Positions 1 through 64,000 of a stretch of 64,000 bases of DNA are shown here, in pieces. Each line of letters opens with the position of its first letter. Within the stretch, counting starts at the first letter, position 1. Source of the stretch: Kutzneria kofuensis (GTDB taxonomy: Bacteria; Actinomycetota; Actinomycetes; Mycobacteriales; Pseudonocardiaceae). The notes beneath the pieces are model-generated. The model did not search any database. It was not told where the DNA came from and was given only the letters and a program-made list of their open reading frames with translations. A program made the position numbers and the translations under genes. Location of the stretch: the NCBI RefSeq assembly GCF_014203355.1, contig NZ_JACHIR010000001.1, forward strand, positions 62,001 through 126,000, read 5' to 3'.

Positions 1-283
1 ACGAATTCGGCGACACGAGCGCGACGGCATCGCCCTCGGCGAAGCCGGTGACACCGTCGCCGAGGACGGCGATCCGGCCGGCGACCTCGTGCCCGAGCGT
101 GAACGGCACCCGCCAGCCGAGCCGCTCCCCCACCGAGGCCGGCATGTGCGGCAGGCTGACGTCGGTGTGGCACAACCCGCAGCCCGCCACCCGGACCAGC
201 ACCTGCCCCGGACCTGGTTGCGGCACCGGCACATCCACCACCTGCGGCGGCTTGCCCCACTCGGTGATCCGAAATGCGCGCAT
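1..283 (-). CDS. Zinc-dependent alcohol dehydrogenase, N-terminal part
   Basis: Reading from the ATG at 283 gives MRAFRITEWGKPPQVVDVPV and onward, the GroES-like domain of the medium-chain dehydrogenase family. The motif CGLCHTD carries the catalytic zinc cysteine and GHEVAG the zinc-binding histidine and glutamate, so this should be a zinc-dependent oxidoreductase acting on alcohols or aldehydes with NAD(P). About 94 residues are present; the cofactor-binding domain lies beyond the left edge of the window. The gene diverges from the SDR that begins at 400, with 116 bp between the starts. Substrate cannot be read from this part. Confidence 0.85.
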   Translation of the reverse strand, partial: MRAFRITEWGKPPQVVDVPVPQPGPGQVLVRVAGCGLCHTDVSLPHMPASVGERLGWRVPFTLGHEVAGRIAVLGDGVTGFAEGDAVALVSPNS

Positions 284-399
284 GTCGATCACGGTACCGG
301 GATTCGACCGCCGGCGATCTGCTCCAACACGGCCTTGGCGGCGGGCGCAGCGCCGGCAGCGATTTCACGGCTCGTGATCAGAACCGTAGCGTTGTGGTC

Positions 400-1110
400 A
401 TGACGAGGCGATTTCTCATCACCGGGGCCAGCCGGGGCATCGGCCGCGCGCTGGCGCAGCGCGTCGCGGACGCCGGCCACCGGCCGATCGGACTGGCCCG
501 GACCGCGCCGGCCGACTTCCCCGGCGAGTTCCACGAGGTCGACGTGCTCGACCGCGCCGCGACCGCCGACGCGCTGGGCAAGATCGGCGACGTCGACGGC
601 GTGGTCAACAACGTCGGCTTCGCCCGGATGGCCCCGCTCGGCGAGATCGACCTCGACGACCTGGCCTGGATGTACGACGGCAACGTCCGCGTCGCGGTGC
701 AGGTGACGCAGGCGGCGCTGCCGGCGATGAAGGCGGCCGGCTGGGGCCGCATCGTCAACGTCACCAGCCTCGTCACCCTCGGCACGCCCAACCGCAGCGC
801 CTACGCCGCCGCCAAGGGCGCGATGGACGCGCTGACCAAGGTCTGGGCGGGCGAGCTGGCCGGCGCCGGCATCACCGTCAACTCGGTGGCGCCGGGCCCG
901 ACCGAGACGGAGATGTTCCGCCGCAACACCCCCGTCGGCTCGCCACAGGAGGAGCGGTTCTTCGACAGCCTCCCGATCGGCCGCATCGGCCGGCCGGAGG
1001 AGGTGGCGGCGGCGATCTCCTTCCTGCTCTCGGAGGACGGCGCCTACACCACCGGCCAGATCATCCGCGTGGACGGCGGCGGCAGCATCGCCGCCTCGCA
1101 GCGCCGATAA
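400..1110 (+). CDS. SDR family oxidoreductase (FabG-like)
   Basis: A 236-residue classical short-chain dehydrogenase. TGASRGIG near residues 8-15 is the nucleotide-binding glycine motif, the NNVG stretch is the variant of NNAG, and S..YAAAKG supplies the Ser-Tyr-Lys catalytic residues. The C-terminal VDGGGSI segment is typical. The reading frame stays open upstream to 274, but homology begins at the ATG at 400, so that start was chosen. The family reduces ketones or oxidises secondary alcohols with NAD(P)(H); the substrate here is unknown. It faces the membrane sulfatase-fold gene convergently, only 8 bp apart, leaving no room for a separate terminator. Confidence 0.9.
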   Translation: MTRRFLITGASRGIGRALAQRVADAGHRPIGLARTAPADFPGEFHEVDVLDRAATADALGKIGDVDGVVNNVGFARMAPLGEIDLDDLAWMYDGNVRVAVQVTQAALPAMKAAGWGRIVNVTSLVTLGTPNRSAYAAAKGAMDALTKVWAGELAGAGITVNSVAPGPTETEMFRRNTPVGSPQEERFFDSLPIGRIGRPEEVAAAISFLLSEDGAYTTGQIIRVDGGGSIAASQRR

Positions 1111-1118
1111 GGCGCCGG

Positions 1119-2804
1119 CTACTTGGTCACCTGGTCCCCGAACGCGGCCAGGAACCTGTCCCGGAACGAGCTCATCGGCCACACCGGGGCGTGCGGGCTC
1201 GGCTTGAGCCCGTCGGTCCAGCCCCAGCCGGCGACCCGGTTCAGCACCGAGGGGTCCTTGGCCACGATGCTGATCGGCACGTCGTGGTCGGCGTCGGTGC
1301 CGCTGACCAGGGTCCCCGGCTGGTGGTCGCCGAGGAACACCATCACCGTGTTGTCGTCGCCGAAGTTCTGCAGGTACGAGATCAGCGTGTTCAGCGAGTA
1401 CTGGATGGACTCGCCGTAGGCCTGCTGCACCTTGGCCTGGTCCGGCCAGACGTCCTTGACCTGCTTGCCGTTCGCGGCCTGCGGGCCGAACATCGAGCCG
1501 TCGCCCATGGCGTTCCAGTCGACCAGCTGCGGCAGCGGCGCCCACGGGACGTGGCTGGAGACCAGGTCGATCTCGCCGAACGCCGGGCCGGGCTTGGCGA
1601 GCTCGTGCTGGCGGATGAAGTTCATCGTGTACTGGTCGGGCATGGTGGCGTAGGAGAAGACCGGGCCCTTGTAGCCGACGTTGCGCGAGTCGTAGACGCT
1701 GTCGTAGCCGTAGAACTGGGTCTCCGGCACCCAGTCGCGGGTGTTGGCCGGGTCGTCGGCGAAGGTGCGCCAGCCGGCGTCCTTGAACGCCCGGGCCAGC
1801 GTGAACCGGTTGCCGTTGACCAGGTTGTTGTAGCGGTACTGACTGTTGACGTCCACACCGGACTCCAGGGTGGAGTGCGCGAGCCAGCTGCCGCCGCCGA
1901 ACGTGGACGAGGTCAGGAATCCGGTCTTGGCGGCGAAACCGGCCTGCTGCAGCTTCTGCGTGCCGGCGTCGAGCACGGCGTCGATGCCGGGCGCGAAGCT
2001 GGAGTTCATCACCGCCGACCGGCCGTAGCTCTCCACGAACACCAGCAGCACGTTCTTGCCGCGCAGGCCGCTGAGCAGCTTGTCGTGCGCGGTGCCGACG
2101 TACGCGTCCGAGGACACCTGGTTCGCGAACTCCCGCTGGTCCTTGATGTCCGCGCTGACCTGTCGCAGGTCGTTGACGGCGAGCGCGGCCGCGTTGCTGG
2201 CGGCCAGGGGCTGGCCGGGGGCCAGCTGCGCGCCGGTCGGGGCCAGCACGAGCCAGACCACCGCGAGCACCGCGACGCCGCGAACCGTGCCGGTGCGGTG
2301 GTTGGCGACGAATCCGCCGAGGCGGGACACCGAGAGCGCGGTGAAGACGATCAGTCCGATCGCGACGACGATCACCAGGGCCGCGGCCGCCCAGCCGCCG
2401 AACTCGCCCACCTGACCCTGCACGAACTCCAGGCCGGGGCCGAGGAAACTCCAGTCGTACACCGGGTCGAAGGGGCGGTTCAGCGAGGCGTAGAAGCCCA
2501 TGTTGGTGAGCTTGAGGATGGTCAGCACGCCGAGCGCCGCGCCGGCCACGATCGCCACCGGCCTGCGCCACCGGTTCGGCAGCAGCAGGAGCACGACGAT
2601 GCCGACCAGGCCCTCGACCGGGATGCGCACGAAGGCGAGCGGCGTCAGCTTGCTCAGGTCGTCCGGCGCCACCAGCGCGAACAGGACCAGCAGGAACGCG
2701 AGGACGGTGGCCGTGACGGCCAGGACCCGGCGGACGGTCGACGGCGGGGTGCGGTCGTCGGAACCCTGTTCAGGCTGCCGGCGAAGGCGCGTGAGGAGCG
2801 ACAA
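1119..2804 (-). CDS. Membrane sulfatase-fold / LTA synthase-like protein
   Basis: A 561-residue protein with about four to five hydrophobic segments in the first 200 residues, then an extracellular alkaline-phosphatase-superfamily domain. Visible elements are KNVLLVFVESYGRS, the metal-binding start of the sulfatase fold; a Thr/Ser-rich nucleophile region (TGFLTSSTFGGGSW); and VFLGDHQPG, the distal Asp-His metal site. Family members transfer phosphoglycerol or phosphoethanolamine to envelope glycopolymers or hydrolyse such esters; which applies here is not known. The start is TTG at 2804 behind AAGGACC. It follows the von Willebrand gene on the same strand with 123 bp between them. Confidence 0.8.
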   Translation of the reverse strand: MSLLTRLRRQPEQGSDDRTPPSTVRRVLAVTATVLAFLLVLFALVAPDDLSKLTPLAFVRIPVEGLVGIVVLLLLPNRWRRPVAIVAGAALGVLTILKLTNMGFYASLNRPFDPVYDWSFLGPGLEFVQGQVGEFGGWAAAALVIVVAIGLIVFTALSVSRLGGFVANHRTGTVRGVAVLAVVWLVLAPTGAQLAPGQPLAASNAAALAVNDLRQVSADIKDQREFANQVSSDAYVGTAHDKLLSGLRGKNVLLVFVESYGRSAVMNSSFAPGIDAVLDAGTQKLQQAGFAAKTGFLTSSTFGGGSWLAHSTLESGVDVNSQYRYNNLVNGNRFTLARAFKDAGWRTFADDPANTRDWVPETQFYGYDSVYDSRNVGYKGPVFSYATMPDQYTMNFIRQHELAKPGPAFGEIDLVSSHVPWAPLPQLVDWNAMGDGSMFGPQAANGKQVKDVWPDQAKVQQAYGESIQYSLNTLISYLQNFGDDNTVMVFLGDHQPGTLVSGTDADHDVPISIVAKDPSVLNRVAGWGWTDGLKPSPHAPVWPMSSFRDRFLAAFGDQVTK

Positions 2805-2927
2805 GCCGAGGTCCTTCCGTGCGGTGGTGGCGATGGTGCCACTTCAGCACACGGCCCCCGGTCGGCTTCGGTTCAATAGATCTTTCGGGTGGGGGCGTTT
2901 GCGCCCGATGCCCGATATCCGCCGACG

Positions 2928-4586
2928 CTAGCAGTTCGACGTGGTGCACGGCCGGCGGCTCAAGGCGTCGAACAGCACGGCGCGGAAGTCGGCGCCGCTC
3001 AACGCCTGGTAGGCCTTGCCGCCGGTGGCCGCGGCCAACTGCTGCAACACGGTCATGTCGGCGTCCGGCCCGAGGCCGATGCCGATGATCTGGATCGGCC
3101 GGGTCGGATCGACCTCGGCCCGCAGCGCGGCGATCAGGGCGGTCAGGTCGATGCCGCCGGGCGTCTCGTTCTTGCCGTCGGTGATCAGCACCTCGGAGTT
3201 GACCTTGGTGGCGTCGTAGCCGTCCCGCAGCGCCCGGTAGGCCTGCAATGCCGTGTCGTACAAGGCGGTGTTGCCACCGACCCGGCCGGGCAGCGACGCC
3301 GCGGCCTGCTGCAGCAGCTGCCGCTGCGGGCCGCCGTTGGTCTTGCCGCCGAGCGGCCCGACCGGCACGAGTTCGCTCCACTGCTCGGAAAACGTCCACA
3401 GTCCGACCGACGTGGTGTCCGGCATCAGCGACATGCCGGCCAGCGCCCCGTCGCGGGCGACCTCGACGCGGGACTGGCCGTCGGGCATGGGTTCCGCCAT
3501 CGAGCCGGAAGTGTCGATCACCGCCAGGGTGCGGCCGTCCAGGTGGATCACGTCCCACGCCCGCAGCACCGTCGTCACCTGGTCGGAGGTCGGCGTCGGG
3601 AGCCGGTTCGGCGTGTCCATCCGGACGCCCTCCCGCATCGGCCACGCGGCGCGGCCGCCGGGTTCGCGGAATCCCGCGTCGCTCAACGACTTGGCGGTGT
3701 CGGCGGATCTCAGCCGGTGCTCGAACGCGGCCGCGGCGTCACTCGTGCCGGAAGGCTCTGCCGCCGTGGAAACCCGCACCACCGGGTAGTCGAACAGCAC
3801 CGAGCCCTCGGTCGGATACAGCGCGACCGCCGGCACGGACGAGCTGCCGTTGTGCGCGATCACCGACTGCTCGGTGGCGGTGAACAACGGCGCGGTCGCC
3901 GGGTTCTTCACCATCAGCTGGTAGCAGGTGGCGATGTTCGGCTGGGTCGAGTCGCGCAGCCGTAGCAACGTCGCGATCAGCTCCGGCGGCGGCGTCCCGT
4001 TCTGCGCCGGGGCCATTCCCTCGGCGAGGCCGAGCGTCGCGATGCCCTCGGTGTTGGTCAGCGGGTCGGCGATGTCCACCGGCACACCCGGATCCACCAG
4101 TCGCTTCCAGCTCACGCTCGACTGCGGCCAGCCCAGCTTCGCCACCGCGTCCATGCCGCCGACCACCACCAGCGGCGATGTCGCCAGCGAGCCGTGCGGG
4201 GCGACCTTCGGCGTCACGCCGGGGACCGCCGCGTTCTTCTGCGCCGCCGTCGACGCCCACAGCGTCGAGTCCGGGATCCACAGCGCCGGCGGGTCGATCG
4301 GCTTCGTCGGCAGCTCGGCCACGACGTCGGCCGCCTGCTCCGGGACGACCTCCACCTTCACGCACACGCCGTTGACCGCCGCCCGGTCCTTCTCGAACCC
4401 GTCGGCGGCCCGCTGCACCACCTGCTGCAACGCCGGCGTGACCGTCACCCGCAACGGCAGCTCCCCGCCGCAGGTATGAGCCGCGTTGGTCGCATTGGCC
4501 GTCACCACCGCGCCGACCGCCAGCACCGCGACGACCACCGGCAGCACAAAGCGCCCGCGCCGCGGTGCACGCCGATGCCGACGCAT
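2928..4586 (-). CDS. Membrane-anchored substrate-binding + VWA domain protein
   Basis: After a basic N-terminus and one hydrophobic segment (FVLPVVVAVLAVGAVVTA) there is an extracellular solute-binding-like domain of about 270 residues, then a von Willebrand factor A domain. The metal-ion-dependent adhesion site is visible as VIDTSGSM, with a later VLITDGKNE. Proteins of this build are common in actinomycetes and are thought to bind ligands or proteins outside the membrane; no reaction is known. I placed the start at the ATG at 4586, which has GGAGG about 12 nt upstream; the frame also allows a GTG at 4640 without a ribosome site. It lies 70 bp (or 16 bp) downstream of the LysR gene. Confidence 0.75.
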   Translation of the reverse strand: MRRHRRAPRRGRFVLPVVVAVLAVGAVVTANATNAAHTCGGELPLRVTVTPALQQVVQRAADGFEKDRAAVNGVCVKVEVVPEQAADVVAELPTKPIDPPALWIPDSTLWASTAAQKNAAVPGVTPKVAPHGSLATSPLVVVGGMDAVAKLGWPQSSVSWKRLVDPGVPVDIADPLTNTEGIATLGLAEGMAPAQNGTPPPELIATLLRLRDSTQPNIATCYQLMVKNPATAPLFTATEQSVIAHNGSSSVPAVALYPTEGSVLFDYPVVRVSTAAEPSGTSDAAAAFEHRLRSADTAKSLSDAGFREPGGRAAWPMREGVRMDTPNRLPTPTSDQVTTVLRAWDVIHLDGRTLAVIDTSGSMAEPMPDGQSRVEVARDGALAGMSLMPDTTSVGLWTFSEQWSELVPVGPLGGKTNGGPQRQLLQQAAASLPGRVGGNTALYDTALQAYRALRDGYDATKVNSEVLITDGKNETPGGIDLTALIAALRAEVDPTRPIQIIGIGLGPDADMTVLQQLAAATGGKAYQALSGADFRAVLFDALSRRPCTTSNC

Positions 4587-4656
4587 GGCCTCGAACCACC
4601 TCCGGAGGGGATTGTTGGCCCTGGACCGGCTGTCCGACACCGCCGGACGGCGTGTC

Positions 4657-5559
4657 TCAGTCCTGCCGAGTGGCCGCGCGCAGCGCCGCCAGCACCCGGG
4701 CCACCGGTTCCGACTGCCGGCCGGGCAGGTGCGCGACGATCAGCCGGCGGCGCTCCTGCGGGCCGCCTCGGACGCTGAGCACCCGAACGTTCGCCGGCAT
4801 CGCCGCCGTCATCGACGCCGGCACGGTGGTCAGGCCGCAGCCGGCGGCGACCAACTGGAGTTTGGTCAGCCAGTCCCGGGCGACGTGGACGATCTCCGGC
4901 CGTTCCGGCAGGCCCGGCCAGACCCCGAGCAGCGGCTCCTCCCCGGAGCTGCGGCTGGCGATCCAGCGCCGACCGGCCAGCTCGTCCACGTGCACGGAGT
5001 CGTTTTCGGCCAACGGATCCGTGGTCGGCACGGCGACGCACAGGTCCCGTTCCGTCAGCGTTTCCACATGCAGCGCCGGTTTGTCGGTGTCCGGGGCGCG
5101 GAACGGCGGGACGGCGGCGAGCACCGCCACGTCGATCGTGCCGGCCCGGATGGATCGGGTCAGCGCCGGCGTCGAGCCTTCCCGGCTGGTGACGGTGATT
5201 CCCGGGTGCGTGCGGCGCAGGATCGTCAGCGTGCGCGGCAGGACCACCGCGCCGGCGCTGGGGATCACTCCGAGCCGGACGTGCCCGGTTTCCATTGGCA
5301 GGCCACGAAGTTCGCGCTCCACGGCGTCCATCTCGTCCAGCACCGCCGCCGCGTGCCGGAGGATCACCCGGCCCGCTGTCGTCGGCACGGCCCCGTCCCG
5401 CCTGCGCTCGAACACCGCCGCCCCGGCCGTCTTCTCCACCGCCGCGATCTGCCGTGACACCGCGGACTGGGTGTAGCCCAGCGACTCCGCCGCCGCGCTG
5501 AACGTGCCGCGCTCGGCGACCTCCCGCACGACCCGCAGGCCGGTCAGCGTGAATTCCAT
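4657..5559 (-). CDS. LysR-family transcriptional regulator
   Basis: A 300-residue LysR regulator. The N-terminal winged helix reads FSAAAESLGYTQSAVSRQI, the usual LysR recognition helix, followed by a periplasmic-binding-like effector domain with GVIPSAGAVVLP at its start. The ATG at 5559 was preferred because the homology begins with MEFTLTGLRVV; an in-frame ATG at 5586 would add nine residues of poor match. It is divergent from the SDR at 5631 with 71 bp between the starts, the standard arrangement in which a LysR protein controls both itself and its neighbour. The effector is unknown. Confidence 0.9.
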   Translation of the reverse strand: MEFTLTGLRVVREVAERGTFSAAAESLGYTQSAVSRQIAAVEKTAGAAVFERRRDGAVPTTAGRVILRHAAAVLDEMDAVERELRGLPMETGHVRLGVIPSAGAVVLPRTLTILRRTHPGITVTSREGSTPALTRSIRAGTIDVAVLAAVPPFRAPDTDKPALHVETLTERDLCVAVPTTDPLAENDSVHVDELAGRRWIASRSSGEEPLLGVWPGLPERPEIVHVARDWLTKLQLVAAGCGLTTVPASMTAAMPANVRVLSVRGGPQERRRLIVAHLPGRQSEPVARVLAALRAATRQD

Positions 5560-5630
5560 GACGTTTACGCATACCATGCTTGCCATACTTTCGTTGGACT
5601 CATGGCCGTGACGCTCCTAGCGTTGCTGTC
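5560..5630. promoter_or_regulatory. Divergent LysR/SDR promoter region
   Basis: This 71-bp gap lies between the divergent starts. It contains two copies of CATAC (in GCATACCATG and GCCATACTT) on the LysR side, a plausible LysR contact region, but no clean T-N11-A palindrome was found. Its regulatory role is inferred from gene arrangement. Confidence 0.4.
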
Positions 5631-6446
5631 ATGACAGGTCAACGCATCGCCGTGGTGACCGGCGCCAACCAGGGCATCGGTCGCGCACTCGTCGAGGAAC
5701 TCGCCGCCCGCTGGACCGCCGACGATCTCGTGCTGCTCACCGGCCGCGACCCCGGCCGCGTCTCGGCCGCCGCCGCTGCCGTGTCCGGCGTGGCCCGCGT
5801 CGAGGGCCGCGTCCTCGACGTCACCGACACCGCCGCCATCGCCGACCTGGCCGCCTCCCTCGGCGCCGTCGACGTCGTGATCTCCAACGCCACCATGCGC
5901 ATCACCCCCGAACGCACCCAGGTCGAGCAGGCCGACGAGTTCATCGCCGTCGCCAACGGCGCCACCCACGCCGTGCTCAGGTCGTTCCCCCCGATCCTGC
6001 GTCCCGGCGGCCGCCTGATCATCGTCGCCAGCTCGCTCGGCACCCTCCGCAATCTCGACCCGACGCTGCACCCCCTGTTCGAGGGCGCTTCCCTGGACGA
6101 GGTCGAGGCCGTGGTGTCGAAGTGGCAGGCCGCCGTCCACGACGGCACGGCAGCGGCGCAGGGATGGCCCGAGTGGATCAACATCCCGTCCAAGGTCGCG
6201 CAGGTGGCCGCGATGAAGGCGGTGGCCCGGGAGCGCCGGGAGCAGGACCTGGCGGAGGATCGGTTGATCGCCGCGGTCTGCCCCGGGCTGGTCGACACCC
6301 CCACCTCGCGCCCGTGGTTCGACGACTTCAGCCGAGCCAAGACCCCGACCCGGGCGGCCCGGGATGTGCTCGACTTCGTGCTGGCCTCGCCGGTGGACCC
6401 GGCGAAGTACGGCGAGCTGGTCCGGGACGGCAAGGCCCTGCGGTAG
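5631..6446 (+). CDS. SDR family oxidoreductase (LysR-linked)
   Basis: A 271-residue short-chain dehydrogenase starting at ATG 5631 (MTGQRIAVVTGANQG). It has TGANQGIG for the dinucleotide, VVISNA in place of NNAG, and a serine in VASSLG. The catalytic region is unusual: the usual YxxxK is not obvious and a longer insert (residues about 145-205, containing WPEWINIPSKVAQVAAMKAV) occupies that place, with the K of PSK as a candidate. This resembles the eukaryotic carbonyl-reductase-like subfamily. The product is presumably controlled by the divergent LysR regulator. The stop abuts the stop of the convergent ATPase-TPR gene within TAGCTA. Confidence 0.8.
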   Translation: MTGQRIAVVTGANQGIGRALVEELAARWTADDLVLLTGRDPGRVSAAAAAVSGVARVEGRVLDVTDTAAIADLAASLGAVDVVISNATMRITPERTQVEQADEFIAVANGATHAVLRSFPPILRPGGRLIIVASSLGTLRNLDPTLHPLFEGASLDEVEAVVSKWQAAVHDGTAAAQGWPEWINIPSKVAQVAAMKAVARERREQDLAEDRLIAAVCPGLVDTPTSRPWFDDFSRAKTPTRAARDVLDFVLASPVDPAKYGELVRDGKALR

Positions 6447-8714
6447 CTACTCCAGAATCGCCAGCACAGGCTCGACCCCCTGGCCGGTGGTCTCGTGCAG
6501 CAGCTGGAATTCGCTGACGAGCAGCGAGGGCGGCGTGCCCTCGGCCAAGGCGGCGTGGATCTCGGCGATGGACTCCTCCTGGCGGCCGAGCGCCCACAGG
6601 CAGACCGCCCGATCCATCGGCGCTGCGCTGGTGGCGAGAGCGGCCAGGATCAGCGTGTGCGACCGGCTGATCAAGGCCAGCAGGAAAAACGCGTGGGACC
6701 GGTGGCCGTTGAGTTCGACCACACGCTCGAGATCGGCGGCGGCCCGGTCGGGCTCGTTCATCATGAGCAGGATGTCGGCTCGCCGCATCATGCCGTAGAT
6801 GTAGTCGCGGTCCAGTTCGATCGCTCGATCGACGTCGGCCAGCGCCTCCGGGAGTCGACCCATCCGCCGGAGGGTTTCGGCGCGGGCGCCGAAGGCCCAG
6901 GTGTACCTGGGTCGCAGTTCGATGGCCTTGTCGAGGTCCCCGAGGGACTCCTCGAGCCGACCAAGCGCCTGGAATGCGGCGCCTCGGCAGCCGTACGCCC
7001 AACCGTTCCCGGGGTCAACGGCCAGAAGACGATCGAGGTCCTCGATCGCTTCGGCGGCACGGCCCATGCGCCGCAGCGTCTCGCCGCGGTCGCCGACATA
7101 GCAGATGTTGTCGGGGTCCAGGTCGACCGCGGCCTGGAAGTCGGCAAGGGCCGGGTCGAAGTCACGGGCGGCACGGAGAAGGACGCCCCGCTCGGAATGG
7201 GCAAGCGCCCGCGCCTCGGCCGGCAGCGAGCGATCATCGACGAGGAGGCCGATCAACGCCATGTGGTCGGCCGCCTCGACCAGCTCGGTTCCACGCCGCA
7301 CGACGTCAGGGGCGTCGGTCTCGCGACCGGCCTGGACGATCATCCGGGCCCATTGCGGCGCAAGGGATCGGCGGACCGAGAAGGCCGTGATCAAGTCCTG
7401 TAGCGCCTCGGGCAGCGCGGCGGCTCGGTCGGCGCACAGCCTGTGGTAGGCACGTTCGAGGGCCGAGTCATGGTTGTGCTCGGCCAGGGCCAGGTGGCGG
7501 GACCGCCACTCCGCCGGCGAGCGGCGTTGCAGGACGCGAAGCATCTGCGACCGCACGACGTCGTGGTAGTGGAAGCCGTCGGCCTGCTCCGTGACGAAGG
7601 GCTGTTGCAGCAGCCAGGGCAGGTGATCCACCGAGCCTGCGGCCACCGCGAACACCTCGGCGGAGAACCGGCGGGGCAGAGCACCGAAGAGGGCCGCGGT
7701 GCGGCGCTGGGGATCGGGTTCCCACTTGAGGAACCGTTCCACCGCGCTGCCGCTGGGGTCGCCGACTTCCGCGACGTCCGTGGGCTGGGACTCGGCCAGC
7801 ATCGCGACCAGAACCGGGAGACGGCCGGAGAGCCCGAGGATCACGTCGACCACCCGGTCGTCGGTTACGCCACGGGAAGCCAGGAACCGGCCGGCCTCCG
7901 CCTCGGTGAAGACCTCCAGCGGGAGGTCGGTGCGGACGCTGAGGTAGTCGCCCCAGAGGTTGAGGTCCAGCGGCCGTTGGCCGGCCACGACGAAGACGAT
8001 CTCGGGCGGGAGCGGGCCGTACTTGCCGGCCAACAGGTCCCGGAGCCACTGGTCGAGGAAGGGCGAGGTCCGCTCGTAGGTGTCGAAGAACAGGGCCAGC
8101 GGCTTGTCCACCGCGCCGAGGTCGCGGACCAGGGCCGGGGTGAGGACCTCGGACGGGGACAGGAGCAGCTGCACATCGTCGTGGCTGCGGAGCTTGCGGG
8201 ACAGGAACACCCGGAGCTTGTCGACGTCCTCGGCCGCCGACCTGGCGTCGATGGCCTTGGTGAAGGCCCCGACAACGGGGACCTCGCCGGCGGCGGCCAA
8301 GCCGGCGCGAACCGTGGAGCGGGTCAGCAGCGACGACAGGCCCTCGGGAGCGGTGGGATCCGAGTCGAGGTCCTGGCGGTGCTGGCGGTAGGCGGCGAGC
8401 CGCTTGGCGAACTCCTTGCACGGCCCCAATCCGGCGGCCAACGCCTCCAGCGCGGACGGCAGGTCGTAGGCGGACTCGTCCACATGTCCGGTGGCGAAGC
8501 CATGATCCGTGGCCACGCGGCGGAACTGCCGTACCAGGTAGGACTTTCCGATGCCGGCGGCGCCGTGCACGCTGAACAGGAAGCGCCGGCGAGGGTCGAC
8601 CACGGGCAGCCGGAGGTTCTCCTCGAACAGGGCCAGCTGCCGCTCGCGGCCGACGAACTCGCCGGCCTGCCGCCGGCGGATCAGATCCTGCAGGGTCAAC
8701 GGGCGCTCGGGCAC
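6447..8714 (-). CDS. ATP-binding protein with TPR domain
   Basis: A 755-residue cytoplasmic protein. Residues about 20-60 start an AAA/STAND-type nucleotide-binding domain (FVGRERQL, then Walker A GAAGIGKS at 51-58); Walker B is LALFFDTYE around residue 210. A winged-helix-like middle section follows, then at least five tetratricopeptide units between about 490 and 690 (AIEDLDRLLAVDPGNGWAYG and similar). The layout matches signalling ATPases of actinomycetes that switch on nucleotide binding. No effector domain is seen at either end. The start is GTG 8714; the LCP gene on the same strand ends 10 bp upstream, so the two are probably co-transcribed. Confidence 0.8.
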   Translation of the reverse strand: MPERPLTLQDLIRRRQAGEFVGRERQLALFEENLRLPVVDPRRRFLFSVHGAAGIGKSYLVRQFRRVATDHGFATGHVDESAYDLPSALEALAAGLGPCKEFAKRLAAYRQHRQDLDSDPTAPEGLSSLLTRSTVRAGLAAAGEVPVVGAFTKAIDARSAAEDVDKLRVFLSRKLRSHDDVQLLLSPSEVLTPALVRDLGAVDKPLALFFDTYERTSPFLDQWLRDLLAGKYGPLPPEIVFVVAGQRPLDLNLWGDYLSVRTDLPLEVFTEAEAGRFLASRGVTDDRVVDVILGLSGRLPVLVAMLAESQPTDVAEVGDPSGSAVERFLKWEPDPQRRTAALFGALPRRFSAEVFAVAAGSVDHLPWLLQQPFVTEQADGFHYHDVVRSQMLRVLQRRSPAEWRSRHLALAEHNHDSALERAYHRLCADRAAALPEALQDLITAFSVRRSLAPQWARMIVQAGRETDAPDVVRRGTELVEAADHMALIGLLVDDRSLPAEARALAHSERGVLLRAARDFDPALADFQAAVDLDPDNICYVGDRGETLRRMGRAAEAIEDLDRLLAVDPGNGWAYGCRGAAFQALGRLEESLGDLDKAIELRPRYTWAFGARAETLRRMGRLPEALADVDRAIELDRDYIYGMMRRADILLMMNEPDRAAADLERVVELNGHRSHAFFLLALISRSHTLILAALATSAAPMDRAVCLWALGRQEESIAEIHAALAEGTPPSLLVSEFQLLHETTGQGVEPVLAILE

Positions 8715-8724
8715 CCGGCACAGC

Positions 8725-9666
8725 CTAGTGGCCGCTGAGGACGTCCGGGGGGACTTCGCCGTCGGTGCGCAGGGCCTCGAACAGCCGGGTCGCCTTGTCC
8801 TTGTTCCACAGCACCACGGAGCCGACGCCGGAGATGGTGGGGGTGCTGCCGACGGGCACGGTCGTGGTGACGAGATCCTTGCTGGCCAGGGAGAACGCGA
8901 GGCTGGCGAGGTTCCAGACGTGGTCGCCGTTGTTGACGGTCAGCGCCCCCGGCACGCTCGACATCAGGGGGATGATCTTGAGCGGGTTGAGCATCACCCC
9001 GGGGCTGGTGATCTTGCTGACCACCGCCGACAGGAACTGCCGCTGGTGCACGACCCGGTCCAGGTCGGCCGACGGCGTGGCGCGGGTGCGGACGTAGCCG
9101 AGCGCCTGCGCGCCGTCCAGGTCCTGGCAGCCGGGCTGCAGGTTCAGGCCGGCCTTCGGGTCGACCATGGGCTTGTCGATGCACATGTTCACGCCGCCGA
9201 TGTCGTCGACGACGTTCGAGAAGCCGGCGAAGCCGATCTCCATGTAGTGGTCGACGCGCAGCCCGGTCGCGCCCTCGACGGTCTGCTGCAGCAGCTGCGG
9301 CCCGCCGAACGCGAAGGCGGCGTTGAGCTTGTTCTTGCCGTGCCCCGGGATGTCCACATAGGAGTCACGCAGCATGCTGACCAGGGTCGGCTTGCCGCTG
9401 GACGGCACGTGCAGCAGCAGGATGGAGTCGGTGCGGGAACCCGCGGCGTCTCCGGTGGCCAGCTGCTGCTTCTGCTCGTCGGTCAGGCCCTCGCGGCTGT
9501 CCGACCCCACCATCAGCCAGTTCGTGCCGGCGCCCGCGGCGGGGCGGCCGGAGTAGTCCTGGAGCGCGTCGGTCCGCTTCAGCGAGAAGTCGGCGTACAC
9601 GAACACACCCAGCACGAGCAGGATCAGGACCACCAGGACGATCCCGATGACACGCCCGATGCGCAC
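8725..9666 (-). CDS. LytR-CpsA-Psr (LCP) family glycopolymer ligase
   Basis: A 313-residue protein with one N-terminal membrane segment (IGIVLVVLILLVLGVFVYA) and an extracellular LCP domain. Recognisable parts are WLMVGSDSRE, the RTDSILLLHV strand, SMLRDSYVDIPG, the DDIGGVNMCID segment and GYVRTR, which supply the arginines and aspartates that hold the polyprenyl diphosphate substrate. LCP proteins move glycopolymers such as teichoic acids, arabinogalactan or capsule from lipid carriers to peptidoglycan. The start is GTG 9666, and it sits 78 bp below the von Willebrand gene on the same strand. Confidence 0.92.
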   Translation of the reverse strand: MRIGRVIGIVLVVLILLVLGVFVYADFSLKRTDALQDYSGRPAAGAGTNWLMVGSDSREGLTDEQKQQLATGDAAGSRTDSILLLHVPSSGKPTLVSMLRDSYVDIPGHGKNKLNAAFAFGGPQLLQQTVEGATGLRVDHYMEIGFAGFSNVVDDIGGVNMCIDKPMVDPKAGLNLQPGCQDLDGAQALGYVRTRATPSADLDRVVHQRQFLSAVVSKITSPGVMLNPLKIIPLMSSVPGALTVNNGDHVWNLASLAFSLASKDLVTTTVPVGSTPTISGVGSVVLWNKDKATRLFEALRTDGEVPPDVLSGH

Positions 9667-9744
9667 CAGACCACCTCCGCGTTTGGACAGACATCCACAA
9701 TAGGGACGTTCGGCCCCCGGCGCTGGTTGCCACGGCGCTGGTTG

Positions 9745-10707
9745 CTACGGGACCCGCTGCGACAGCACGAGCGCGCCGGCGGCGCCGAGCACCGCCAGCA
9801 CCGCGCCCAGCGCCACGAACGGCTTGCTGACGTCGGCCTCCTGCGTCTCGTAGCCGATCTGCTGGCCGAGCGAGGCGTAGATCTGGTTCAGCTTGTCGCT
9901 GGTGTCGGCCTTGAAGAACTGGCCGCCGGAGATGTCGGCGAGCTGGTGCAGCGAGTCGTCGTCGACCGGCACCGGCACCTCCTGGTTCTGCAGCACCACC
10001 ACGCCGTCGCTGGTGCCGTAGGAGATGGTGTTGATCGGGATCTTGGCGTCCTTGCACTCCTTGGCCATCGCGAACTCGTCCCGGCCGGCGGTCTGCTTGC
10101 CGTCGGACATGAGCACGATCTGCGCCGGCGGGGCGCCGGCCGGGCCGCCGAGGCCGCGTTCGAACTGCTGGATGGACTGCAGCGCGGCGGCGATCGCCTC
10201 GCCGGTCGCGGTGGCCGGCTGGAGCTGGATGTTGTCGATCGCGTCGGCCACCGGCTTGCGGGCCGTGGTCGGGCTGACGTCGACGGTGGCCGAGCCGCCG
10301 TAGGTGACCAGGCCCAGGTTCACCCCGCCGGTCATGTTCTCCACGAACGACTTGGCCGCGGCCTGGGCCGCCTTGATCCGGGACGGCTGGATGTCGGTGG
10401 CGTCCATCGACGGCGAGACGTCGATCACCAGCATCACGGTGGCCCGGTTGCGAGGCACCTTCGCCTCCGCCATCGGGCCGGCCAGCGCCGCCGTCAGCGC
10501 GACGAAGGCGACGAGGAACAGGACCGGCGGCACCATCCGCAGCCGGTTCGGCCGCTTCGGCGCGACCCGGTCCAGCACGGCCATGTTGGCGAACCGCACC
10601 ACGTGCCTGCGCCGGCGCCGCGACACCCAGAAGTACGCGCCGAACACCGCCGCCACTCCCAGCAGCAGCGCGAACCACACCGGCGACGCGAACCCATCGA
10701 TCCCCAC
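9745..10707 (-). CDS. VWA domain membrane protein, Rv1481/UPF0353 type
   Basis: A 320-residue protein with two N-terminal membrane segments, a VWA domain and a C-terminal membrane segment. FANMAVLDRVAPKRP, VMLVIDVSPSMDATD (adhesion site DxSxS), NLGLVTYGG and IVLMSDGK follow the layout of mycobacterial Rv1481. That protein is normally encoded beside a MoxR ATPase and a DUF58 protein, which help fold or activate envelope proteins; neither is next to it here. The GTG at 10707 (VGIDGFASPVWF) was chosen because upstream sequence belongs to a large inverted repeat. Confidence 0.85.
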   Translation of the reverse strand: MGIDGFASPVWFALLLGVAAVFGAYFWVSRRRRRHVVRFANMAVLDRVAPKRPNRLRMVPPVLFLVAFVALTAALAGPMAEAKVPRNRATVMLVIDVSPSMDATDIQPSRIKAAQAAAKSFVENMTGGVNLGLVTYGGSATVDVSPTTARKPVADAIDNIQLQPATATGEAIAAALQSIQQFERGLGGPAGAPPAQIVLMSDGKQTAGRDEFAMAKECKDAKIPINTISYGTSDGVVVLQNQEVPVPVDDDSLHQLADISGGQFFKADTSDKLNQIYASLGQQIGYETQEADVSKPFVALGAVLAVLGAAGALVLSQRVP

Positions 10708-10740
10708 GGCCCCAGTCAACCGCCTCGGACGTAAAACCCC

Positions 10741-10850
10741 GGCGAGTCCCGCTCTGGAGCACACCGAATGTCGGTTTCGAGCAGAACTGAGCCTCGAGTC
10801 TCGATTCTGCCGGAAACTGACATTCGGTCTGCCTGAGAGCGTGACTCGCG
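10741..10850. repeat. 110-bp imperfect inverted repeat (possible MITE or terminator)
   Basis: Inner arms at 10764-10786 and 10805-10827 match at 20 of 23 positions (CCGAATGTC...GCAGAA against its complement). Outer arms at 10741-10755 and 10836-10850 match at 13 of 15. The whole lies between the PfkB stop and the VWA start, both on the minus strand, so its transcript would fold into a long hairpin. The right half recurs at 54241-54276. Confidence 0.75.
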
Positions 10851-10854
10851 GGGG

Positions 10855-11910
10855 TCAGCTGAGGCCGCGGAGGCCGATGGTGGCGCTGGCCCGGCGCACC
10901 ATGGCCGCCGGGTCGGTGGGCAGCACGTTGTTGAGGAACTCGTACGGGTGCAGCTCGTCGGCGTCGCGCCGCCCCAGGTGCCGCCACCAGCTGGCGATGT
11001 CGTGCCAGCCCGGGGCCGACAGCGACCCGCCGAAGTGCTGCACGGACAGCGCGGCGCACAGGTTGGCGAAGTTCACCCGGTCGGCGAGGGGCCAGCCCGC
11101 CAGCGTCCCGAACACGAAACCCGCCCCGAACACGTCGCCGGCCCCGGTGGGGTCCAGGGCGGCCATGTTCAACCCGCCGACGTCGACGGTGACGCCGTTG
11201 GCCGAGTCGACGGCGTAGGCCCCGTTCCCGCCCCGGGTGACGACCACCACCGGCACCAGCTCGGCGAGCTTGCGGGCGGCCTGCTCGGGCGTGTCCTCAC
11301 GGGTGTAGCTCATCGCCTCCACGGCGTTGGGCAGGAACACGTCGTACCCGTCGAGTTTCCGCAGCATGGAAGGCGCCCACTGCTCGGTGGGGTCCCAGCC
11401 GACGTCGGCGAACAGCAGCGCCCCCTGCGCCTTGACGGCGCCGACCCACTGCTCCTCCTGCAGGTCGACGTGGACGTACGCGGCGCGTGTGGTCGGCGGC
11501 GGGTTGAGCAGCTCGTCCGGGCCGACCGGCGAGGGGTGACCGTGCGTGACCATGCTGCGGTCGCGGTCGACGGCCATCGACACGGTCAGCGGCGAGTGCC
11601 AGCCGTAGAACCGCCGGCTGCACGACAGGTCGACGTTCTCCTGGTTGGCCAGCACCTCCCAGCAGAAGTCGCCGTACAGGTCCTCGCCGAAGGCGGCGGC
11701 CAGCGCGGTGCGCAGCTGCAGCCGGCTCAGCGCGACCGCGAGGTTGGCGATGCCGCCGGGGCTGGAGCCCAGCCCGGTCGACCACACCTCGGTGCCGGCC
11801 GCCGGCTGGTGCGCCAGCCCGGTGAAGATGATGTCCAGGAACACCGTGCCGGACAGCAGCACGTCGAACTCCGGGCTCTGCTCTGTAGACGCCGTTGCCA
11901 CCCTGGTCAC
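10855..11910 (-). CDS. PfkB-family carbohydrate kinase
   Basis: A 351-residue ribokinase-fold kinase. PGGIANLAVALSRL is the sugar-binding GG region, VVVTRGGNGAY the central strand, and DPTGAGDVFGAGF the C-terminal signature with the catalytic Asp in GAGD. It phosphorylates a sugar or nucleoside hydroxyl with ATP; the substrate is unknown. The GTG at 11910 has GGAG seven bases upstream; a TTG at 11934 and a GTG at 11901 are alternatives. It lies 59 bp after the fatty acid methyltransferase on the same strand. It is the only sugar kinase in the window and so a remote candidate for the KDGal kinase missing from the galactonate cluster, though it lies about 30 kb away. Confidence 0.85.
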   Translation of the reverse strand: MTRVATASTEQSPEFDVLLSGTVFLDIIFTGLAHQPAAGTEVWSTGLGSSPGGIANLAVALSRLQLRTALAAAFGEDLYGDFCWEVLANQENVDLSCSRRFYGWHSPLTVSMAVDRDRSMVTHGHPSPVGPDELLNPPPTTRAAYVHVDLQEEQWVGAVKAQGALLFADVGWDPTEQWAPSMLRKLDGYDVFLPNAVEAMSYTREDTPEQAARKLAELVPVVVVTRGGNGAYAVDSANGVTVDVGGLNMAALDPTGAGDVFGAGFVFGTLAGWPLADRVNFANLCAALSVQHFGGSLSAPGWHDIASWWRHLGRRDADELHPYEFLNNVLPTDPAAMVRRASATIGLRGLS

Positions 11911-11969
11911 CTTAGGACTCCGACGCCGCGTCAACCAAGATCAACGGCACTCGGGCGGGTGATGCCTGC

Positions 11970-13217
11970 TCACTTGGCCAGGCAGAACTGGTGCACGTCG
12001 AGGTAGCCGGCCCGGAATCCGGCCTCCGAGTAGGCCAGGTAGAACTCCCACATCCGGCGGAACGTCTCGTCGAAGCCCAGCGCCGCGACCTCCTGCCAGC
12101 GCTCCAGGAACCGCCGCCGCCACAGCCGCAGCGTCAGCGCGTAGTCCGGCCCGAACGCCCGGTCGTGCGCCACCCGCAGGCCGGTGTGCTGGGCGACGGC
12201 GTCCTCGATCGCCTCCACGGAGGGGATCAAGCCGCCGGGGAACACGTACTTGTGCATCCACGTGTACGCGTTCGCCGTGGCCAGCATCCGGTCGTGCGGC
12301 ATGGTGATGGCCTGCAGCCCGATCCGCCCGCCGGGCCGGACCAGCCGGTCCAGGGTGGCGAAGTAGGTCGGCCAGTACCCCTTGCCGACGGCCTCGATCA
12401 TCTCGACGCTGACCACGGCGTCGTAGCTGCCGTGCGCCTCTCGGTAGTCACGCAGCACGACCTGCACGCGGTCGGCCACGCCGGCGGCCTGGATCCGCTG
12501 CTCGGCCAGCGCCTTCTGCTCGGCCGACAGGGTCAGCGTCGTCACGCGGGCGCCCCGCAGCGCGGCCCGGATCGCCAACGCGCCCCAGCCCGTGCCGATC
12601 TCCAGCACGTGCGTGCCGCCGCCGACCCCGGCGAAGTCCAGCACGCCGTCGATCTTGCGCAGCTGGGCGTCGACGAGATCCTGCTTCCCCGAGGAATCAG
12701 ACACTGCGGCGAACCAGGCCGATGAGTACGTCATCGTCTCGTCGAGGAAGATCGCGAACAGGTCGTTGGACAGGTCGTAGTGCCGGTGGATGTTCTCCCG
12801 CGCGCCGGCGAGGTCGTTGTCCTCCACCTCCGGCTGGGTGCGCTCGGCGATCCGGCGCAGCGCCTGCAGCGGCCGCGGCACGAGGGTAGCCATGCGTGCG
12901 GCGAACGGTGTCAGGACGTCGGCCACGTCGGGGCTCGACCAGTCCCCCACCATGTACGCCTCGCCGAAGCCGATCTTGGCGTCGGCCCCGAGCCGGTGGA
13001 AGAAGTGCGTCGGCCGGTGCAGGCGCATCACCGGCGCGTCCGGGCCGCCGGCCCCGAGCACCCGGCCGTCGGGGAACTCGACGCGCACCGGGATCTCGCG
13101 GACGGCGTGCCGGAACAGCCGCTCGGCGACGGCGGCCCGCAGCGGCGACCGCGGGACGGTCGCCAGCCCTGGCCAGATCCCCTTGCTGGGCAACGGAACG
13201 GACCGGGTTCTGGTCAT
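11970..13217 (-). CDS. Cyclopropane-fatty-acid synthase family SAM methyltransferase
   Basis: A 415-residue enzyme of the CFA synthase family. VLEIGTGWGALA is the SAM-binding glycine loop; ENIHRHYDLSNDLF and TMTYSSAWF are family hallmarks; VSVEMIEAVG holds the catalytic-site glutamate region. It adds a methylene or methyl group from SAM to double bonds of phospholipid acyl chains. It overlaps DUF1365 by ATGA. The gene set FAD oxidoreductase, DUF1365 and CFA-type methyltransferase occurs widely in bacteria and has been linked to modified (methylated, cyclopropane or furan) membrane fatty acids and photo-oxidative stress. The exact acyl product here is inference. Confidence 0.88.
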   Translation of the reverse strand: MTRTRSVPLPSKGIWPGLATVPRSPLRAAVAERLFRHAVREIPVRVEFPDGRVLGAGGPDAPVMRLHRPTHFFHRLGADAKIGFGEAYMVGDWSSPDVADVLTPFAARMATLVPRPLQALRRIAERTQPEVEDNDLAGARENIHRHYDLSNDLFAIFLDETMTYSSAWFAAVSDSSGKQDLVDAQLRKIDGVLDFAGVGGGTHVLEIGTGWGALAIRAALRGARVTTLTLSAEQKALAEQRIQAAGVADRVQVVLRDYREAHGSYDAVVSVEMIEAVGKGYWPTYFATLDRLVRPGGRIGLQAITMPHDRMLATANAYTWMHKYVFPGGLIPSVEAIEDAVAQHTGLRVAHDRAFGPDYALTLRLWRRRFLERWQEVAALGFDETFRRMWEFYLAYSEAGFRAGYLDVHQFCLAK

Positions 13218-13933
13218 CGCGCTGTCTCCTGGGCCTCGTGCGGGGTACGGGGGACGATCGGGATCCGGCGCAGCCACAGGGCGATGCCGTGCGTGCGAAT
13301 CAACGCGGACACGCGGTGCGTGGTCAGTGGCCGCTTGACCAGCAGCCTGACCAGGGCGGACGGGGTCGCCGGCAGCCGGTGCCCGCGCAGCGTGGCGGTG
13401 AGCGGGGTCCGCCCGTTCTGCCGCAGCGCGATGGTGACGGACAGGGTCGGCCCGGGCTCGCCGAACCGCATCAGGTACTCGCCGCCGAGGTCGAGGAACG
13501 GCGAGACGTAGAACTCCTTGTCGGCGCGGGCGCGCCCGGTCTCGTCGGGGAAGAGCAGGTAGCAGTGCCTTTCCCCGTACGTGTTGTGCACCTCGGCGAC
13601 CACACAGGCCAGCGCCGCGTCGTTGTAGCACCAGAACACGGTCAGCGGGTTGAAGACGTGCCCGAGCGACCGCGCGTTGGCCAGCATCAGGATCCGCGAG
13701 CACCGGATGCCGTGGTCCGCCAGGTAGGCGTCGAGGTTCTGGCGGATGGTCCGCGTCGGAACCCCGAGGTGGTCCCGGGATTGGAAGCGGGCGAACGGCC
13801 GCAGCCATCGGGGCAGCGCCGGCAGCTCGTCGAGGTCGACGAGCCACAGGAACACCCGGTGCTTGAACGCGTAGTCGATGCGTTCCCGCCGGGAGTGCGC
13901 GACCTCGACGTCGTACAGCGCGGCGGCTACCAC
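13214..13933 (-). CDS. DUF1365 family protein
   Basis: A 239-residue protein with the DUF1365 hallmarks YDVEVAHSRR, FLWLVDLDELP, SLGHVFNPLTVFWCY and EVHNTYGERHCYLL. The start is GTG 13933, overlapping the last codons of the FAD oxidoreductase by seven bases, and the stop overlaps the next gene by ATGA, so translation is probably coupled. The function is not settled; the family nearly always travels with the FAD oxidoreductase and a CFA-type methyltransferase, which suggests a role in modifying membrane fatty acids. Confidence 0.88.
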   Translation of the reverse strand: MVAAALYDVEVAHSRRERIDYAFKHRVFLWLVDLDELPALPRWLRPFARFQSRDHLGVPTRTIRQNLDAYLADHGIRCSRILMLANARSLGHVFNPLTVFWCYNDAALACVVAEVHNTYGERHCYLLFPDETGRARADKEFYVSPFLDLGGEYLMRFGEPGPTLSVTIALRQNGRTPLTATLRGHRLPATPSALVRLLVKRPLTTHRVSALIRTHGIALWLRRIPIVPRTPHEAQETAR

Positions 13934-15189
13934 GTGACGCCCATCGACTCGGCCGCCCGCACCCCGGCGGCGCAGCCGTCCTCGTGGAATCCCCAGCCGT
14001 GATAAGCCCCCGCGTACGCGACGGTTCCGTCGTTCAGCGACGGCAGCCGCCGCTGCGCGGCCAACGCGGCGGGCGTGTAGATCGGATGTTCGTACACCAT
14101 CTTGGCGATCACGGCGTCCGGCGCGACCCGGTCGGTCGCGTTCAACGTCACGATGTAGCCGACCGGGGTGTCCAGTCGCATCAACCGGTTCATGTCGTAG
14201 CTGACGAGGACCGGGCCGCCGCCGTCGTGGCAACTGGTCTTGAGGTAGTTCCACGAGGCCCGCGCCCCGGGGCTCACCGGCAGTACGGACGGGTCGCTGT
14301 GCAGCCAGGTCTCGTTGCGGGAGTACTCGAACGCCCCGAGCACTTCGCGTTCCGCAGTGGACGGTGAGACCAGCAGCCGGAGGGCCTGATCCGGATGGGT
14401 GGCGACGACGACCTTGTCGAACTCGTGCGTCTGGTCGGCGTCGTCCCGGATCGCCACCCCGCCGGAGGTCCGGCTCAGGGCCCGGATCGGCGTCGAGATC
14501 TCCACCGCGGACAGGCCCTTCGCGGCCCGCTCCACGTAGCGACGCGATCCGCCGACGACGGTTTTCCACTGCGGGGACCCGCCGACCGACAACATGCCGT
14601 GGTTGGCGAGGAACCTGAACAGGTACCGCGCCGGGTAGCTCAGCGACTGCGTCTCCCCCGCCGACCACACCGCCGACACCACCGGAACCATGAAGTGCTG
14701 CACGAAGTACGGGGAATAGCCGCCGACAGCGAGGAATGCGCCCAGCGTGACGTCGCCGGCCCGTTCGTCGTCCATCACCCGCCGCGCATGCCGGTGGAAC
14801 CGCTTCACCTCGGCCAGCATCCGCAGGTACCGCCCGCGAACGGCGTTGGCCCGCTGGGCGAACAGGCCCGGCAGCTGCCGCGCGCCGGCGTATTCGAGGC
14901 CGCAGCCGTCGCAGCGGACGCTCATCGACATCTCCGAGTCCCGCGTTGCCACGCCCAGCTCGTGGAACAGCCGCAACAGGTTCGGATACGAGCTCTCGTT
15001 GTGCACGATGAACCCGCTGTCCACGGCGACGAAGCCGCCGCCCTGGGTCGGCAGGTCGTGCGTGTGGGCGTGCCCGCCCAGCCTCGCGTCGGCCTCGAAC
15101 AGCGACACGTCGTAGCGGCGTTGCAGCAGGTAGGCGGCGGTCAGCCCGGCCACGCCCGAACCGATCACCGCGACTGTGCCCCTCGTCAT
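13927..15189 (-). CDS. FAD-dependent amine-oxidase-fold oxidoreductase
   Basis: A 420-residue flavoprotein beginning VAVIGSGVAGLTAAYLL, a Rossmann motif with the acidic end at FEAD; GGHAHTH follows as the FAD-contacting stretch, and the C-terminal AYAGAYHGWGFHEDG completes the FAD site. This group sits in operons with DUF1365 and CFA synthase, where it is thought to oxidise or desaturate acyl chains. The ATG at 15189 overlaps the stop of the upstream hydrolase by ATGA. No signal peptide is seen. Confidence 0.88.
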   Translation of the reverse strand: MTRGTVAVIGSGVAGLTAAYLLQRRYDVSLFEADARLGGHAHTHDLPTQGGGFVAVDSGFIVHNESSYPNLLRLFHELGVATRDSEMSMSVRCDGCGLEYAGARQLPGLFAQRANAVRGRYLRMLAEVKRFHRHARRVMDDERAGDVTLGAFLAVGGYSPYFVQHFMVPVVSAVWSAGETQSLSYPARYLFRFLANHGMLSVGGSPQWKTVVGGSRRYVERAAKGLSAVEISTPIRALSRTSGGVAIRDDADQTHEFDKVVVATHPDQALRLLVSPSTAEREVLGAFEYSRNETWLHSDPSVLPVSPGARASWNYLKTSCHDGGGPVLVSYDMNRLMRLDTPVGYIVTLNATDRVAPDAVIAKMVYEHPIYTPAALAAQRRLPSLNDGTVAYAGAYHGWGFHEDGCAAGVRAAESMGVTW

Positions 15190-15917
15190 TCGGGCGACCT
15201 GTTCATTCCGGCGGCCCCTTTCAGGCTCAGCGGCACCCGGAGGCCCCGCGGCGACGGTTCATGCACAGCGTTCGCGATCCAGGCCGGCATCGGTTCGTAA
15301 TCCAGGCGACCGAGGACAAAACTTCGGACCAATCTCGTCCATTCGCCCGCGCGGCGCAGCATCGCGTGCCCGTCGCCGTGCACCTCGAAGCGGCAGACGT
15401 CGCTCGTGACGGCCTTGGCCCGGACCGCGTAGTCGTAGGACAGGCGCGGGTCGGTCCAGCGCTCGCGGTCACCGTGCGCGATCAGCAGCGACTTCCCGGC
15501 CAGCTGCGCGACCGGCTCCCCCGGTTCCGTCCACGGCGCCAGCGCGCAAACGCCCAGCACGTGCGGGTCGGCGGCGGCGTGCAATGCGGTCCGGCCGCCC
15601 ATGGAGTGGCCGACCAGCACGACCGGCAACTCACCGTGTCGTTCACGCAGGCGATCGAGCGCCCAGTGGGTGTCTTCGACGGGGTCCCCGTCGTTCCAGC
15701 CGCGGTACCGGTAGCTGAGCTGGGCCGCCAGTAGGCCGTGCTTGCGGCCGTGCCACGCCAGGTCGCGGGCGAACGGCACCATCCGCACGTAGGTGAGGTT
15801 TGCCCTGGTAGCCGGTTCGTGGCTGCGGGAACGACCTCCGTGCAACAGCAGCGCCACACCGGTGGGCCGCCGGACTTCACCCCGTTCCCGCAGGCCGGGG
15901 GCGACTGAGCTGGGCAT
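15186..15917 (-). CDS. Alpha/beta hydrolase
   Basis: A 243-residue alpha/beta hydrolase. VALLLHGGRS supplies the oxyanion strand, GHSMGG the nucleophile elbow with serine, GDRERW a candidate acid loop, and GDGHAM the catalytic histidine. The ATG at 15917 (MPSSVAPGL) was chosen; the frame runs on to 15971 without homology. It is the first gene of a four-gene, translationally coupled operon with the FAD oxidoreductase, DUF1365 and the fatty acid methyltransferase, so it may act on an acyl ester or lipid precursor. That substrate is inference. Confidence 0.8.
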   Translation of the reverse strand: MPSSVAPGLRERGEVRRPTGVALLLHGGRSRSHEPATRANLTYVRMVPFARDLAWHGRKHGLLAAQLSYRYRGWNDGDPVEDTHWALDRLRERHGELPVVLVGHSMGGRTALHAAADPHVLGVCALAPWTEPGEPVAQLAGKSLLIAHGDRERWTDPRLSYDYAVRAKAVTSDVCRFEVHGDGHAMLRRAGEWTRLVRSFVLGRLDYEPMPAWIANAVHEPSPRGLRVPLSLKGAAGMNRSPE

Positions 15918-16080
15918 GCCAGGGCATTCGCAGCGGAGGTTGCTCCGGTTCGCCGTGACTTTGGCGTACATGCGCGTCGCCGGATGTCCTGGCAGTGTGG
16001 AGAAGATGACCAGGGGGTGAATCAGGGGCCAACCGCCGGTGCGGCATCCTTGATCGACATCGAGTCTGTGAGGAGCGCGC

Positions 16081-16683
16081 GTGAACTACGAGATCTTCGG
16101 CTTGGTCAACGGGCTCGCCGGGAAGTTCGGCCCGCTGGACGTGCTGATGGTCTTCGCCGCGAAGTACCTGATCTTCCTGCTGTTCGCCGCCGGCGCCGTG
16201 GTGACCTTCCTGCGGGCCAGGCAGGACGGCTGGTGGCCGGTGGGCGCGTGGCGGATCGGGCAGGTCGGAGCCACGCTGGCCATCGGCCTGGTGCTGTCGG
16301 TGGTGGTGCGGATGTTCGGCCTGTCGCTGCGGCCGTTCCAGACCCACCAGGTGCACATGCTGATCACCCACGACCCCGGGGTGTCGCTGCCCAGCGACCA
16401 CGCCACGGCCTCGTTCGCGCTGGCGATCGCGGTCTGGTTCTTCGTCTCGGCCAAGTGGGGCCCGTACTTCATGGGCGTGGCCGCCCTGGTGGCGATCTCC
16501 CGGGTGTTCGTCGGCGTGCACTACCCGGCCGACATCACCGCCGGCGCGCTGCTGGCCACCATCGCCGGCCTGGCGGTCTGGGGCGTCACGCTGCTGTGGC
16601 AGGACAAGTTCGTCAACCGGTTCACGACTCGGTGGGACGAGGATCAGCTCGTCGAGGAGCGGGCGCTAGAGTCGACTGTGTGA
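16081..16683 (+). CDS. PAP2-family undecaprenyl-diphosphatase-like protein
   Basis: A 200-residue membrane phosphatase with about five membrane segments. The three acid-phosphatase motifs are seen: a partial first motif at LRPFQTHQV, PSDHATASF with the catalytic histidine, and SRVFVGVHYPADITAG with the nucleophilic histidine. The size and motif spacing fit BcrC-like enzymes that recycle undecaprenyl diphosphate for cell-wall synthesis. The GTG at 16081 follows GAGGAG. The stop overlaps the next gene start (GTGTGA), so the two genes are coupled. Confidence 0.88.
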   Translation: MNYEIFGLVNGLAGKFGPLDVLMVFAAKYLIFLLFAAGAVVTFLRARQDGWWPVGAWRIGQVGATLAIGLVLSVVVRMFGLSLRPFQTHQVHMLITHDPGVSLPSDHATASFALAIAVWFFVSAKWGPYFMGVAALVAISRVFVGVHYPADITAGALLATIAGLAVWGVTLLWQDKFVNRFTTRWDEDQLVEERALESTV

Positions 16684-17519
16684 TCGAGAAAACGCGCATC
16701 TCCACGCCCGCCGGCACGTTCGACGCGCTGGCCAGCGGCGACGAGGACGGCCGCGAGGTGCTGCTGCTGCACGGCTTCCCGCAGTCGTCGCTGGAATGGG
16801 AGCAGCAGCTGCGAGTGCTCGGGGGCGGCGGCTGCCGCGCGGTGGCCCCGGACCAGCGCGGCTACTCCCCCGGGGTGCGTCCCGAGCACGTCAGCGACTA
16901 CCGACTGGAGGAGTTGGTCGGCGACGTCGCGGCGATCGCCGACGAGCTGGGCTGGCAGCGTTTCGACCTGGTCGGCCACGACTGGGGCGCGATCGTGGCG
17001 TGGGCGACGGCGGCCGCCATGCCGGAGCGCGTGCGCACGCTGACCGCCGTGTCGGTGCCGCACCCGGCGGCGTTCGACCACGCTCGCGCCACCGACGAGG
17101 ACCAGCACGAGCGGTCCCGGTACATCACCACGTTCCGGCAGGCCGGGTCGGCGGAGAAGATGCTGCTCGCGGACGAGGCCGACAAGCTGCGCCGGATCTA
17201 CGACTGGAAGGTCCCCGAGGACCACGTCGAGCACTACCTGGACCGCTTCACGCAGCCGGGGGCGCTGACCGCGGCGCTGAACTGGTACCGCGCCATGGAC
17301 CTGACGGGCGAGGTCGGCCCGGTCGAGGTGCCGACGCTGATGGTGTGGAGCACCGAGGACAACGCGATCGGCTCGGCCGGCGTGCTGGCCACCGAGAAGC
17401 ACGTCACCGGGCCGTACCGGCTGGAGATCGTGGAGGACGTCTCGCACTGGATCCCGGAGGAGGCGCCGGAGGAGCTGTGCCGGCTGCTCATCGAGCATCT
17501 GCTGGCACACCGGGGCTGA
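16680..17519 (+). CDS. Epoxide-hydrolase-like alpha/beta hydrolase
   Basis: A 279-residue hydrolase of the epoxide hydrolase/haloalkane dehalogenase branch. LLLHGFPQSS is the HGxP oxyanion motif and GHDWGA holds Asp as nucleophile, which distinguishes this branch from serine esterases. VSHWIPEE has the catalytic histidine near the C-terminus. It should open epoxides or hydrolyse a related ester-like bond in the cytoplasm. The GTG at 16680 overlaps the PAP2 stop. Its last 32 bases overlap the 3' end of the convergent GNAT gene. Confidence 0.85.
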   Translation: MIEKTRISTPAGTFDALASGDEDGREVLLLHGFPQSSLEWEQQLRVLGGGGCRAVAPDQRGYSPGVRPEHVSDYRLEELVGDVAAIADELGWQRFDLVGHDWGAIVAWATAAAMPERVRTLTAVSVPHPAAFDHARATDEDQHERSRYITTFRQAGSAEKMLLADEADKLRRIYDWKVPEDHVEHYLDRFTQPGALTAALNWYRAMDLTGEVGPVEVPTLMVWSTEDNAIGSAGVLATEKHVTGPYRLEIVEDVSHWIPEEAPEELCRLLIEHLLAHRG

Positions 17520-17967
17520 GCACGCGCTCGTAGCAGAGGGAGACCTCGCTGCCGACGTAGTCGCCGTAGAGCGGGATCGGGCGGTAGCCCTCGCGCTCGT
17601 AGAAGCGGATCGCGTCGGGCTGGCCGGTGCCGGTCTCCAGCCGCACGGTGGTCCAGCCGCGGTCGACGGCCGCCTGCTCCAGGGCCCGGAGCACGGCCGT
17701 CGCCACGCCGGTGCCGCGCGCCGCCGGCTCCACGTACATGCGCTTGACCTCGGCGGACGTGTCGTCGAGTTGGCGTAGCGCGCCGCAGCCCAGCGGCGTG
17801 CCGGCGTCGTCGAAGGCGATCAGGAAGACGGCGACGTCGGCGGCGCTCGGGTGCACGCCCGGCTCCGTGTCCTCGCCGCCGTAGCGGGCGAGAATCTCTT
17901 CGCGCTGGCGTTCGCGCAGGTGGATGCCGTTCGGGTCGTCCCAGGGGCGGTGTTCTACGGTCGTCAC
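17488..17967 (-). CDS. GNAT family N-acetyltransferase
   Basis: A 159-residue GCN5-type acetyltransferase. VKRMYVEPAARGTGVATAVL is the acetyl-CoA pyrophosphate loop (R/Q-x-x-G-x-G/A), and RFYEREGYRPI is the common C-terminal strand and turn. The acceptor is unknown. The GTG at 17967 was chosen; it lies 3 bp from a 25-bp palindrome that separates it from the TetR gene. The reading frame runs far upstream across the TetR gene, but that part has no homology. Convergent overlap with the hydrolase is 32 bases. Confidence 0.85.
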   Translation of the reverse strand: MTTVEHRPWDDPNGIHLRERQREEILARYGGEDTEPGVHPSAADVAVFLIAFDDAGTPLGCGALRQLDDTSAEVKRMYVEPAARGTGVATAVLRALEQAAVDRGWTTVRLETGTGQPDAIRFYEREGYRPIPLYGDYVGSEVSLCYERVLSPGVPADAR

Positions 17968-17969
17968 GG

Positions 17970-17994
17970 AACAGATGTTACGGTAACGTCTGTT
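17970..17994. promoter_or_regulatory. 25-bp palindrome, likely TetR operator
   Basis: The arms are ACAGATGTTAC and GTAACGTCTGT around a central G, with one mismatched pair, plus one further A/T pair outside. It lies in the 40-bp gap between the divergent GNAT and TetR starts, 14 bp from the TetR start, where an autoregulatory operator is expected. Confidence 0.75.
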
Positions 17995-18007
17995 ACGGGA
18001 GGGTTTC

Positions 18008-18592
18008 ATGTCACGAGTCGCGAACCCGCGGGCGGCGGAGCAGCTGTCGCAGGCGGTGTGGGACGTACTGGCCCAGCAGGGCCTGGAGCACCTGACCATC
18101 CGTGCCGTGGCGGCCGCCGCCGGCTGCACCACCGGGCTCGTGATGCACCGCTTCCCCAACCGCCGCGCGTTGCTCCGGCACGCCCGGGAGTTGCTGCACG
18201 AGCGGACCCGGTTGCGCGTCGAAGCGTTGGAGGCGGCCGCGTCGACACCCCGGGAAGCGCTGCGGGCCGTGCTGGCCCAGGGATTGGCGATCACCGAGGC
18301 CGGCACGACGGAAAGCGTGGTGTGGATCGGCTTTCTCGCCGCCACGGTCGGCGACTCCGAGCTGCTTGAGCTGCATCGGGTCAACACCAGGGCGTGGCGG
18401 CAACGAATCCTGCGACTCGTTGCCGCCGCCGCTCCTTCGTGGTCACCAGACGAGGTGTCCACGGCCGCACTGGCGTTGATGGGCATGGCCGAGGGCGCGG
18501 CCGCACTGGCATCGGCGGACCCGGAGACGTACAGCGCTGAGCTTCAGGAGGCCGCGCTGGACCGGACGCTGACGGCGTTGGGGCTCAGCTAG
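18008..18592 (+). CDS. TetR-family transcriptional regulator
   Basis: A 194-residue TetR regulator. The N-terminal helix-turn-helix reads LTIRAVAAAAGCTTGLVMHRF, the usual TetR pattern; the rest is a helical ligand and dimer domain with no recognisable specificity. It starts at ATG 18008, diverges from the GNAT gene across a palindrome, and probably represses both. Its stop overlaps the convergent alpha-galactosidase by eight bases. Confidence 0.9.
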   Translation: MSRVANPRAAEQLSQAVWDVLAQQGLEHLTIRAVAAAAGCTTGLVMHRFPNRRALLRHARELLHERTRLRVEALEAAASTPREALRAVLAQGLAITEAGTTESVVWIGFLAATVGDSELLELHRVNTRAWRQRILRLVAAAAPSWSPDEVSTAALALMGMAEGAAALASADPETYSAELQEAALDRTLTALGLS

Positions 18593-20162
18593 GCAGCGCC
18601 CAGATCTGGTTCAGCTGGTTGTCGCCGCAGGCATACAGCTGCAACGCCGTCCCGTCAGCGCTGCCACCGCCCGTGACGTCGAGGCACAGCCCCTGGTTGA
18701 CGAGGTTCCCGTTCAGCTTGTACGACCACTGCTGGCTGCCGGTGCCGTCGCATGTGGACAGTACCGCCTTGTTGCCGCTGTTGGTCAGGCACTTGCCGAG
18801 GGTTCGGACGGTTCCGTTCGACGTCTGCCAGCGCTGGTTCGGGTTTCCGGTGCAGGGCCACAGGATCACCGGATTGCCGTCGGCGGTGCCGCTGCCGGAG
18901 TCGTCCACGCACTTGCCGCTCGTGCCGGAGATCTGGCCGATCGGATCGACCGCACCGCAGTCGTTGCCCGGCGTGACGCGGAAGATGCCGGTGCCATGTG
19001 CGGGAATCATCGCGCTGATGGCGTTCGAGGTCTTGCCGGTCCACAGGTCCTTGGCCGTGTAGGAACAACTCGGCAGCCCGCCGGTGGTGCTCGTGGTGAC
19101 CGAGGAACCGCTGCGGTTGAGGATCGCCACCGCGCGGTCGCCGTTGGCCAGCGGCCGGTAGAGCACGTCGGTCGTGCCGTTCTGGGCGTAGACCGTGCCC
19201 TGCTTGCCCAGCCGATCCTGGTCCACCGCAAGGATGTCCGCGTTGCCGAGCGTCGCGATCGCCGTCGACGACAGCGTGGTCACGTCCGAGCTGAGGATCA
19301 TCGGCGCGGCCATCATCGCCCACAGGGCGACCTGGCTGCGGGACTCGTCGGCCGTCATGCCGCCGTCACCGGCGATGAGAAAGTCGGGGTCGTTCCAGTT
19401 GCCCGGACCGGCGTAGCGGCCGAGCGGGTTGTTGTAGCCGTAGTTGCCGAGCACGCTGCCCCAGCGGCTGGCGTTCGGCTTGTTCTTGTCGTACGTGGCG
19501 ATGTCGTAGCCCTCGCGCCAGAGCTGGCCGTACTGCTTCACCCAGCTCAACACCGTGTACCAGGAGGTCTGCCCCTGGAAGTAGGCCGGCGCCGACTCGG
19601 AGAAGACGATCTTCCGGCCGGTCTTCGCGAGCGCGGCGGACTGCTGGGCGTAGGCCGACTTGTAGGTCTGTTCCTCGGTCTGGCCCGGCACCGTCGGCAC
19701 ATTGCACCCGTCCAACTTGAGGTAGTCCACGCCCCAGCCCGCGAACAGGTCGGCGTCCTGCTGGAAGTGGTTCCAGCTGCCCGGATAGCCGCCGCAGGTG
19801 AGCGTGCCCGCGTCCTCGTAGATGCCGAACTTGAGGCCCTTGTCGTGCAGGTACCGGCCGACGTAGGCCATGCCGTCCGGGAACCTCACCGGGTCGGCGA
19901 CGAGGTTTCCGTTGCCGTCACGGGATTTCGCCATCCAGCAGTCGTCGATGGTGACCGTGTTGTAGCCCTTGGCCGCCAGGCCGGTCGAGACCAGGGCGTC
20001 GGCGTTGGAGAGGATGGTCTGCTCGGTGAAGTCGCACTGGTAGTGCGCCCAGTCGTTCCAGCCCATCGGCGGCGTTTCGGCCAGGGTCGGCTCGGCGGCG
20101 GTGGTCACGGGCGTCAGCAGCGACGCGGCCGTGACCGCGGCGAGCAGGATCGTTGATGGCAC
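18585..20162 (-). CDS. Secreted GH27 alpha-galactosidase with ricin-type lectin domain
   Basis: A 525-residue exported enzyme. A signal peptide ends near TTAAEP (about residue 24). The GH27 barrel starts with PPMGWNDW; DYLKLDGC holds the nucleophile Asp (about 151), WREGYDIA the acid/base Asp, and WNDPDFL a family signature. After a beta domain, a ricin B / CBM13 domain (about 400-525) shows three QxW-type repeats: NQRW, SQQW and NQIW. It should release terminal alpha-galactose (or beta-L-arabinopyranose) from plant polymers. The start is GTG 20162. It lies 58 bp after the GH35 gene on the same strand, so the two probably form one operon. Confidence 0.92.
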   Translation of the reverse strand: MPSTILLAAVTAASLLTPVTTAAEPTLAETPPMGWNDWAHYQCDFTEQTILSNADALVSTGLAAKGYNTVTIDDCWMAKSRDGNGNLVADPVRFPDGMAYVGRYLHDKGLKFGIYEDAGTLTCGGYPGSWNHFQQDADLFAGWGVDYLKLDGCNVPTVPGQTEEQTYKSAYAQQSAALAKTGRKIVFSESAPAYFQGQTSWYTVLSWVKQYGQLWREGYDIATYDKNKPNASRWGSVLGNYGYNNPLGRYAGPGNWNDPDFLIAGDGGMTADESRSQVALWAMMAAPMILSSDVTTLSSTAIATLGNADILAVDQDRLGKQGTVYAQNGTTDVLYRPLANGDRAVAILNRSGSSVTTSTTGGLPSCSYTAKDLWTGKTSNAISAMIPAHGTGIFRVTPGNDCGAVDPIGQISGTSGKCVDDSGSGTADGNPVILWPCTGNPNQRWQTSNGTVRTLGKCLTNSGNKAVLSTCDGTGSQQWSYKLNGNLVNQGLCLDVTGGGSADGTALQLYACGDNQLNQIWALPS

Positions 20163-20220
20163 GGCGGATGCCTTTCAGCTCAAGGTGCGGGCCAGGCTGA
20201 TCGGTTGCGGTGGTCGGGCT

Positions 20221-22083
20221 TCAGGCCAGGGTTCGGGCGAAGCCGATCGGTTGCGGCGTGGTCTGGTGCAGGTCCAGCACCACGATCTCGTTGCGCCCCG
20301 GCCGAAGCCACGGCGCCGGGCAGAACAGCCGGTGCTGCGGGCCGATCTCCCAGTACCGGCCCAGGTTGTTGCCGTTCACCCACACCACGCCCTTGGTCCA
20401 GCGGGACATGTCCAGGTAGGTGTCGCCGACCACGTCGAGGGTGAGCGTGGCCCGGAAGAACAGGCCGGGCCGCTTGGCGTCCTTGACGATCGGCTTGAGT
20501 GTGCCGATGTCGTCCAGCGGCAGCGGGAAGATCTGCCAGCCGGCGAGCTTCGATCCGTTGAGGGAGACCGATTCGAGAATGCCCTTGCGGTCCACGATGG
20601 CGTGGCCGTAGTTGGTCCGGCCCATGCCCTCGACCAGGATGTCCAGCGTGGTGCCGGACATCGTCAGGGCCAGCGGCGCGTTGTTGTTGGTGACGTTGAG
20701 TTTCTTCGATTCCGCGTCGGGGATCAGCGGGCGGGAGAAGCCGCCCTGGTAGTGACCGTCGACGAACACCGTGGCGTAGTCGTGCACCCAGCGGATGTCG
20801 AGCTCACCGGCGCCGGCGATTCTCGTGCGGTACAAGGCGAAGCCGTAACTCTGGCCGAGCATCTCGAACGGCTGCGGGTCCGTCGACGCCACGGCGTCGG
20901 GGAGGTTGTCCCACAGCGACGCGTACACGGTCGGCGTGACCGGCGCGGGGACGATTGTCGGCTTCGGATCGGGAATCGGCGGCAGTGCCCGCAGGTAGCC
21001 GGCGATCAGGTCGCGATAGGCGTGGTACTGCGGAGTTGCCACGCCCTGCTCCGTGATCGGCGCGGCGTAGTCGTAGCTGGTGACATCGGGCTGGTAGCCG
21101 CCGGAGAGGTCGTTGGCGTTGGCGCCGGCGGAGAAGCCGAAACTGGTGCCGCCGTGCACCATGTACAGGTTGAACGACAGGCCTTCGGCCATGAACGCCT
21201 TGAGGTCCGCCGTGATGTCGGTCGGCCCGGCGAAGTTCTTGTCGCCCCAGTGCGTCAGCCAGCCCGGATACACCTCGCCGGCCATCGCCGGCACGGCCGG
21301 GAACGCCTTGCGGGCGGCGGCGATGGACGCCGCGTCGCCGCCGCTCAGCGCGATCGCCCCGCCCTTGACGTTGCTGTGGTTCTGCTCCAGCTGGCCCAGG
21401 CCGTCCTCGGTGTAGAACGGGCCGTCGACGCCGTGCTCGATCCACAGCTGGCGGAGTTGCTCCAGGTAGGCGGGGTCGCTGCCGTAGGAGCCGTACTCGT
21501 TCTCGATCTGCACCATCAGGATCGGGCCGCCGTTGGCGACCATCAGCGGGCGGATCCGCGGAGCGAGCTGGCCGATGTAGCGGCGGACCGCCGCCAGGTA
21601 GCGTTCGTCGGCGTCCACGCGCAGCTTGATGTCCTTGACGGCCAGCAGATACGGCGGGATGCCGCCGAGGTCCCACTCGCCGCAGACGTACGGGCCGGGG
21701 CGCAGCAGCACCCACATGCCCTCGGCCCGGCAGAGCCGGACGAACGCCTCCACGTCGCGGCGCTCGGTGCGGAAGTCGAACACGCCCGGTCGCGGCTCCA
21801 CGTAGTTCCACATCACGTAGATCGAGATCGTGTTCAGGCCCATCGCCTTGGCCATGGCGATGCGATGCCGCCAGTGCTCGACCGGGATGCGGGCCGGGTG
21901 CATCTCGCCGCCGCGGATCTGGAACCGCTGGCAGTCGAGCAGGAAGCCGCTGCCGTCGGGCGCGAAGGCGAAGCGGTGGCCGCACCGCCCCGACTGCTCC
22001 CGTCTCACCGGTTGGCCCGGCATAACCGCAGCTAGCGGCGCCAATCCGCCCATGGCCAGGAACCACCGCCGAGCCATCTCCAT
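20221..22083 (-). CDS. GH35 beta-galactosidase
   Basis: A 620-residue GH35 enzyme. RGGEMHPARIP is the family opening motif. QIENEYGSYG at about 193-201 carries the acid/base Glu, and EVYPGWLTHWG near 270 the nucleophile Glu, both matching the well-known GH35 positions. The C-terminal half has the galactose-binding jelly-roll segments ending WVNGNNLGRYWEIGPQ. A short hydrophobic N-terminus (WFLAMGGLAPLAAV) suggests export, perhaps through a twin-arginine-like ARRWF. ATG 22083 follows GGGAGG. It leads the GH27 gene in a two-gene operon that would remove beta- and alpha-linked galactose. Confidence 0.92.
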   Translation of the reverse strand: MEMARRWFLAMGGLAPLAAVMPGQPVRREQSGRCGHRFAFAPDGSGFLLDCQRFQIRGGEMHPARIPVEHWRHRIAMAKAMGLNTISIYVMWNYVEPRPGVFDFRTERRDVEAFVRLCRAEGMWVLLRPGPYVCGEWDLGGIPPYLLAVKDIKLRVDADERYLAAVRRYIGQLAPRIRPLMVANGGPILMVQIENEYGSYGSDPAYLEQLRQLWIEHGVDGPFYTEDGLGQLEQNHSNVKGGAIALSGGDAASIAAARKAFPAVPAMAGEVYPGWLTHWGDKNFAGPTDITADLKAFMAEGLSFNLYMVHGGTSFGFSAGANANDLSGGYQPDVTSYDYAAPITEQGVATPQYHAYRDLIAGYLRALPPIPDPKPTIVPAPVTPTVYASLWDNLPDAVASTDPQPFEMLGQSYGFALYRTRIAGAGELDIRWVHDYATVFVDGHYQGGFSRPLIPDAESKKLNVTNNNAPLALTMSGTTLDILVEGMGRTNYGHAIVDRKGILESVSLNGSKLAGWQIFPLPLDDIGTLKPIVKDAKRPGLFFRATLTLDVVGDTYLDMSRWTKGVVWVNGNNLGRYWEIGPQHRLFCPAPWLRPGRNEIVVLDLHQTTPQPIGFARTLA

Positions 22084-22163
22084 GGCTTGCCTCCCACCCA
22101 GCTAGTCGCCGCGAACGGACACTACGGGCGAGCACTACTGCGCGTCCATGCGCCAAAAGTAGG

Positions 22164-22179
22164 GAAACCGAGCAGTTTC
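22164..22179. promoter_or_regulatory. Palindromic operator candidate upstream of the GH35-GH27 operon
   Basis: GAAAC and GTTTC flank six bases (CGAGCA), 85 bp before the GH35 start. Such CGAAAC...GTTTC elements resemble binding sites of LacI-type sugar regulators in actinomycetes. No regulator gene of that type lies in the window. Confidence 0.45.
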
Positions 22180-22267
22180 GCGCAGTCAGGGTCTGAACTG
22201 ATGGCGCCGACGATCACGCCGTCGACCCGGGCCAGCCGGCTACCGCAGAGGCAGCGCAGGTACTCGA

Positions 22268-22289
22268 CGCCGCCACGACCGGGGCGGCG
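22268..22289 (-). terminator. Hairpin after the chitosanase gene
   Basis: CGCCGCC and GGCGGCG pair across eight bases directly after the minus-strand chitosanase stop. There is no U-run, as is common for actinomycete terminators, so termination is probable rather than shown. Confidence 0.45.
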
Positions 22290-22291
22290 GC

Positions 22292-23341
22292 CTAATCGCT
22301 CGGCGTCTTGATGGTCAGGTTGAAGTCCGCGCCGATCGTCAGCGGCGGGTCGAGCTTCCAGCAGTTCTTGTCCGCCAACTGCTGCAGCGCCTGTACCCGG
22401 TCGACAGCCTCGCTCCATACCTTCTGCCGGCCGGGGGTGCAGGGGTTGCGCAGGTGCTTGAGCCGGATCTTGTTGAAGGCGGCCAGGAAAACCGGCTCGG
22501 CGACGCCGGACACCGGGGTGCCGGAGGCCTCGATGATGGACTCGGTGATGAGCTTGGGCAGGCCGTCGCAGTCGCTGCTGCTGGGGCCCATCATCAGCGC
22601 GGTGTCGAACAGGTCCTCGGCGCCGAGGGTGCTGCGGATGTTGAGCTGGTTGGCGATGGCCAGCGCCGGCGTGAGGAACAGCTCGTGGCCGACCTTGAGC
22701 TGGACGTCGTCGAATCTCCGGTCGGCGGCGGCGGTCCGCCAGTCGTTGACGAACGAGTCGCCGAGGGCGCCGGTGTCGTCGCTGTGGGACTCGCCCAGCT
22801 TCTGCAGGGTGGGCAGGTAGCGGCGGAGCGGATTGTCGGGCACGTCGTCGGTGTACTGGCTGACCACGGTGAACACGTCGCCGCGGGCGGTGCAGAAGCT
22901 GGCCCAGCCGGCCTTGAAGCCGCAGCCGTCATGGTCGTTGACGATGCTGGCGTACTGCGGTGTGGTCTTGCCTTGTTCGAACACGGCGGTGATGTCGTCC
23001 AGCATCGTCACCACCCGGGGCGGCAGTGTCGGCCCGGCCGGGGGCTTGCTGGCCGTGGTCGTCGTTGTCGTGGCGCCGCCGGTGGTCGAGGACGTGCCGC
23101 CGGTCGGCGAGGTGGAGGTGACCGGCGGCGGGGATCCGGCCGGCGGCAACGTGATCACCGATGGCCCGGTGGGCACGACCGGCGGTAGCGCCGTGTTCTC
23201 GCTGGAGCCCGGCCACATCGTCGTGAACGCGATGCCGACACTCGTCACCAGCGCGAGGGCCACGGGTACCGCGGTTCGCAGCGGCAGGCCGCCGACCTGG
23301 ACGTCCCAGAATCCCTTCGACCGCGGCTGACTGGACTCCAC
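22292..23341 (-). CDS. GH46 chitosanase with N-terminal anchor and Pro/Thr linker
   Basis: A 349-residue protein. Residues about 22-43 form one hydrophobic segment, about 50-108 a Pro/Thr/Ser-rich linker with a run of threonines, and about 109-349 a GH46 domain. FEQGKTTPQY aligns with the acid Glu of Streptomyces chitosanase and DGCGFKAG with its catalytic Asp region; FCTARGD, YLPTLQKL, DWRTAAAD and ALMMGP follow in the known order. It should cleave chitosan endo-wise outside the cell. No clear signal cleavage site follows the hydrophobic segment, so it may stay membrane-tethered. The GTG at 23341 follows GGAG at nine bases; upstream sequence in frame shows no homology. Confidence 0.85.
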   Translation of the reverse strand: MESSQPRSKGFWDVQVGGLPLRTAVPVALALVTSVGIAFTTMWPGSSENTALPPVVPTGPSVITLPPAGSPPPVTSTSPTGGTSSTTGGATTTTTTASKPPAGPTLPPRVVTMLDDITAVFEQGKTTPQYASIVNDHDGCGFKAGWASFCTARGDVFTVVSQYTDDVPDNPLRRYLPTLQKLGESHSDDTGALGDSFVNDWRTAAADRRFDDVQLKVGHELFLTPALAIANQLNIRSTLGAEDLFDTALMMGPSSSDCDGLPKLITESIIEASGTPVSGVAEPVFLAAFNKIRLKHLRNPCTPGRQKVWSEAVDRVQALQQLADKNCWKLDPPLTIGADFNLTIKTPSD

Positions 23342-23618
23342 TCGAGTTCGCTCCGTGCTCGATCGGATTGCGCACACCGCTGGATTTACGCAGGTGGGAG
23401 CCGCGCGGTTCAACCGAACGGCCCCCGGCCCGACCCGCCCGGGCTCAGCCGAACGCCGTAGGCCGACCCATCGGATGACTTCTTCGATGTAAACGTATTC
23501 CGAACAGATACTACGGCTATAGATCGGATGTCCAGCCTTGACGACGCAGGCGTGACCGGAGTACTCGTTCATCGACAGCCACGAGCCTCCCGCCGCGGGC
23601 TCCATCGAGAGGAGCACG
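23342..23618. promoter_or_regulatory. Divergent chitosanase/GH105 intergenic region
   Basis: This 277-bp gap separates the divergent chitosanase and GH105 starts. It holds a half-site reminiscent of LacI-type catabolite elements (TGTAAACGTATTC at 23492-23504) and a TATAGAT box at 23518-23524 that could be a -10 for GH105. No gene was seen in it. Confidence 0.35.
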
Positions 23619-24797
23619 ATGCCCAGCCCGCGCACGCGGGGCAGCTGGATCCGCCGGATCGGGATCGTCCTGGTCGCCAGCCTCGCCCCGATCCTGCCGG
23701 TCGCGGCCACCGCCGCCCCCGCACAGCCACCGTCCGCGACGGACTGGTCGAAGGCCGTCGTCGACTCGACCATGAAGCGCTTCACGCCGGCCACGCTCGG
23801 CAGCTGGGGCTACCAGACCGGCCTGTACCTCTACGGCCAGTACCTCGTCTACAAGCGCACCCACGACAAGGCGTACCTGGACTACATCAAGGCCTGGGTC
23901 GACCGCTTCGTCGACGCGAACGGCAAGGTGAGCAACAGCTTCAACAGCCTGGACTCCATGCAGTCCGGCAACCTGCTGGTGCTGCTGTACCAGGAGACCA
24001 AGGATCCCCGGTACCAGAAGGCGGCCGCGCAGATCCGGACCCGCCTGAACACCTACCCGCGCACCTCCGACGGCGGTTTCTGGCACGCCACCAGCCGTGA
24101 GCACCAGCTGTGGCTGGACGGCACCTACATGGTGCTGCCGTTCCTGGAGCGCTACGGCGCCACCTTCGACGACGCCACGTACGCCAACGCCGAGGCCGCC
24201 AAGCAGCTCGTCACCTACGGCAGCCACCTCGCCGACCCGTCCGGCTTCTTCTTCCACGCCTACGACGAGTCCGGCACGCAGACCTGGGCCGACCCCGCCA
24301 CGCACCACTCCTCCGAGTTCTGGTGCCGGTCCATCGGCTGGTACTCCATGGCCAGCGTCGACGTCCTCGACTACACCCCGCGCTCCGACCCCAACCGCGC
24401 GAAGATCATCAAGAACGTCCAGAACCTGGCCAAGGCCATCCGCAAGTACCAGGACCCCGCCACCGGCCGCTGGTTCCAGGTGCCCGAGAAGCCGACCCTG
24501 TCCGGCAACTGGACCGAGACCTCGTGCTCGGCGATGTTCACCTACATGGTGTCCAAGGCCGTGCAGAAGGGCTACATCGACCACAGCTACCAGGCCGTGG
24601 CCGACAAGGGTTACAAGGGCGTGCTGGCCAAGGTGTCCCTCGGCAGTGACGGCCTGACCAACATCGCCGACATCTGCATCGGCACCAACGTCGGCGACAC
24701 CGCCTTCTACCTGGCCCGGCCCCGGGCCACCAACGACCCGCACGGTCTCGGCGCGTTCCTGATCATGAACGAACAGATGCGCGGCACCCACCACTAG
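23619..24797 (+). CDS. Secreted GH105 unsaturated rhamnogalacturonyl hydrolase
   Basis: A 392-residue protein with a signal peptide ending near ATAAPA (about residue 33) and an alpha/alpha six-barrel of GH105. LDSMQSGN (Asp about 112) and HQLWLDGTYM (Asp about 167) match the two aspartates of YteR that hydrate the unsaturated sugar; EFWCRSIGWYSMA is another conserved helix. It removes unsaturated galacturonic acid left by rhamnogalacturonan or pectin lyases. ATG 23619 follows GAGAGGAG. Export is unusual for this family, which is often cytoplasmic. A strong hairpin terminator follows. Confidence 0.9.
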   Translation: MPSPRTRGSWIRRIGIVLVASLAPILPVAATAAPAQPPSATDWSKAVVDSTMKRFTPATLGSWGYQTGLYLYGQYLVYKRTHDKAYLDYIKAWVDRFVDANGKVSNSFNSLDSMQSGNLLVLLYQETKDPRYQKAAAQIRTRLNTYPRTSDGGFWHATSREHQLWLDGTYMVLPFLERYGATFDDATYANAEAAKQLVTYGSHLADPSGFFFHAYDESGTQTWADPATHHSSEFWCRSIGWYSMASVDVLDYTPRSDPNRAKIIKNVQNLAKAIRKYQDPATGRWFQVPEKPTLSGNWTETSCSAMFTYMVSKAVQKGYIDHSYQAVADKGYKGVLAKVSLGSDGLTNIADICIGTNVGDTAFYLARPRATNDPHGLGAFLIMNEQMRGTHH

Positions 24798-24799
24798 CG

Positions 24800-24854
24800 G
24801 CACGGACAAGGCCGCCTTGCCCGCGTCCGGCGCGAGCAAGGCGGCCTTCCGTGC
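24800..24854 (+). terminator. Strong hairpin after GH105
   Basis: GCACGG plus CAAGGCCGCCTTGC pair with GCAAGGCGGCCTT plus CCGTGC across a 15-base loop, leaving one or two unpaired bases. It lies two bases after the GH105 stop and ends with a C-run rather than a U-run. Confidence 0.8.
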
Positions 24855-24875
24855 CCCCCGGATAGGCTCGCCGGC

Positions 24876-25451
24876 ATGGCGAGCGTGGCGGGGCTGGTGC
24901 TGGCGGCCGGGGAGGGCCGGCGGTACGGGATGCCGAAGGCGCTGGTGTCCCACGGCGGGCGGCTGTTCGTGGAGTCGACGGTGGATCGGCTGCGGGCGGC
25001 GGGGTGCGGCCGGATCGTCGTCGTGGCGGGGGCGGCGGCGGAGAAAGTCCGCGAGGCGGATCTCGGGGACGCCGAGGTGGTCGAGAATCCCGACTGGCCG
25101 AGCGGGATGGGGTCGTCGCTGCGCAAGGGAATCGAGGCGCTGCAAGGGACAGCGGCGCAAGGGGTGGGCGCGGTGGCGGTGATGACGGTGGACCTGCCGG
25201 GCGTCACGGCGGAGGCGATCGAGCGGGTGCTCGGGCACGCGACGCCGGACGTGTTGGCGGCGGCGACCTACAACGGCAGGCGGGGGCATCCGGTGTTGAT
25301 CGGGCGCGAGCACTGGCAAGGGGTCCACGAGCTGGCGCAGGGGGACAGCGGGGCGAGGGCGTATCTGCGGCGGCACGAGGTGACGGAAGTGGCCTGTGAA
25401 GATGTGGCCGACGGGCACGACGTGGACCGCCCGGAGGACCTTCCCCGGTGA
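24876..25451 (+). CDS. MobA-like nucleotidyltransferase
   Basis: A 191-residue NTP-transferase-fold protein. LVLAAGEGRRYGMPKAL is the nucleotide-binding signature with its lysine, ENPDWPSGMGSSL resembles the MocA/MobA substrate loop, and MTVDLPGV carries the metal aspartate. GHPVLI near the end is also conserved. Relatives attach CMP or GMP to molybdopterin; without molybdenum-cofactor neighbours the substrate is uncertain. It starts at ATG 24876. The next gene begins 15 bp after its stop. Confidence 0.85.
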   Translation: MASVAGLVLAAGEGRRYGMPKALVSHGGRLFVESTVDRLRAAGCGRIVVVAGAAAEKVREADLGDAEVVENPDWPSGMGSSLRKGIEALQGTAAQGVGAVAVMTVDLPGVTAEAIERVLGHATPDVLAAATYNGRRGHPVLIGREHWQGVHELAQGDSGARAYLRRHEVTEVACEDVADGHDVDRPEDLPR

Positions 25452-25466
25452 GGTAGCGTCCGCCCA

Positions 25467-26489
25467 ATGAGGTGGATCACGGGAATCGTGGCGGCGTTGC
25501 TGGTGGTCACCACGGCGACGACGGCGGCGGCCGCACCAGGGCCGACATGGCGGCTGCACCCGACGGGAAGCGACGCCCGGTTGCGCGGACTGTCGGCAGT
25601 GAGCCCGCTGGTGGCGTGGGCGAGCGGCAGCGCGGGCACGATCCTGCGGACGACCGACGGCGGCAGGAGCTGGCGCCAGGTGGCGCCGCCGAACGCGGCA
25701 GCGCTGGATTTCCGTGACGTCCAGGCGTTCGACGCGCTTCACGCGGTGGCGTTGTCGATCGGCCCGGGGGACAGCTCCCGGGTCTACCGCACGGAGGACG
25801 GCGGCAAGTCGTGGCAGCAGACGCAGACGAACGCCGACCCGAACGCCTTCTACGACTGCATGGCGTTCTTCGACCAGCGGCACGGCCTGATCGTCGGTGA
25901 CCCGGTGAACGGCCGGTTCGAGGTGCTGTCGACCGACGACGGCGGCCGCAGCTGGCAAGTGCTGCCCGACGCCGGCATGCCCGAGGCACAGCAGGGCGAG
26001 GCGGGATTCGCGGCCAGCGGCCAGTGCATCGCCACGAGCGGCGGCCAAGATGCGTGGATCGGCAGCGGTGGCGGGGCGCAGTCCCGGATCTACCACTCGA
26101 CGGACCGCGGCCGCACCTGGCACGAGACGGCCACTCCCCTGCCCAGCAGCGCCTCCTCCGGCGTGTTCGCGGTGGCGTTCCGCGACCCGAGGCACGGCGT
26201 CGCGGTCGGCGGCGACTACTCGGCGCCGATGACGGGATCGGCGGCGACCAGCCAGGACGCCGGCCGCAGCTGGCAGGCGTCCACGGTCAGCGGCTACCGC
26301 TCGGGAGCGGCGTGGCTGCTCGGGAACGCTGTGGTCGCGGTCGGCCCCAACGGCAGCGATCTGAGCCTGGACGGCGGACGGCACTGGCGGCAGTTCGACA
26401 CCGGCAGCTTCGACACGGTGTCCTGCCCGACGCCGGTGACGTGCTGGGCCGCCGGCGAGCACGGCCGCGTCGCCACGCTCATGCCTTGA
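25467..26489 (+). CDS. Secreted BNR-repeat beta-propeller protein
   Basis: A 340-residue protein with a signal peptide (cut near AAAAPG, about residue 23) and sialidase-type Asp-box repeats: TTDGGRSW, TEDGGKSW, STDDGGRSW, STDRGRTW and SQDAGRSW. The spacing is that of Ycf48/glycosyl-hydrolase-like propellers. No catalytic residues of sialidases are evident, so a binding or assembly role is more likely than hydrolysis. It follows the MobA-like gene closely; no functional link is apparent. Confidence 0.8.
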   Translation: MRWITGIVAALLVVTTATTAAAAPGPTWRLHPTGSDARLRGLSAVSPLVAWASGSAGTILRTTDGGRSWRQVAPPNAAALDFRDVQAFDALHAVALSIGPGDSSRVYRTEDGGKSWQQTQTNADPNAFYDCMAFFDQRHGLIVGDPVNGRFEVLSTDDGGRSWQVLPDAGMPEAQQGEAGFAASGQCIATSGGQDAWIGSGGGAQSRIYHSTDRGRTWHETATPLPSSASSGVFAVAFRDPRHGVAVGGDYSAPMTGSAATSQDAGRSWQASTVSGYRSGAAWLLGNAVVAVGPNGSDLSLDGGRHWRQFDTGSFDTVSCPTPVTCWAAGEHGRVATLMP

Positions 26490-26503
26490 CAAGCATATAG
26501 CCG

Positions 26504-26839
26504 GTGACGTACTCCAACCTGGTGGCCACGACCTTCGAAGTGCTCGCCGAGCCGAGCCGGCGCCGGATCCTCGACCTGCTGCGGACCGAGGAGCGGTCCG
26601 TCGGCCAGCTCGTCGACCAGCTGGAGCTGAGCCAGCCGGCGGTGTCCAAGCACCTGCGCGTGCTGCGCGAGGCCGGTCTGGTGACGGTCCGGGTGGACGC
26701 GCAGCGCCGCTGCTACCGGCTGCGCCTGGACCCGCTGCGGGAGCTGGACGACTGGCTCGCGCCGTACCGGCGGCTCTGGTCGGACCACCTGGACGCGCTC
26801 GAACGCCACCTGGACCGGGTGGCCGGCGAGGACTCTTGA
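26504..26839 (+). CDS. ArsR-family transcriptional regulator
   Basis: A 111-residue winged-helix repressor. LAEPSRRRILDLL, LELSQPAVSKHLRVLREAGLV and the wing VDAQRRCYRL are typical of the ArsR/SmtB group that controls activator-of-Hsp90 (SRPBCC) neighbours. No metal-binding cysteine cluster (ELCVCDL-like) is present, so a metal sensor role is unlikely. The start is GTG 26504. No SRPBCC gene follows; the next gene is an SIS-domain protein 50 bp away. Confidence 0.88.
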   Translation: MTYSNLVATTFEVLAEPSRRRILDLLRTEERSVGQLVDQLELSQPAVSKHLRVLREAGLVTVRVDAQRRCYRLRLDPLRELDDWLAPYRRLWSDHLDALERHLDRVAGEDS

Positions 26840-26889
26840 CGGCCAGGGCACAGTGGTATGGACCAAAACACCGCCACGGAGGCAACTGA

Positions 26890-27612
26890 ATGACCGAGGA
26901 CTACGGCACCTTCCTGCGCGAGGAGCTGGGCCGGATCGAGCGGCACAACGCGGACGCGCTGGACAAGGTCGCGGACGTGCTGCTGGCCGCGATCAAGGCG
27001 GACGGCACGGTGCTCGCGGCGGGCGCCGGGCACTCGCTGGCCGCCGTCGCCGAGACCTTCTACCGCGCGGGCGGCCTGGCCTGCGTGCGCCCGCTCTACC
27101 ACCCCTCGCTGCTGCCGATGCACGGCGCGGTGTCCAGCACGACCGCGGAGCGCAAGTCGGGCCTGGCCGCGGAGGTGCTGACCGGCGTGGAGCTGACCGA
27201 GCGGGACGTGCTGATCATCTTCTCCACCTCGGGCATCAACCCGTACCCGGTGGAGCTGGCCCGGCAGGCGAAGGCGGCCGGCACGCCGGTGGTGGCGTTC
27301 ACCTCGATCGCGACCAGCTCGGTGGCGCCGAAGCGGGCCGGCACGACGCTGGCCGAGGAGGCCTCGTTCGTGCTGGACAACCTGGTCATTCCGGGCGATT
27401 CCGCCTATCCGCCGGGCGCCCCGGTGACGGCCCCGAGTTCGTCGCTGGCCAACGCGTTCCTGTGGAACCTGCTGCTGGTGCGGTTGCTGGACCGCGCCAC
27501 GGCGACCGGCTTCGAGCTGCCGTTGTGGCGCAGCGCCAACGTGGAGGGCGGCGACGCGGCCAACAAGGCGCTGCTGGCCAAGTACACGCCCCGCATCGAC
27601 GTGCTGGCGTGA
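26890..27612 (+). CDS. SIS-domain sugar isomerase-like protein (UPF0309 type)
   Basis: A 240-residue single SIS domain protein. GAGHSLAAVAETFYRAGG is the phosphosugar-binding loop opening, and IIFSTSGINPYPVELA is the serine-rich second loop. Members of this group bind or isomerise phosphosugars, often amino sugars. The ATG at 26890 follows GGAGG at eight bases. Its neighbours give no clear pathway. Confidence 0.85.
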   Translation: MTEDYGTFLREELGRIERHNADALDKVADVLLAAIKADGTVLAAGAGHSLAAVAETFYRAGGLACVRPLYHPSLLPMHGAVSSTTAERKSGLAAEVLTGVELTERDVLIIFSTSGINPYPVELARQAKAAGTPVVAFTSIATSSVAPKRAGTTLAEEASFVLDNLVIPGDSAYPPGAPVTAPSSSLANAFLWNLLLVRLLDRATATGFELPLWRSANVEGGDAANKALLAKYTPRIDVLA

Positions 27613-27713
27613 CGGAACCGACACCGGCGGTGAGTAGAAATACCGAGGAAGGGAAGTCGGGAAGGGGCTAGCGTCCGTCGAGGCACGTGACGCTCAAGGG
27701 GGGCCTGAACTTC

Positions 27714-29306
27714 ATGCAGTCGAAGACCAGATGGTGGATTCTGGGCACGGGCGGCACGGCGGTGGTCGCCGTCATCGCCACCGCCGGGTACCTGCTGCTC
27801 ATGCCCGGACCGCCGTCGAAGTACGTCACCAACTCGCCGGTGACGGACCCGCAGCCGTTGTCCGCCAACGATGTGGCCCACGACTACGCGCAGTCCTTCG
27901 GCGCGCTCGACGCCTCGGCCGCGGCGGCGCTGACCGACGACCCGACGGCGTCGACCGCGGCGCTCACGACGCTGTACAAGAACATGAGTGCCGCTCGGTT
28001 GACCGCGAGCGTGGCGGGCGACGCCGCGAACAACGCGGCCACCGTGAACGTGGACTGGCGCCTGGGCCAGTTCGACCTGCCCTACCAGGTGACGCTGCAA
28101 TTGGTGCAGCGCAACGGGAAATGGCTCGTCCACTGGTCGGACGCGGACATCCACCCGGAGCTGGCCAAGGGCCAGTCACTGACGCTGCGCACCACGCCCG
28201 GCGGCTCGACGCTGACCGACCGCGACGGCAAGCCGATGCAGCTCGACGCCGTGCCGAAGACGCTCAAAGCCGGTGTGCAGCAAGCGATCGGCGGTGATCT
28301 GCAGGCCGTCGACGGGCATTCGATCACCATCGTGGACGCCGCCGGCACTGACGTGAAGACGCTGGGCCAGCAGGAGGGCACGAAGAAGGCGGCCTACGCG
28401 CTGACGATCGACGCCGGCACGCAGGCGGCGGCGCAGAAGGCGGTGGACGGCTTCCAGGGCGCGGCCACGCTGGTCGCGATGCAGGCGTCCACCGGCGAAA
28501 TCCTGAGCGTCGCCACCAATGCCGCGTTCGACAGCAGCGGACTGAGCCCGCTCACCGGCACGTTCCCGCCCGGCTCCACATTCAAGATCGTGACGGCAAC
28601 CGCGGCGTTGCAGCACGGCGTGACCGGGAACTCCGCTGTGTCCTGTCCGCCGACCGTCCACATCGGACCGCGCACGGTCCCCAACGAGGACGGCGTCGTC
28701 GCCGGCAGCCCGCCCGATTATGCTACCCAGGTGCACACGGCGTTCGCGAAGTCGTGCAACACCACGTTCGCCCAACTCGCGGCGAATCTGGGCGCGAACG
28801 ACTTACCCACCGCCGCACGGCAACTCGGCCTCGGCGTGGACTACGACATCCCGGGCATCACGACCAACACCGGGCGCGTCGATACCGCGACCGACGAGGT
28901 CGATCGCGCGGTCGACGGCTTCGGCCAGGGCACCGACCTGGTCAGCCCGTTCGGCATGGCTGTCGTCGCCGCCACCGTCCACAACGGACAGGCGCCGACG
29001 CCGGTGTTGATCAGGGGTCAGCAGACCACCGCCCAGGGCATGGTCGCGGCGCCGCCGGTGAGCGTGCTCAACCAGGTGCGCACCATGATGCATGAGGTGT
29101 GCACGCCGGTGGGCACCGCGCACGCGCTGGCGTCGCTGCCCAACACGTTCGGCAAGACGGGCACCGCCGAGGTCGGCGACGGCCCGGCCCACGGCTGGTT
29201 CGTCGGATACCGCAACGACGTCGCCTTCGCGGTGCTGCTGCCGCACGCCGACTCGTCCGGCCCCGCGGTGAACGTGGCGGGCACGTTCCTGCGCGCGATC
29301 GGCTGA
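27714..29306 (+). CDS. Penicillin-binding transpeptidase with NTF2-like N-domain
   Basis: A 530-residue class B penicillin-binding protein. One N-terminal membrane segment is followed by an NTF2-like (MecA-N) domain and the transpeptidase domain. Active-site motifs are visible: STFK in PPGSTFKIV, SCN in AKSCNTTF as the SxN motif, and KTG in FGKTGTAEV. It should cross-link peptidoglycan on the outer face of the membrane. The ATG at 27714 has AAGGGGGG nine bases upstream and was preferred over an in-frame GTG at 27687. The MecA-like N-domain is common in actinomycetes and does not itself show beta-lactam resistance. Confidence 0.9.
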   Translation: MQSKTRWWILGTGGTAVVAVIATAGYLLLMPGPPSKYVTNSPVTDPQPLSANDVAHDYAQSFGALDASAAAALTDDPTASTAALTTLYKNMSAARLTASVAGDAANNAATVNVDWRLGQFDLPYQVTLQLVQRNGKWLVHWSDADIHPELAKGQSLTLRTTPGGSTLTDRDGKPMQLDAVPKTLKAGVQQAIGGDLQAVDGHSITIVDAAGTDVKTLGQQEGTKKAAYALTIDAGTQAAAQKAVDGFQGAATLVAMQASTGEILSVATNAAFDSSGLSPLTGTFPPGSTFKIVTATAALQHGVTGNSAVSCPPTVHIGPRTVPNEDGVVAGSPPDYATQVHTAFAKSCNTTFAQLAANLGANDLPTAARQLGLGVDYDIPGITTNTGRVDTATDEVDRAVDGFGQGTDLVSPFGMAVVAATVHNGQAPTPVLIRGQQTTAQGMVAAPPVSVLNQVRTMMHEVCTPVGTAHALASLPNTFGKTGTAEVGDGPAHGWFVGYRNDVAFAVLLPHADSSGPAVNVAGTFLRAIG

Positions 29307-29382
29307 TCCCAACTGATCACCCGGACGGCGCTGATCACCCCAATGGTCTAGGGGAAACGGGTCGTCCGGGTGCAGCCTCGCC

Positions 29383-29592
29383 CTACTTCTTCTTGGTCCT
29401 CGTGGCGCCGCCCCGGCCCCGAAGCTGCACGCCGGACTCGGACAACACCCGGTGCACGAAGCCGTACGAACGACCGGTGGACTCCGCGAGGGCGCGGATG
29501 CTGGCACCCTTCTCGTACTTCTTCTTCAGGTCAGCGGCCAGCTTGTCCCGCGTGGGCCCCGTGATCCGGGCGCCCTTCTTCAGGTCAGCCAC
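29383..29592 (-). CDS. Small helix-turn-helix protein
   Basis: A 69-residue basic protein starting at GTG 29592 (VADLKKGARITGPTRDKL). Its HTH is KGASIRALAESTGRSYGFVHRVL, and it ends in a lysine/arginine tail. The same compact protein is widespread and highly conserved in actinobacteria; it looks like a DNA-binding protein of the Hin-recombinase HTH type without a catalytic domain. Its role is not known to me. It is probably transcribed from the gap after the ABC-F gene, where an inverted repeat lies. Confidence 0.8.
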   Translation of the reverse strand: MADLKKGARITGPTRDKLAADLKKKYEKGASIRALAESTGRSYGFVHRVLSESGVQLRGRGGATRTKKK

Positions 29593-29726
29593 CTTGTCCC
29601 GCCTTCCGTGGGAGTGCAGGTCGGGCCGTGTTCGGCCCCTGTCGTCGCAATGATCGAACACGACGGGCCCGAACGCCAGACGATCAAGCAAAATCATCGC
29701 TCGGTGATCGTTGAGTTACCTCTGGC

Positions 29727-29753
29727 TGATCACCGGAGTGAATGAAGTGATCA
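29727..29753. promoter_or_regulatory. Inverted repeat upstream of the small HTH gene
   Basis: TGATCAC and GTGATCA are perfect inverted copies 13 bases apart, 135-161 bp upstream of the HTH gene start. Further TGATCACC copies lie after the PBP gene (29316-29340). An operator role is a guess from position. Confidence 0.35.
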
Positions 29754-29792
29754 GTGTTGCCATTGTGGCAGATCAACGCCTCGACCAGCGGA

Positions 29793-31421
29793 TCATGCCA
29801 ACTCGATGAGCTCGAGGTAGTCATCCGACCAGTGGTCTTCCGTGCCGTCGGGCAACAGGATCACCCGCTCGGGTTCCAGCGCCTGAACGGCCCCCGGGTC
29901 GTGGGTGACGAGCACGACCGCGCCCTCGAAGCGGCGCAACGCGTCGAGCACCTGCTCCCGGCTGGCCGGGTCCAGGTTGTTGGTTGGCTCATCCAACAGA
30001 AGCACGTTGGCCGCGCTGGAGACCAGGCCGGCCAGGGCGAGCCGGGTCTTCTCGCCGCCGGACAGCGTGCCGGCCGGCTGGTCCAGCTGCTCGCCGCTGA
30101 ACAGGAACGTGCCCAGCAGCGACCGCAGCTGCTGCTCCGGCACGTCCGGCGCGGCGTGCCGGATGTTCTCCCAGACCGTCGCGTCGTGATCGAGGGTCTC
30201 GTGCTCCTGCGCGTAGTAGCCGATCCGCAGGCCGTGGCCCGGCACGAGCTCGCCGGCGTCCGGCTTCTCCATGCGGCCGAGCAGGCGCAGCAGCGTGGTC
30301 TTGCCGGCGCCGTTCAGCCCGAGCACCACAACCTTGCTGCCGCGGTCGACCGCGAGGTCGACGCCGGTGAAGATCTCCAGCGAGCCGTAGGACTTGCTCA
30401 GGCCCTCGGCCATCAGCGGGGTCTTGCCGCACGGGGCCGGCTGCGGGAAGCGGATCCGCGCGACCTTGTCGGCGACCCGCTGGTCCTCCAGTCCGGACAG
30501 CAGCTTCTCGGCGCGCTTGGCCATGTTCTGCGCGGCGACCGCCTTCGTCGCCTTGGCCCGCATCTTGTCCGCCTGCGCCATCAGGGCCGACGCCTTCTTC
30601 TCGGCGTTGGCCCGCTCGCGGCGGCGGCGCTTCTCGTCGGCGGCGCGCGCCTCGAGGTACTTGGCCCAGCCCATGTTGTAGATGTCGACCTCGCCGCGGG
30701 TCGCGTCCAGGAACCAGACCTTGTTCACGACGTCGGCCAGCAACTCGACGTCGTGGCTGATCACGACGAGGCCGCCGGTGTGCTGGCGCAGGAAGGACCG
30801 TAGCCAGGAGATGGAGTCGGCGTCGAGGTGGTTGGTCGGCTCGTCCAGCAGCAGCGTGGTGCCGGCCTTGCCGCCCGCGCCGGATTCCGAGGCGCCGAAC
30901 AGGATTCGGGCCAGCTCGACGCGGCGGCGCTGGCCGCCGGACAGTGTGCGCAGCGGCTGCGCGAGCACGCGGTCGGCGAGGCCGAGGTTGGCGCAGATGC
31001 GCGCGGCCTCGCTCTCGGCGGCGTACCCGCCGAGCGCGCCGAAGCGCTCCTCCAGCTTGCCGTACTTGCGAACCGCGTTGTCGAGCGCGTCCTGGTCGAC
31101 CAGCTCGGCCATGGTCGTCTGCGCCTTCTCCATCTCGCGCAGCAACTGGTCGAGGCCGCGGGCCGACAGCACGCGGTCCTTGGCCGTGACGGACAGATCG
31201 CCCTCGCGCGGATCCTGTGGCAGGTAACCGAGTTCGCCGCTGCGGCGGACCTCGCCCGCATACGGCTGGCCCTCGCCGGCGAGCACGCGCAACGAGGTGG
31301 TCTTGCCCGCGCCGTTGCGGCCGACGAGGCCGATGCGGTCACCCGGCTGCACGCGCAGCGTGGCGTCGGAGAGCAGGATGCGCGAACCCGCGCGCAGTTC
31401 AAGGTCGGTGACGGTGATCAA
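29793..31421 (-). CDS. ABC-F family ATPase (ribosome-associated type)
   Basis: A 542-residue protein with two ATP-binding cassettes and no membrane segment. Walker A motifs are GRNGAGKTT and GLNGAGKTT, signatures LSGGQ and LSGGE, and Walker B LLLDEPTNHLD and LLLDEPTNNLD. A charged, Lys/Arg-rich linker (about 245-320) between the domains is the ABC-F P-site tRNA-interaction motif. Such proteins act on the ribosome, in translation quality control or antibiotic protection; which cannot be told. TTG 31421 follows GGAG at seven bases. The frame stays open upstream through a GC-rich hairpin region, but without homology. Confidence 0.88.
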   Translation of the reverse strand: MITVTDLELRAGSRILLSDATLRVQPGDRIGLVGRNGAGKTTSLRVLAGEGQPYAGEVRRSGELGYLPQDPREGDLSVTAKDRVLSARGLDQLLREMEKAQTTMAELVDQDALDNAVRKYGKLEERFGALGGYAAESEAARICANLGLADRVLAQPLRTLSGGQRRRVELARILFGASESGAGGKAGTTLLLDEPTNHLDADSISWLRSFLRQHTGGLVVISHDVELLADVVNKVWFLDATRGEVDIYNMGWAKYLEARAADEKRRRRERANAEKKASALMAQADKMRAKATKAVAAQNMAKRAEKLLSGLEDQRVADKVARIRFPQPAPCGKTPLMAEGLSKSYGSLEIFTGVDLAVDRGSKVVVLGLNGAGKTTLLRLLGRMEKPDAGELVPGHGLRIGYYAQEHETLDHDATVWENIRHAAPDVPEQQLRSLLGTFLFSGEQLDQPAGTLSGGEKTRLALAGLVSSAANVLLLDEPTNNLDPASREQVLDALRRFEGAVVLVTHDPGAVQALEPERVILLPDGTEDHWSDDYLELIELA

Positions 31422-31818
31422 GGCACAACTCCGGAGTCGGTGTGATCGCGGGCAGGACTCGTCCGCCCACCGGCCTCGGGGCCGGCGGGCCCGGAGGCCG
31501 CCTAGCAGATCAGCTTGATCACGTATCAAGTTTACGTGCCGGCGCGACCGGATTTCGCCCACCCCCGGGCTTCGCCACGCAGCTGTGACACGACACACAG
31601 TGACGACGCGTCAAATGTGAATGTCTTGACTACTCCATTCGAGCTATGCCTACACTCCGCCGGTCGCGGAAAGTTGCTAGATCAACAACTTTTAGTGACG
31701 GCCAATGCCTTCAGTGACCGCTTGAGATCAATTTCCGCCGCACTTGATCTCTTTCCGGGGTAAGCGCTTTCCCTGTGTGCTTTCGCGCGCCCGGAATCCG
31801 ACCGGTGAGGGGAATTCC
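31422..31818. promoter_or_regulatory. Intergenic region with promoter and operators before glycosidase copy 1
   Basis: This 397-bp region separates divergent genes. For the plus gene, TTGACT (31626-31631) and TACACT (31651-31656), 19 bases apart, look like -35/-10 boxes. Downstream come two AGTGAC repeats (31694 and 31713), an inverted repeat GAGATCAA/TTGATCTC (31724-31731 and 31744-31751) and a LacI-type palindrome (31759-31772). For the minus ABC-F gene, a GC-rich hairpin lies at about 31468-31502 in the leader. No gene was recognised here. Confidence 0.5.
31759..31772. promoter_or_regulatory. LacI-type operator candidate
   Basis: GGTAAGCGCTTTCC is a 14-bp palindrome with one mismatched pair and a central CG, like operators of LacI-family repressors of sugar genes such as CebR. 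It lies 47 bp before the TTG start of the first tandem glycosidase. Confidence 0.5.
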
Positions 31819-32808
31819 TTGCTCCGAACGCACAAGTGGCTGCCGCTGGCGGCTGCGACCCTGCTTGCCACCCTTGTCACACCGATCGCCGTGGCCGCGC
31901 CGGCCGGACCGCTGGCGGCCGGCGGCTCCAACTACGACTTCTACAACCTCACCAACGGCTGCGACCGCGAGGCGTACGGCACCGTCGACAGCTTCGACCG
32001 GGGCCGGGACACGATCACCACGCAACTGCGCCAGATGTACGACGCCGGCCAGCGCCGGCTCCGCATCGGCATCTTCCACCAGCACGGACCGGACTCCGGC
32101 ACGGTCATGGACTCCAGCACCGGCGACCTCTCCCCTGTCGATCGCCAACAGCTCGTCGACCTGCTCGCGGCGGTGAAATCCGCCGGGTTCCAAGAGATCG
32201 AGCTGGCCTTCCACCCGCAAGGGGCCGATGACCCGCACAACTGGGATGCCATGGATGATTCGGCGTACCAGGAGGACTGGGGCGTGATCTCCAAGCTGCA
32301 CCCGCTGATCGCCGCCGCTGGCATCCCGTACCGCATCGACCTGCTCAACGAGGGCATGCCGATGTCCAACGAGACCGTGTTGCGCTCGTACGCGCAGCGC
32401 CTGTGGTCCGACTACACCGGGCAGTTCGGCAGCGACGACACCGTCGGCTTCTCCATGACGGTGTGGATCGCCGACCGCGCCACGCAGCTGCCCGCCGTCT
32501 ACGGAGACAACCCGCCGGACCTGTTCGACGTGCACCTCTACGGCGACAGCTGGAACGGCGACGAGTACAGCCAGTTCGTCGACGCCGACAAGAAGATGAC
32601 CGAGCTGGGCTACCACCAGCAGTGGATCATCGGCGAGACCTACTTCGACGACGGCACGGCGGCGGACGGGATCCGGCGGGCCATCGCCGACACCGGCCGG
32701 TCCGTGCGCTACCTGACCCAGTGGCCGCTGACCCGGGCCCAGAAGTGCTCCGACGTCGACCAGGCCCCACCGGTCTCCTACGCCGCCTTCAGCGCCGCCG
32801 GCTTCTAA
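31819..32808 (+). CDS. Secreted clan-A-like glycoside hydrolase, tandem copy 1
   Basis: A 329-residue exported protein. A TTG start at 31819 follows GAGGGG; a signal peptide ends near AVAAPAG. The mature part looks like a TIM barrel: IDLLNEGMP near residue 178 has the Asn-Glu acid/base pair of GH-A enzymes, and WIIGETYFDD near 272 offers the nucleophile Glu. I could not assign a GH family. It ends with a conserved cysteine motif (KCSDVDQ), and the opening NGCDREAYG has a partner Cys. A paralogue follows 167 bp downstream in the same orientation. The LacI-type site upstream suggests sugar-controlled expression. Confidence 0.75.
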   Translation: MLRTHKWLPLAAATLLATLVTPIAVAAPAGPLAAGGSNYDFYNLTNGCDREAYGTVDSFDRGRDTITTQLRQMYDAGQRRLRIGIFHQHGPDSGTVMDSSTGDLSPVDRQQLVDLLAAVKSAGFQEIELAFHPQGADDPHNWDAMDDSAYQEDWGVISKLHPLIAAAGIPYRIDLLNEGMPMSNETVLRSYAQRLWSDYTGQFGSDDTVGFSMTVWIADRATQLPAVYGDNPPDLFDVHLYGDSWNGDEYSQFVDADKKMTELGYHQQWIIGETYFDDGTAADGIRRAIADTGRSVRYLTQWPLTRAQKCSDVDQAPPVSYAAFSAAGF

Positions 32809-32842
32809 CACCTCACCGACTCCCAGTCAACGCCTTGGTGTT

Positions 32843-32889
32843 CGGAACGGACCATTCCTCAACTCGGAGTTTAGGAATGGTCCGTTCCG
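32843..32889. repeat. 47-bp near-perfect palindrome between the tandem glycosidases
   Basis: Arms CGGAACGGACCATTCCT (32843-32859) and its exact complement (32873-32889) flank an inner AACTC-G-GAGTT, with a single mismatched pair (32860/32872). It lies 35 bp after copy 1 and 87 bp before copy 2. It could be a terminator for copy 1, an operator for copy 2, or both. Confidence 0.9.
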
Positions 32890-32975
32890 ACCGCAGGCTG
32901 GTGTCTGCCGGACGGCGGTCGGCGGGGGTGTGCCAATCTGATGCCCGTAGGCCGACACGGGTGAAGGGGCGTTCC

Positions 32976-33959
32976 TTGCTTCGACCGCGTGAGTGGTTGC
33001 CCGTGGCGTTGGCGATCCTGCTGGTCGCCGTGACGATTCCGCTCCGCCCGGGCGGCGGGGCGTCGGAAGCCGGCGGCTCCAACTACGACTTCTACAACCT
33101 CACCAACGGCTGCGACCGTGAGGCGTACGGCACCGTCGACAGCTTCGACCGGGGCCGGGACACGATCACCACGCAACTGCGCCAGATGTACGACGCCGGC
33201 CAGCGCCGGCTCCGCATCGGCATCTTCCACCAGCACGGACCGGACTCCGGCACCGTGATGGACTCCAGCACCGGCGACCTCTCCCCCACCGACCGCCGGC
33301 AGCTGACCGAACTGCTGGCCGCGGTGAAGGCCGCCGGCTTCCAGGAGATCGAGGTGGCCTTCCACCCGCAAGGCGACGACGACCCGCACAACTGGGACGC
33401 CATGGACGAATCGGCGTACCAGGAGGACTGGGCGGTGATCTCCCACCTACACCCGCTGGTCGCCGACGCCGGCATCCCGTACCGCATCGACCTGCTCAAC
33501 GAGGGCATGCCGATGTCCAACGAGCCGGTGCTCCGCCAGTACGCGCAGCGCCTGTGGTCCGACTACACCGCCGCGTTCGGCAAGGCCGACACCGTCGGGT
33601 TCTCCATGACGGTGTGGATCGCCGACCGCGCCACGCAGCTGCCCGCCGTCTACGGAGACAACCCGCCGGACCTGTTCGACGTGCACCTCTACGGCGACTC
33701 CTGGAACGGCGACGAGTACTCCCAGTTCGTCCAGGCCGACCGGAAGATGACCGAGCTGGGCTACCACCAGCCGTGGATCATCGGCGAGACCTACTTCGAC
33801 GACGGGTGGACCGCCGACGGCATCCGCCGCGCCATCGGCGCCACCGGCCGGCAGGTGCGGTACCTCACCCAGTGGCCGCTCACCCGCGACCGCAGGTGCG
33901 CCGACGTCGACCAGGCCCCGCCGATCCGCTACGCGGCATACGGGATGGCCGGCTTCTAG
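32976..33959 (+). CDS. Secreted clan-A-like glycoside hydrolase, tandem copy 2
   Basis: A 327-residue paralogue of the preceding gene. The TTG at 32976 has the same context as copy 1 (GGGG, then TTCC before TTGCT), which supports both starts. The signal segment (LPVALAILLVAVTIPL) differs completely from copy 1, whereas the mature part from AGGSNYDFYNL is almost identical. The putative catalytic DLLNEGMP and IIGETYFDD are kept. A possible difference of regulation or localisation rather than of chemistry is therefore inferred. Its stop overlaps the convergent LLM gene stop within CTAG. Confidence 0.75.
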   Translation: MLRPREWLPVALAILLVAVTIPLRPGGGASEAGGSNYDFYNLTNGCDREAYGTVDSFDRGRDTITTQLRQMYDAGQRRLRIGIFHQHGPDSGTVMDSSTGDLSPTDRRQLTELLAAVKAAGFQEIEVAFHPQGDDDPHNWDAMDESAYQEDWAVISHLHPLVADAGIPYRIDLLNEGMPMSNEPVLRQYAQRLWSDYTAAFGKADTVGFSMTVWIADRATQLPAVYGDNPPDLFDVHLYGDSWNGDEYSQFVQADRKMTELGYHQPWIIGETYFDDGWTADGIRRAIGATGRQVRYLTQWPLTRDRRCADVDQAPPIRYAAYGMAGF

Positions 33960-34771
33960 GGAACCAGCGGCCGCACCTGCTCGGCGACGAAGCGCACGAA
34001 GCCGACGGGATCGGGCTCGTCGCCGGTGGGCTGCAGGATCACGGTGTCGGCGCCGGCGTCGACCAGCTCCCGGACGGCGGCCGCGACGGTCTCGGCGTCG
34101 CCGGCGACGCCCACGTCCGGGCTGGTGCGGCGCAGGCGCTCCACCGCGTCGGGGCCGGTGGCGACGTGCAGGGGGGCGATGATCTCGTGGTCGATGAACT
34201 CCCGGATCCGGCGGACGCCGTCGACGGTCTCGTCGGCGACGAGCAGCGTGCCGTCGGCGGCCTCGGCGGTCAGCCGCAGGGTCTTCGGCCCGATGCCGCC
34301 GGCGTACACCTTCACGGGGTCCGAGGGCGGCCAGTCCAGACGCACCTTGTCCAGCTTCACGTACGTCCCGTCGACGCTGACCTCCTCGCCGCGCAGCAAT
34401 GCCCGCAAAGCGTCGAGGTACTCCCGCAGCAACGTCAGCGGCGACGACACGCGGGCTCCGACCTGGCCCATCCAGCCCTGCACGCCGTGACCGACGCCGA
34501 GGATCACCCGGTCGGGGAACAGCCGGTGCAGGGTCGCCACCTCCATGCCGGTGAGGGCGACGTTGCGCAGCGGCACCGGCAGCAGCCCGATGCCGACGCG
34601 CACCCGTTCGGTCCACGCGAGGGCGGCGGCCGCGCTGGCGATCCCGCTCTCGGAGAAGCAGTCCTCCCACACCCACAGCTGGTCGAGCTCCCACGCTTCT
34701 GCGGTCTCCGCCATGGGGCGCAGGAGCTCGGGCGCGAACTGGGGCCGGAACACGGTGCCGAGGGCAGTCAT
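33956..34771 (-). CDS. LLM class F420-dependent oxidoreductase
   Basis: A 271-residue luciferase-like barrel protein. LDQLWVWEDCF, VRVGIGLLPVPLRN and VILGVGHGVQGWMGQ are typical of actinobacterial LLM proteins that use coenzyme F420. It would carry out hydride transfer to or from a small carbonyl or imine substrate, which cannot be named. The start is ATG 34771. The hydrolase gene on the same strand ends 9 bp upstream, so the two are probably co-transcribed. Confidence 0.85.
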   Translation of the reverse strand: MTALGTVFRPQFAPELLRPMAETAEAWELDQLWVWEDCFSESGIASAAAALAWTERVRVGIGLLPVPLRNVALTGMEVATLHRLFPDRVILGVGHGVQGWMGQVGARVSSPLTLLREYLDALRALLRGEEVSVDGTYVKLDKVRLDWPPSDPVKVYAGGIGPKTLRLTAEAADGTLLVADETVDGVRRIREFIDHEIIAPLHVATGPDAVERLRRTSPDVGVAGDAETVAAAVRELVDAGADTVILQPTGDEPDPVGFVRFVAEQVRPLVP

Positions 34772-34780
34772 GCCGCCTTC

Positions 34781-35512
34781 CTACCAGCCCCCGGTGCGGG
34801 TGATCACGTCCATCAGCGTGCCCGGATCCTCGACGTGCAGGTTGTGGCCGAGCCCCGGCAGCACCTCGACGTGCTCGGCCAGCGCCCGCACCTGCTCCGG
34901 GGAGCTCATCGGGTCGTTCTCGCCGGTCACCATCAGCACCGGGCACTTGGCCGCGGCGAGCAGGCCCCGCATGTCCGGCCGGCCGACGGCGAACGTCGCC
35001 GGGTCCAGCGCCAGCCGCCAGCCGTCGCCGGTGGTGGCGAGCCCGTCCGGGTCCGCCGGCATCAGACCGCCGAGACCGGACACCTTGAGGTAGCGTTGCG
35101 CCGCCTCTTCCTTGCTGCCGAACACCTTCACGGGTCGCTGCGCCATCGCGGCGGCGCCGGCGAGTTCGTCGTCGGTCCACTCCACCTTCACGCCGACGGC
35201 GACCGCGCGCCGCACCTCGACGCCGTACCAGCCGCTGGCCAGCGCGACGGCGAGCACGCCGCCGAGGGAGTGGCCGATCACGGTGACCGGCTCGCCCGCC
35301 GGCAGGTGCTCGGCGACCGCGCCGGCCATGGCGCCGAAGGAGTACCGTTTCAGCCGGCCGGATCTACCGTGTCCGGGCAGGTCGGGGGCGATCCAGCGGC
35401 GGTCGAGCCGCTCGGTGAAGCCGTCCCACACCGCGCCCGTCGCGCCCAGCCCGTGCAGCAGCAGCACCGTCGGTCCACCGGCTCCACCTGTTCGCACCCT
35501 CAACGTGTCCAC
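34781..35512 (-). CDS. Alpha/beta hydrolase
   Basis: A 243-residue serine hydrolase. LLLHGLGATGAVW gives the oxyanion loop, GHSLGGVLAV the nucleophile elbow, GENDPMSS the acid, and GLGHNLHVE the histidine. The GTG at 35512 (VDTLRVRTGG) was chosen; sequence upstream in frame belongs to the antisense of the P450 gene. It is divergent from the P450 with about 42 bp between starts and leads the LLM gene. Confidence 0.85.
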   Translation of the reverse strand: MDTLRVRTGGAGGPTVLLLHGLGATGAVWDGFTERLDRRWIAPDLPGHGRSGRLKRYSFGAMAGAVAEHLPAGEPVTVIGHSLGGVLAVALASGWYGVEVRRAVAVGVKVEWTDDELAGAAAMAQRPVKVFGSKEEAAQRYLKVSGLGGLMPADPDGLATTGDGWRLALDPATFAVGRPDMRGLLAAAKCPVLMVTGENDPMSSPEQVRALAEHVEVLPGLGHNLHVEDPGTLMDVITRTGGW

Positions 35513-35554
35513 CGTGCGGATCTTTCCCCACCACGGCCCCGGCGGGCTAGCGTC

Positions 35555-36826
35555 GTGGCCGTGGACGCCGCCGTGATCAACGATCCCGAGACCTATGTGC
35601 GTGGAGTGCCGCACGATCTGCTCGATGCTTTGCGTGCGGAAGCGTCCGTGCTGCGGGTGGCCGATTTCTGGGCGGTGCTGCGGCACGCCGAGGTGCGGCA
35701 GGTGCTGCGCAACCCGCAGCTGTTCTCGTCCAACCTGGGCGGCACGCAGATCCGCGATCCCGCGACGCCGGAGGACCTGCGGTACGTGCGGCGAATGATG
35801 CTCAACATGGATCCGCCGGACCATCCCCGGCTGCGCGGGCTGCTGGCGCGGGCGTTCACGCCGCGGGCCGTCGCCCGGCTGACGGATCGGATCACCGGAT
35901 GGGCGGACGACCTGGTGGCCGCGGTGCAGCCCGACGGCGGCGCGGATCTGGCCAGGCAGCTGGCCGACCTGCCGCTGCTGACGCTGGCCGAGGTGTTCGG
36001 CGTCCCGGAGCGGGACCGGCGGCTGATGTTCGACTGGAGCAGCCGGGTGATCGGCTTCCAGGACCCCGAGTACGCGGTGATCGACACCGTCGACGCCGAC
36101 GGCGTGACCGACATGGCGCGGGCGGCGCTGGCCGTGCGGCCCAGGCCGGGGCCTGACGGGGCGATGCCCGATCCGCGTACCCGGCAGGGCATGCCCGACC
36201 TGTACGCGTACGCGACGGCGCTCGGCGAGCACAAGCGTTCCCAGCCCGGCGACGACGTGATGAGCAACCTCATGCGGCACGTCGACGACGACGGCGGCCG
36301 GGTGTCGATCGAGGAGTTCGAGAACCTGTTCTGGCTGTTCTCCGTGGCCGGCAACGAAACACTGCGCAACGGCATCCCCGGCGGGTTGATCGCCCTGATG
36401 TCGCACCCCGACCAGTACCGGCGGCTGCTGGCCGACCGGTCGCTGCTGCCGACGGCGATCGACGAGATGCTGCGGTGGTGGACGCCGGTGATGCACTTCC
36501 GCCGCACCGCGACCGCCGACACCACACTGTCCGGAGTGGACATTCGCGCCGGGGACAAGGTGGTCGTGTGGTTCTCCTCGGCCAACCGGGACGAGCGGGT
36601 GTTCCCCGACCCGCACGCGTTCGACGTCGGCCGCTCCCCCAACGACCACCTCACGTTCGGCCACGGCCCCCACTTCTGCCTCGGCGCGCAGCTGGCCCGG
36701 GCGCAGATGACCGCCGTGTTCACGGCCGTGTTGGACCGTTTGGGCGAGATTCGCTCGGCCGGCGAGCCGATCCGGCTACGGTCCAGTTTCCAGAACGGAG
36801 TGAAGAGCCTGCCGGTCACGTGGTGA
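35555..36826 (+). CDS. Cytochrome P450 (CYP124/125/142-like)
   Basis: A 423-residue bacterial P450. The heme-binding loop is FGHGPHFCLGAQLAR, the ExxR motif is in DEMLRWW, and the I-helix reads AGNETLRN. The AGNET form and the overall segments resemble mycobacterial CYP124/125/142, which hydroxylate the ends of branched lipids and sterol side chains; substrate here is inference. Two GTG codons (35555 and 35561) are possible starts and no clear ribosome site precedes either. No ferredoxin gene is adjacent. Confidence 0.9.
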   Translation: MAVDAAVINDPETYVRGVPHDLLDALRAEASVLRVADFWAVLRHAEVRQVLRNPQLFSSNLGGTQIRDPATPEDLRYVRRMMLNMDPPDHPRLRGLLARAFTPRAVARLTDRITGWADDLVAAVQPDGGADLARQLADLPLLTLAEVFGVPERDRRLMFDWSSRVIGFQDPEYAVIDTVDADGVTDMARAALAVRPRPGPDGAMPDPRTRQGMPDLYAYATALGEHKRSQPGDDVMSNLMRHVDDDGGRVSIEEFENLFWLFSVAGNETLRNGIPGGLIALMSHPDQYRRLLADRSLLPTAIDEMLRWWTPVMHFRRTATADTTLSGVDIRAGDKVVVWFSSANRDERVFPDPHAFDVGRSPNDHLTFGHGPHFCLGAQLARAQMTAVFTAVLDRLGEIRSAGEPIRLRSSFQNGVKSLPVTW

Positions 36827-36848
36827 CCTCGACTGGGGAGGATGTGCC

Positions 36849-37211
36849 TTGCTCAAGTTCGTCGTCGGTGTCGCGCTGGCCGCCGTGGCCACCAGCTGCG
36901 GGCCGAGTCAGATCGGGACCACGCCGTCCCCGGGTGCGCCGCCCGCCACGTCCACATCGCCGCTCATCCACCACTGGGCGATGCCCAACCTGGTCGGCTC
37001 CGGCCTCCAGGACGCGCAGGACGCCATCCAGAAGCTGACCGGCAACGAGATCTTCTTCAGCGGCTCGCACGACGTCAGCGGCAAGGGCCGGCACCAGATC
37101 CTGGACCGGGACTGGAAGGTGTGCAGCCAGAACATCGCCGCCGGCACCCAGATCCAGGCCGGTGTGAAGATCGACTTCGGTGTGGTCAAGCTGGCGGAGC
37201 AATGTCCGTGA
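36849..37211 (+). CDS. Small secreted PASTA-domain protein
   Basis: A 120-residue protein with a short hydrophobic leader ending in ATSCG, a weak lipobox, so probably a lipoprotein. After a Pro/Ser/Thr-rich spacer, one PASTA-like domain runs from MPNLVGSGLQDAQDAI to the C-terminus, with two cysteines (VCSQN and EQC) that may pair. PASTA domains bind peptidoglycan fragments or act as spacers. The TTG at 36849 follows GAGGA. Confidence 0.75.
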   Translation: MLKFVVGVALAAVATSCGPSQIGTTPSPGAPPATSTSPLIHHWAMPNLVGSGLQDAQDAIQKLTGNEIFFSGSHDVSGKGRHQILDRDWKVCSQNIAAGTQIQAGVKIDFGVVKLAEQCP

Positions 37212-37279
37212 CGGCTGTCGAGGACGCGGCGCCGGCTCCGACCGTAGGGTGACGAACGCCTACGGAGGAGACGCGACCG

Positions 37280-38029
37280 ATGGACTTCGAGCGCCACTGC
37301 GCCGAGATCGTCACCCAGACCGAGCTGCTGGCCGAGGGCGTGACCGGCGCCGATCTGACCGCCCGCGTGCCGGCCTGCCCGGAGTGGAGCCTGGGCGGGC
37401 TGCTCCGGCACCTCGGCAAGGCGCACGCGTGGATCGAGGAGATCGCCCGCACCCGGGCGCAGGAGCCGGTGCCGGACCCGTCGCGCGACGTGAACGGGGA
37501 CGACTCGGGTGAGCCGCCGGTGGGGTGGCTGCTGGACGGGGCGAAGCGGCTGGCGGCGTCGATCCGCGACGCCGGGCCGAACGCGCTGGTGTGGACGCCG
37601 CTGGCGCCGATGCCGGTGTCGTTCTTCGCCCGCCGGATGGTCCACGAGACGCTGGTGCACCGGGCGGACGCGATGCAGGCCGCCGGCCGGGAGTTCGTGG
37701 CCGGCCCGGAGGTCGTCACCGACGCCGTCGACGAGTGGATGGAACTGGACCAGCTGCCGCAGCACTTCGAGTTCAACCCGGCCAAACGGGACCTGCTCGG
37801 CCCCGGCCGCACCTTGGCCTTCCGCGCCACCGACGCGGACGCGGCCTGGCACGTGGACCTCACCGGCGACGCCATCGTGAACGGGCGCGGTGACAAGCCG
37901 GCCGCCGTCACGGTCGAGGCGCCGCTGACCGACCTGCTGCTGATCATCTACCGCCGTCAGGTCCCGGTCGGCGTGACCGGCGACGCCGAGCTGTTGGCCT
38001 TCTGGTCCGAGCACGTGACGTTCGGTTAG
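37280..38029 (+). CDS. Maleylpyruvate isomerase family, mycothiol-dependent type
   Basis: A 249-residue protein with an MDMPI N-terminal DinB-like helical bundle and a C-terminal domain. CPEWSLGGLLRHLGKAHAW carries one metal-ligand histidine, and RMVHETLVHRADA the later histidines. Enzymes of this group use mycothiol, as in maleylpyruvate isomerase. The ATG at 37280 follows GGAGG. Its stop overlaps the stop of the convergent methyltransferase-like gene. The substrate is unknown. Confidence 0.85.
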   Translation: MDFERHCAEIVTQTELLAEGVTGADLTARVPACPEWSLGGLLRHLGKAHAWIEEIARTRAQEPVPDPSRDVNGDDSGEPPVGWLLDGAKRLAASIRDAGPNALVWTPLAPMPVSFFARRMVHETLVHRADAMQAAGREFVAGPEVVTDAVDEWMELDQLPQHFEFNPAKRDLLGPGRTLAFRATDADAAWHVDLTGDAIVNGRGDKPAAVTVEAPLTDLLLIIYRRQVPVGVTGDAELLAFWSEHVTFG

Positions 38030-38589
38030 GGGGCGACGGCCACCCACAGCGGCAGCGGGTGGCCGCTCTCCTTCGGGGTGAGCCGCTGCACGGCGGCGAA
38101 GCCGGCGGCGGTCAACCCGGCCGTGACCTGGGCGCCGGTGATCACCTGGTGCCGGGTCGACACCGCCCGGATCAGCTCCCACTGGCTGCCGGAGCGGGCC
38201 AGCTGCAGCACCTCCAGGCCGTAGGACTGCCCGTCCTCGGCCCAGTCCCACAGCTGCACGGTGACCTGGCGCTGGTCCCCGCGCCCGGACACGCGGGGCG
38301 GCGGGGCGGTCGGGCGGAGGCGGCGCAGCTTGTCCAGCTCGGGCACGGCGGCGATGAACAGGCCGCCGGGGCGCAGCGCCAGCCGCGCCGCCGCGAGCGC
38401 CGCGTCGAGGCCGTTCTCGTGCGCCAGTCGCGGCAGCAGGTCGTCGTTGGCGTGCACCACATCCAACTGGCCGGCCGGCATCTGGGCCAGCACGTCGAGC
38501 AGATCGGCGAACCGATGGTCGCCGGGGCCCAGCACTGCGGTGGCCACGTCGGCGAACACGCGGTCGCCCGCGGGTCTCGGTGTGGTCAC
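38026..38589 (-). CDS. Methyltransferase-like protein lacking SAM motif I
   Basis: A 187-residue protein (GTG 38589) that resembles the second half of class I methyltransferases: LDVVHANDDLLPRLAHE, then ALRPGGLFIAAVPELDKL as the usual post-motif strand, then GLTAAGFAAVQRL near the end. The glycine-rich SAM loop expected in the first 60 residues is missing; that stretch reads FADVATAVLGPGDHRFADLL. It may be a degenerate or non-catalytic member, or bind SAM differently. A longer N-terminus (to 38640) would not add the motif. Confidence 0.65.
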   Translation of the reverse strand: MTTPRPAGDRVFADVATAVLGPGDHRFADLLDVLAQMPAGQLDVVHANDDLLPRLAHENGLDAALAAARLALRPGGLFIAAVPELDKLRRLRPTAPPPRVSGRGDQRQVTVQLWDWAEDGQSYGLEVLQLARSGSQWELIRAVSTRHQVITGAQVTAGLTAAGFAAVQRLTPKESGHPLPLWVAVAP

Positions 38590-38778
38590 GCGACCAAGCC
38601 TACGGGTCGGCCCTCTGGGGGATTGCCGGCGGTCCGACACTAGGGTGAACCAACACGCAAGCGCGACCGTCGAACCGGTTACAGCTGGACACCTGGCGAC
38701 TCCAAGTAATACTTTACGCCATTAGGAGTACATACAGCCTCCGTTCAGAGGTGCCACGGTCACGTGCTCACCCAGTAG

Positions 38779-38796
38779 TGTCACTGCTGCGTGACA
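38779..38796. promoter_or_regulatory. Inverted repeat before the XRE regulator
   Basis: TGTCAC and GTGACA are perfect complements separated by six bases, 22 bp before the ATG of the XRE gene. The position suits an autoregulatory operator. A GAGGAG ribosome site follows. Confidence 0.5.
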
Positions 38797-38817
38797 AGTT
38801 GACAGCGAGGAGTCACT

Positions 38818-39801
38818 ATGACGATCGCTGCTGGTCATCCGGACCTGTCGTTCGTCGACACCGTGCCAGCCGACCGGGACGAACTGGTCGGCCTGCTGGC
38901 CACCGGTCCGTTTCCCGACGCCTTGCGCGCCGCGATCAAGACCAGCCGGTTGAGCCTGGACCGTATCCAGCACCGGCTCGGGCTGCGGGGCACCACCATC
39001 AGCGTCGCCACGCTCAGCTACTGGCAGTCCGGCCGGAGAAGGCCGGAACGGCCGGAGTCCCTCGAGGCACTGCGCCACCTGGAAGCCGTGCTCGGCGTGC
39101 CGCCGAGCTCGCTGACGGCGCTGCTCGGCCCGCCCAGGCCGCGCGGCCGGCGCAGCCGTCCGACCAGGGTGCTGCCGATCGACGCGCTGTGGTCGCGGCG
39201 GGAGCGGCTGGCCACGCTGCTGTCCCGCGTCGACACGACGTCCGACTGCCGCCTCGGCCGGCTCAGCCAGCACGACCGCATCGAGGTGGCTCCCGACGGT
39301 GGGCAGCGCTCGCTGTGGGTACGCCAGGTGCTGCGCGCGGAGCAGGACGGCGCGGACCGCTGGGTGCTGGTCTACGACGCCGAGTCCGGCCCGGGCGTGA
39401 TCCCGGAGCTGACCAACCTGAGCAACTGTCGGGTCGGCCGGACCGCGGTGGACGAGGAGTCCAGCATCATGGTCGCCGAGCTGGTCTTCGACCGGACGCT
39501 CGCGCGCGGCGACACGGTGATCATGGAGTACCAGCTGAACCACCCGGGCCCGCAGTACCCGGCCAGCGGCAACGCCTACTGCCGCAAGTTCCGGCTGCCG
39601 GTCCGCGAGTACGTCATCGAGGTGCGGTTCGACCAGTCGCGGCTGCCGGCGCGCTGCCAGCAGTACGCGGTGCCGGCCGGCGAGGAGGGCCCGTCCCGCC
39701 GCCGCAACCTCACGCTCGACCCGTCCGGTGGCGTGCACTCGGTCGCGCTGGGCTTCGGCCCCGGCGTGTTCGGCATCCGCTGGGACTGGCCCAGCCGCTA
39801 G
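38818..39801 (+). CDS. XRE-type helix-turn-helix protein
   Basis: A 327-residue protein. Residues about 36-105 form an XRE-like HTH (ALRAAIKTSRLSLDRIQHRL, then ISVATLSYWQSGRRRP), followed by a long C-terminal region rich in beta strands with no family that I recognise. Relatives with this build are common in actinomycetes and are annotated as transcriptional regulators. ATG 38818 follows GAGGAG. A strong terminator ends the unit. It lies just upstream of the alpha-galactoside cluster, but its terminator separates it and no link is shown. Confidence 0.75.
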   Translation: MTIAAGHPDLSFVDTVPADRDELVGLLATGPFPDALRAAIKTSRLSLDRIQHRLGLRGTTISVATLSYWQSGRRRPERPESLEALRHLEAVLGVPPSSLTALLGPPRPRGRRSRPTRVLPIDALWSRRERLATLLSRVDTTSDCRLGRLSQHDRIEVAPDGGQRSLWVRQVLRAEQDGADRWVLVYDAESGPGVIPELTNLSNCRVGRTAVDEESSIMVAELVFDRTLARGDTVIMEYQLNHPGPQYPASGNAYCRKFRLPVREYVIEVRFDQSRLPARCQQYAVPAGEEGPSRRRNLTLDPSGGVHSVALGFGPGVFGIRWDWPSR

Positions 39802-39816
39802 AGAGCATCCCGAAGG

Positions 39817-39849
39817 AGCCCGTCGCCTGCCCCCGGCGGCGGGCTTTTT
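39817..39849 (+). terminator. Intrinsic terminator after the XRE gene
   Basis: AGCCCGTCGCC pairs with GGCGGCGGGCT (one G-U pair) around a seven-base loop, followed by TTTTT. It is one of the few U-run terminators in this GC-rich window. Confidence 0.9.
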
Positions 39850-39865
39850 CGTGGGCACCACCTGC

Positions 39866-39891
39866 TCGTAAATTACGAATAAATATTGACA
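39866..39891 (+). promoter_or_regulatory. Operator plus -35 box, site 1 of the galactose cluster
   Basis: TCGTAAATTACGA (39866-39878) is a perfect 13-bp palindrome; its centre lies 14 bases before TTGACA (39886-39891), a consensus -35. The site precedes the secreted GH27 and SDR genes. The same geometry occurs at 46046-46071 and, degenerate, at 43413-43438. Confidence 0.75.
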
Positions 39892-39959
39892 GCGCGGGTC
39901 CCGCCCCGGCACCCTTCGTCCCGGCAGCAGCGCAGCCGCCAGGAACGAGGTAACTATCG

Positions 39960-42041
39960 ATGTCCCCCTTGTTACGCAGACTCACGCTCGCCTGCGCGGT
40001 GGCGCTCGGCATCGGCACGCTGGCGGCGCCCGTCGCGACCGCCGACGCCGACCACCACGCGAGCGACAGCGTCATCTCCCCCACCCCGTACATGGGCTGG
40101 AACTCCTACTTCGGCCTCGGCGCCCCGACCGAGCAGAACGTGCACAGCGTCGCCAACTTCCTGGTGTCGAGCGGCCTGTCCAAGGCCGGCTACGACATCG
40201 TCTGGCTGGACGGCGGCTGGCAGGCCGACCCGCCCCGGACGCCCGCCGGCGACCTGGCCGTCGACCCGGCGCGCTGGCCGGGCGGCATGCCGGCGCTGGT
40301 CGCGTTCATCCACGGCCTCGGCCTGAAGGCCGGTATCTACACCGACGCCGGCGCCTACGACGGCAAGAACTGCGGCCTCGGCAGCGGCGGCGGCTACTAC
40401 CAGCGCGACGCCGACCAGTTCGCCCGGTGGGGCTTCGACGCCGTCAAGATCGACTTCCTCTGCGGCCTGGCCCAGAAGCTCGACCCGGCGGTGGCGTTCC
40501 ACGAGTTCTCCCAGGCCGTCGCCAACACCGGCCGCAAGATGATCCTCAACCTGTGCGACCCGGTCACCTCCGTCTGGGGCGTGCCGGACTGGCCGTCGAC
40601 CCGGGAGGCCGGCTACGCCTACACCTGGGGTCCGACCAACGCGACCTCCTGGCGCACCGACACCGACGTGGCCTTCGGCAATCCGACGCCCGGCGAGTGG
40701 CCCGCCGTGCTGCGCAACATGGACGACAACGCGGCGCACCCCGAGGCGCAGAGCCCTGGTCACTACAACGACCCGGACTACCTGATCCCGATGCGTCCCT
40801 TCCCCACCGGCGGCACCGAGCTGACCGAGGAGGAGTCGACCACGCAGTTCGTGATGTGGGCGGAGATGGCATCGCCGCTGATCATCGGCTCCGACCCGCG
40901 CACGCTGCCGCAGTCGATGCTCGACACGCTGAAGAACCCGGAGATCCTGGCCGTCGACCAGGACCCGCTGGCGATCCAGGGTGTTCGGGTGGCCGACTCC
41001 GGCGGCGGCAACGTCTACAGCAAGGTGTTGTCCGGCAAGGGAAACCGGGCGGTCGTGCTGCTGAACCGGAGCAGTGACCCGTCGGACATGACCGTGGACT
41101 TCGCCAAGGCCGGCCTGAGCGGCGACGTCAAGGTCCGTGACCTGCGGGCCCGCGCCGACAAGGGCACCGTCACCGGTTCGTACACGGCCACGGTTCCGGC
41201 CCACGGCACCGTGATGCTGAAGCTGTCCGGCACGGACCTCACGCCGGGCAGGGACCTCGGCGGCAACGCCAGCGACAGCCCGGCCCTGGTCCGGTTCGAC
41301 GACACGCACGCCTACACCTTCGTGCGGGACGTGTCCGGCCAGCTCGCGGAGAGCACGGTCGGCAGCGGCAAGTGGGCCAAGCTCGGCGGCCCCACCCACG
41401 ACCAGATCGTCGGCCAGCCCGCGGCCTACGCCTCCGGCGCCGACCGGGTGGACGTCTTCGTGCGCGGCACGGACAACGCGGCGTACCAGCGGACGTTCGA
41501 GCACGGGCGCTGGGGCAACTGGGTGAAGCTCGGCGGCAACCTGACCGACTCCCCCACCGTCGCCTTCACGTCGCCGACGCAGTGGACCCTGGTGGCCCGC
41601 GGCGCCGACGGCAAGGTGTGGCAGCGCGGCTCCGGCGGCTACGGCAACTGGACGTCGCTGGGTTCACCGAGCGACAAGCCGATCTACGGTCGCCCCAGCG
41701 CGGTCGCCGACGCCAACGGGACGCACATCGTGGTGCGGGCCTTCGACGACAGCGCTTGGCTGTGGGAGCAGAACACGGGCTGGACCGCCCTCGGCGGCGT
41801 GATCAGCACCGCCCCGACGCTGCTGGCGACCTCCGGCCGGCTGTACCTGTTCGCCCGAGCCAGTGACTACACGCTGTGGCAGCGCAACTTCACCGACGGT
41901 TCGTGGGGAGGATGGTTCCCCCGCGGCGAGTACGCCAGCAACGCCATCGTCGGCACCCTCGGTGTCGCGGCCGGCGCCAACGGCTCGGCGTGGGTGGCCG
42001 TCCGCGGTGTGGACGACCACGTGCACCAGACCGTGCTGTGA
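39960..42041 (+). CDS. Secreted GH27 alpha-galactosidase with C-terminal lectin-like propeller
   Basis: A 693-residue exported protein with a signal peptide ending near VATADAD. The GH27 barrel begins PYMGWNSYFGLG; the nucleophile is in FDAVKIDFLCG, the acid/base Asp in SWRTDTDV, and HYNDPDYLIP is the family signature. After the beta domain (to about 425) comes a domain of five repeats with a VFVRGTDNAAYQR...WGNWVKLGG pattern, like PLL-type sugar-binding propellers. It should bind a polymer and free alpha-galactose (or beta-L-arabinopyranose) outside the cell. The likely start is ATG 39960. It begins a transcript with the SDR gene 15 bp downstream. Confidence 0.9.
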   Translation: MSPLLRRLTLACAVALGIGTLAAPVATADADHHASDSVISPTPYMGWNSYFGLGAPTEQNVHSVANFLVSSGLSKAGYDIVWLDGGWQADPPRTPAGDLAVDPARWPGGMPALVAFIHGLGLKAGIYTDAGAYDGKNCGLGSGGGYYQRDADQFARWGFDAVKIDFLCGLAQKLDPAVAFHEFSQAVANTGRKMILNLCDPVTSVWGVPDWPSTREAGYAYTWGPTNATSWRTDTDVAFGNPTPGEWPAVLRNMDDNAAHPEAQSPGHYNDPDYLIPMRPFPTGGTELTEEESTTQFVMWAEMASPLIIGSDPRTLPQSMLDTLKNPEILAVDQDPLAIQGVRVADSGGGNVYSKVLSGKGNRAVVLLNRSSDPSDMTVDFAKAGLSGDVKVRDLRARADKGTVTGSYTATVPAHGTVMLKLSGTDLTPGRDLGGNASDSPALVRFDDTHAYTFVRDVSGQLAESTVGSGKWAKLGGPTHDQIVGQPAAYASGADRVDVFVRGTDNAAYQRTFEHGRWGNWVKLGGNLTDSPTVAFTSPTQWTLVARGADGKVWQRGSGGYGNWTSLGSPSDKPIYGRPSAVADANGTHIVVRAFDDSAWLWEQNTGWTALGGVISTAPTLLATSGRLYLFARASDYTLWQRNFTDGSWGGWFPRGEYASNAIVGTLGVAAGANGSAWVAVRGVDDHVHQTVL

Positions 42042-42056
42042 CACGAGGAGTTTCTG

Positions 42057-42749
42057 TTGAGTGACCGTTGTGCTGTCGTGACGGGGGCCGCGTCCGGTAT
42101 CGGCGCGGCCACCGCCCGGCGGCTCACCGCGGACGGCTACCGGGTGATCGGCGTGGACATCGCCGAGGGTCCCGAGGTGGCCGTCCGCGGCGACGTGAGC
42201 GCGCAGGCGACCTGGGACGAGGCGTCCCGGCTGGCCGGCGGGCCGGTGGACGCGTTGGTGAGCAACGCCTTCACCGTCGTCGTGAAGCCGCTGCACGAGC
42301 AGACGCCGGCCGAGTGGTCGCGTCAGATCGACGTCAACCTGACCGCCGCCTACCTCGGCGCGCACCAGTTCCTGCCGTCGCTGCGGGAGCGGCGCGGCGC
42401 GATCGTGCTGGTGTCGTCGGTGCACGCGCGGGCGGGCCTGCCCGGACATCCGGCCTACGCCGCGAGCAAGGGCGCTCTGGTGTCGCTGGGGCGGCAACTG
42501 GCCGTCGAGTACGCGCCCGAGGTGCGGGTGAACACGGTGCTGCCGGGGCCGGTGCTCACGGGCGCGTGGGATCGAGTGTCCGAAGAGGACAGGTTGCGCA
42601 GTCAGGAATCGACGCCGTTGCGTCGGCTCGGTGATCCGTCGGAGGTGGCGTCGGTGGTGGCGTTCCTGCTGTCGGCGGAGGCGTCCTTCGTCACCGGCGC
42701 GGATCTCGTGGTCGACGGCGGCTGGACCGTGCAGAAGGACTCGGCGTGA
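42057..42749 (+). CDS. SDR oxidoreductase, candidate galactose 1-dehydrogenase
   Basis: A 230-residue short-chain dehydrogenase. TGAASGIG is the cofactor loop, followed by VDALVSNAF; VSSVHAR and PAYAASKGAL give the Ser-Tyr-Lys triad; VDGGWTVQ closes the fold. The TTG at 42057 follows GAGGAG. Being co-transcribed with an alpha-galactosidase and sharing an operator type with galactonate dehydratase, it is a good candidate for oxidising galactose to galactonolactone. That assignment is inference from context; the family as such has many substrates. Confidence 0.85.
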   Translation: MSDRCAVVTGAASGIGAATARRLTADGYRVIGVDIAEGPEVAVRGDVSAQATWDEASRLAGGPVDALVSNAFTVVVKPLHEQTPAEWSRQIDVNLTAAYLGAHQFLPSLRERRGAIVLVSSVHARAGLPGHPAYAASKGALVSLGRQLAVEYAPEVRVNTVLPGPVLTGAWDRVSEEDRLRSQESTPLRRLGDPSEVASVVAFLLSAEASFVTGADLVVDGGWTVQKDSA

Positions 42750-42771
42750 ACTCCGTGCGGTGCTGGCCTTT

Positions 42772-43401
42772 TCACCGGGTCAGCACCACGCGGGCCGGGG
42801 CGGCTTCGGCGTCGGTGAGCCGGATCGGCAGGCAGGTCAGCTCGTAGCGGCCGGGTTCGGTGGCGGCGAGGTCCAAGCCCTCGATGATCGGCACGCCGGC
42901 GCCGAGCAGCGTGTGGTGGGCCGGGAAGTCGGTGGCGCCGAAGCACTCCACCGACAGGTAGTCGATGCCGACGAGACGGATGCCCTTGGCCACGAGCGCT
43001 TCCGCCGCCTGGGCGCTGACCGCGACGTAGCCGGGGTCGAACGCCTTGTGGAGCCGACCGGTGGTGGAGTTGGTGGTGCGGAACAGAATCCGCTCCGCGC
43101 CGGCCGGGATCTCGGCGACGTGCTCGGCGCGGATCGGGCTGTCGTCGTCGATGCCGACGACGTGGACCGGCCCGCACAGCACGTCCAGGCCGATGTCGTC
43201 GATGCCGGCCGCGCCGGGGATGAAGTGCGACGGAGCGTCGACGTGCGTGCCCTGGTGGGCCGACAATGTCCACTTGCTGGCGTCGGACTCCTCGCCGCGG
43301 TCCAGGCGGGTTTCCCACTCGCACACCGGCGCGGTGCTGCCCGGCCAGTGCGGCATGTCCGGCCTGATGGCCAGCGTGACGTCGATCAGCACGGGAGTCA
43401 T
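42772..43401 (-). CDS. Cyclase-family metal-dependent hydrolase
   Basis: A 209-residue member of the cyclase/kynurenine-formamidase-like family (PF04199). HQGTHVDAPSHF carries the metal-binding His-x-x-x-His-x-Asp motif; GIDYLSVECFG and FPAHHTLLGAGVPIIEGL are the usual downstream parts. Family members hydrolyse amides or lactone-like rings. It is divergent from galactonate dehydratase, and no classical lactonase is in the cluster, so it may open galactonolactone. That role is inferred. The ATG at 43401 is chosen. Confidence 0.85.
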   Translation of the reverse strand: MTPVLIDVTLAIRPDMPHWPGSTAPVCEWETRLDRGEESDASKWTLSAHQGTHVDAPSHFIPGAAGIDDIGLDVLCGPVHVVGIDDDSPIRAEHVAEIPAGAERILFRTTNSTTGRLHKAFDPGYVAVSAQAAEALVAKGIRLVGIDYLSVECFGATDFPAHHTLLGAGVPIIEGLDLAATEPGRYELTCLPIRLTDAEAAPARVVLTR

Positions 43402-43412
43402 CGTAGGAAGCC

Positions 43413-43438
43413 TGTCAATAAGTATCCATAATTAATGA
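43413..43438 (-). promoter_or_regulatory. Operator plus -35 box, site 3 of the galactose cluster
   Basis: On the minus strand TTGACA (43418-43413) lies with its first base 14 bases after the centre of TCATTAATTATGG (43438-43426), a degenerate form of the 13-bp site (four of six pairs). It sits between the divergent cyclase-family gene and galactonate dehydratase. Confidence 0.5.
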
Positions 43439-43489
43439 TTTGATGTACCCTGAGCGACGACCGGCGACCATCCGTGAGGCGGGGGCCTT

Positions 43490-44638
43490 GTGAAGATCAC
43501 TGACATCGAGACGTTCCTCGTGCCGCCGCGCTGGCTGTTCCTGAAGGTCAGCACGGACGAGGGCGTCATCGGCTGGGGCGAGCCGGTGGTGGAGGGTCGC
43601 GCGGAGACCGTGCGGGCCGCCGTGCACGAGCTGGCCGACCTGGTGCGCGGCCAGGATCCGCTGCGCATCGAGGAGCACTGGCAGGTGTTGCGGCGCAGCG
43701 GTTTCTACCGCGGCGGCCCGATTCTCTCCAGCGCGCTCGCCGGTTACGACCAGGCGCTGTGGGACATCGCCGGCAAGGTGCGCGGCGTGCCCGTGCACGA
43801 ACTGCTCGGCGGCCCGGTCCGTGATCGCATCCGGGTCTACTCCTGGGTCGGCGGCGACCGTCCACATGGGATTCGCGCGGCGGTTCAGGGACAGGTGGAC
43901 CGCGGCTTCACCGCCGTGAAGATGAACGCCTGCGGGCCCATCGACGCCATCGCCACCCCGGCCGACGTCGACGGCGTCCTTGCCCGCGCGCACGAGGCCC
44001 GTGACGTCCTCGGGCCGGACCGCGGGCTGGCCATCGACTTCCACGGCCGCGTCTCCCCCGCCATGGCCAAGCGGTTGCTGCCCCGCCTGGAGGAGGTGCA
44101 GCCGCTGTTCGTCGAGGAGCCGATCCTGCCCGAGTTACCGGCCGACGTGCTCAAGTCCGTTGTGGACAGTTCCCCGGTGCCGATCGCCACCGGGGAACGG
44201 CTGTACTCGCGCTGGGAGTTCAAGCCCGTGCTGGACGCCGGCATCGCCGTCGCGCAGCCCGATCCCTCCCACGCCGGCGGCATCTCCGAGCTGCGCCGGA
44301 TCGCCGCCCTGGCCGAGATCTACGGCGCCAGCATCGCGCCGCACTGCCCGCTGGGGCCGATCTCGCTGGCCGCCAGCGTGCAGGTCGCGTTCGCCACGCC
44401 GAACTTCCTGATCCAGGAACAGAGTCTGAACCTGCACTACAACGCCGGCAGCGAGCTGACCGGGTATCTTCTGGACACCAGCCCGTTCGCCTTCGTCGAC
44501 GGGCAGATGGCCCGACCCACCGGGGTCGGGCTGGGCATCGAAGTCGACGAGGACGCCGTGCGCCGGGCCGCCGAGATCGGGCACGCGTGGCGGTCGCCGG
44601 TGTGGCGGCACGAGGACGGAAGCCTCGCGGAGTGGTGA
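43490..44638 (+). CDS. dgoD: D-galactonate dehydratase
   Basis: A 382-residue enolase-superfamily enzyme. It matches galactonate dehydratase along its length: PPRWLFLKVSTDEG, GFYRGGPIL, YSWVGGDRP, AIDFHGRVSPAMAK (metal Asp about 183 and His 185), VEEPILPE and ATGERLYSR (metal Glu), APHCPLGPI (His about 285) and the C-terminal WRHEDGSLAEW. It removes water from D-galactonate to give 2-keto-3-deoxygalactonate. The GTG at 43490 is the start. The aldolase gene follows 25 bp downstream. Confidence 0.93.
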   Translation: MKITDIETFLVPPRWLFLKVSTDEGVIGWGEPVVEGRAETVRAAVHELADLVRGQDPLRIEEHWQVLRRSGFYRGGPILSSALAGYDQALWDIAGKVRGVPVHELLGGPVRDRIRVYSWVGGDRPHGIRAAVQGQVDRGFTAVKMNACGPIDAIATPADVDGVLARAHEARDVLGPDRGLAIDFHGRVSPAMAKRLLPRLEEVQPLFVEEPILPELPADVLKSVVDSSPVPIATGERLYSRWEFKPVLDAGIAVAQPDPSHAGGISELRRIAALAEIYGASIAPHCPLGPISLAASVQVAFATPNFLIQEQSLNLHYNAGSELTGYLLDTSPFAFVDGQMARPTGVGLGIEVDEDAVRRAAEIGHAWRSPVWRHEDGSLAEW

Positions 44639-44663
44639 ACCACCAGGACAGGAGCCTTGCGCT

Positions 44664-45281
44664 GTGGTGACTTTCGGGAACGTGCTGCGATCGACCCGGC
44701 TGGTCGGCATCGTCCGCGGCGACGGCGTCGGCAACACCCGTGACGCCGTACGGGTGCTGTTCGAGTCCGGGGTGCGGCTGGTCGAGGTGTCCCTGACCGG
44801 GCCAGGGGCGCTGGAGGCCATCTCCGCCGTCCAGGTGCCCGACGGCTGCTGGCTCGGCGCCGGCACCGTGCGGACCCGCTCGCAGGTCTCCGCCGCCATC
44901 GCCGCCGGCGCCACCTTCGCCGTCAGCCCCGCCCTGACGGAGTCCGTCGCCGCCTGCGTCGACGCCGGCCTCCCCATCCTGGCCGGCGCCTTCACGCCCA
45001 CCGAGGTCGAAACCGCACTCTCCCTCGGCGTCGAGGCCGTCAAGCTCTTCCCCGCCTCCGCCGGCGGCCCCGCCTATCTTTCCGCGCTGCGCCAACCGTT
45101 CCCGGACGTGCCCTTCGTGCCCGTCGGCGGCGTCGGCGTCGCCGAGGCCGAGGCCTACCTGGCCGCCGGGGCCATCGCCGTCGGTGTCGGCTCCCCGCTG
45201 GTCGGCGACGCCGCCTCCGGTGGCGACCTGACGGCCCTGGCCGACCGCGCCGCCCGGTTCGTCACGCTGGCGTCGTCATAG
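44664..45281 (+). CDS. dgoA: 2-dehydro-3-deoxy-6-phosphogalactonate aldolase-type enzyme
   Basis: A 205-residue KDPG/KDPGal aldolase. VGIVRG opens the barrel, LVEVSLTGPG has the catalytic-site Glu, LGAGTVRT binds the substrate, and EAVKLFPAS carries the Schiff-base lysine (about 127). It would split 2-keto-3-deoxy-6-phosphogalactonate to pyruvate and glyceraldehyde 3-phosphate; the KDPG isomer is a possible alternative, and position next to dgoD favours the galacto form. The GTG at 44664 follows AGGAG. No 2-keto-3-deoxygalactonate kinase is adjacent. Confidence 0.88.
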   Translation: MVTFGNVLRSTRLVGIVRGDGVGNTRDAVRVLFESGVRLVEVSLTGPGALEAISAVQVPDGCWLGAGTVRTRSQVSAAIAAGATFAVSPALTESVAACVDAGLPILAGAFTPTEVETALSLGVEAVKLFPASAGGPAYLSALRQPFPDVPFVPVGGVGVAEAEAYLAAGAIAVGVGSPLVGDAASGGDLTALADRAARFVTLASS

Positions 45282-45291
45282 GACCTTTCGC

Positions 45292-45993
45292 TCAGCGTCC
45301 GGAGATCCGCTTGAGGTCCTCGCTGGCCTTGTCCACCAGCGCCCGCATCGCCTGCTCGGCGCCCTCGGCGTCGCCTTCCCGGATGGCGTCGAGCACCCTG
45401 CGGTGACTGGGCACGGGGTCGTCCGCGGGATCGGCGTTGTGCACGACCTGGTCGCGCATGGCCAGGCCGCTGGCGATCACCCGTTCCATCTGCACGACCA
45501 GCTGGTTGTGCGTGGCGCCGAGGAGCGCGCGGTGGAAGTCGAGGTCGGCGTCGACGAGCTTGCCGGGGTTGCCGGCGGCCTCGCCCATGCGGGCCAGCGC
45601 GGCGTCGAGGTCGGCGAGATCCTCCTCGGTGGCGCGCTGCGCGGCGAGCCTGGCGGCGGCCGGCTCCACGATGGACCGCACCTCGGCGAGGTGTTCGAGC
45701 AGGTCGGGGTCGGGCGGCCCGGCGGAACGCCAGCGCAGCACGTCGCCGTCGAGCATGTTCCAGCCGCTGCGGGGCCGCACGAAGGTGCCGCGCTTCTGCC
45801 GCGCGTCGATGATGCCCTTGGCGGACAGCACCTTCAGCGCCTCGCGCAGCGCGGTGAGGCTGACGTCCAGCTCCTCGCGCAGGGCGAGCAGGTCGAGCGT
45901 CGCCCCCTCGGGGATCTCCCCGGACAGGATGCGCCGCGCGAGCGCCTCGACGGTCTGCCCGTGCACGCCCCTGAGCTGGTAACCGCTCAACAC
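45292..45993 (-). CDS. GntR-family (FCD) regulator of the galactose cluster
   Basis: A 233-residue FadR-type regulator. The winged helix reads LREELDVSLTALREALKVLSAKGII, followed by RGTFV; the FCD ligand domain shows DADLDFHRALLGATHN and a metal histidine in SHRRVLDAI. Such proteins usually bind sugar acids and repress at AT-rich palindromes. The likely start is GTG 45993 (TTG 45990 or ATG 46008 are alternatives). It faces the solute-binding gene across a region holding the palindrome TACTAATTTAGTA. I infer that it senses galactonate or a derivative. Confidence 0.88.
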   Translation of the reverse strand: MLSGYQLRGVHGQTVEALARRILSGEIPEGATLDLLALREELDVSLTALREALKVLSAKGIIDARQKRGTFVRPRSGWNMLDGDVLRWRSAGPPDPDLLEHLAEVRSIVEPAAARLAAQRATEEDLADLDAALARMGEAAGNPGKLVDADLDFHRALLGATHNQLVVQMERVIASGLAMRDQVVHNADPADDPVPSHRRVLDAIREGDAEGAEQAMRALVDKASEDLKRISGR

Positions 45994-46045
45994 CCCTCCA
46001 CCCCTCATGTGCCGAGGGCATACAGTATCGCCCCGCCACCGGAGA

Positions 46046-46071
46046 TACTAATTTAGTAATATATCTTGACA
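46046..46071 (+). promoter_or_regulatory. Operator plus -35 box, site 2 of the galactose cluster
   Basis: TACTAATTTAGTA (46046-46058) is a perfect 13-bp palindrome with its centre 14 bases before TTGACA (46066-46071). It lies between the divergent GntR regulator and the ABC transporter operon, so it could control both. Confidence 0.75.
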
Positions 46072-46135
46072 CCGCCGCCTCGCCGCTGCAACCTCACTGT
46101 CACTTCCCAACCCACGTGAACGACAGGGGTCGCCG

Positions 46136-47419
46136 ATGACCACCACGGGCTTCTCCCGGCGCAATTTCCTGGCCGGACTCGGCGCCGTAGGCGCGGCCAC
46201 CGCCCTCGGTGGCTGCGTGACCTCGACCGGCAGCTCGGCCTCCGGCGGGTCGGCCACCGGCCCGGTGACCGTGCAGTCCAATCTCTCCGCGCCGGCGGCC
46301 AAGGCCGCCATGCAGGCGCTGATCGACGCGTTCAACAAGAAGGGCGGCGCGCAGGCCAGCCTGAACACCGTCGCCTCGGAGACCTTCCGCACCCAGCTGC
46401 CGACCTACCTCACCTCGTCCAACCCGCCGGACGTGATGACCTGGTACGCCGGCTCGGTGGCCCGCTCCTACGCCGACAAGGGCCTGCTGCTCGACGTCAG
46501 CGACGTGTGGACCGGCGTCACCGGCTACAGCGACGCGCTCAAGCAGCTCAGCACCGACAACGGCAAGCAGATCTTCATCCCGATCAACTACTACTTCTGG
46601 GGCTGCTTCTACCGGAAGTCCAACTTCGCCAAGTGGGGCGTGCAGGAGCCGACCACCTGGGCCGAGTTCCTCCAGGTCTGCGAGACCATCAAGTCGAAGG
46701 GCGTCACCCCGATCGGCCTGGGCGCGGACAACTCGACGCCCTGGGTGGCCTCGGGCTGGTTCGACTACCTCAACATCCGCATCAACGGCGCGAACTACCA
46801 CCGGGAGCTGCTGGCCGGCCAGCACAGCTTCACCGACCCGCAGGTGCACAAGGTGTTCGACCAGTGGAAGACGGCGCTGCCGTACTTCGACCCGAAGGGC
46901 ACGGCACTGTCCTTCCAGGACGCCACCACCAACCTGCTGCAGGGCCGCACCGGCCTGATGCTGATCGGCACCTTCCTGCTCGACACCACGCCCAAGGAGG
47001 ACGTGGACGACATCAGCTTCTTCCGCTTCCCGGTGATCGACCCGTCGGTGCCGGTGGCCGAGGAGGCCCCCACCGACGGCTTCTTCGCCAGCTCCCGCAC
47101 CAAGCGCGTCCAGCCGACCAAGGACTTCCTGAAGTACCTGACCACGGTCGAGGCCCAGGAGGCGTACCTGAAGGCGTCCTCGGGCAGCTCGCTGCCGGCC
47201 AACCCGGCCGCCAAGGACGCCGGCACGGCCCTGATCACCAAGGGCAAGGACATGCTGAACAAGGCGGCCGACCTGACGCAGTTCTTCAACCGGGACTCCA
47301 GCGACGCGCTGCAGCCGACCGCGGACACGGCGCTGATCAAGTTCATCCAGCACCCGGAGCAGATCGACTCCATCCTGACCGAGTGGCAGACCAACGCCAA
47401 GAAGATCTGGGCCTCCTGA
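46136..47419 (+). CDS. ABC transporter sugar-binding lipoprotein
   Basis: A 427-residue family 1 solute-binding protein. The leader SRRNFLAGLGAVGAATALGGC combines a twin-arginine motif with a lipobox (LGGC), so it is probably a Tat-exported lipoprotein. Further on, PPDVMTWYAGS and NLLQGRTGLMLIGTF are typical of sugar-binding proteins. ATG 46136 begins the importer operon, one base from the first permease. From its neighbours the ligand is probably an alpha-galactoside such as melibiose or raffinose. Confidence 0.92.
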   Translation: MTTTGFSRRNFLAGLGAVGAATALGGCVTSTGSSASGGSATGPVTVQSNLSAPAAKAAMQALIDAFNKKGGAQASLNTVASETFRTQLPTYLTSSNPPDVMTWYAGSVARSYADKGLLLDVSDVWTGVTGYSDALKQLSTDNGKQIFIPINYYFWGCFYRKSNFAKWGVQEPTTWAEFLQVCETIKSKGVTPIGLGADNSTPWVASGWFDYLNIRINGANYHRELLAGQHSFTDPQVHKVFDQWKTALPYFDPKGTALSFQDATTNLLQGRTGLMLIGTFLLDTTPKEDVDDISFFRFPVIDPSVPVAEEAPTDGFFASSRTKRVQPTKDFLKYLTTVEAQEAYLKASSGSSLPANPAAKDAGTALITKGKDMLNKAADLTQFFNRDSSDALQPTADTALIKFIQHPEQIDSILTEWQTNAKKIWAS

Positions 47420-47420
47420 C

Positions 47421-48350
47421 ATGACCGTCACCCTCACGGCGCCGGCCGTGGCCCCGCCCGCCGCGGCGGGGCCGCGCCGCCGGCGCCGCACCCTGTCCCC
47501 GACGCTGTTGGCCTTCGTGCTGGTGCCGCTGCTCGTCGAGACGTTCTGGGTGTTCTGGCCCGCGATCCAGGGCGTCTACCTGTCCTTCACCAGCTGGGAC
47601 GGCGTCTCCCCGGCCACCGTCGTCGGCGTCGGCAACTACGTCGAGCTGCTCGGCGACCCCACCTTCGGCCGGGCGTTGCTGGACACCGTGCTCTGGCTGG
47701 TGCTGTTCGGCGGCCTGTCCGCGCTCGGCGGCCTCGGCATGGCGCTGCTGCTGCTCAAGGACCGCCGCGGCGTCGGCTTCTACCGGGCCGCGCTGTTCAC
47801 GCCGGTGGTGTTCTCGCTGGTCGCGACGGCACTGATCTGGCAGGCGATCTACCAGCCCGACGGTCTGGTCAACACCATCCTCGGCGCGCTGGGCCTGGAC
47901 AGCTGGCAGCACTCGTGGCTGGCCGACGCCAACACCTCGCTGTACGCGGTGATCGTGCCGGCGCTGTGGCGGCAGATCGGCTACATCATGGTGCTGTACC
48001 TGGCCGGCCTCAAGGGAATCGACCCGACGCTGTACGAGGCGGCCACTGTGGACGGCGCCAACAAGTGGCAGCAGTTCACCCGGATCACGTTGCCGCAGCT
48101 GAGCAGCGTCAACTCGGTGGTGCTGTCCGTGATCATCATCGACTCGCTGCGCTCGTTCGACGTCGTGTGGGCGCTGACCCGCGGCGGCCCCTACCACTCC
48201 TCCGAACTGCTGAGCACCTACATGTACTCCACCGCGTTCCAGTCGCTGCGGCTCGGCTACGCCTCGGCGCTGGCCGTGGTGATCTTCGTGCTGGCCTTCG
48301 GGGTCATCCTCACGTACCTGGTGCGTGCGTTCCGGGACGCCGACGCATGA
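47421..48350 (+). CDS. ABC sugar transporter permease (MalF-like)
   Basis: A 309-residue membrane protein with six predicted membrane segments. The coupling EAA motif reads YEAATVDGANKWQQFTRITLP. It forms the channel together with the next permease. It lies one base after the binding-protein stop and overlaps the next gene by ATGA. The ATPase is not encoded here; actinomycetes often use one shared MsiK-type ATPase for such importers. Confidence 0.92.
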   Translation: MTVTLTAPAVAPPAAAGPRRRRRTLSPTLLAFVLVPLLVETFWVFWPAIQGVYLSFTSWDGVSPATVVGVGNYVELLGDPTFGRALLDTVLWLVLFGGLSALGGLGMALLLLKDRRGVGFYRAALFTPVVFSLVATALIWQAIYQPDGLVNTILGALGLDSWQHSWLADANTSLYAVIVPALWRQIGYIMVLYLAGLKGIDPTLYEAATVDGANKWQQFTRITLPQLSSVNSVVLSVIIIDSLRSFDVVWALTRGGPYHSSELLSTYMYSTAFQSLRLGYASALAVVIFVLAFGVILTYLVRAFRDADA

Positions 48351-49174
48351 GCCGGCGGCCCCTCAGGACCGGCGGCTACCACTTGGTCGCCGGTGGCATC
48401 TCCATCCTGTGGCTGCTGCCGATCCTGCTGGTCATCGTGACCAGCCTGCGCAGCTTCGACGACGTCGCCGCGAACGGCGTCGGCGGCCTGCCGCACTCGT
48501 TCACGCTGGGCAACTTCGCGCAGGCGTGGGTCGACGGCGGCGAGTTCCAGGCGATGGTCAACAGCCTGATCGTCACCATCCCGGCCGTGATCATCACGCT
48601 GGCGCTGGGCGCGATCTCGGCCTTCGCGCTGAGCCGCTACGACCTGCCGTTGCGGCGGACCGTGCTGCTGGTGATGCTCGCCGGCAACCTGCTGCCGCCG
48701 CAGATCCTGCTCGTTCCGGTGTCGAAGATGGCCGAGATGCTCGGCATCTACGACACGCTGGCGGCGCTGATCGGCGTGCAGATCGGCTTCGGGCTCGGCT
48801 TCTACACCTTCGTGCTGTACGGGTTCATGCGGGCGATCCCGAACGAGATCCAACAGGCGGCGGTGATCGACGGCGCCTCCCCGACGCAGATCTTCTGGCG
48901 GATCATCCTGCCGCTGACCCGGCCCGCGCTGGCGTCGCTGGCCGCGCTGGCGTTCACCTGGGTGTTCAACGACCTGCTGTGGTCGATCACGGTGATCCGC
49001 ACCGACTCCAAGATGCCCATCACGTCGGCGCTGCTCGGCCTGCAGGGGCAGTACGTGTCGCAGTGGAACGTGATCGCGGCGGGCTCGGTGATCGCGGCGA
49101 TTCCGACCGTTGCGGTGTTCCTTCGGTTCCAGCGGCACTTCGTGGCGGGTCTCGCGTTGGGGGCAGTCAAGTGA
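48347..49174 (+). CDS. ABC sugar transporter permease (MalG-like)
   Basis: A 275-residue membrane protein with six predicted membrane segments and the EAA-type loop QQAAVIDGASPTQIFWRIILP. It starts at ATG 48347 within the ATGA overlap with the preceding permease and overlaps the GH36 start by GTGA, so the four genes are translationally coupled. Confidence 0.92.
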   Translation: MSRRPLRTGGYHLVAGGISILWLLPILLVIVTSLRSFDDVAANGVGGLPHSFTLGNFAQAWVDGGEFQAMVNSLIVTIPAVIITLALGAISAFALSRYDLPLRRTVLLVMLAGNLLPPQILLVPVSKMAEMLGIYDTLAALIGVQIGFGLGFYTFVLYGFMRAIPNEIQQAAVIDGASPTQIFWRIILPLTRPALASLAALAFTWVFNDLLWSITVIRTDSKMPITSALLGLQGQYVSQWNVIAAGSVIAAIPTVAVFLRFQRHFVAGLALGAVK

Positions 49175-51222
49175 TTTCGCGGGGGGATCAGCGCTGGACG
49201 CTCCGGTTGGCCTCCACGACCTACACGGTCGGGTTGCCGGAGCACCGGCGCTGGGCCGAGCTGCTGTCGTGGGGCCCGGCCGGCATCGAGGACGGGCCGT
49301 CGCCGCTGGTCAACGTCGGTCGCACGCCGTACCTGACGGAGGCGGACGGGGCGCCGGTGGAGTACGCCCCGTTCGGGCTGCGGCCGTTCTCCGGCGCGGA
49401 TCTGGTGGCCGGACCCGTCGGCGCGGCGCGGGAGTCGTGGTGGTCGTTCGATTCGGCCTCCTCGACCGACACCTCGCTGCGCCTCACCTTCGGCGACGAG
49501 CTGACCGGCCTGCGGACCGACCTGTACTACGAGGTCGTTGCCGGCACGGACGTGTTGCTTCGGTGGACGGAGCTGACCAACACCGGGTCGGCGCCGATTC
49601 GCTTGGAGCGCTTCGATTCCGCCGGGTTCTGCGTTCCGGTCGAGCACGCGCGGCTGTCGTTTCTCATCGGCCGGTGGGCGCAGGAGTTCCAGCTCCGCCA
49701 CGTCGAACTGCCGGCCGGCCGGTTCGAGATCGGCAGCCGGCAGGGCGTCGCCGGGCATGGCTACTCCCCCTGGCTCGCGGTGCAGGACGCCTTCGACGAC
49801 GGTCCGACCTGGGGATTCTCGCTGGCGTGGCCGGGTTCGTGGCGGATCGACGCCGACATCGAGCTGAGCGGGACCTGCCGGGTGCGGGTCGGCCGTCAGC
49901 CGCACGAGTCGGCGGTGCTGCTGGAGCCCGGCGCGTCGTTCGAGACGCCGCAGGTCGCCGCCGCATACAGTGCGGAGGGACTCGGCGGGCTGGCTCGGGT
50001 ATGGCATTCCTACGAGCACAAGCTGTCTCCCGGTGGCCGTCGCGTGCTGTACAACTCCTGGGAGGCAACGGAGTTCGCCGTCGACGCCGCCGGTCAGCTG
50101 GAGCTGGCGAAGGTGGCGGCCGAGGTCGGCGCCGAGCTGTTCGTGGTCGACGACGGCTGGTTCGTCGGGCGGAACGACGACACCGGCGGCCTCGGCGACT
50201 GGACGCCCGACCCGGCCAAGTTCCCCAACGGCTTCGGGGCGTTCATCGAGGACGTCCGGGCGCTGGGCCTGGAGTTCGGGCTGTGGGTGGAGCCGGAGGC
50301 GGTCAGTCCCAAGTCCCGTCTGTACGCCGAGCATCCCGACTGGGTCTACCACCTCGACGGCCGGCCACCGACGCTGATCCGCAACCAGCTGCTGCTGGAC
50401 CTCGGCCGTGAGGACGTGCACGACTTCGTGCTGTCCACTCTGGACGGTCTGTTGACCGAGTACCCGATCCGGTACCTGAAGTGGGACATGAACCGTCCGC
50501 CGACCGAGCGGGGACGGCCCGGCGCGGGTGATCCGGAGTCGTTGGATCTCGACGGCGCCCATGCCCGCAACTACCTGCGGATCCTCGACCACCTGCGGGC
50601 GGCCCACCCCGATGTCGCCATCGAGGGCTGCGCCGGCGGCGGTGCCCGCGTCGAGCTGGCGACCATCGCCCGTACCGATGTCGTGTGGCCCAGCGACAAC
50701 ACCGGCCCGCTGGACCGACTCGCCATTCAGTACGGCTTCCTACACGCCCACGCCCCGCACGTGATGAGCTCGTGGGTCACCGACGCCGCCGGCCTGTTCG
50801 ACCCTCGACCACGATCGCTGCGGTTCCGGTTCGTGCTGGCCATGGCCGGCGCCCTGGGCATCGGGGCCGACATCCGGTCGTGGACGCCCACGCAGCGCTC
50901 GGAGGCCGCCGGCTACGTGGCGCAGTACAAGGAGCTCCGGGAGTTCCTGCACTCCGCCGCCGTGACGATGATCGGCACGCCGACCGACCCCACGTTCGCC
51001 CTCCAGTACACCGGCCCCGACCAGGTCGTCGTGCTGGCCTGGAACACCGGCCCGTTGGACGGCACCCCCGCCCTGTCCGGTCGGTCGACCCGACTCCGAC
51101 TGTCCGGTTTGGACCCCGCGGCGCGCTACGGCTCGTACGGCGGGGCCCACCTGATGTCCGCCGGGCTGCCGGTCAGCTGGGAGTCGGTGGACGCCGACGT
51201 GATCGTGTTGGAGCGGTCGTGA
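49171..51222 (+). CDS. Intracellular GH36 alpha-galactosidase
   Basis: A 683-residue enzyme without signal peptide. After an N-terminal beta-sandwich, the GH36 barrel shows LYNSWEATEF, VDDGWF and GDWTPDPAKFPNG; YLKWDMNR carries the nucleophile Asp and VWPSDNTGPLDR the acid/base Asp; IEGCAGGGAR is the conserved cysteine loop. It should cleave imported alpha-galactosides in the cytoplasm, feeding galactose to the SDR/dgoD/dgoA route. The GTG at 49171 overlaps the permease stop, and its own stop overlaps the next gene. Confidence 0.93.
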   Translation: MISRGDQRWTLRLASTTYTVGLPEHRRWAELLSWGPAGIEDGPSPLVNVGRTPYLTEADGAPVEYAPFGLRPFSGADLVAGPVGAARESWWSFDSASSTDTSLRLTFGDELTGLRTDLYYEVVAGTDVLLRWTELTNTGSAPIRLERFDSAGFCVPVEHARLSFLIGRWAQEFQLRHVELPAGRFEIGSRQGVAGHGYSPWLAVQDAFDDGPTWGFSLAWPGSWRIDADIELSGTCRVRVGRQPHESAVLLEPGASFETPQVAAAYSAEGLGGLARVWHSYEHKLSPGGRRVLYNSWEATEFAVDAAGQLELAKVAAEVGAELFVVDDGWFVGRNDDTGGLGDWTPDPAKFPNGFGAFIEDVRALGLEFGLWVEPEAVSPKSRLYAEHPDWVYHLDGRPPTLIRNQLLLDLGREDVHDFVLSTLDGLLTEYPIRYLKWDMNRPPTERGRPGAGDPESLDLDGAHARNYLRILDHLRAAHPDVAIEGCAGGGARVELATIARTDVVWPSDNTGPLDRLAIQYGFLHAHAPHVMSSWVTDAAGLFDPRPRSLRFRFVLAMAGALGIGADIRSWTPTQRSEAAGYVAQYKELREFLHSAAVTMIGTPTDPTFALQYTGPDQVVVLAWNTGPLDGTPALSGRSTRLRLSGLDPAARYGSYGGAHLMSAGLPVSWESVDADVIVLERS

Positions 51223-52034
51223 CCATCACGTTCGCCTGCGGTTCCGGCCGGATCCTGCAGGCTTCGGTGCGCGGCCGGGACGCCTTCTGGGTCGCGACCC
51301 AGCCCGCCGGTTGGAACCTGGGCGGGGACCGGCTCTGGCTCGGGCCCGAGCGGGACTGGTTCTGGGCCGGCGCCGCCCGTGACGACCTCACCAAGCACCT
51401 CGTGCCCGCCGAGATCGACCCCGGCAACTGGGATGTCGTGCACGAGCGTCCCGACGGCGTCGACCTCGTGCTCACCGCCACCCTTCGGGACCGCAACACC
51501 GGCGCTCCCACCAGCGTCATCGTCGAACGGCACATCACCGTGCGGGCCGACACCCGCTACGTCGCCGAGTACGAGACCGAGACCGTCCTCCACGTCCAAA
51601 GTGGACAGGCCGTCGACGCCTGGAGCATCGTCCAGGTCCCCCTCGGCGGTCGCCTGGAGATCGGCGTCACCGGCGAGTTCTCCTTCCGTGACCACCTGTC
51701 CTCGCCCGTCGATCCGTCCCGCTTCGCCGTCGCCGACAGCGTCGCCACCATCGACCTCGCCGGCCAGCACATGACCAAGTTCGGCGTCACCTCGTCGGTA
51801 GCAACGGGTTTGCTGCGCTACACCCGGCCCGGCCTGGTCATCGAGCGGCACATCGACGTCCACCCCGGCGGCGACTATCGCGACGGCCCCTACCAGCAGA
51901 CCGGCGACGTCATCCAGGTCTTCGAGGACGACGGCCATTACGGCGGCTACGCCGAGCTCGAGCACCACAGCATCGCCGCCCAGCCCGGTCAGACCGTCCT
52001 CGACCGCTGCCGCACCGTCATCCGCGCGACCTGA
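51219..52034 (+). CDS. Mutarotase-like beta-sandwich protein (DUF4380/DUF6786-like)
   Basis: A 271-residue cytoplasmic protein of mostly beta strands; GGDRLWLGPERDWFW and the late GHYGGYAELEHH resemble DUF4380/DUF6786 proteins, which share the galactose-mutarotase fold. I saw no complete aldose-epimerase catalytic His/Glu signature. It is the last gene of the importer operon, starting at GTG 51219 in a GTGA overlap with GH36. A role in interconverting galactose anomers is possible but unproven. Confidence 0.6.
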   Translation: MTITFACGSGRILQASVRGRDAFWVATQPAGWNLGGDRLWLGPERDWFWAGAARDDLTKHLVPAEIDPGNWDVVHERPDGVDLVLTATLRDRNTGAPTSVIVERHITVRADTRYVAEYETETVLHVQSGQAVDAWSIVQVPLGGRLEIGVTGEFSFRDHLSSPVDPSRFAVADSVATIDLAGQHMTKFGVTSSVATGLLRYTRPGLVIERHIDVHPGGDYRDGPYQQTGDVIQVFEDDGHYGGYAELEHHSIAAQPGQTVLDRCRTVIRAT

Positions 52035-52073
52035 GACACGCCAGCACGCGCTCGTCGACGATGTCCGCAGCGC

Positions 52074-52271
52074 TCAGTCGCCCCCTCCCATGGGCAGTAC
52101 CCGCACGGCCCACCGGTCGGCCAGCGACATCGACTCGAACTCGAAAACTCCTCGCTTCCGTTGCCACTCCCGCAACGCCGCCACCAGCTCCACCACCGGG
52201 GACAGCACCTCCGCGTACAGCTGCCGCCCGTACTCGACGACCGCCAGGTCCGCCTCGACGTGGACGAGCAC
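52074..52271 (-). CDS. Small protein possibly truncated by the IS701 insertion
   Basis: From GTG 52271 there are 65 residues (VLVHVEADLAVVEYG onwards) ending LPMGGGD. The frame is open upstream to the insertion-sequence end with plausible protein sequence (GADRINWGTRSRDKAE), so the native N-terminus probably lay further up and may have been cut off by the element. Joining the flanks across the element keeps the frame open for about 20 further codons but gives no clear start. Function is not recognised. Confidence 0.4.
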   Translation of the reverse strand: MLVHVEADLAVVEYGRQLYAEVLSPVVELVAALREWQRKRGVFEFESMSLADRWAVRVLPMGGGD

Positions 52272-52327
52272 CTCGGCCTTGTCGCGGGACCGTGTCCCCC
52301 AGTTGATTCGATCCGCCCCGAACCTAG

Positions 52328-53734
52328 TAGGACTTTGTTACTTCGGGATGGAGTGTGAGATGATCTTGGAGTGATGCCCGCCGAGTTGGACGCTGTGCGT
52401 GACCGCCTGGAGGAGTTCGCCGGTGAGGTGTTCGCGCCGTTCTCGCGGCGGGAGCAGCGACTCAACGGCGGGCTGTACCTGCGAGGGCTGATGCTGGACG
52501 GGCGACGCAAGTCCATGCAGCCCATGGCCGAACGCCTCGGCGTGGACCATCAACGGCTGCAGCAGTTCATCACCTCCTCCACCTGGGACCACATCGCCGT
52601 GCGCCGTCGCCTGGCCGACCGGGCCATCACCACGGTGGCCCCGGACGCCTGGGTGCTGGATGACACCGGCCACGTCAAGGACGGCGACGCCTCACCGTGC
52701 GTGTCCCGCCAATACACCGGCACCGCCGGCAAGATCACCAACTGCCAGATCGCGGTCAGCGTGCACGCCGTCACCGACACCTGCTCGGCCCCGCTGGACT
52801 GGCGCCTGTTCCTGCCCGAGAGCTGGGACGACCAGAAGACCGACGATCCGGGCCAGGCCGCCCAGATCGCCGCCCGCCGCCGTCGGTGCGGCATCGGCGA
52901 GGACCAGCGGCACATCCCGAAGTGGCAACAGGCCTTGGAGATGCTCGACGAACTCGCCGAGTGGGGCCACACCCCGCCACTGCTGTGCGCTGACGCCGGC
53001 TACGGCGACAACACCACCTTCCGACTCGAACTGGACTACCGGGGCATCGGCTACGTGGTGGCGGTCAAGGGCAGCACCTCGGCCTACCCCGGCGACGCGA
53101 TGCCGGTCACCGCGCCCTACTCCGGACGGGGACGCCCACCGCGGCCCGGTTACCCCGACCAGGCCAGCACCGTGGCGGAGCTGGTCCAGGCGGCCGGGCG
53201 CGGCCGGCTGCGCCAGGTCACCTGGCGCCACGGCAGCAAGAAGACGCCGGGCAACCCGACCGCGCGTATGCGGTCGAGGTTTATCGCGCTGCGGGTCCGG
53301 CCGGCCAACCGGGACATCCCTCGGGCCGAGGATGGCAGCCTGCCGCAGTGTTGGTTGCTGGCCGAATGGCCGGTCGGCGAGTCCGAGCCGACCGACTATT
53401 GGCTGTCCACCCTGCCCGAGCGCACGCCGGTCAAGACCTTGGCGCGGTTGGCCAAGATCCGGTGGCGCATCGAGCATGACTACCGCGAACTCAAAACCGG
53501 GCTCGGCCTGACCCACTTCGAGGGCCGGTCCTGGATCGGGTGGCACCGTCACGTCACCCTGGTCTCGACCGCACACCTGTTCCTGACCGAGTTGCGTCTG
53601 AGCGACCCAAAAGCTGTTGGGGCGGCTTGACTTTCTACAAGATCCTGCACGTCCTCCAGGTGTTGCTCGCGACCTGGACAGGTCGATGCCCCACATGTCA
53701 TCAGCGGCCACCATGACGACCTAACAAAGTCCTA
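52328..53734 (+). mobile_element. IS701-family insertion sequence
   Basis: This 1407-bp element has perfect 13-bp terminal inverted repeats, TAGGACTTTGTTA at 52328-52340 and its complement at 53722-53734. It is flanked by direct CTAG copies (52324-52327 and 53735-53738), a four-base target duplication. It carries one transposase gene. It lies between the galactose operon and YnfA. Confidence 0.93.
52371..53630 (+). CDS. IS701-family transposase, C-terminal frameshift
   Basis: A 419-residue DDE transposase. VLDDTGHVKDG has the first catalytic Asp, LLCADAGYGDN the second, and RWRIEHDYRELKTGLGLTHFEG the Glu helix. The frame stops at 53630 after DPKAVGAA. A neighbouring frame continues from 53624 with GLTFYKILHVLQVLLATWTG to a stop at 53716, which looks like the usual C-terminal tail; one missing G near 53620-53626 would explain this. 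The catalytic core is complete, so activity may remain. The start is GTG 52371 or ATG 52374. Confidence 0.92.
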   Translation: MMPAELDAVRDRLEEFAGEVFAPFSRREQRLNGGLYLRGLMLDGRRKSMQPMAERLGVDHQRLQQFITSSTWDHIAVRRRLADRAITTVAPDAWVLDDTGHVKDGDASPCVSRQYTGTAGKITNCQIAVSVHAVTDTCSAPLDWRLFLPESWDDQKTDDPGQAAQIAARRRRCGIGEDQRHIPKWQQALEMLDELAEWGHTPPLLCADAGYGDNTTFRLELDYRGIGYVVAVKGSTSAYPGDAMPVTAPYSGRGRPPRPGYPDQASTVAELVQAAGRGRLRQVTWRHGSKKTPGNPTARMRSRFIALRVRPANRDIPRAEDGSLPQCWLLAEWPVGESEPTDYWLSTLPERTPVKTLARLAKIRWRIEHDYRELKTGLGLTHFEGRSWIGWHRHVTLVSTAHLFLTELRLSDPKAVGAA

Positions 53735-53807
53735 CTAGGTGGCTGCTTCGCGCTGCCCGCCTGCGCGGGCTTGCTTTCGGGCGCCGAGGTGATGCGAGGA
53801 TGACCGC

Positions 53808-54137
53808 ATGGTGCTCCGGTCGATCGTGTTGTTCGTGCTGGCCGCGCTCGCCGAGATCGGCGGCTGCTGGCTGGTGTGGCAGGGCATCCGCGAGCACCGC
53901 GGCTGGCTGTTCATCGGCGCCGGCGTGATCGCCCTCGGCCTCTACGGCTTCGTCGCCACCCTCCAGCCCGACGCCCACTTCGGCCGCATCCTCGCCGCCT
54001 ACGGCGGCGTGTTCGTCGCCGGCTCCCTCGCCTGGGCCATGGTCGCCGACGGCTACCGCCCCGACCGCTTCGACGTCATCGGGGCCCTGATCTGCCTGGC
54101 CGGCGTAGCCGTCATCATGTACGCCCCGCGCGGCTGA
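53808..54137 (+). CDS. ynfA: YnfA/UPF0060 small membrane protein
   Basis: A 109-residue protein with four membrane segments, matching UPF0060: [37 protein letters not shown] and [20 protein letters not shown] are the family landmarks. Members resemble small multidrug transporters, and a role in export has been proposed. The start is ATG 53808. It sits directly after the insertion sequence, 70 bp from its right end. Confidence 0.93.
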
Positions 54138-54240
54138 GAGAAGAAACAGAGCAGACAAGCAAGCCGCTACCTCCCCCGACCCCAGGGGATCGGAGCCCGA
54201 CAAGGGCGATGGCGAGGCGCGGTGATGAAACCGTTTCACG

Positions 54241-54294
54241 CATTCGGTGTGACACTGAGCGGGACTCGCGGGGGTCCGAAGGCCCCCGCGAGTC
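54241..54294. terminator. Hairpin between YnfA and the subtilase, carrying the dispersed repeat
   Basis: GACTCGCGGGGG (54263-54274) and CCCCCGCGAGTC (54283-54294) pair perfectly around eight bases, a likely two-way terminator for the convergent genes. The segment 54241-54276 matches 10821-10856 at about 30 of 36 bases. Confidence 0.75.
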
Positions 54295-54301
54295 GACTAC
54301 G

Positions 54302-57103
54302 TCAGGATACGAAACCGTTGATGTGCAAGGACACCGCGCGGATGTTGCCGGTGTCGACGGGGCCGCCGTCGACGACCTTGAACGTCCAGGTGCCGTCGAC
54401 CGGGTCGGCCAGCAGGGAACCGAGGGCGGTCTGGGGCTTCCAGGTGCCGGTGAAGGGAGCGTTGGCGGAGCTGACGGTGGAGAAGGCGGTCGCCGCCGAG
54501 TCGTCGAACACGACCTGGCAGAGGTTGTGCCCGGCGCCGCCGCGGCGCTGGAACAGGACGGCGGTGGCGCCGGACGGGGAGGTGAGCGTCCCGGTCAGGT
54601 CACCGGCGTAGGTGTGGTCCAGGCCGACAGTGGTGGAACCGGCGGTGGTGCTGCAAGCGGTGCCGTCGATGGAGAAGGTCAGCTTGGAAGCCCGACCGAC
54701 ACCGCTGACGGGGATGGAGACGCTGGCGCCGACGGTGCTGTTGTCGGGGATGGCGACGGCGTCACCGGCGAAGGCGAAGGTCTGCGCCACCGGAGAAGGC
54801 TGCCCGACGGGGATCTGGAAGGTCTGGGTGGTCGGCGAGTGGGCGCCGGCGAAGGTGACCTTGGCATTCAGAACCACGGGCACGCCGAGCTGCTGCGTGG
54901 CGGGCACGGTCAGGGTGAACGAGTTGATCACGGTCTGGCCGGCCTCGATGGTGCCGTACCGCTTGGACCGAGGCGCGATGGTGACGCCAGGGGTGGGCGA
55001 GTCGACGACCACGCTGGTGGACGCCGCGGTGCCGTCGCCGCCGTTGTAGACGGGCAGCGTGACGGTGGCGGTGTCACCGGGCTTCACGTAAGGGGAACCG
55101 TTGGGGCCCTTGACGGTGGGCGCCTGCGCGGCGGCGAGCGGCTGCGGGCTGGCGCCGGTGTAGGCGAGCACCTTGTCGGCCAGGATCACGCCGGCACCGG
55201 TGCGGTTGTCGACGCCGGGTGCGGCGATGTCGACGGCGGTGGCGGTCAGGGCCTGCCGAACGTCGGCGGGCGACATGCCGGGGTTGCCGGACAGGACGAG
55301 ACCGGCGATGGCGGCGGCGTGCGGCGCCGCGGCGGAGGTGCCGAAGAACGGCGAGAAGCCGGCGACCGAAGTGGCGACGCCGTCGGCGGCGGTGATGTCG
55401 GGCTTCTGCCGGACCTCGGCGCCGGGGGTGCCGTCGGCCTTGAAGAAGATCTTGCGCGGACCGTCGGAGCTGAACCGCTCGATCTTCGAGGTGGGGCCGA
55501 ACGTGCCGGGGAACGGACCGGCCGGGTTGGCCGGGTCGTTGGGCTCCAGGGGCCGGCCGAACGCGGCGGCGGCCGGCGCGGCGGCGACGCTGTAGGCGTC
55601 CTTGGCCGCGGAGTGGCCGCTGGTCTGGCCCGGCGTCACGTACGCCTTGAGGGAGCCGGAGTCGACGAACCGGCCACGCAGGGCGGACAGCGACAGGTAC
55701 TTGTTGTCCCCCTTGAACTTCACGATCGCGAGGCGCTGGCCGCCGGCGGTGGTGTTCACCCGCTCGTACGGGTCCTGGGTGCCGGTCTGCAGGTTCTGGC
55801 TGAACGACACGACGTTGCCGGCCGAGTCGATCAGGTACAGGTCGTAGTCGTCGGTGGCCGCCTGCAGCGGGTCGTTCCACCACAGCGTGATGGGCACGCC
55901 GCTGGACGCGGCCGACAGCGGCTCGAGGATCTGGGTGCCGCCGGTCGAACCGGCGAAGTTGTGGGCGCCGCCGGCGAACTTGCCGATCACCTGGCCGGAG
56001 TCGACGTAGTCGCCCTCCCAGTGGCCCGAGGTGCCGTCGACGACGTTGCCCTCGTTGCCGGCGGAGGAGAAGTACAGCGCGCCGTCCGCGGTGACGGCGT
56101 TGACGGCCTGGGCGATCGGGCCGTCCTGGAAGGCGGCCTCGTTGAAGTAGAAGACGTCGTCGACGATGACGTCGCAGTGCGCCTGGCTGCGCAGCGCGCG
56201 GATGTTGTCCGCGAAGCTGGCGTCGCCGTTGAACGCGGTGGCGAAGCCCAGCGCCGCGCCGGGCGCGACGTCGTGCATGATCTCCAGCATCGCGGTGCCC
56301 TCGTCACCGCTGCCTTCCTGGCCGGGCAGCACGTCGACCGGCGGTAGCTCGCCGGAGGCCACCGAGGCCGCCAGCGACGACACGCCGTCCGACAGCGCAC
56401 ACAGCTTGGTGCCGACGCCGGAGATCCCGTTCTGCTGCCGGGCGGTGTCCGCGGCGTGCGCCCGGTCGCCCTGGCTGGTCACGGCGGCGGCCACGGTGGC
56501 CCGCATCGTCGCGGCCTTGGTGGCCTGCTCGACCCGCGCGTCCCGGGTCTGCTTCGAGACGGGGTCGGGCTGGCTGGAGATGCGCCCGGGCGCCCCGGAT
56601 CCGAACGACTCGGCGGACGTCATCGCGTCGCTGCCGGGCTCGATCTGCTTGATGTCGTCGCGGGTGGCCAGCGTCGACAGCGCGGACAGCGGCACGTCGG
56701 CACGGACGGTGGCCTCGCGCTGCGAGACGTCGCGGACCTGGCCGCCGGCCTTGCGCACGGCGTCGACCAGGGCGTCGGTGGTCTTGGTGGCGCGGATGTC
56801 GACGAGGACGGTGTTGCCGTTGACCTTCACGCCGGACTGCGCCTGCGGCAGCACGGCGCGCGCGGAGCGGTCGGTGCGCAGCTTGTTCTCGACGAGCAGA
56901 CGGCTGTCGACCTTGCGGTCGGACGTCGACTCGGACTGCTTGAGCTGTTGGAGTGCGGCGATCTGCGCCGCGGTGTTGGCGGCCATGAGGCCGGGATTGG
57001 GGTGCGGGGCGGCGGTCGCCGGCGAGGCGAGGCCGAGCACCGCGGTGAGGCACGCGGCCCCGGCGGCTAACAATGTTGTCCGGGGTCGAACGGATCTGCG
57101 CAA
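54302..57103 (-). CDS. Secreted S8-type serine peptidase with P-domain, His-to-Glu site
   Basis: A 933-residue exported protease. A signal peptide (to about ATAAPH) and a propeptide precede the catalytic domain. CALSDGV holds the Asp (about 239) and FFGTSAAAPHAA the Ser (about 590); SSAGNEG gives the oxyanion Asn. Where subtilisins have GHGT, this protein reads SGDEGTAMLEIMHDVAP, so the His position is occupied by Asp-Glu (Glu about 268), recalling the Ser-Glu-Asp triad of sedolisins. The C-terminus (about 820-930) is a proprotein-convertase P-domain. The TTG at 57103 follows GGGAGG; a GTG at 57136 is possible. Confidence 0.85.
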   Translation of the reverse strand: MRRSVRPRTTLLAAGAACLTAVLGLASPATAAPHPNPGLMAANTAAQIAALQQLKQSESTSDRKVDSRLLVENKLRTDRSARAVLPQAQSGVKVNGNTVLVDIRATKTTDALVDAVRKAGGQVRDVSQREATVRADVPLSALSTLATRDDIKQIEPGSDAMTSAESFGSGAPGRISSQPDPVSKQTRDARVEQATKAATMRATVAAAVTSQGDRAHAADTARQQNGISGVGTKLCALSDGVSSLAASVASGELPPVDVLPGQEGSGDEGTAMLEIMHDVAPGAALGFATAFNGDASFADNIRALRSQAHCDVIVDDVFYFNEAAFQDGPIAQAVNAVTADGALYFSSAGNEGNVVDGTSGHWEGDYVDSGQVIGKFAGGAHNFAGSTGGTQILEPLSAASSGVPITLWWNDPLQAATDDYDLYLIDSAGNVVSFSQNLQTGTQDPYERVNTTAGGQRLAIVKFKGDNKYLSLSALRGRFVDSGSLKAYVTPGQTSGHSAAKDAYSVAAAPAAAAFGRPLEPNDPANPAGPFPGTFGPTSKIERFSSDGPRKIFFKADGTPGAEVRQKPDITAADGVATSVAGFSPFFGTSAAAPHAAAIAGLVLSGNPGMSPADVRQALTATAVDIAAPGVDNRTGAGVILADKVLAYTGASPQPLAAAQAPTVKGPNGSPYVKPGDTATVTLPVYNGGDGTAASTSVVVDSPTPGVTIAPRSKRYGTIEAGQTVINSFTLTVPATQQLGVPVVLNAKVTFAGAHSPTTQTFQIPVGQPSPVAQTFAFAGDAVAIPDNSTVGASVSIPVSGVGRASKLTFSIDGTACSTTAGSTTVGLDHTYAGDLTGTLTSPSGATAVLFQRRGGAGHNLCQVVFDDSAATAFSTVSSANAPFTGTWKPQTALGSLLADPVDGTWTFKVVDGGPVDTGNIRAVSLHINGFVS

Positions 57104-57243
57104 CTGGCCCTCCCAGGGGTGCGGCGCGGGCGTCACGGCCGGTGATCACCAGCCGTGAGCCAAACGTAAAGTTTCCGCACGATCACCCACAGCAGCCTTG
57201 CGGGTGTCGCCCAAGTGGGCCAATCGTCACGTTTTGTCGATAA

Positions 57244-58791
57244 TTACAAAACAAAGGCATCTGTCCACAGCTGTCCGGTTCGCCCGGACAGCGCATCCAG
57301 CATCGAGGCGGCCTGACCGTCCGTCAGCGACGCCACGAAGTCCACCACCGCCCGTCCCCGCGCCAGCGCACGCACGGCGTCCGGACCAGTACGAACGTCG
57401 CCGGCCGGCCCGGCCAGCAGCTCGGGGGCCGTCCGGGCGAGTGACCGGTACTCCGTGTCGGCCAGCTCGACGAGATCGTGCAGCCGCCGCGGCAACCGGT
57501 CCGCCTCGTGCCGATCGGACAGCCATTGGTCGAGCGCCTCCACGAGGTTCGTCAGCAGCCGGGCCTGGCCGCGCTGATGCAGCGCCAGGTCCGGGCGCAG
57601 CAACACGAACCGCCGGTGCACGAACTTCAGCACGGCCACCTCGTGCCACTGCGCGGGCGCCAACAGAACGTGACCGGACCTCGGCGTCGGGTCCAGCAGC
57701 ACGTCGACGCCGTCCACCAGCCGGGTCGTCCACCGCCCGGAGAAGCCGGCGACCCGCTGCTCCGCCTCGGCGGAGCCGTCAAACGGCACCGCGAGCAGGC
57801 CGTCCACCAGCTCCGTCCGCACGCGACGGACCGCCGCCGCGAACGCGTCGTCGTCGACGGCCCAGGAGTCCTTCTCGTGCAGCCGCCGCCGCATCGCCTC
57901 CAGCGACCGGCCCGGCAGCCGTGACTGCCCGGCAAGCTCCGCTTTGGACAGTGCCGCCAGGTCCAGCGCGTCGGTGAGCCATGTCGTCAGTTCCGCCGCG
58001 ACGGTCGCGTGCTGCAACACCCCGACCCGGTGGAAGTCCTCGACGTCGTGGATGGCGTACGCGATGTCGTCGGCAGTGTCCATGACGGACGCTTCCACCG
58101 TCTGCTGCCAGTCCTCGATACGCCCGTGGAACGGCGCCCGCGACTGCTCGAAGTCGTCGAGTTCCGTGACGTACGCGGAGAACTTCGCCGAACCGCTGCC
58201 GGCGGCCTCCGGTGGTTCGGACGCACCGCGCGGCGGGATCCGGAGCGTGCGGGGATGCGGGCTGGGGTGGGAAAGCCGGGTCCACGGGTACTTCAGCAGC
58301 GCGGCGCGCACCGCGACCGTCAGATCGAGGCCGACCGCCGCCGGCCCGCGCACGTCGGTCGTGGTCACGATGCGGAACGACTGCGCGTTGCCCTCGAAGC
58401 CGTCGGCCAGCCCGAACCGGTTGCGCGCGATGCGGTCCAGCACCTCCTCGCCGAGGTGCCCGAACGGCGGGTGGCCGAGGTCGTGCGCGAGGCTGGCCGC
58501 CTCCACCACGTCCGGGTCGCAGCCGCCGAGCTTGTCCAGCACACCCGCGGTGTCGCTGCTGGCGGTCAGCCGCTCCGCGATCGCCCGCGCCACCTGCGCC
58601 ACCTTCAGGCTGTGCGTGAGCCGGTTGTGCAGCAGCAGGCCGGAGCCGGTCGGGCTGACCACCTGGGTCACGCCGCCCAGCCGGGCGAAGAACGGCGAGC
58701 TGGCCACCCGGTCCCGGTCGGCCCGGAACGGGCTGGCGGCGAGATCGGCGGTGTGGTCGGTGGATCGGCGATGCGCCCGCAGGTCGTGCAT
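57244..58791 (-). CDS. dgt: dGTPase-family deoxynucleotide triphosphohydrolase
   Basis: A 515-residue HD-superfamily enzyme. NRLTHSLKVAQVAR gives the first metal His, HDLGHPPFGHLGEE the HD pair and following His, and DTADDIAYAIHD the last Asp. It cleaves dNTPs to nucleoside and triphosphate, helping to balance the nucleotide pool. The start is ATG 58791, 23 bp from the divergent lycopene-cyclase-like gene. In many actinomycetes dgt lies beside dnaG; that is not seen here. Confidence 0.92.
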   Translation of the reverse strand: MHDLRAHRRSTDHTADLAASPFRADRDRVASSPFFARLGGVTQVVSPTGSGLLLHNRLTHSLKVAQVARAIAERLTASSDTAGVLDKLGGCDPDVVEAASLAHDLGHPPFGHLGEEVLDRIARNRFGLADGFEGNAQSFRIVTTTDVRGPAAVGLDLTVAVRAALLKYPWTRLSHPSPHPRTLRIPPRGASEPPEAAGSGSAKFSAYVTELDDFEQSRAPFHGRIEDWQQTVEASVMDTADDIAYAIHDVEDFHRVGVLQHATVAAELTTWLTDALDLAALSKAELAGQSRLPGRSLEAMRRRLHEKDSWAVDDDAFAAAVRRVRTELVDGLLAVPFDGSAEAEQRVAGFSGRWTTRLVDGVDVLLDPTPRSGHVLLAPAQWHEVAVLKFVHRRFVLLRPDLALHQRGQARLLTNLVEALDQWLSDRHEADRLPRRLHDLVELADTEYRSLARTAPELLAGPAGDVRTGPDAVRALARGRAVVDFVASLTDGQAASMLDALSGRTGQLWTDAFVL

Positions 58792-58814
58792 GCCGGTGAC
58801 GTTAGCCTGGTCGC

Positions 58815-59888
58815 GTGGTCGACGTCCTGGTGGTCGGGGCCGGCCCGGCCGGGTCCGCCCTCGCGGCCGCCTGCACGGACCTCGGCCTGCGCACGATGCT
58901 CGTGGATCGGGCGCCGCACCGGCCTTGGCGCGCCACCTACGGTTCCTGGGCGCACGAACTGCCGCCGTTGCCCGCCGACGCGATCGCCGCCCGCGCGCCG
59001 ACCGTCCGTGCCCACGCGCTCACCGAGCACCAGCTCGACGGCGAATACGTGGTGCTGCACAACGAGAATCTCCGCCGGCATCTGTCCCGTCCGGACATCG
59101 AGACGGTCACCGGCCGGGCCGAGTCGATCATGCCGACCGAGGTGCGGCTGGCCGACGGCCGCACGCTGCGCGCCGGGCTCGTGGTGGACGCCTCCGGCTC
59201 GCCGCGCGGACGGTACGCCGAGCAGACCGCCGTCGGCGTCGCACTGCCGGCGGACGTGCTCCCGCCCGGCGAGGCGATCTTCATGGACTGGCGGCTGGCC
59301 GGCGACCCGCCCACCTTCTGTTACGCGCTGCCGCTGGACGGCGAGCGGGTGCTGGTCGAGGAGACGTCGCTCGCGCATCTGCCCGGGCTTCCGTTCGCGC
59401 TGCTGCGCGAGCGACTGCACCAGCGGCTGGCCGTGCACGGTTGGCCCTTGGACCACCCGGAGCACGAGCTGGTGCGCTTCCCGTTGAACCCGCCGCTGCC
59501 GCGCGGACCGCTCGTGACGTTCGGGGCGCGGGGCGGCCTGGTGCACCCGGCTTCGGGCTACAGCGTGGCCACCGCGCTGACTCTCGCGCCGATCGTCGCT
59601 CGGGCCATCGCCGAGACACCGACCAGGACCCGTGGGACGATCTGGTCGTTGGAGGCCAGAATGACGCACGCATTGCGGCGGCGGGGCCTGGCCGCATTGC
59701 TCCGTATGCCGCCGGCACGCGTTCCCGAGTTTTTCGAGCATTTCTTCCGGTTGACCGCCGAAAATCAACGTGTCTACCTCACGGAACGTGAGAACTTCAC
59801 CGGTACGGCGGCTGCGATGATGGCGTTGTTCCGGTCAGCGCCACCCCGGTTACGCAGCGCAATTGCATTTGCCGCAACGTCTCGATGA
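58815..59888 (+). CDS. Lycopene cyclase-like flavoprotein
   Basis: A 357-residue FAD/NAD-binding protein beginning VLVVGAGPAGSALAAAC, followed by the acidic VDRAP. WRATYGSW, VVDASG, IFMDWR, LVEETSLA and FPLNPPLPRG match lycopene beta-cyclases (CrtY/CrtL type), which close the end rings of lycopene. No other carotenoid gene lies nearby, so the substrate may come from a distant crt cluster. The start is GTG 58815, divergent from dgt. Confidence 0.82.
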   Translation: MVDVLVVGAGPAGSALAAACTDLGLRTMLVDRAPHRPWRATYGSWAHELPPLPADAIAARAPTVRAHALTEHQLDGEYVVLHNENLRRHLSRPDIETVTGRAESIMPTEVRLADGRTLRAGLVVDASGSPRGRYAEQTAVGVALPADVLPPGEAIFMDWRLAGDPPTFCYALPLDGERVLVEETSLAHLPGLPFALLRERLHQRLAVHGWPLDHPEHELVRFPLNPPLPRGPLVTFGARGGLVHPASGYSVATALTLAPIVARAIAETPTRTRGTIWSLEARMTHALRRRGLAALLRMPPARVPEFFEHFFRLTAENQRVYLTERENFTGTAAAMMALFRSAPPRLRSAIAFAATSR

Positions 59889-59941
59889 ACACACAGTGAA
59901 GTCACTCGGCAATTTCACACCGGGCACGCCAGTATCGGACC

Positions 59942-61663
59942 GTGACCGGGTTGCTGGAGGATGTGCGCTTCGCGTTCCAGCCGTTGTTCAACCTGCACAC
60001 CGGCGGTGTCGTCGCGATCGAAGCGCTAGCGAGGCCCGCCTCTAGGTCCGTCTACGAGCTGCTCCGCGACGCCGCGCGCGCCGGTGAGCTGCTCGAGACC
60101 GACGTGGCGCTGGCCGCGGCCGCCGTGCGGGCCGCAGCCGAGCACAACAACGTGGTGCCGCTGCACGTCAACGTGCTGGCCGCGACCGTGTCCAAGGCCG
60201 CCGAGTCGATCGGGCCGCTGCTGGACGCGATGCGCGACACCGGGCGGGCGCCGGACACGCTGTGGCTTGAGGTCGGCACGCCGTACTCGCGGCTGCGCCG
60301 GGAGAACCTGCGCAACGGCCTCGACCTGCTCCGCAGCAGCGGCTTCCACATCGCGCTGGACGGCATCGGCGACGGCGACGTGCCGCTGTCGCTGTACACC
60401 GAGCTCGCCCCTGAGATGATCAAGCTGGACCGGCGGATCGTCGCCGGCCTGCCCACCGACGCCGGCAAGGCGGCCCTGGTGCACGCGCTGACCGTGCTGG
60501 CCGAGCACAACGGGGCGCAGCTGGTCGCCGAGGGCGTGGAGAACGAGGAGCAGCTGGCCGCGGTGCGGCGGCTCGGCTTCGGCCTGGCCCAGGGCAACCT
60601 GCTGGCCATGGCCGGCCGCCGGCCCAACGTGGAGATCACCATCGCGGCGGCCCTGACCAAGCTGCCCGAGGGCGAGCTCACCGGCCCGGTGCGCCGGCGT
60701 GCGAGCGGTCCTCGGGTGACGGACTTCCTGCACCCCGCGACCATGCTGCCGGTGTCGGCGACCGCCGAGGAGGTGCGGTCCATCCTGGCCAACCAGGGCG
60801 CGGTCGGCGGCATCGTGCTCGTCGACGAGAACAACCGGCCGCGCTTCACCGTGGACCGCAACCGATTCCTGCTGGCCGTCACCGGTCCGTACGGGCACGC
60901 GCTGCACGCCCGGCGGGAGGCCGCCCGGCTGGCCGACCGGCCGTACGTGCTGCCCAGCGACGCCACCGCGCTCGACCTGCTGGACCTGCTCGCCCAGGCC
61001 GAGCGGCAGCGGATGAACGACGAGGTGGTCATCGTGGACTCGCACGACCGCTGCCTCGGCGTCGTGCACAGCGCGGACGTGGTGCGGGGCATCGCCGAGC
61101 TGAAGGTGGAGCAGGCCGCCTCGCTCAACCCGCTGACCCGGCTGCCCGGCAGCGACGCGCTGGCCCGCGAGGTGGACCGACGCATCGCCGCCCGGGAGAT
61201 CTTCGCCGTCGGCTGGCTGGACGTGGACGGCTTCAAGCAGGTCAACGACTCCGCCGGGTTCGCGGCCGGCGACGACCTGATCCGCGAGATCGGCCGCGCC
61301 CTGGCCGACGCCGCCGCCGTGCTGCCTACCGTGCAGGTCGGGCACGTCGGCGGCGACGACTTCGTGTTCGTCTCCGGCCTGGACGACCTGGTGCCGCTGT
61401 CGTCCGGACAGCTCGACACCCAGCACACCGCCGGTGGGCTGGCGGTGTCGATGTCGCTGGCCACGCTGGTGTGCGCGGCCGGCAGCGTCACCGACTACCG
61501 CGAGGTGTCGCGGCTGCTCGCGCCGTTGAAGAAGCACGCCAAGGCGTTGCGCGGCGACAGCTGGGTGCTCGGCCGCCCCGGCTCGGACCGCATGGACGTG
61601 CTGCGTGGCGGCAACGCGGCGCCCCGGGTGCCGCCGGCACGCCGGGGCACGGTCAGCGCCTGA
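59942..61663 (+). CDS. EAL-CBS-GGDEF domain protein
   Basis: A 573-residue cytoplasmic protein. The EAL domain (about 1-235) has IEALARP, IKLDRRIVAG and VAEGVENEEQL, but the DDFGTG motif reads DGIGDG and the LEITE motif LEVGTP, so metal ligands are missing. Two CBS-like stretches follow (about 255-395), then a GGDEF domain with GGDDF in HVGGDDFVFV. The order EAL-CBS-GGDEF is the reverse of the common arrangement. It may bind c-di-GMP or another nucleotide as a sensor rather than hydrolyse it; synthesis by GGDDF is possible. The start is GTG 59942. Confidence 0.85.
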   Translation: MTGLLEDVRFAFQPLFNLHTGGVVAIEALARPASRSVYELLRDAARAGELLETDVALAAAAVRAAAEHNNVVPLHVNVLAATVSKAAESIGPLLDAMRDTGRAPDTLWLEVGTPYSRLRRENLRNGLDLLRSSGFHIALDGIGDGDVPLSLYTELAPEMIKLDRRIVAGLPTDAGKAALVHALTVLAEHNGAQLVAEGVENEEQLAAVRRLGFGLAQGNLLAMAGRRPNVEITIAAALTKLPEGELTGPVRRRASGPRVTDFLHPATMLPVSATAEEVRSILANQGAVGGIVLVDENNRPRFTVDRNRFLLAVTGPYGHALHARREAARLADRPYVLPSDATALDLLDLLAQAERQRMNDEVVIVDSHDRCLGVVHSADVVRGIAELKVEQAASLNPLTRLPGSDALAREVDRRIAAREIFAVGWLDVDGFKQVNDSAGFAAGDDLIREIGRALADAAAVLPTVQVGHVGGDDFVFVSGLDDLVPLSSGQLDTQHTAGGLAVSMSLATLVCAAGSVTDYREVSRLLAPLKKHAKALRGDSWVLGRPGSDRMDVLRGGNAAPRVPPARRGTVSA

Positions 61664-61796
61664 CACCAGTGCGCGGTGCCACCGCCAGTCGAGTTAGTAC
61701 TCCCCACAGCCCGTCGAAGTGCTGCCACCATCGTGAAGCTCGGACCACACCAACGCCGGACGCGCGTCGGGGTTGGTCACTCATAGCATTGCCTCG

Positions 61797-63020
61797 GTGA
61801 CGGAACGCGACTTTGCCCAGTCGGCGGCGGGAGTTTCGGTGCACACCATTGACGGAATCGAGCGGCACCACCATGGGAAAACGGGCCGGCTGGCCGTGCC
61901 CGCCCCCAGATCGGGAGGTGGCCGGACGCCGCTGACGGTCGGCGTCGAGGAGGAGTTCCTGCTGGTCGACTACCGCACCCGGCGGGTGTCGCCGCGAGCA
62001 CCACTCGTGCTGGCCGCCGCGGCCGGCGACCTGCCGGGACTGCAACCGGAGATCACTCAGTTTCAGGTCGAGACGGCCACGCCCATCTGCCACACGATGG
62101 CCGAGGTTCGCGAGAATCTTGTTGACAGCAGGGAGAAACTGGCCGTCGCCGCCCGCCGGCACGGGCTGCGGCTGGCCGCCACCGGCACTCCGGTGCTGGG
62201 CCGGGCCGCGCCGCCGCCGCTCACCGACAGCGCCCGCTACCACCAGATGGCCGCCGAGTTCGGCGCCGTCACCGACGGGCTGTCCATCTGCGGATGTCAC
62301 GTGCACGTCGGCATTCCCGGGCCGGAGGAAGGCATCCGGGCCAGCAACTACCTGCGGCCGTGGCTGCCGGTTCTGCTCGCGCTGAGCGCCAATTCCCCGT
62401 TCTGGGAGGGACGCGACACCGGCTACGCCAGCTGGCGCTACCTGGTGTGGGCGCGCTGGCCCACCTCCGGGCCGCCGCCGGTGTTCGAGTCGCCCGAGCA
62501 GTACGAGCACGCCGTGCGATCGCTGATGCAGGTCGGAGCGGCCATGGACCGGGCCATGGCGTACTGGGACATCCGCTTGTCGCAACAACATCCGACCATC
62601 GAGATGCGGGTGTGCGACGTCGCCGCGACCGCCGACGAAGCCGTGCTGATCGCCGCGCTGACCCGCGCGATGGTCGCCACGGCGCTGGAGGACACCCGGC
62701 CGCCGTTGACCATGCCGCAGCACCTGCTGCGGGCGGCCGGGTGGCGCGCCGCCCGTGACGGGCTCGGCGGCAGCTGCGTCAATCCCGTCACCGGGCACAC
62801 ACTGCCCACTCCCGTGCTGGCGCGGCAGCTCATCGGCCGGATACGGCCGGCGCTGGAGGACTTCGGCGACCTCGACCTCGTGCTCGACCTGCTGGAGTCG
62901 TTGGTGGCCAAGGGATGCGGGTCGACCCGCCAGCGCCGGGCGTTCGCACGCAACGGCAAGCTCACCGACGTGGTGGACCTGCTGACCGCGCAGACCGCCG
63001 GGGCCGACGAGCTGGTGTGA
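61797..63020 (+). CDS. Carboxylate-amine ligase, YbdK/GCS2 family
   Basis: A 407-residue ATP-grasp-related ligase of the glutamate-cysteine ligase 2 family. TVGVEEEFLLVD is the metal/ATP opening motif; GCHVHVGIP and the later IEMRVCDVAA are conserved. Such enzymes form gamma-glutamyl amides. In actinomycetes, which use mycothiol rather than glutathione, the product is usually unclear. The GTG at 61797 (VTERDFAQSA) was chosen; a TTG at 61773 is in frame. It ends three bases from the convergent DinB gene. Confidence 0.87.
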   Translation: MTERDFAQSAAGVSVHTIDGIERHHHGKTGRLAVPAPRSGGGRTPLTVGVEEEFLLVDYRTRRVSPRAPLVLAAAAGDLPGLQPEITQFQVETATPICHTMAEVRENLVDSREKLAVAARRHGLRLAATGTPVLGRAAPPPLTDSARYHQMAAEFGAVTDGLSICGCHVHVGIPGPEEGIRASNYLRPWLPVLLALSANSPFWEGRDTGYASWRYLVWARWPTSGPPPVFESPEQYEHAVRSLMQVGAAMDRAMAYWDIRLSQQHPTIEMRVCDVAATADEAVLIAALTRAMVATALEDTRPPLTMPQHLLRAAGWRAARDGLGGSCVNPVTGHTLPTPVLARQLIGRIRPALEDFGDLDLVLDLLESLVAKGCGSTRQRRAFARNGKLTDVVDLLTAQTAGADELV

Positions 63021-63023
63021 GCC

Positions 63024-63533
63024 TTACTCGCCGGTCGTCCCGTCGGCGAACTCCCTGAGCACGTCGAGGTGCCCGACGTGGCGCGCGGTCTCCTGCACCA
63101 CGTGCGTCAGCAGCCAGCGAACCGTCTTGTCGGCGTCCCCGGCCGACGGGTCGCCGGCGTTCCTGCCCTGCAGCGCCCGTCGGGAGAGTTCCCACTGCTC
63201 CTGGTACGCCGCGACAACGGAGTCCGGCGTGTCCTGTTCGGACAGTCGGAAGTCGATGTCCGGGTCGGGGCTGTCCCAGCGGTTCGGCACGTCCTGGCCG
63301 CCGCCGACGATGGACAGCCAGTAGCGCTCGACCGAGGTGAGGTGGCGGATCACGCCCAAAGCGCTGAACAGCGGCGACGCCGGGAACGGCGTCGCCGCCG
63401 CGGCCGCGCGGTCCAGGCCGGCCAGCTTGTTCACGGCCGTGATCCGCAGGAAGGTCAGGAACTCGGTGAGCAGCCTCAGCTCGTCGGTGGCGTTCGTCTC
63501 CGGCCACCGACGCGACAGTTCTCTCGAACTCAT
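63024..63533 (-). CDS. DinB-family protein
   Basis: A 169-residue four-helix protein of the DinB/DUF664 type. IRHLTSVERYWLSI supplies one metal histidine, and VVQETARHVGHLDVLRE the C-terminal histidines of the three-His metal site. Relatives include thiol transferases that use mycothiol or bacillithiol. The substrate is unknown. The ATG at 63533 is 20 bp from the ZTP riboswitch on the other strand. Confidence 0.87.
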   Translation of the reverse strand: MSSRELSRRWPETNATDELRLLTEFLTFLRITAVNKLAGLDRAAAAATPFPASPLFSALGVIRHLTSVERYWLSIVGGGQDVPNRWDSPDPDIDFRLSEQDTPDSVVAAYQEQWELSRRALQGRNAGDPSAGDADKTVRWLLTHVVQETARHVGHLDVLREFADGTTGE

Positions 63534-63552
63534 GTTCGATAAGGTATCATTG

Positions 63553-63632
63553 CGGGAGGTCGTGACTGGCGAGGGTGGGCTACCACCGGGGAGCGGCCGG
63601 CACGTGATGCGAGCGTCGACCGCCTGGGCGTC
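63553..63632 (+). ncRNA. ZTP riboswitch (pfl motif)
   Basis: The sequence GGTCGTGACTGGC (63558-63570), then a GGTGGGCTACCACC hairpin, GGGGAGC, and the distal CCGCCTGGGC (63620-63629) match the conserved core of the pfl motif, which senses ZTP/ZMP. It lies 30 bp upstream of the AICAR transformylase gene, a typical target: ZMP is the substrate of that enzyme, so expression should rise when 10-formyltetrahydrofolate is short. A variable loop separates the two conserved halves. Confidence 0.93.
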
Positions 63633-63662
63633 TCCGTCAGCAGAGAAGCTGAGGAGGCAGCG

Positions 63663-64000
63663 ATGGAGTTCCGCTACGGCATCAACCCCCAGCAGGCCGC
63701 CGAGTTCGACGGGTCATCGGTCCGCGTCCTGAACGGGCAGCCCTCGTACATCAACATGCTGGACGCTCTCAACGCGTGGCAGCTGGTGCGGGAGGCGTCC
63801 CGGGCGCTCGGGCGGACCGTCGCCGCCTCGTTCAAGCACGTCTCCCCCGCCGGCGCCGCGCTGTCCGGGCCGATCGACCAGGTCACCGCCGACCTGTACG
63901 GGATGGACGACGTCGGCCCCGTCGCGAGCGCCTACCTGCGGGCCCGCGACGCCGACCCCAAGTCCTCGTACGGCGACTTCGCCGCCGTGTCCGCGCCCGT
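63663..64000 (+). CDS. Stand-alone AICAR transformylase, N-terminal part
   Basis: The first 112 residues from ATG 63663 (after GAGGAGG) read MEFRYGINPQQAAEF, with SYINMLDALNAWQLV and the AICAR-binding SFKHVSPAGAA, and continue past the window end. These belong to the formyltransferase half of PurH without the IMP cyclohydrolase half in front. It transfers a formyl group from 10-formyltetrahydrofolate to AICAR in purine synthesis. The riboswitch upstream supports this assignment. Confidence 0.88.
   Translation, partial: MEFRYGINPQQAAEFDGSSVRVLNGQPSYINMLDALNAWQLVREASRALGRTVAASFKHVSPAGAALSGPIDQVTADLYGMDDVGPVASAYLRARDADPKSSYGDFAAVSAP

Follow-up and report, generated by a model that had tools for sequence, protein, structure and literature searches.

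Which protein reads three similar short sites in a galactose gene cluster of Kutzneria kofuensis, and what would it do there? The window, the whole 64,000-nucleotide stretch analyzed here, contains the following genes of this cluster.

39960-42041, plus strand: GH27 alpha-galactosidase (Melibiase_2 and Melibiase_C)
42057-42749, plus strand: SDR dehydrogenase
42772-43401, minus strand: cyclase-family hydrolase (PF04199)
43490-44638, plus strand: DgoD, D-galactonate dehydratase (NF010624, 584.4 bits, cut-off 311)
44664-45281, plus strand: KDPG/KDPGal-type aldolase (TIGR01182, 162.4 bits, cut-off 156.05)
45292-46008, minus strand: DgoR-like GntR regulator of the FCD subfamily
46136-47419, plus strand: ABC transporter sugar-binding protein (SBP_bac_1)
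47421-49174, plus strand: two ABC permeases, 47421-48350 and 48347-49174 (BPD_transp_1)
49171-51222, plus strand: GH36 alpha-galactosidase (Melibiase; the open frame is longer, and the start codon was picked inside it)

Judged from its context, the SDR protein at 42057-42749 is probably a sugar (galactose) dehydrogenase. An earlier note on this DNA started the GntR gene at a GTG at 45993; the annotation used here runs to 46008. A search of the genome for the pathway kinase found no DGOK (PF05035), a model that detects the E. coli and Caulobacter proteins as controls, and returned only distant PfkB proteins with at most 41% identity.

The three sites are arranged as follows.

39866-39878, plus strand: site 1, palindrome TCGTAAATTACGA, axis at 39872; AT-rich link at 39879-39885; TTGACA at 39886-39891
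43438-43426, minus strand: site 2, degenerate palindrome TCATTAATTATGG, axis at 43432; TTGACA at 43418-43413
46046-46058, plus strand: site 3, palindrome TACTAATTTAGTA, axis at 46052; AT-rich link at 46059-46065; TTGACA at 46066-46071

Direct reading of the sequence gave the same two perfect 13-bp palindromes and degenerate minus-strand copy that the earlier note had reported: TCGTAAATTACGA and TACTAATTTAGTA are perfect 6+1+6 palindromes, and TCATTAATTATGG has four of its six positions paired. The spacing it described, with each center 14 bases 5' of TTGACA, is exact in all three (first T at 39886, at 46066, and at 43418 on the minus strand), and the gene positions agree with its placement of the sites before the GH27-SDR, GntR/ABC-GH36, and cyclase/dgoD regions. 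A perfect 13-bp palindrome alone is unremarkable in the window, which contains 52, with about 40 expected from composition. The two perfect sites are unusually AT-rich, as had been claimed, with 4 and 2 G+C of 13 (the next lowest of the 52 has 5), in DNA of 70.6% G+C. TTGACA occurs six times in the window, three of them at the three sites.

A pattern built from the three sites, a check the earlier note had proposed, matched only these three in the whole 10.4 Mb genome at up to two mismatches; the reversed control pattern had no match under the same conditions. Since this pattern was derived from the sites themselves, a matrix from other genera provides the independent test. The matrix comprised the operator part only (20 columns, without TTGACA) of 41 sites out of 48 contexts, leaving out the six Kutzneria sites and one odd site (L081). 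On the window, the three sites took ranks one to three with 34.15, 30.18, and 28.82 bits; the next four matches listed, at 17.55 to 15.24 bits, all overlapped the three sites, and the top scores on ten shuffled windows were 3.6 to 12.6 bits. The idea of one shared element in a small regulon is thus backed by its uniqueness in the genome and by the comparison across genera.

We consider it probable, from the comparative sequence evidence, that the three sites are operators of the DgoR-like FCD-type GntR protein encoded at 45292-46008, and that they control the three units of the galactose cluster. Each operator would consist of an AT-rich dyad followed, at an almost constant distance, by a TTGAC box. 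Operator 1 would serve the GH27 alpha-galactosidase and SDR genes, operator 2 the cyclase/dgoD divergent region, and operator 3 the ABC-transporter/GH36 operon together with the regulator gene itself. The predicted regulon would take up and hydrolyze alpha-galactosides and oxidize galactose via galactonate (the De Ley-Doudoroff route). We infer direct binding, the exact enzyme substrates, repression when no inducer is present, and release by galactonate or by an intermediate further along the pathway. At sites 1 and 3, the bound dimer would occupy the UP region next to the -35 box; at site 2, it would cover the dgoD promoter 5' of the -10 box. The result is a regulon prediction for the oxidative use of galactose by actinobacteria that can be put to the test.

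The operator-to-TTGAC spacing is almost fixed. For locus comparisons, we kept the best 80 of 572 dgoD loci. A search of these loci and the window for the operator core, with no -35 box required, gave 52 matches; TTGAC stood exactly 7 nt past the 13-mer in 35 of these, and at no other offset between 0 and 35. When the gap was left free (0-25, 26 allowed values), it was 2 in 62 of 66 matches among 249 family genomes and in 19 of 25 among 394 class genomes. Downstream, 33 of 43 composites have a -10-like [CT]ANNNT box at a distance of 17 or 18 nt. The corresponding features around the three sites are listed here.

39825-39844, plus strand: weak terminator-like hairpin in the interval from the upstream gene to site 1 (three such matches over the region scanned, where shuffled sequence predicts 1.8)
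39910-39915, plus strand: predicted -10 box CACCCT, 18 nt past the site 1 TTGACA, 5' of the GH27-SDR unit
43446-43451, plus strand: candidate dgoD -10 box TACCCT, conserved in all three Kutzneria-type loci aligned
46089-46094, plus strand: predicted -10 box CAACCT, 17 nt past the site 3 TTGACA, 5' of the ABC-GH36 operon

Sites 1 and 3 each have a predicted -10 element within the 16-18 nt range past TTGACA and a start codon beyond it, a weak candidate for a sigma-70-type promoter, and the proposal that TTGACA is the -35 box is supported for these two by their -35/-10 geometry. It fails for the cyclase start at site 2, because TTGACA there ends only 11 nt 5' of the annotated cyclase ATG (43401) and no -10-like [CT]ANNNT box stands 10-29 nt past it; of five Kutzneria-type genomes with the palindrome, moreover, two have lost this TTGACA. 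The palindrome of site 2 is a short distance 5' of the candidate dgoD -10 box, probably inside the dgoD promoter.

Repression by covering the -35 region, the mechanism first suggested, is not borne out, since the palindrome ends 7 nt before that box and the near-fixed spacing would also suit a regulator that touches polymerase. The near-rigid spacing leaves room for activation beside repression: the GntR protein might activate, or both activate and repress, sites 1 and 3 through sigma region 4 or the alpha C-terminal domain. The persistence of the spacing across genera and before different target genes would fit such contacts, as would a palindrome that stops short of the -35 box, the many -10 boxes that start with C, and the failure of a consensus promoter scan (9-of-12) to find any match in 39800-46200. 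However, the -35 boxes are at consensus, and activator-dependent promoters seldom have consensus -35 boxes; the site 2 operator, moreover, falls within what is probably the dgoD promoter, and E. coli DgoR is described as a repressor (PMC12288454). We regard activation as rather unlikely and retain repression by the GntR protein as the preferred reading. How an FCD regulator meets RNA polymerase is a question that the near-rigid spacing raises.

The presence of the element was compared with that of the regulator in all 249 family genomes. At one mismatch or fewer for the element and E <= 1e-60 for GntR, the element was found in 54 of 58 genomes with GntR and in 7 of 191 without (54 of 64 and 7 of 185 at 1e-40), counts whose P values would be too small because the genomes compared are kin. 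Although dgoD accompanies GntR in 52 of the 58, it was dropped as the true correlate: the element occurred in five of six genomes with GntR alone, in 2 of 37 with dgoD alone, and in 5 of 154 with neither. The element therefore follows GntR, not dgoD. The four GntR genomes without it at this threshold have a two-mismatch variant with TTGAC (G031), a three-mismatch form (G141), a perfect 19-bp palindrome without TTGAC (G245), and, in G055, no form of the element that we could find.

Among the best 80 of 572 dgoD loci, a pattern of the kind first described occurred in 22 loci at up to two mismatches and in 37 at up to three, and the element with TTGAC in place was found in 28 of the 53 loci that have a GntR relative. 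These sites occur in Kutzneria, Umezawaea, Kibdelosporangium, Lentzea, Amycolatopsis, Micromonospora, Streptomyces, and Kitasatospora; in other genomes the element's targets are GH27, SBP, SDR, GH35, GH59, and Peripla_BP_4 genes. One Jiangella locus (L042) reads ATGAT, and the palindrome of another locus (L043) pairs at 6 of 8 positions.

The form of the operator varies with the recognition helix. Operator position 14 is C in 6/6 anchored sites of SRT-type loci and in 2/29 of SLT/SKT-type loci, a contrast that weakens to 6/6 versus 8/29 when G:C on either side of the dyad is counted. Among the 53 loci with a GntR relative, the element with TTGAC was present in 4 of 10 ISLTA-type loci and absent from all 7 SQT, 6 LSLTA, and 2 VSLTV loci; a search for an operator in SQT-type and Nocardiopsis-type loci found no such element. 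An AT-rich block, ATAATTGNTAAWTAA, recurs upstream of GntR in three SQT loci. These comparisons support the view that the operator changes together with the regulator's recognition helix. The loci offer a natural series in which one helix residue (Arg, Lys, or Leu) varies with the operator, useful for a GntR recognition code.

That a different DNA-binding protein reads the sites is suggested by one genome of the same genus (G142), which is without GntR and site 3 yet retains the site 2 palindrome and a TTGAC-bearing site 1; the motif and GntR might also both track another cluster member. The genomes with GntR alone or dgoD alone argue against this, as do the operator changes that accompany helix changes, and we think it highly unlikely. 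The earlier note's choice of the FCD-type GntR protein as the likely binder, which its neighborhood also favors, is well supported because the element tracks the GntR gene and changes with the recognition helix.

The dyad axis was assessed by covariation in 48 of 59 distinct 26-mers, after omission of four chance-looking one-mismatch matches (L091, L098, L107, L133) and seven near-duplicates. About the palindrome center, complementary pairing was seen 29 times at positions 2/12 (19.6 expected) and 20 times at positions 3/11 (12.8 expected); both pairs were unconstrained in the search pattern. An alternative axis 4 bp further on (position 11) is perfect in one clade (TTAATTAnTAATTAA) and in the divergent promoter pair of G197. 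Over the 59 contexts, its raw symmetry is the highest, 0.629 versus 0.553 for the palindrome center; however, the column-based expectation of 0.636 is not exceeded by the alternative axis, whereas that of 0.491 is exceeded by the palindrome center. The covariation and the 19-bp palindrome of G245 thus favor the axis originally proposed, with a second axis possible. The alternative axis would fit FadR geometry. A reading of the AT-rich blocks as UP elements, or as promoter features of a general kind that have no regulator of their own, would suit their position and their AT-richness within G+C-rich DNA, but is hardly credible for a specific palindromic sequence with covariation that occurs only three times in the genome and whose presence is tied to one regulator gene.

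The regulator has the GntR winged helix (PF00392, 50.7 bits) and the FCD domain (PF07729, 97.9 bits), both above cut-off. Its closest solved relative is E. coli DgoR (7c7e, E 1.9e-34; the next is at 4.1e-17), likewise an FCD-type GntR protein linked to galactonate dehydratase, here the DgoD at 43490-44638. Of the 55 GntR relatives from the best 80 of 572 dgoD loci, 53 have more than 40% identity; all 53 retain the metal residues D146 and H195 and ligand residue R102, and 52 retain the metal residue H150. The DgoR ligand residues W181, T191, and R224 are not kept; His, a gap, and Asp align with them in the regulator. For galactonate or KDGal as the putative effector, the ligand residues described in E. 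coli DgoR are thus retained in part. E. coli DgoR is described as binding inverted repeats that overlap the promoter, with IR1 being CTAAATTGTAGTACAACAATAT, or TTGT-N3-ACAA (PMC12288454). In contrast, the three sites here are without GT-N3-AC, the recognition helix reads SLTALREA rather than SRNIIREV, the predicted regulon takes in alpha-galactosidases and an ABC importer, and the operator stands at a near-fixed distance from the -35 box.

As in the FadR subfamily, an AT-rich palindromic operator precedes divergent genes with the regulator among them (PMC4494728). The subfamily consensus given by Suvorova et al. 2015 is TKGT/ACMA, its GT and AC being 2-3 nt apart, and the same source also gives GntR members with other motifs (PMC4494728). 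No TKGT-(2-3 nt)-ACMA box occurs in TCGTAAATTACGA, TACTAATTTAGTA, or TCATTAATTATGG, whose half-sites are of the TCAT-N5-ATGA type. FadR Arg-45 (helix position 38), which reads G (PMC4494728), is Leu in the regulator, and Arg-35 has no equivalent in an alignment by eye. NanR is the best NCBIfam match, at 90.5 bits far under its cut-off of 260; it is described as reading direct TGGTATA-type repeats (PMC4494728), none of which is found at the three sites. It is possible, though doubtful, that an actinobacterial DgoR-like branch lost the G-reading Arg, reads an A/T-rich dyad, and exploits a hard-wired spacing between operator and -35 box: by direct contact with RNA polymerase, it would toggle sites 1 and 3 from repression to activation and back instead of simply blocking access. 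No actinobacterial regulator of an oxidative galactose regulon like the one predicted here was described among the literature matches listed, from a search with most subscription journals outside it. SCO1678 of Streptomyces coelicolor, described as a FadR-subfamily repressor of the gluconate operon (PMC5425828), resembles the regulator in being an actinobacterial FadR-subfamily protein that serves a sugar-acid operon and is encoded divergently from its target genes; it differs in its sugar acid, which is gluconate there and would be galactonate here.

Direct reading of the sequence bore out the coordinates that an earlier note had given for three palindromes followed by TTGACA, as well as its spacing of 14 bases from palindrome centre to TTGACA at all three sites. 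The sites and neighboring features are:

38818-39801, 327-aa protein, just upstream of site 1
39866-39891, plus strand, site 1 (13-bp palindrome and TTGACA)
41226-42041, C-terminal ~270 residues of the GH27 protein
42772-43401, minus strand, cyclase gene, between SDR and dgoD
43413-43438, minus strand, site 2 (degenerate 13-bp palindrome and TTGACA)
45292-46008, minus strand, GntR, a predicted DgoR-like FCD-type regulator and the proposed binder
46046-46071, plus strand, site 3 (13-bp palindrome and TTGACA)
51225-52034, DUF6786 protein, directly after GH36

Palindromes of 13 bp are common in the window (52 found, about 40 expected); what makes the sites rare is AT content combined with TTGACA, not palindrome length as such. 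When up to two mismatches to a 26-base pattern were allowed, a search of the genome (10.4 Mb, 5 contigs) returned three matches, which are these three places; the reversed-pattern control returned none. Because this pattern was derived from the sites themselves, the independent test was a matrix of 41 sites from other genera, limited to 20 operator columns. This matrix ranked the three window sites first (34.15, 30.18, and 28.82 bits). Below them came four matches (17.55 to 15.24) that were shadows of the same sites, and ten shuffled windows gave top scores of 3.6 to 12.6.

From left to right by start, the genes encode the 327-aa protein, a GH27 alpha-galactosidase, an SDR, the cyclase (minus strand), DgoD, a KDPG-type aldolase, GntR (minus strand), a sugar-binding protein, two permeases, GH36, and the DUF6786 protein. 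DgoD matches NF010624 at 584.4 bits (cut-off 311) and shares 95% identity with its counterpart in Kutzneria sp. CA-103260. Neither Pfam nor NCBIfam models matched the 327-aa protein, which is 96-98% identical in three Kutzneria-type relatives (loci L004, L005, and L132) and lies upstream of site 1 in each; for the GH27 C-terminal region no Pfam model matched at the cut-off used. Relatives of the DUF6786 protein are present in L005, L127, and L138. A cyclase between SDR and dgoD was seen in only two Kutzneria loci (L004, L005) among the best 80 of 572 dgoD loci.

Among these best 80 of 572 loci, the 26-base pattern was found in 22 at up to two mismatches and in 37 at up to three. In most of the loci that have it, the element (operator plus TTGAC box) takes one of three positions: ahead of the sugar-binding protein gene, ahead of GH27-SDR-dgoD or SDR-dgoD, or on the upstream side of SDR-GntR-dgoD, pointing away from that unit. 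Elsewhere it precedes genes for GH35 (L084), GH59 (L134), a Peripla_BP_4 sugar-binding protein (L122), GH27 (L124), and SBPs. When the operator core was searched in the best 80 of 572 loci and the window without any -35 requirement, 52 matches were obtained; TTGAC stood exactly 7 nt past the 13-mer in 35 of them, in none at any other offset from 0 to 35, and on the opposite side only once. A -10-like [CT]ANNNT was present at 17 or 18 nt in 33/43 composites. Predicted -10 boxes end 8 nt before an ATG at L023:6254-6315 and L013:647-711, an arrangement that points to leaderless mRNAs from some of the promoters.

With the gap free to vary from 0 to 25, it was 2 in 62 of 66 matches from 249 family genomes and in 19 of 25 from 394 class genomes; the window's own genome contributes two of these 25. 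A single genus (g71 of family f21, taken to be Streptomyces) accounts for 16 of the 25; 15 of these 16 adjoin a GntR, SBP, GH27, or SDR homologue, and 15 have gap 2. The gap rule is strong, not absolute; exceptions include gap 3 beside a GntR (L150) and gap 1 (genome G108). The remaining seven class matches, six of them in small genomes of a single family (f28), were read as chance; no cluster homologues were found beside them.

The element follows the regulator. It was found in 61 of the 249 family genomes: 49/52 with both GntR and DgoD (E <= 1e-120), 5/6 with GntR only, 2/37 with DgoD only (G142, G204), and 5/154 with neither, these last five all being one-mismatch matches. Fisher's P for element against GntR is 7e-42, a value that is too small because the 249 genomes are related. 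G142 (L138:1-15001), from the same genus as the window, is a natural case of regulator loss: GntR and site 3 are both missing, but site 1 and the palindrome of site 2 are retained, as are the aldolase, transporter, and GH36.

GntR relatives show SLT, SKT, SRT, or SQT where the recognition helix begins. Among the loci having a GntR relative of >40% identity, 28 of 53 combine an AT-rich element with a correctly placed TTGAC: VSLTA 8/8, VSKTV 10/11, SRT types 6/9, and ISLTA 4/10; none was found in SQT (0/7), LSLTA (0/6), or VSLTV (0/2) loci. Several ISLTA (Amycolatopsis) loci, such as L017, L026, and L032, retain the AT-rich part without TTGAC. An AT-rich block, ATAATTGNTAAWTAA, is common to three SQT-type Streptomyces loci (L051, L060, L075), where it precedes GntR and is perhaps the operator of the SQT branch. 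With positions counted from the 13-mer's first base, C at position 14 was present in 6/6 anchored sites of SRT-type loci versus 2/29 of SLT/SKT-type loci, and G at 0 or C at 14 in 6/6 versus 8/29, a contrast that amounts to a handful of events, since the helix groups are a few lineages. The three SRT loci without an anchored site have GTCAT-N5-ATGCA (L034), GTCAT-N5-ATGAT (L042), and GTCAT-N5-ATGAC (L043). The Arg of the SRT-type helix is the counterpart of FadR Arg-45, a residue that is reported to recognize G (PMC4494728).

Two dyad axes were compared. Positions 4, 6, 8, 10, 21-23, and 25 are invariant in 48 sites, partly imposed by the search pattern. Pairs 2/12 and 3/11, unconstrained in that pattern, show complementary covariation about the 13-mer centre, the axis of the earlier note (29 versus 19.6 expected, P 0.0004, and 20 versus 12.8, P 0.003; 5000 shuffles, relatedness ignored). 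G245 carries AAATACTAAATTAGTATTT, a perfect 19-bp palindrome on this axis without TTGAC, and the Jiangella locus L043 has AGTCATACAAGATGACT, with 6/8 pairs. About an alternative axis, 4 bp beyond the first, TTAATTAnTAATTAA from several genera is perfect, and raw symmetry over 59 contexts is 0.629 versus 0.553 about the 13-mer centre. On that further axis G197 has GTCAATATTAATTACTAATTAATATTGAC (L122:5893-5921 = G197 C1:4199892-4199920), one operator between two TTGAC boxes facing apart, which is a symmetric divergent promoter pair with one common site. The 13-mer centre appears the more likely axis.

The site 2 TTGACA (43418-43413) ends 11 nt upstream of the cyclase ATG (43401), and no -10 was found after it. 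Five Kutzneria-type genomes have this site (the window's; G109 and G126, equated by their coordinates with L005 and L004, respectively; G057; and G142). All five retain the palindrome, and TTGAC is lost in G126 and G142; therefore, the conserved feature of site 2 is the operator, not the -35. TACCCT (43446-43451, plus strand), conserved in 3/3 aligned loci, could be the dgoD -10, in which case the site 2 palindrome would lie just upstream, a usual repressor position.

Activation or dual control by GntR is a serious rival, since plain blocking does not usually go with such near-rigid spacing; we consider this rival rather unlikely. Repression would be the default mode because of the DgoR precedent, the consensus -35 boxes, and the geometry of site 2.

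The galactonate pathway is a provisional assignment from protein families. DGOK kinase was not found in the window's genome, and the PfkB relatives there are distant and unlinked. Eight genomes of the Lentzea-like genus g8 have an additional site, which carries TTGCC. In the single example examined (L123:2047-4514), this site is immediately upstream of genes on the minus strand, among them an SMP-30 lactonase and a PfkB sugar kinase that matches KDG/KDGal kinase below threshold. These are tentative candidates for missing steps, both needed by the galactonate route; the link is tentative because TTGCC points away from them.

Among the papers listed in the literature searches, none describes the present regulator. 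Arthrobacter arilaitensis is reported to grow on D-galactono-lactone by means of four clustered dgo genes that have Gram-negative relatives, and the available portion of that account names no GntR (PMC2991359). A FadR-subfamily gluconate repressor is described in Streptomyces coelicolor (PMC5425828, in part), and DgoR is treated further in PMC12288454 (in part). Among solved structures, E. coli DgoR is the best match to the window's GntR (7c7e, E 1.9e-34; next 4.1e-17). The DgoR metal residues D146, H150, and H195, and R102, named in the available part of PMC7674646, are kept in 53, 52, 53, and 53 of 53 GntR relatives, respectively, whereas W181, T191, and R224 are not kept in the window's GntR. 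A galactonate-like acid would be a reasonable effector.
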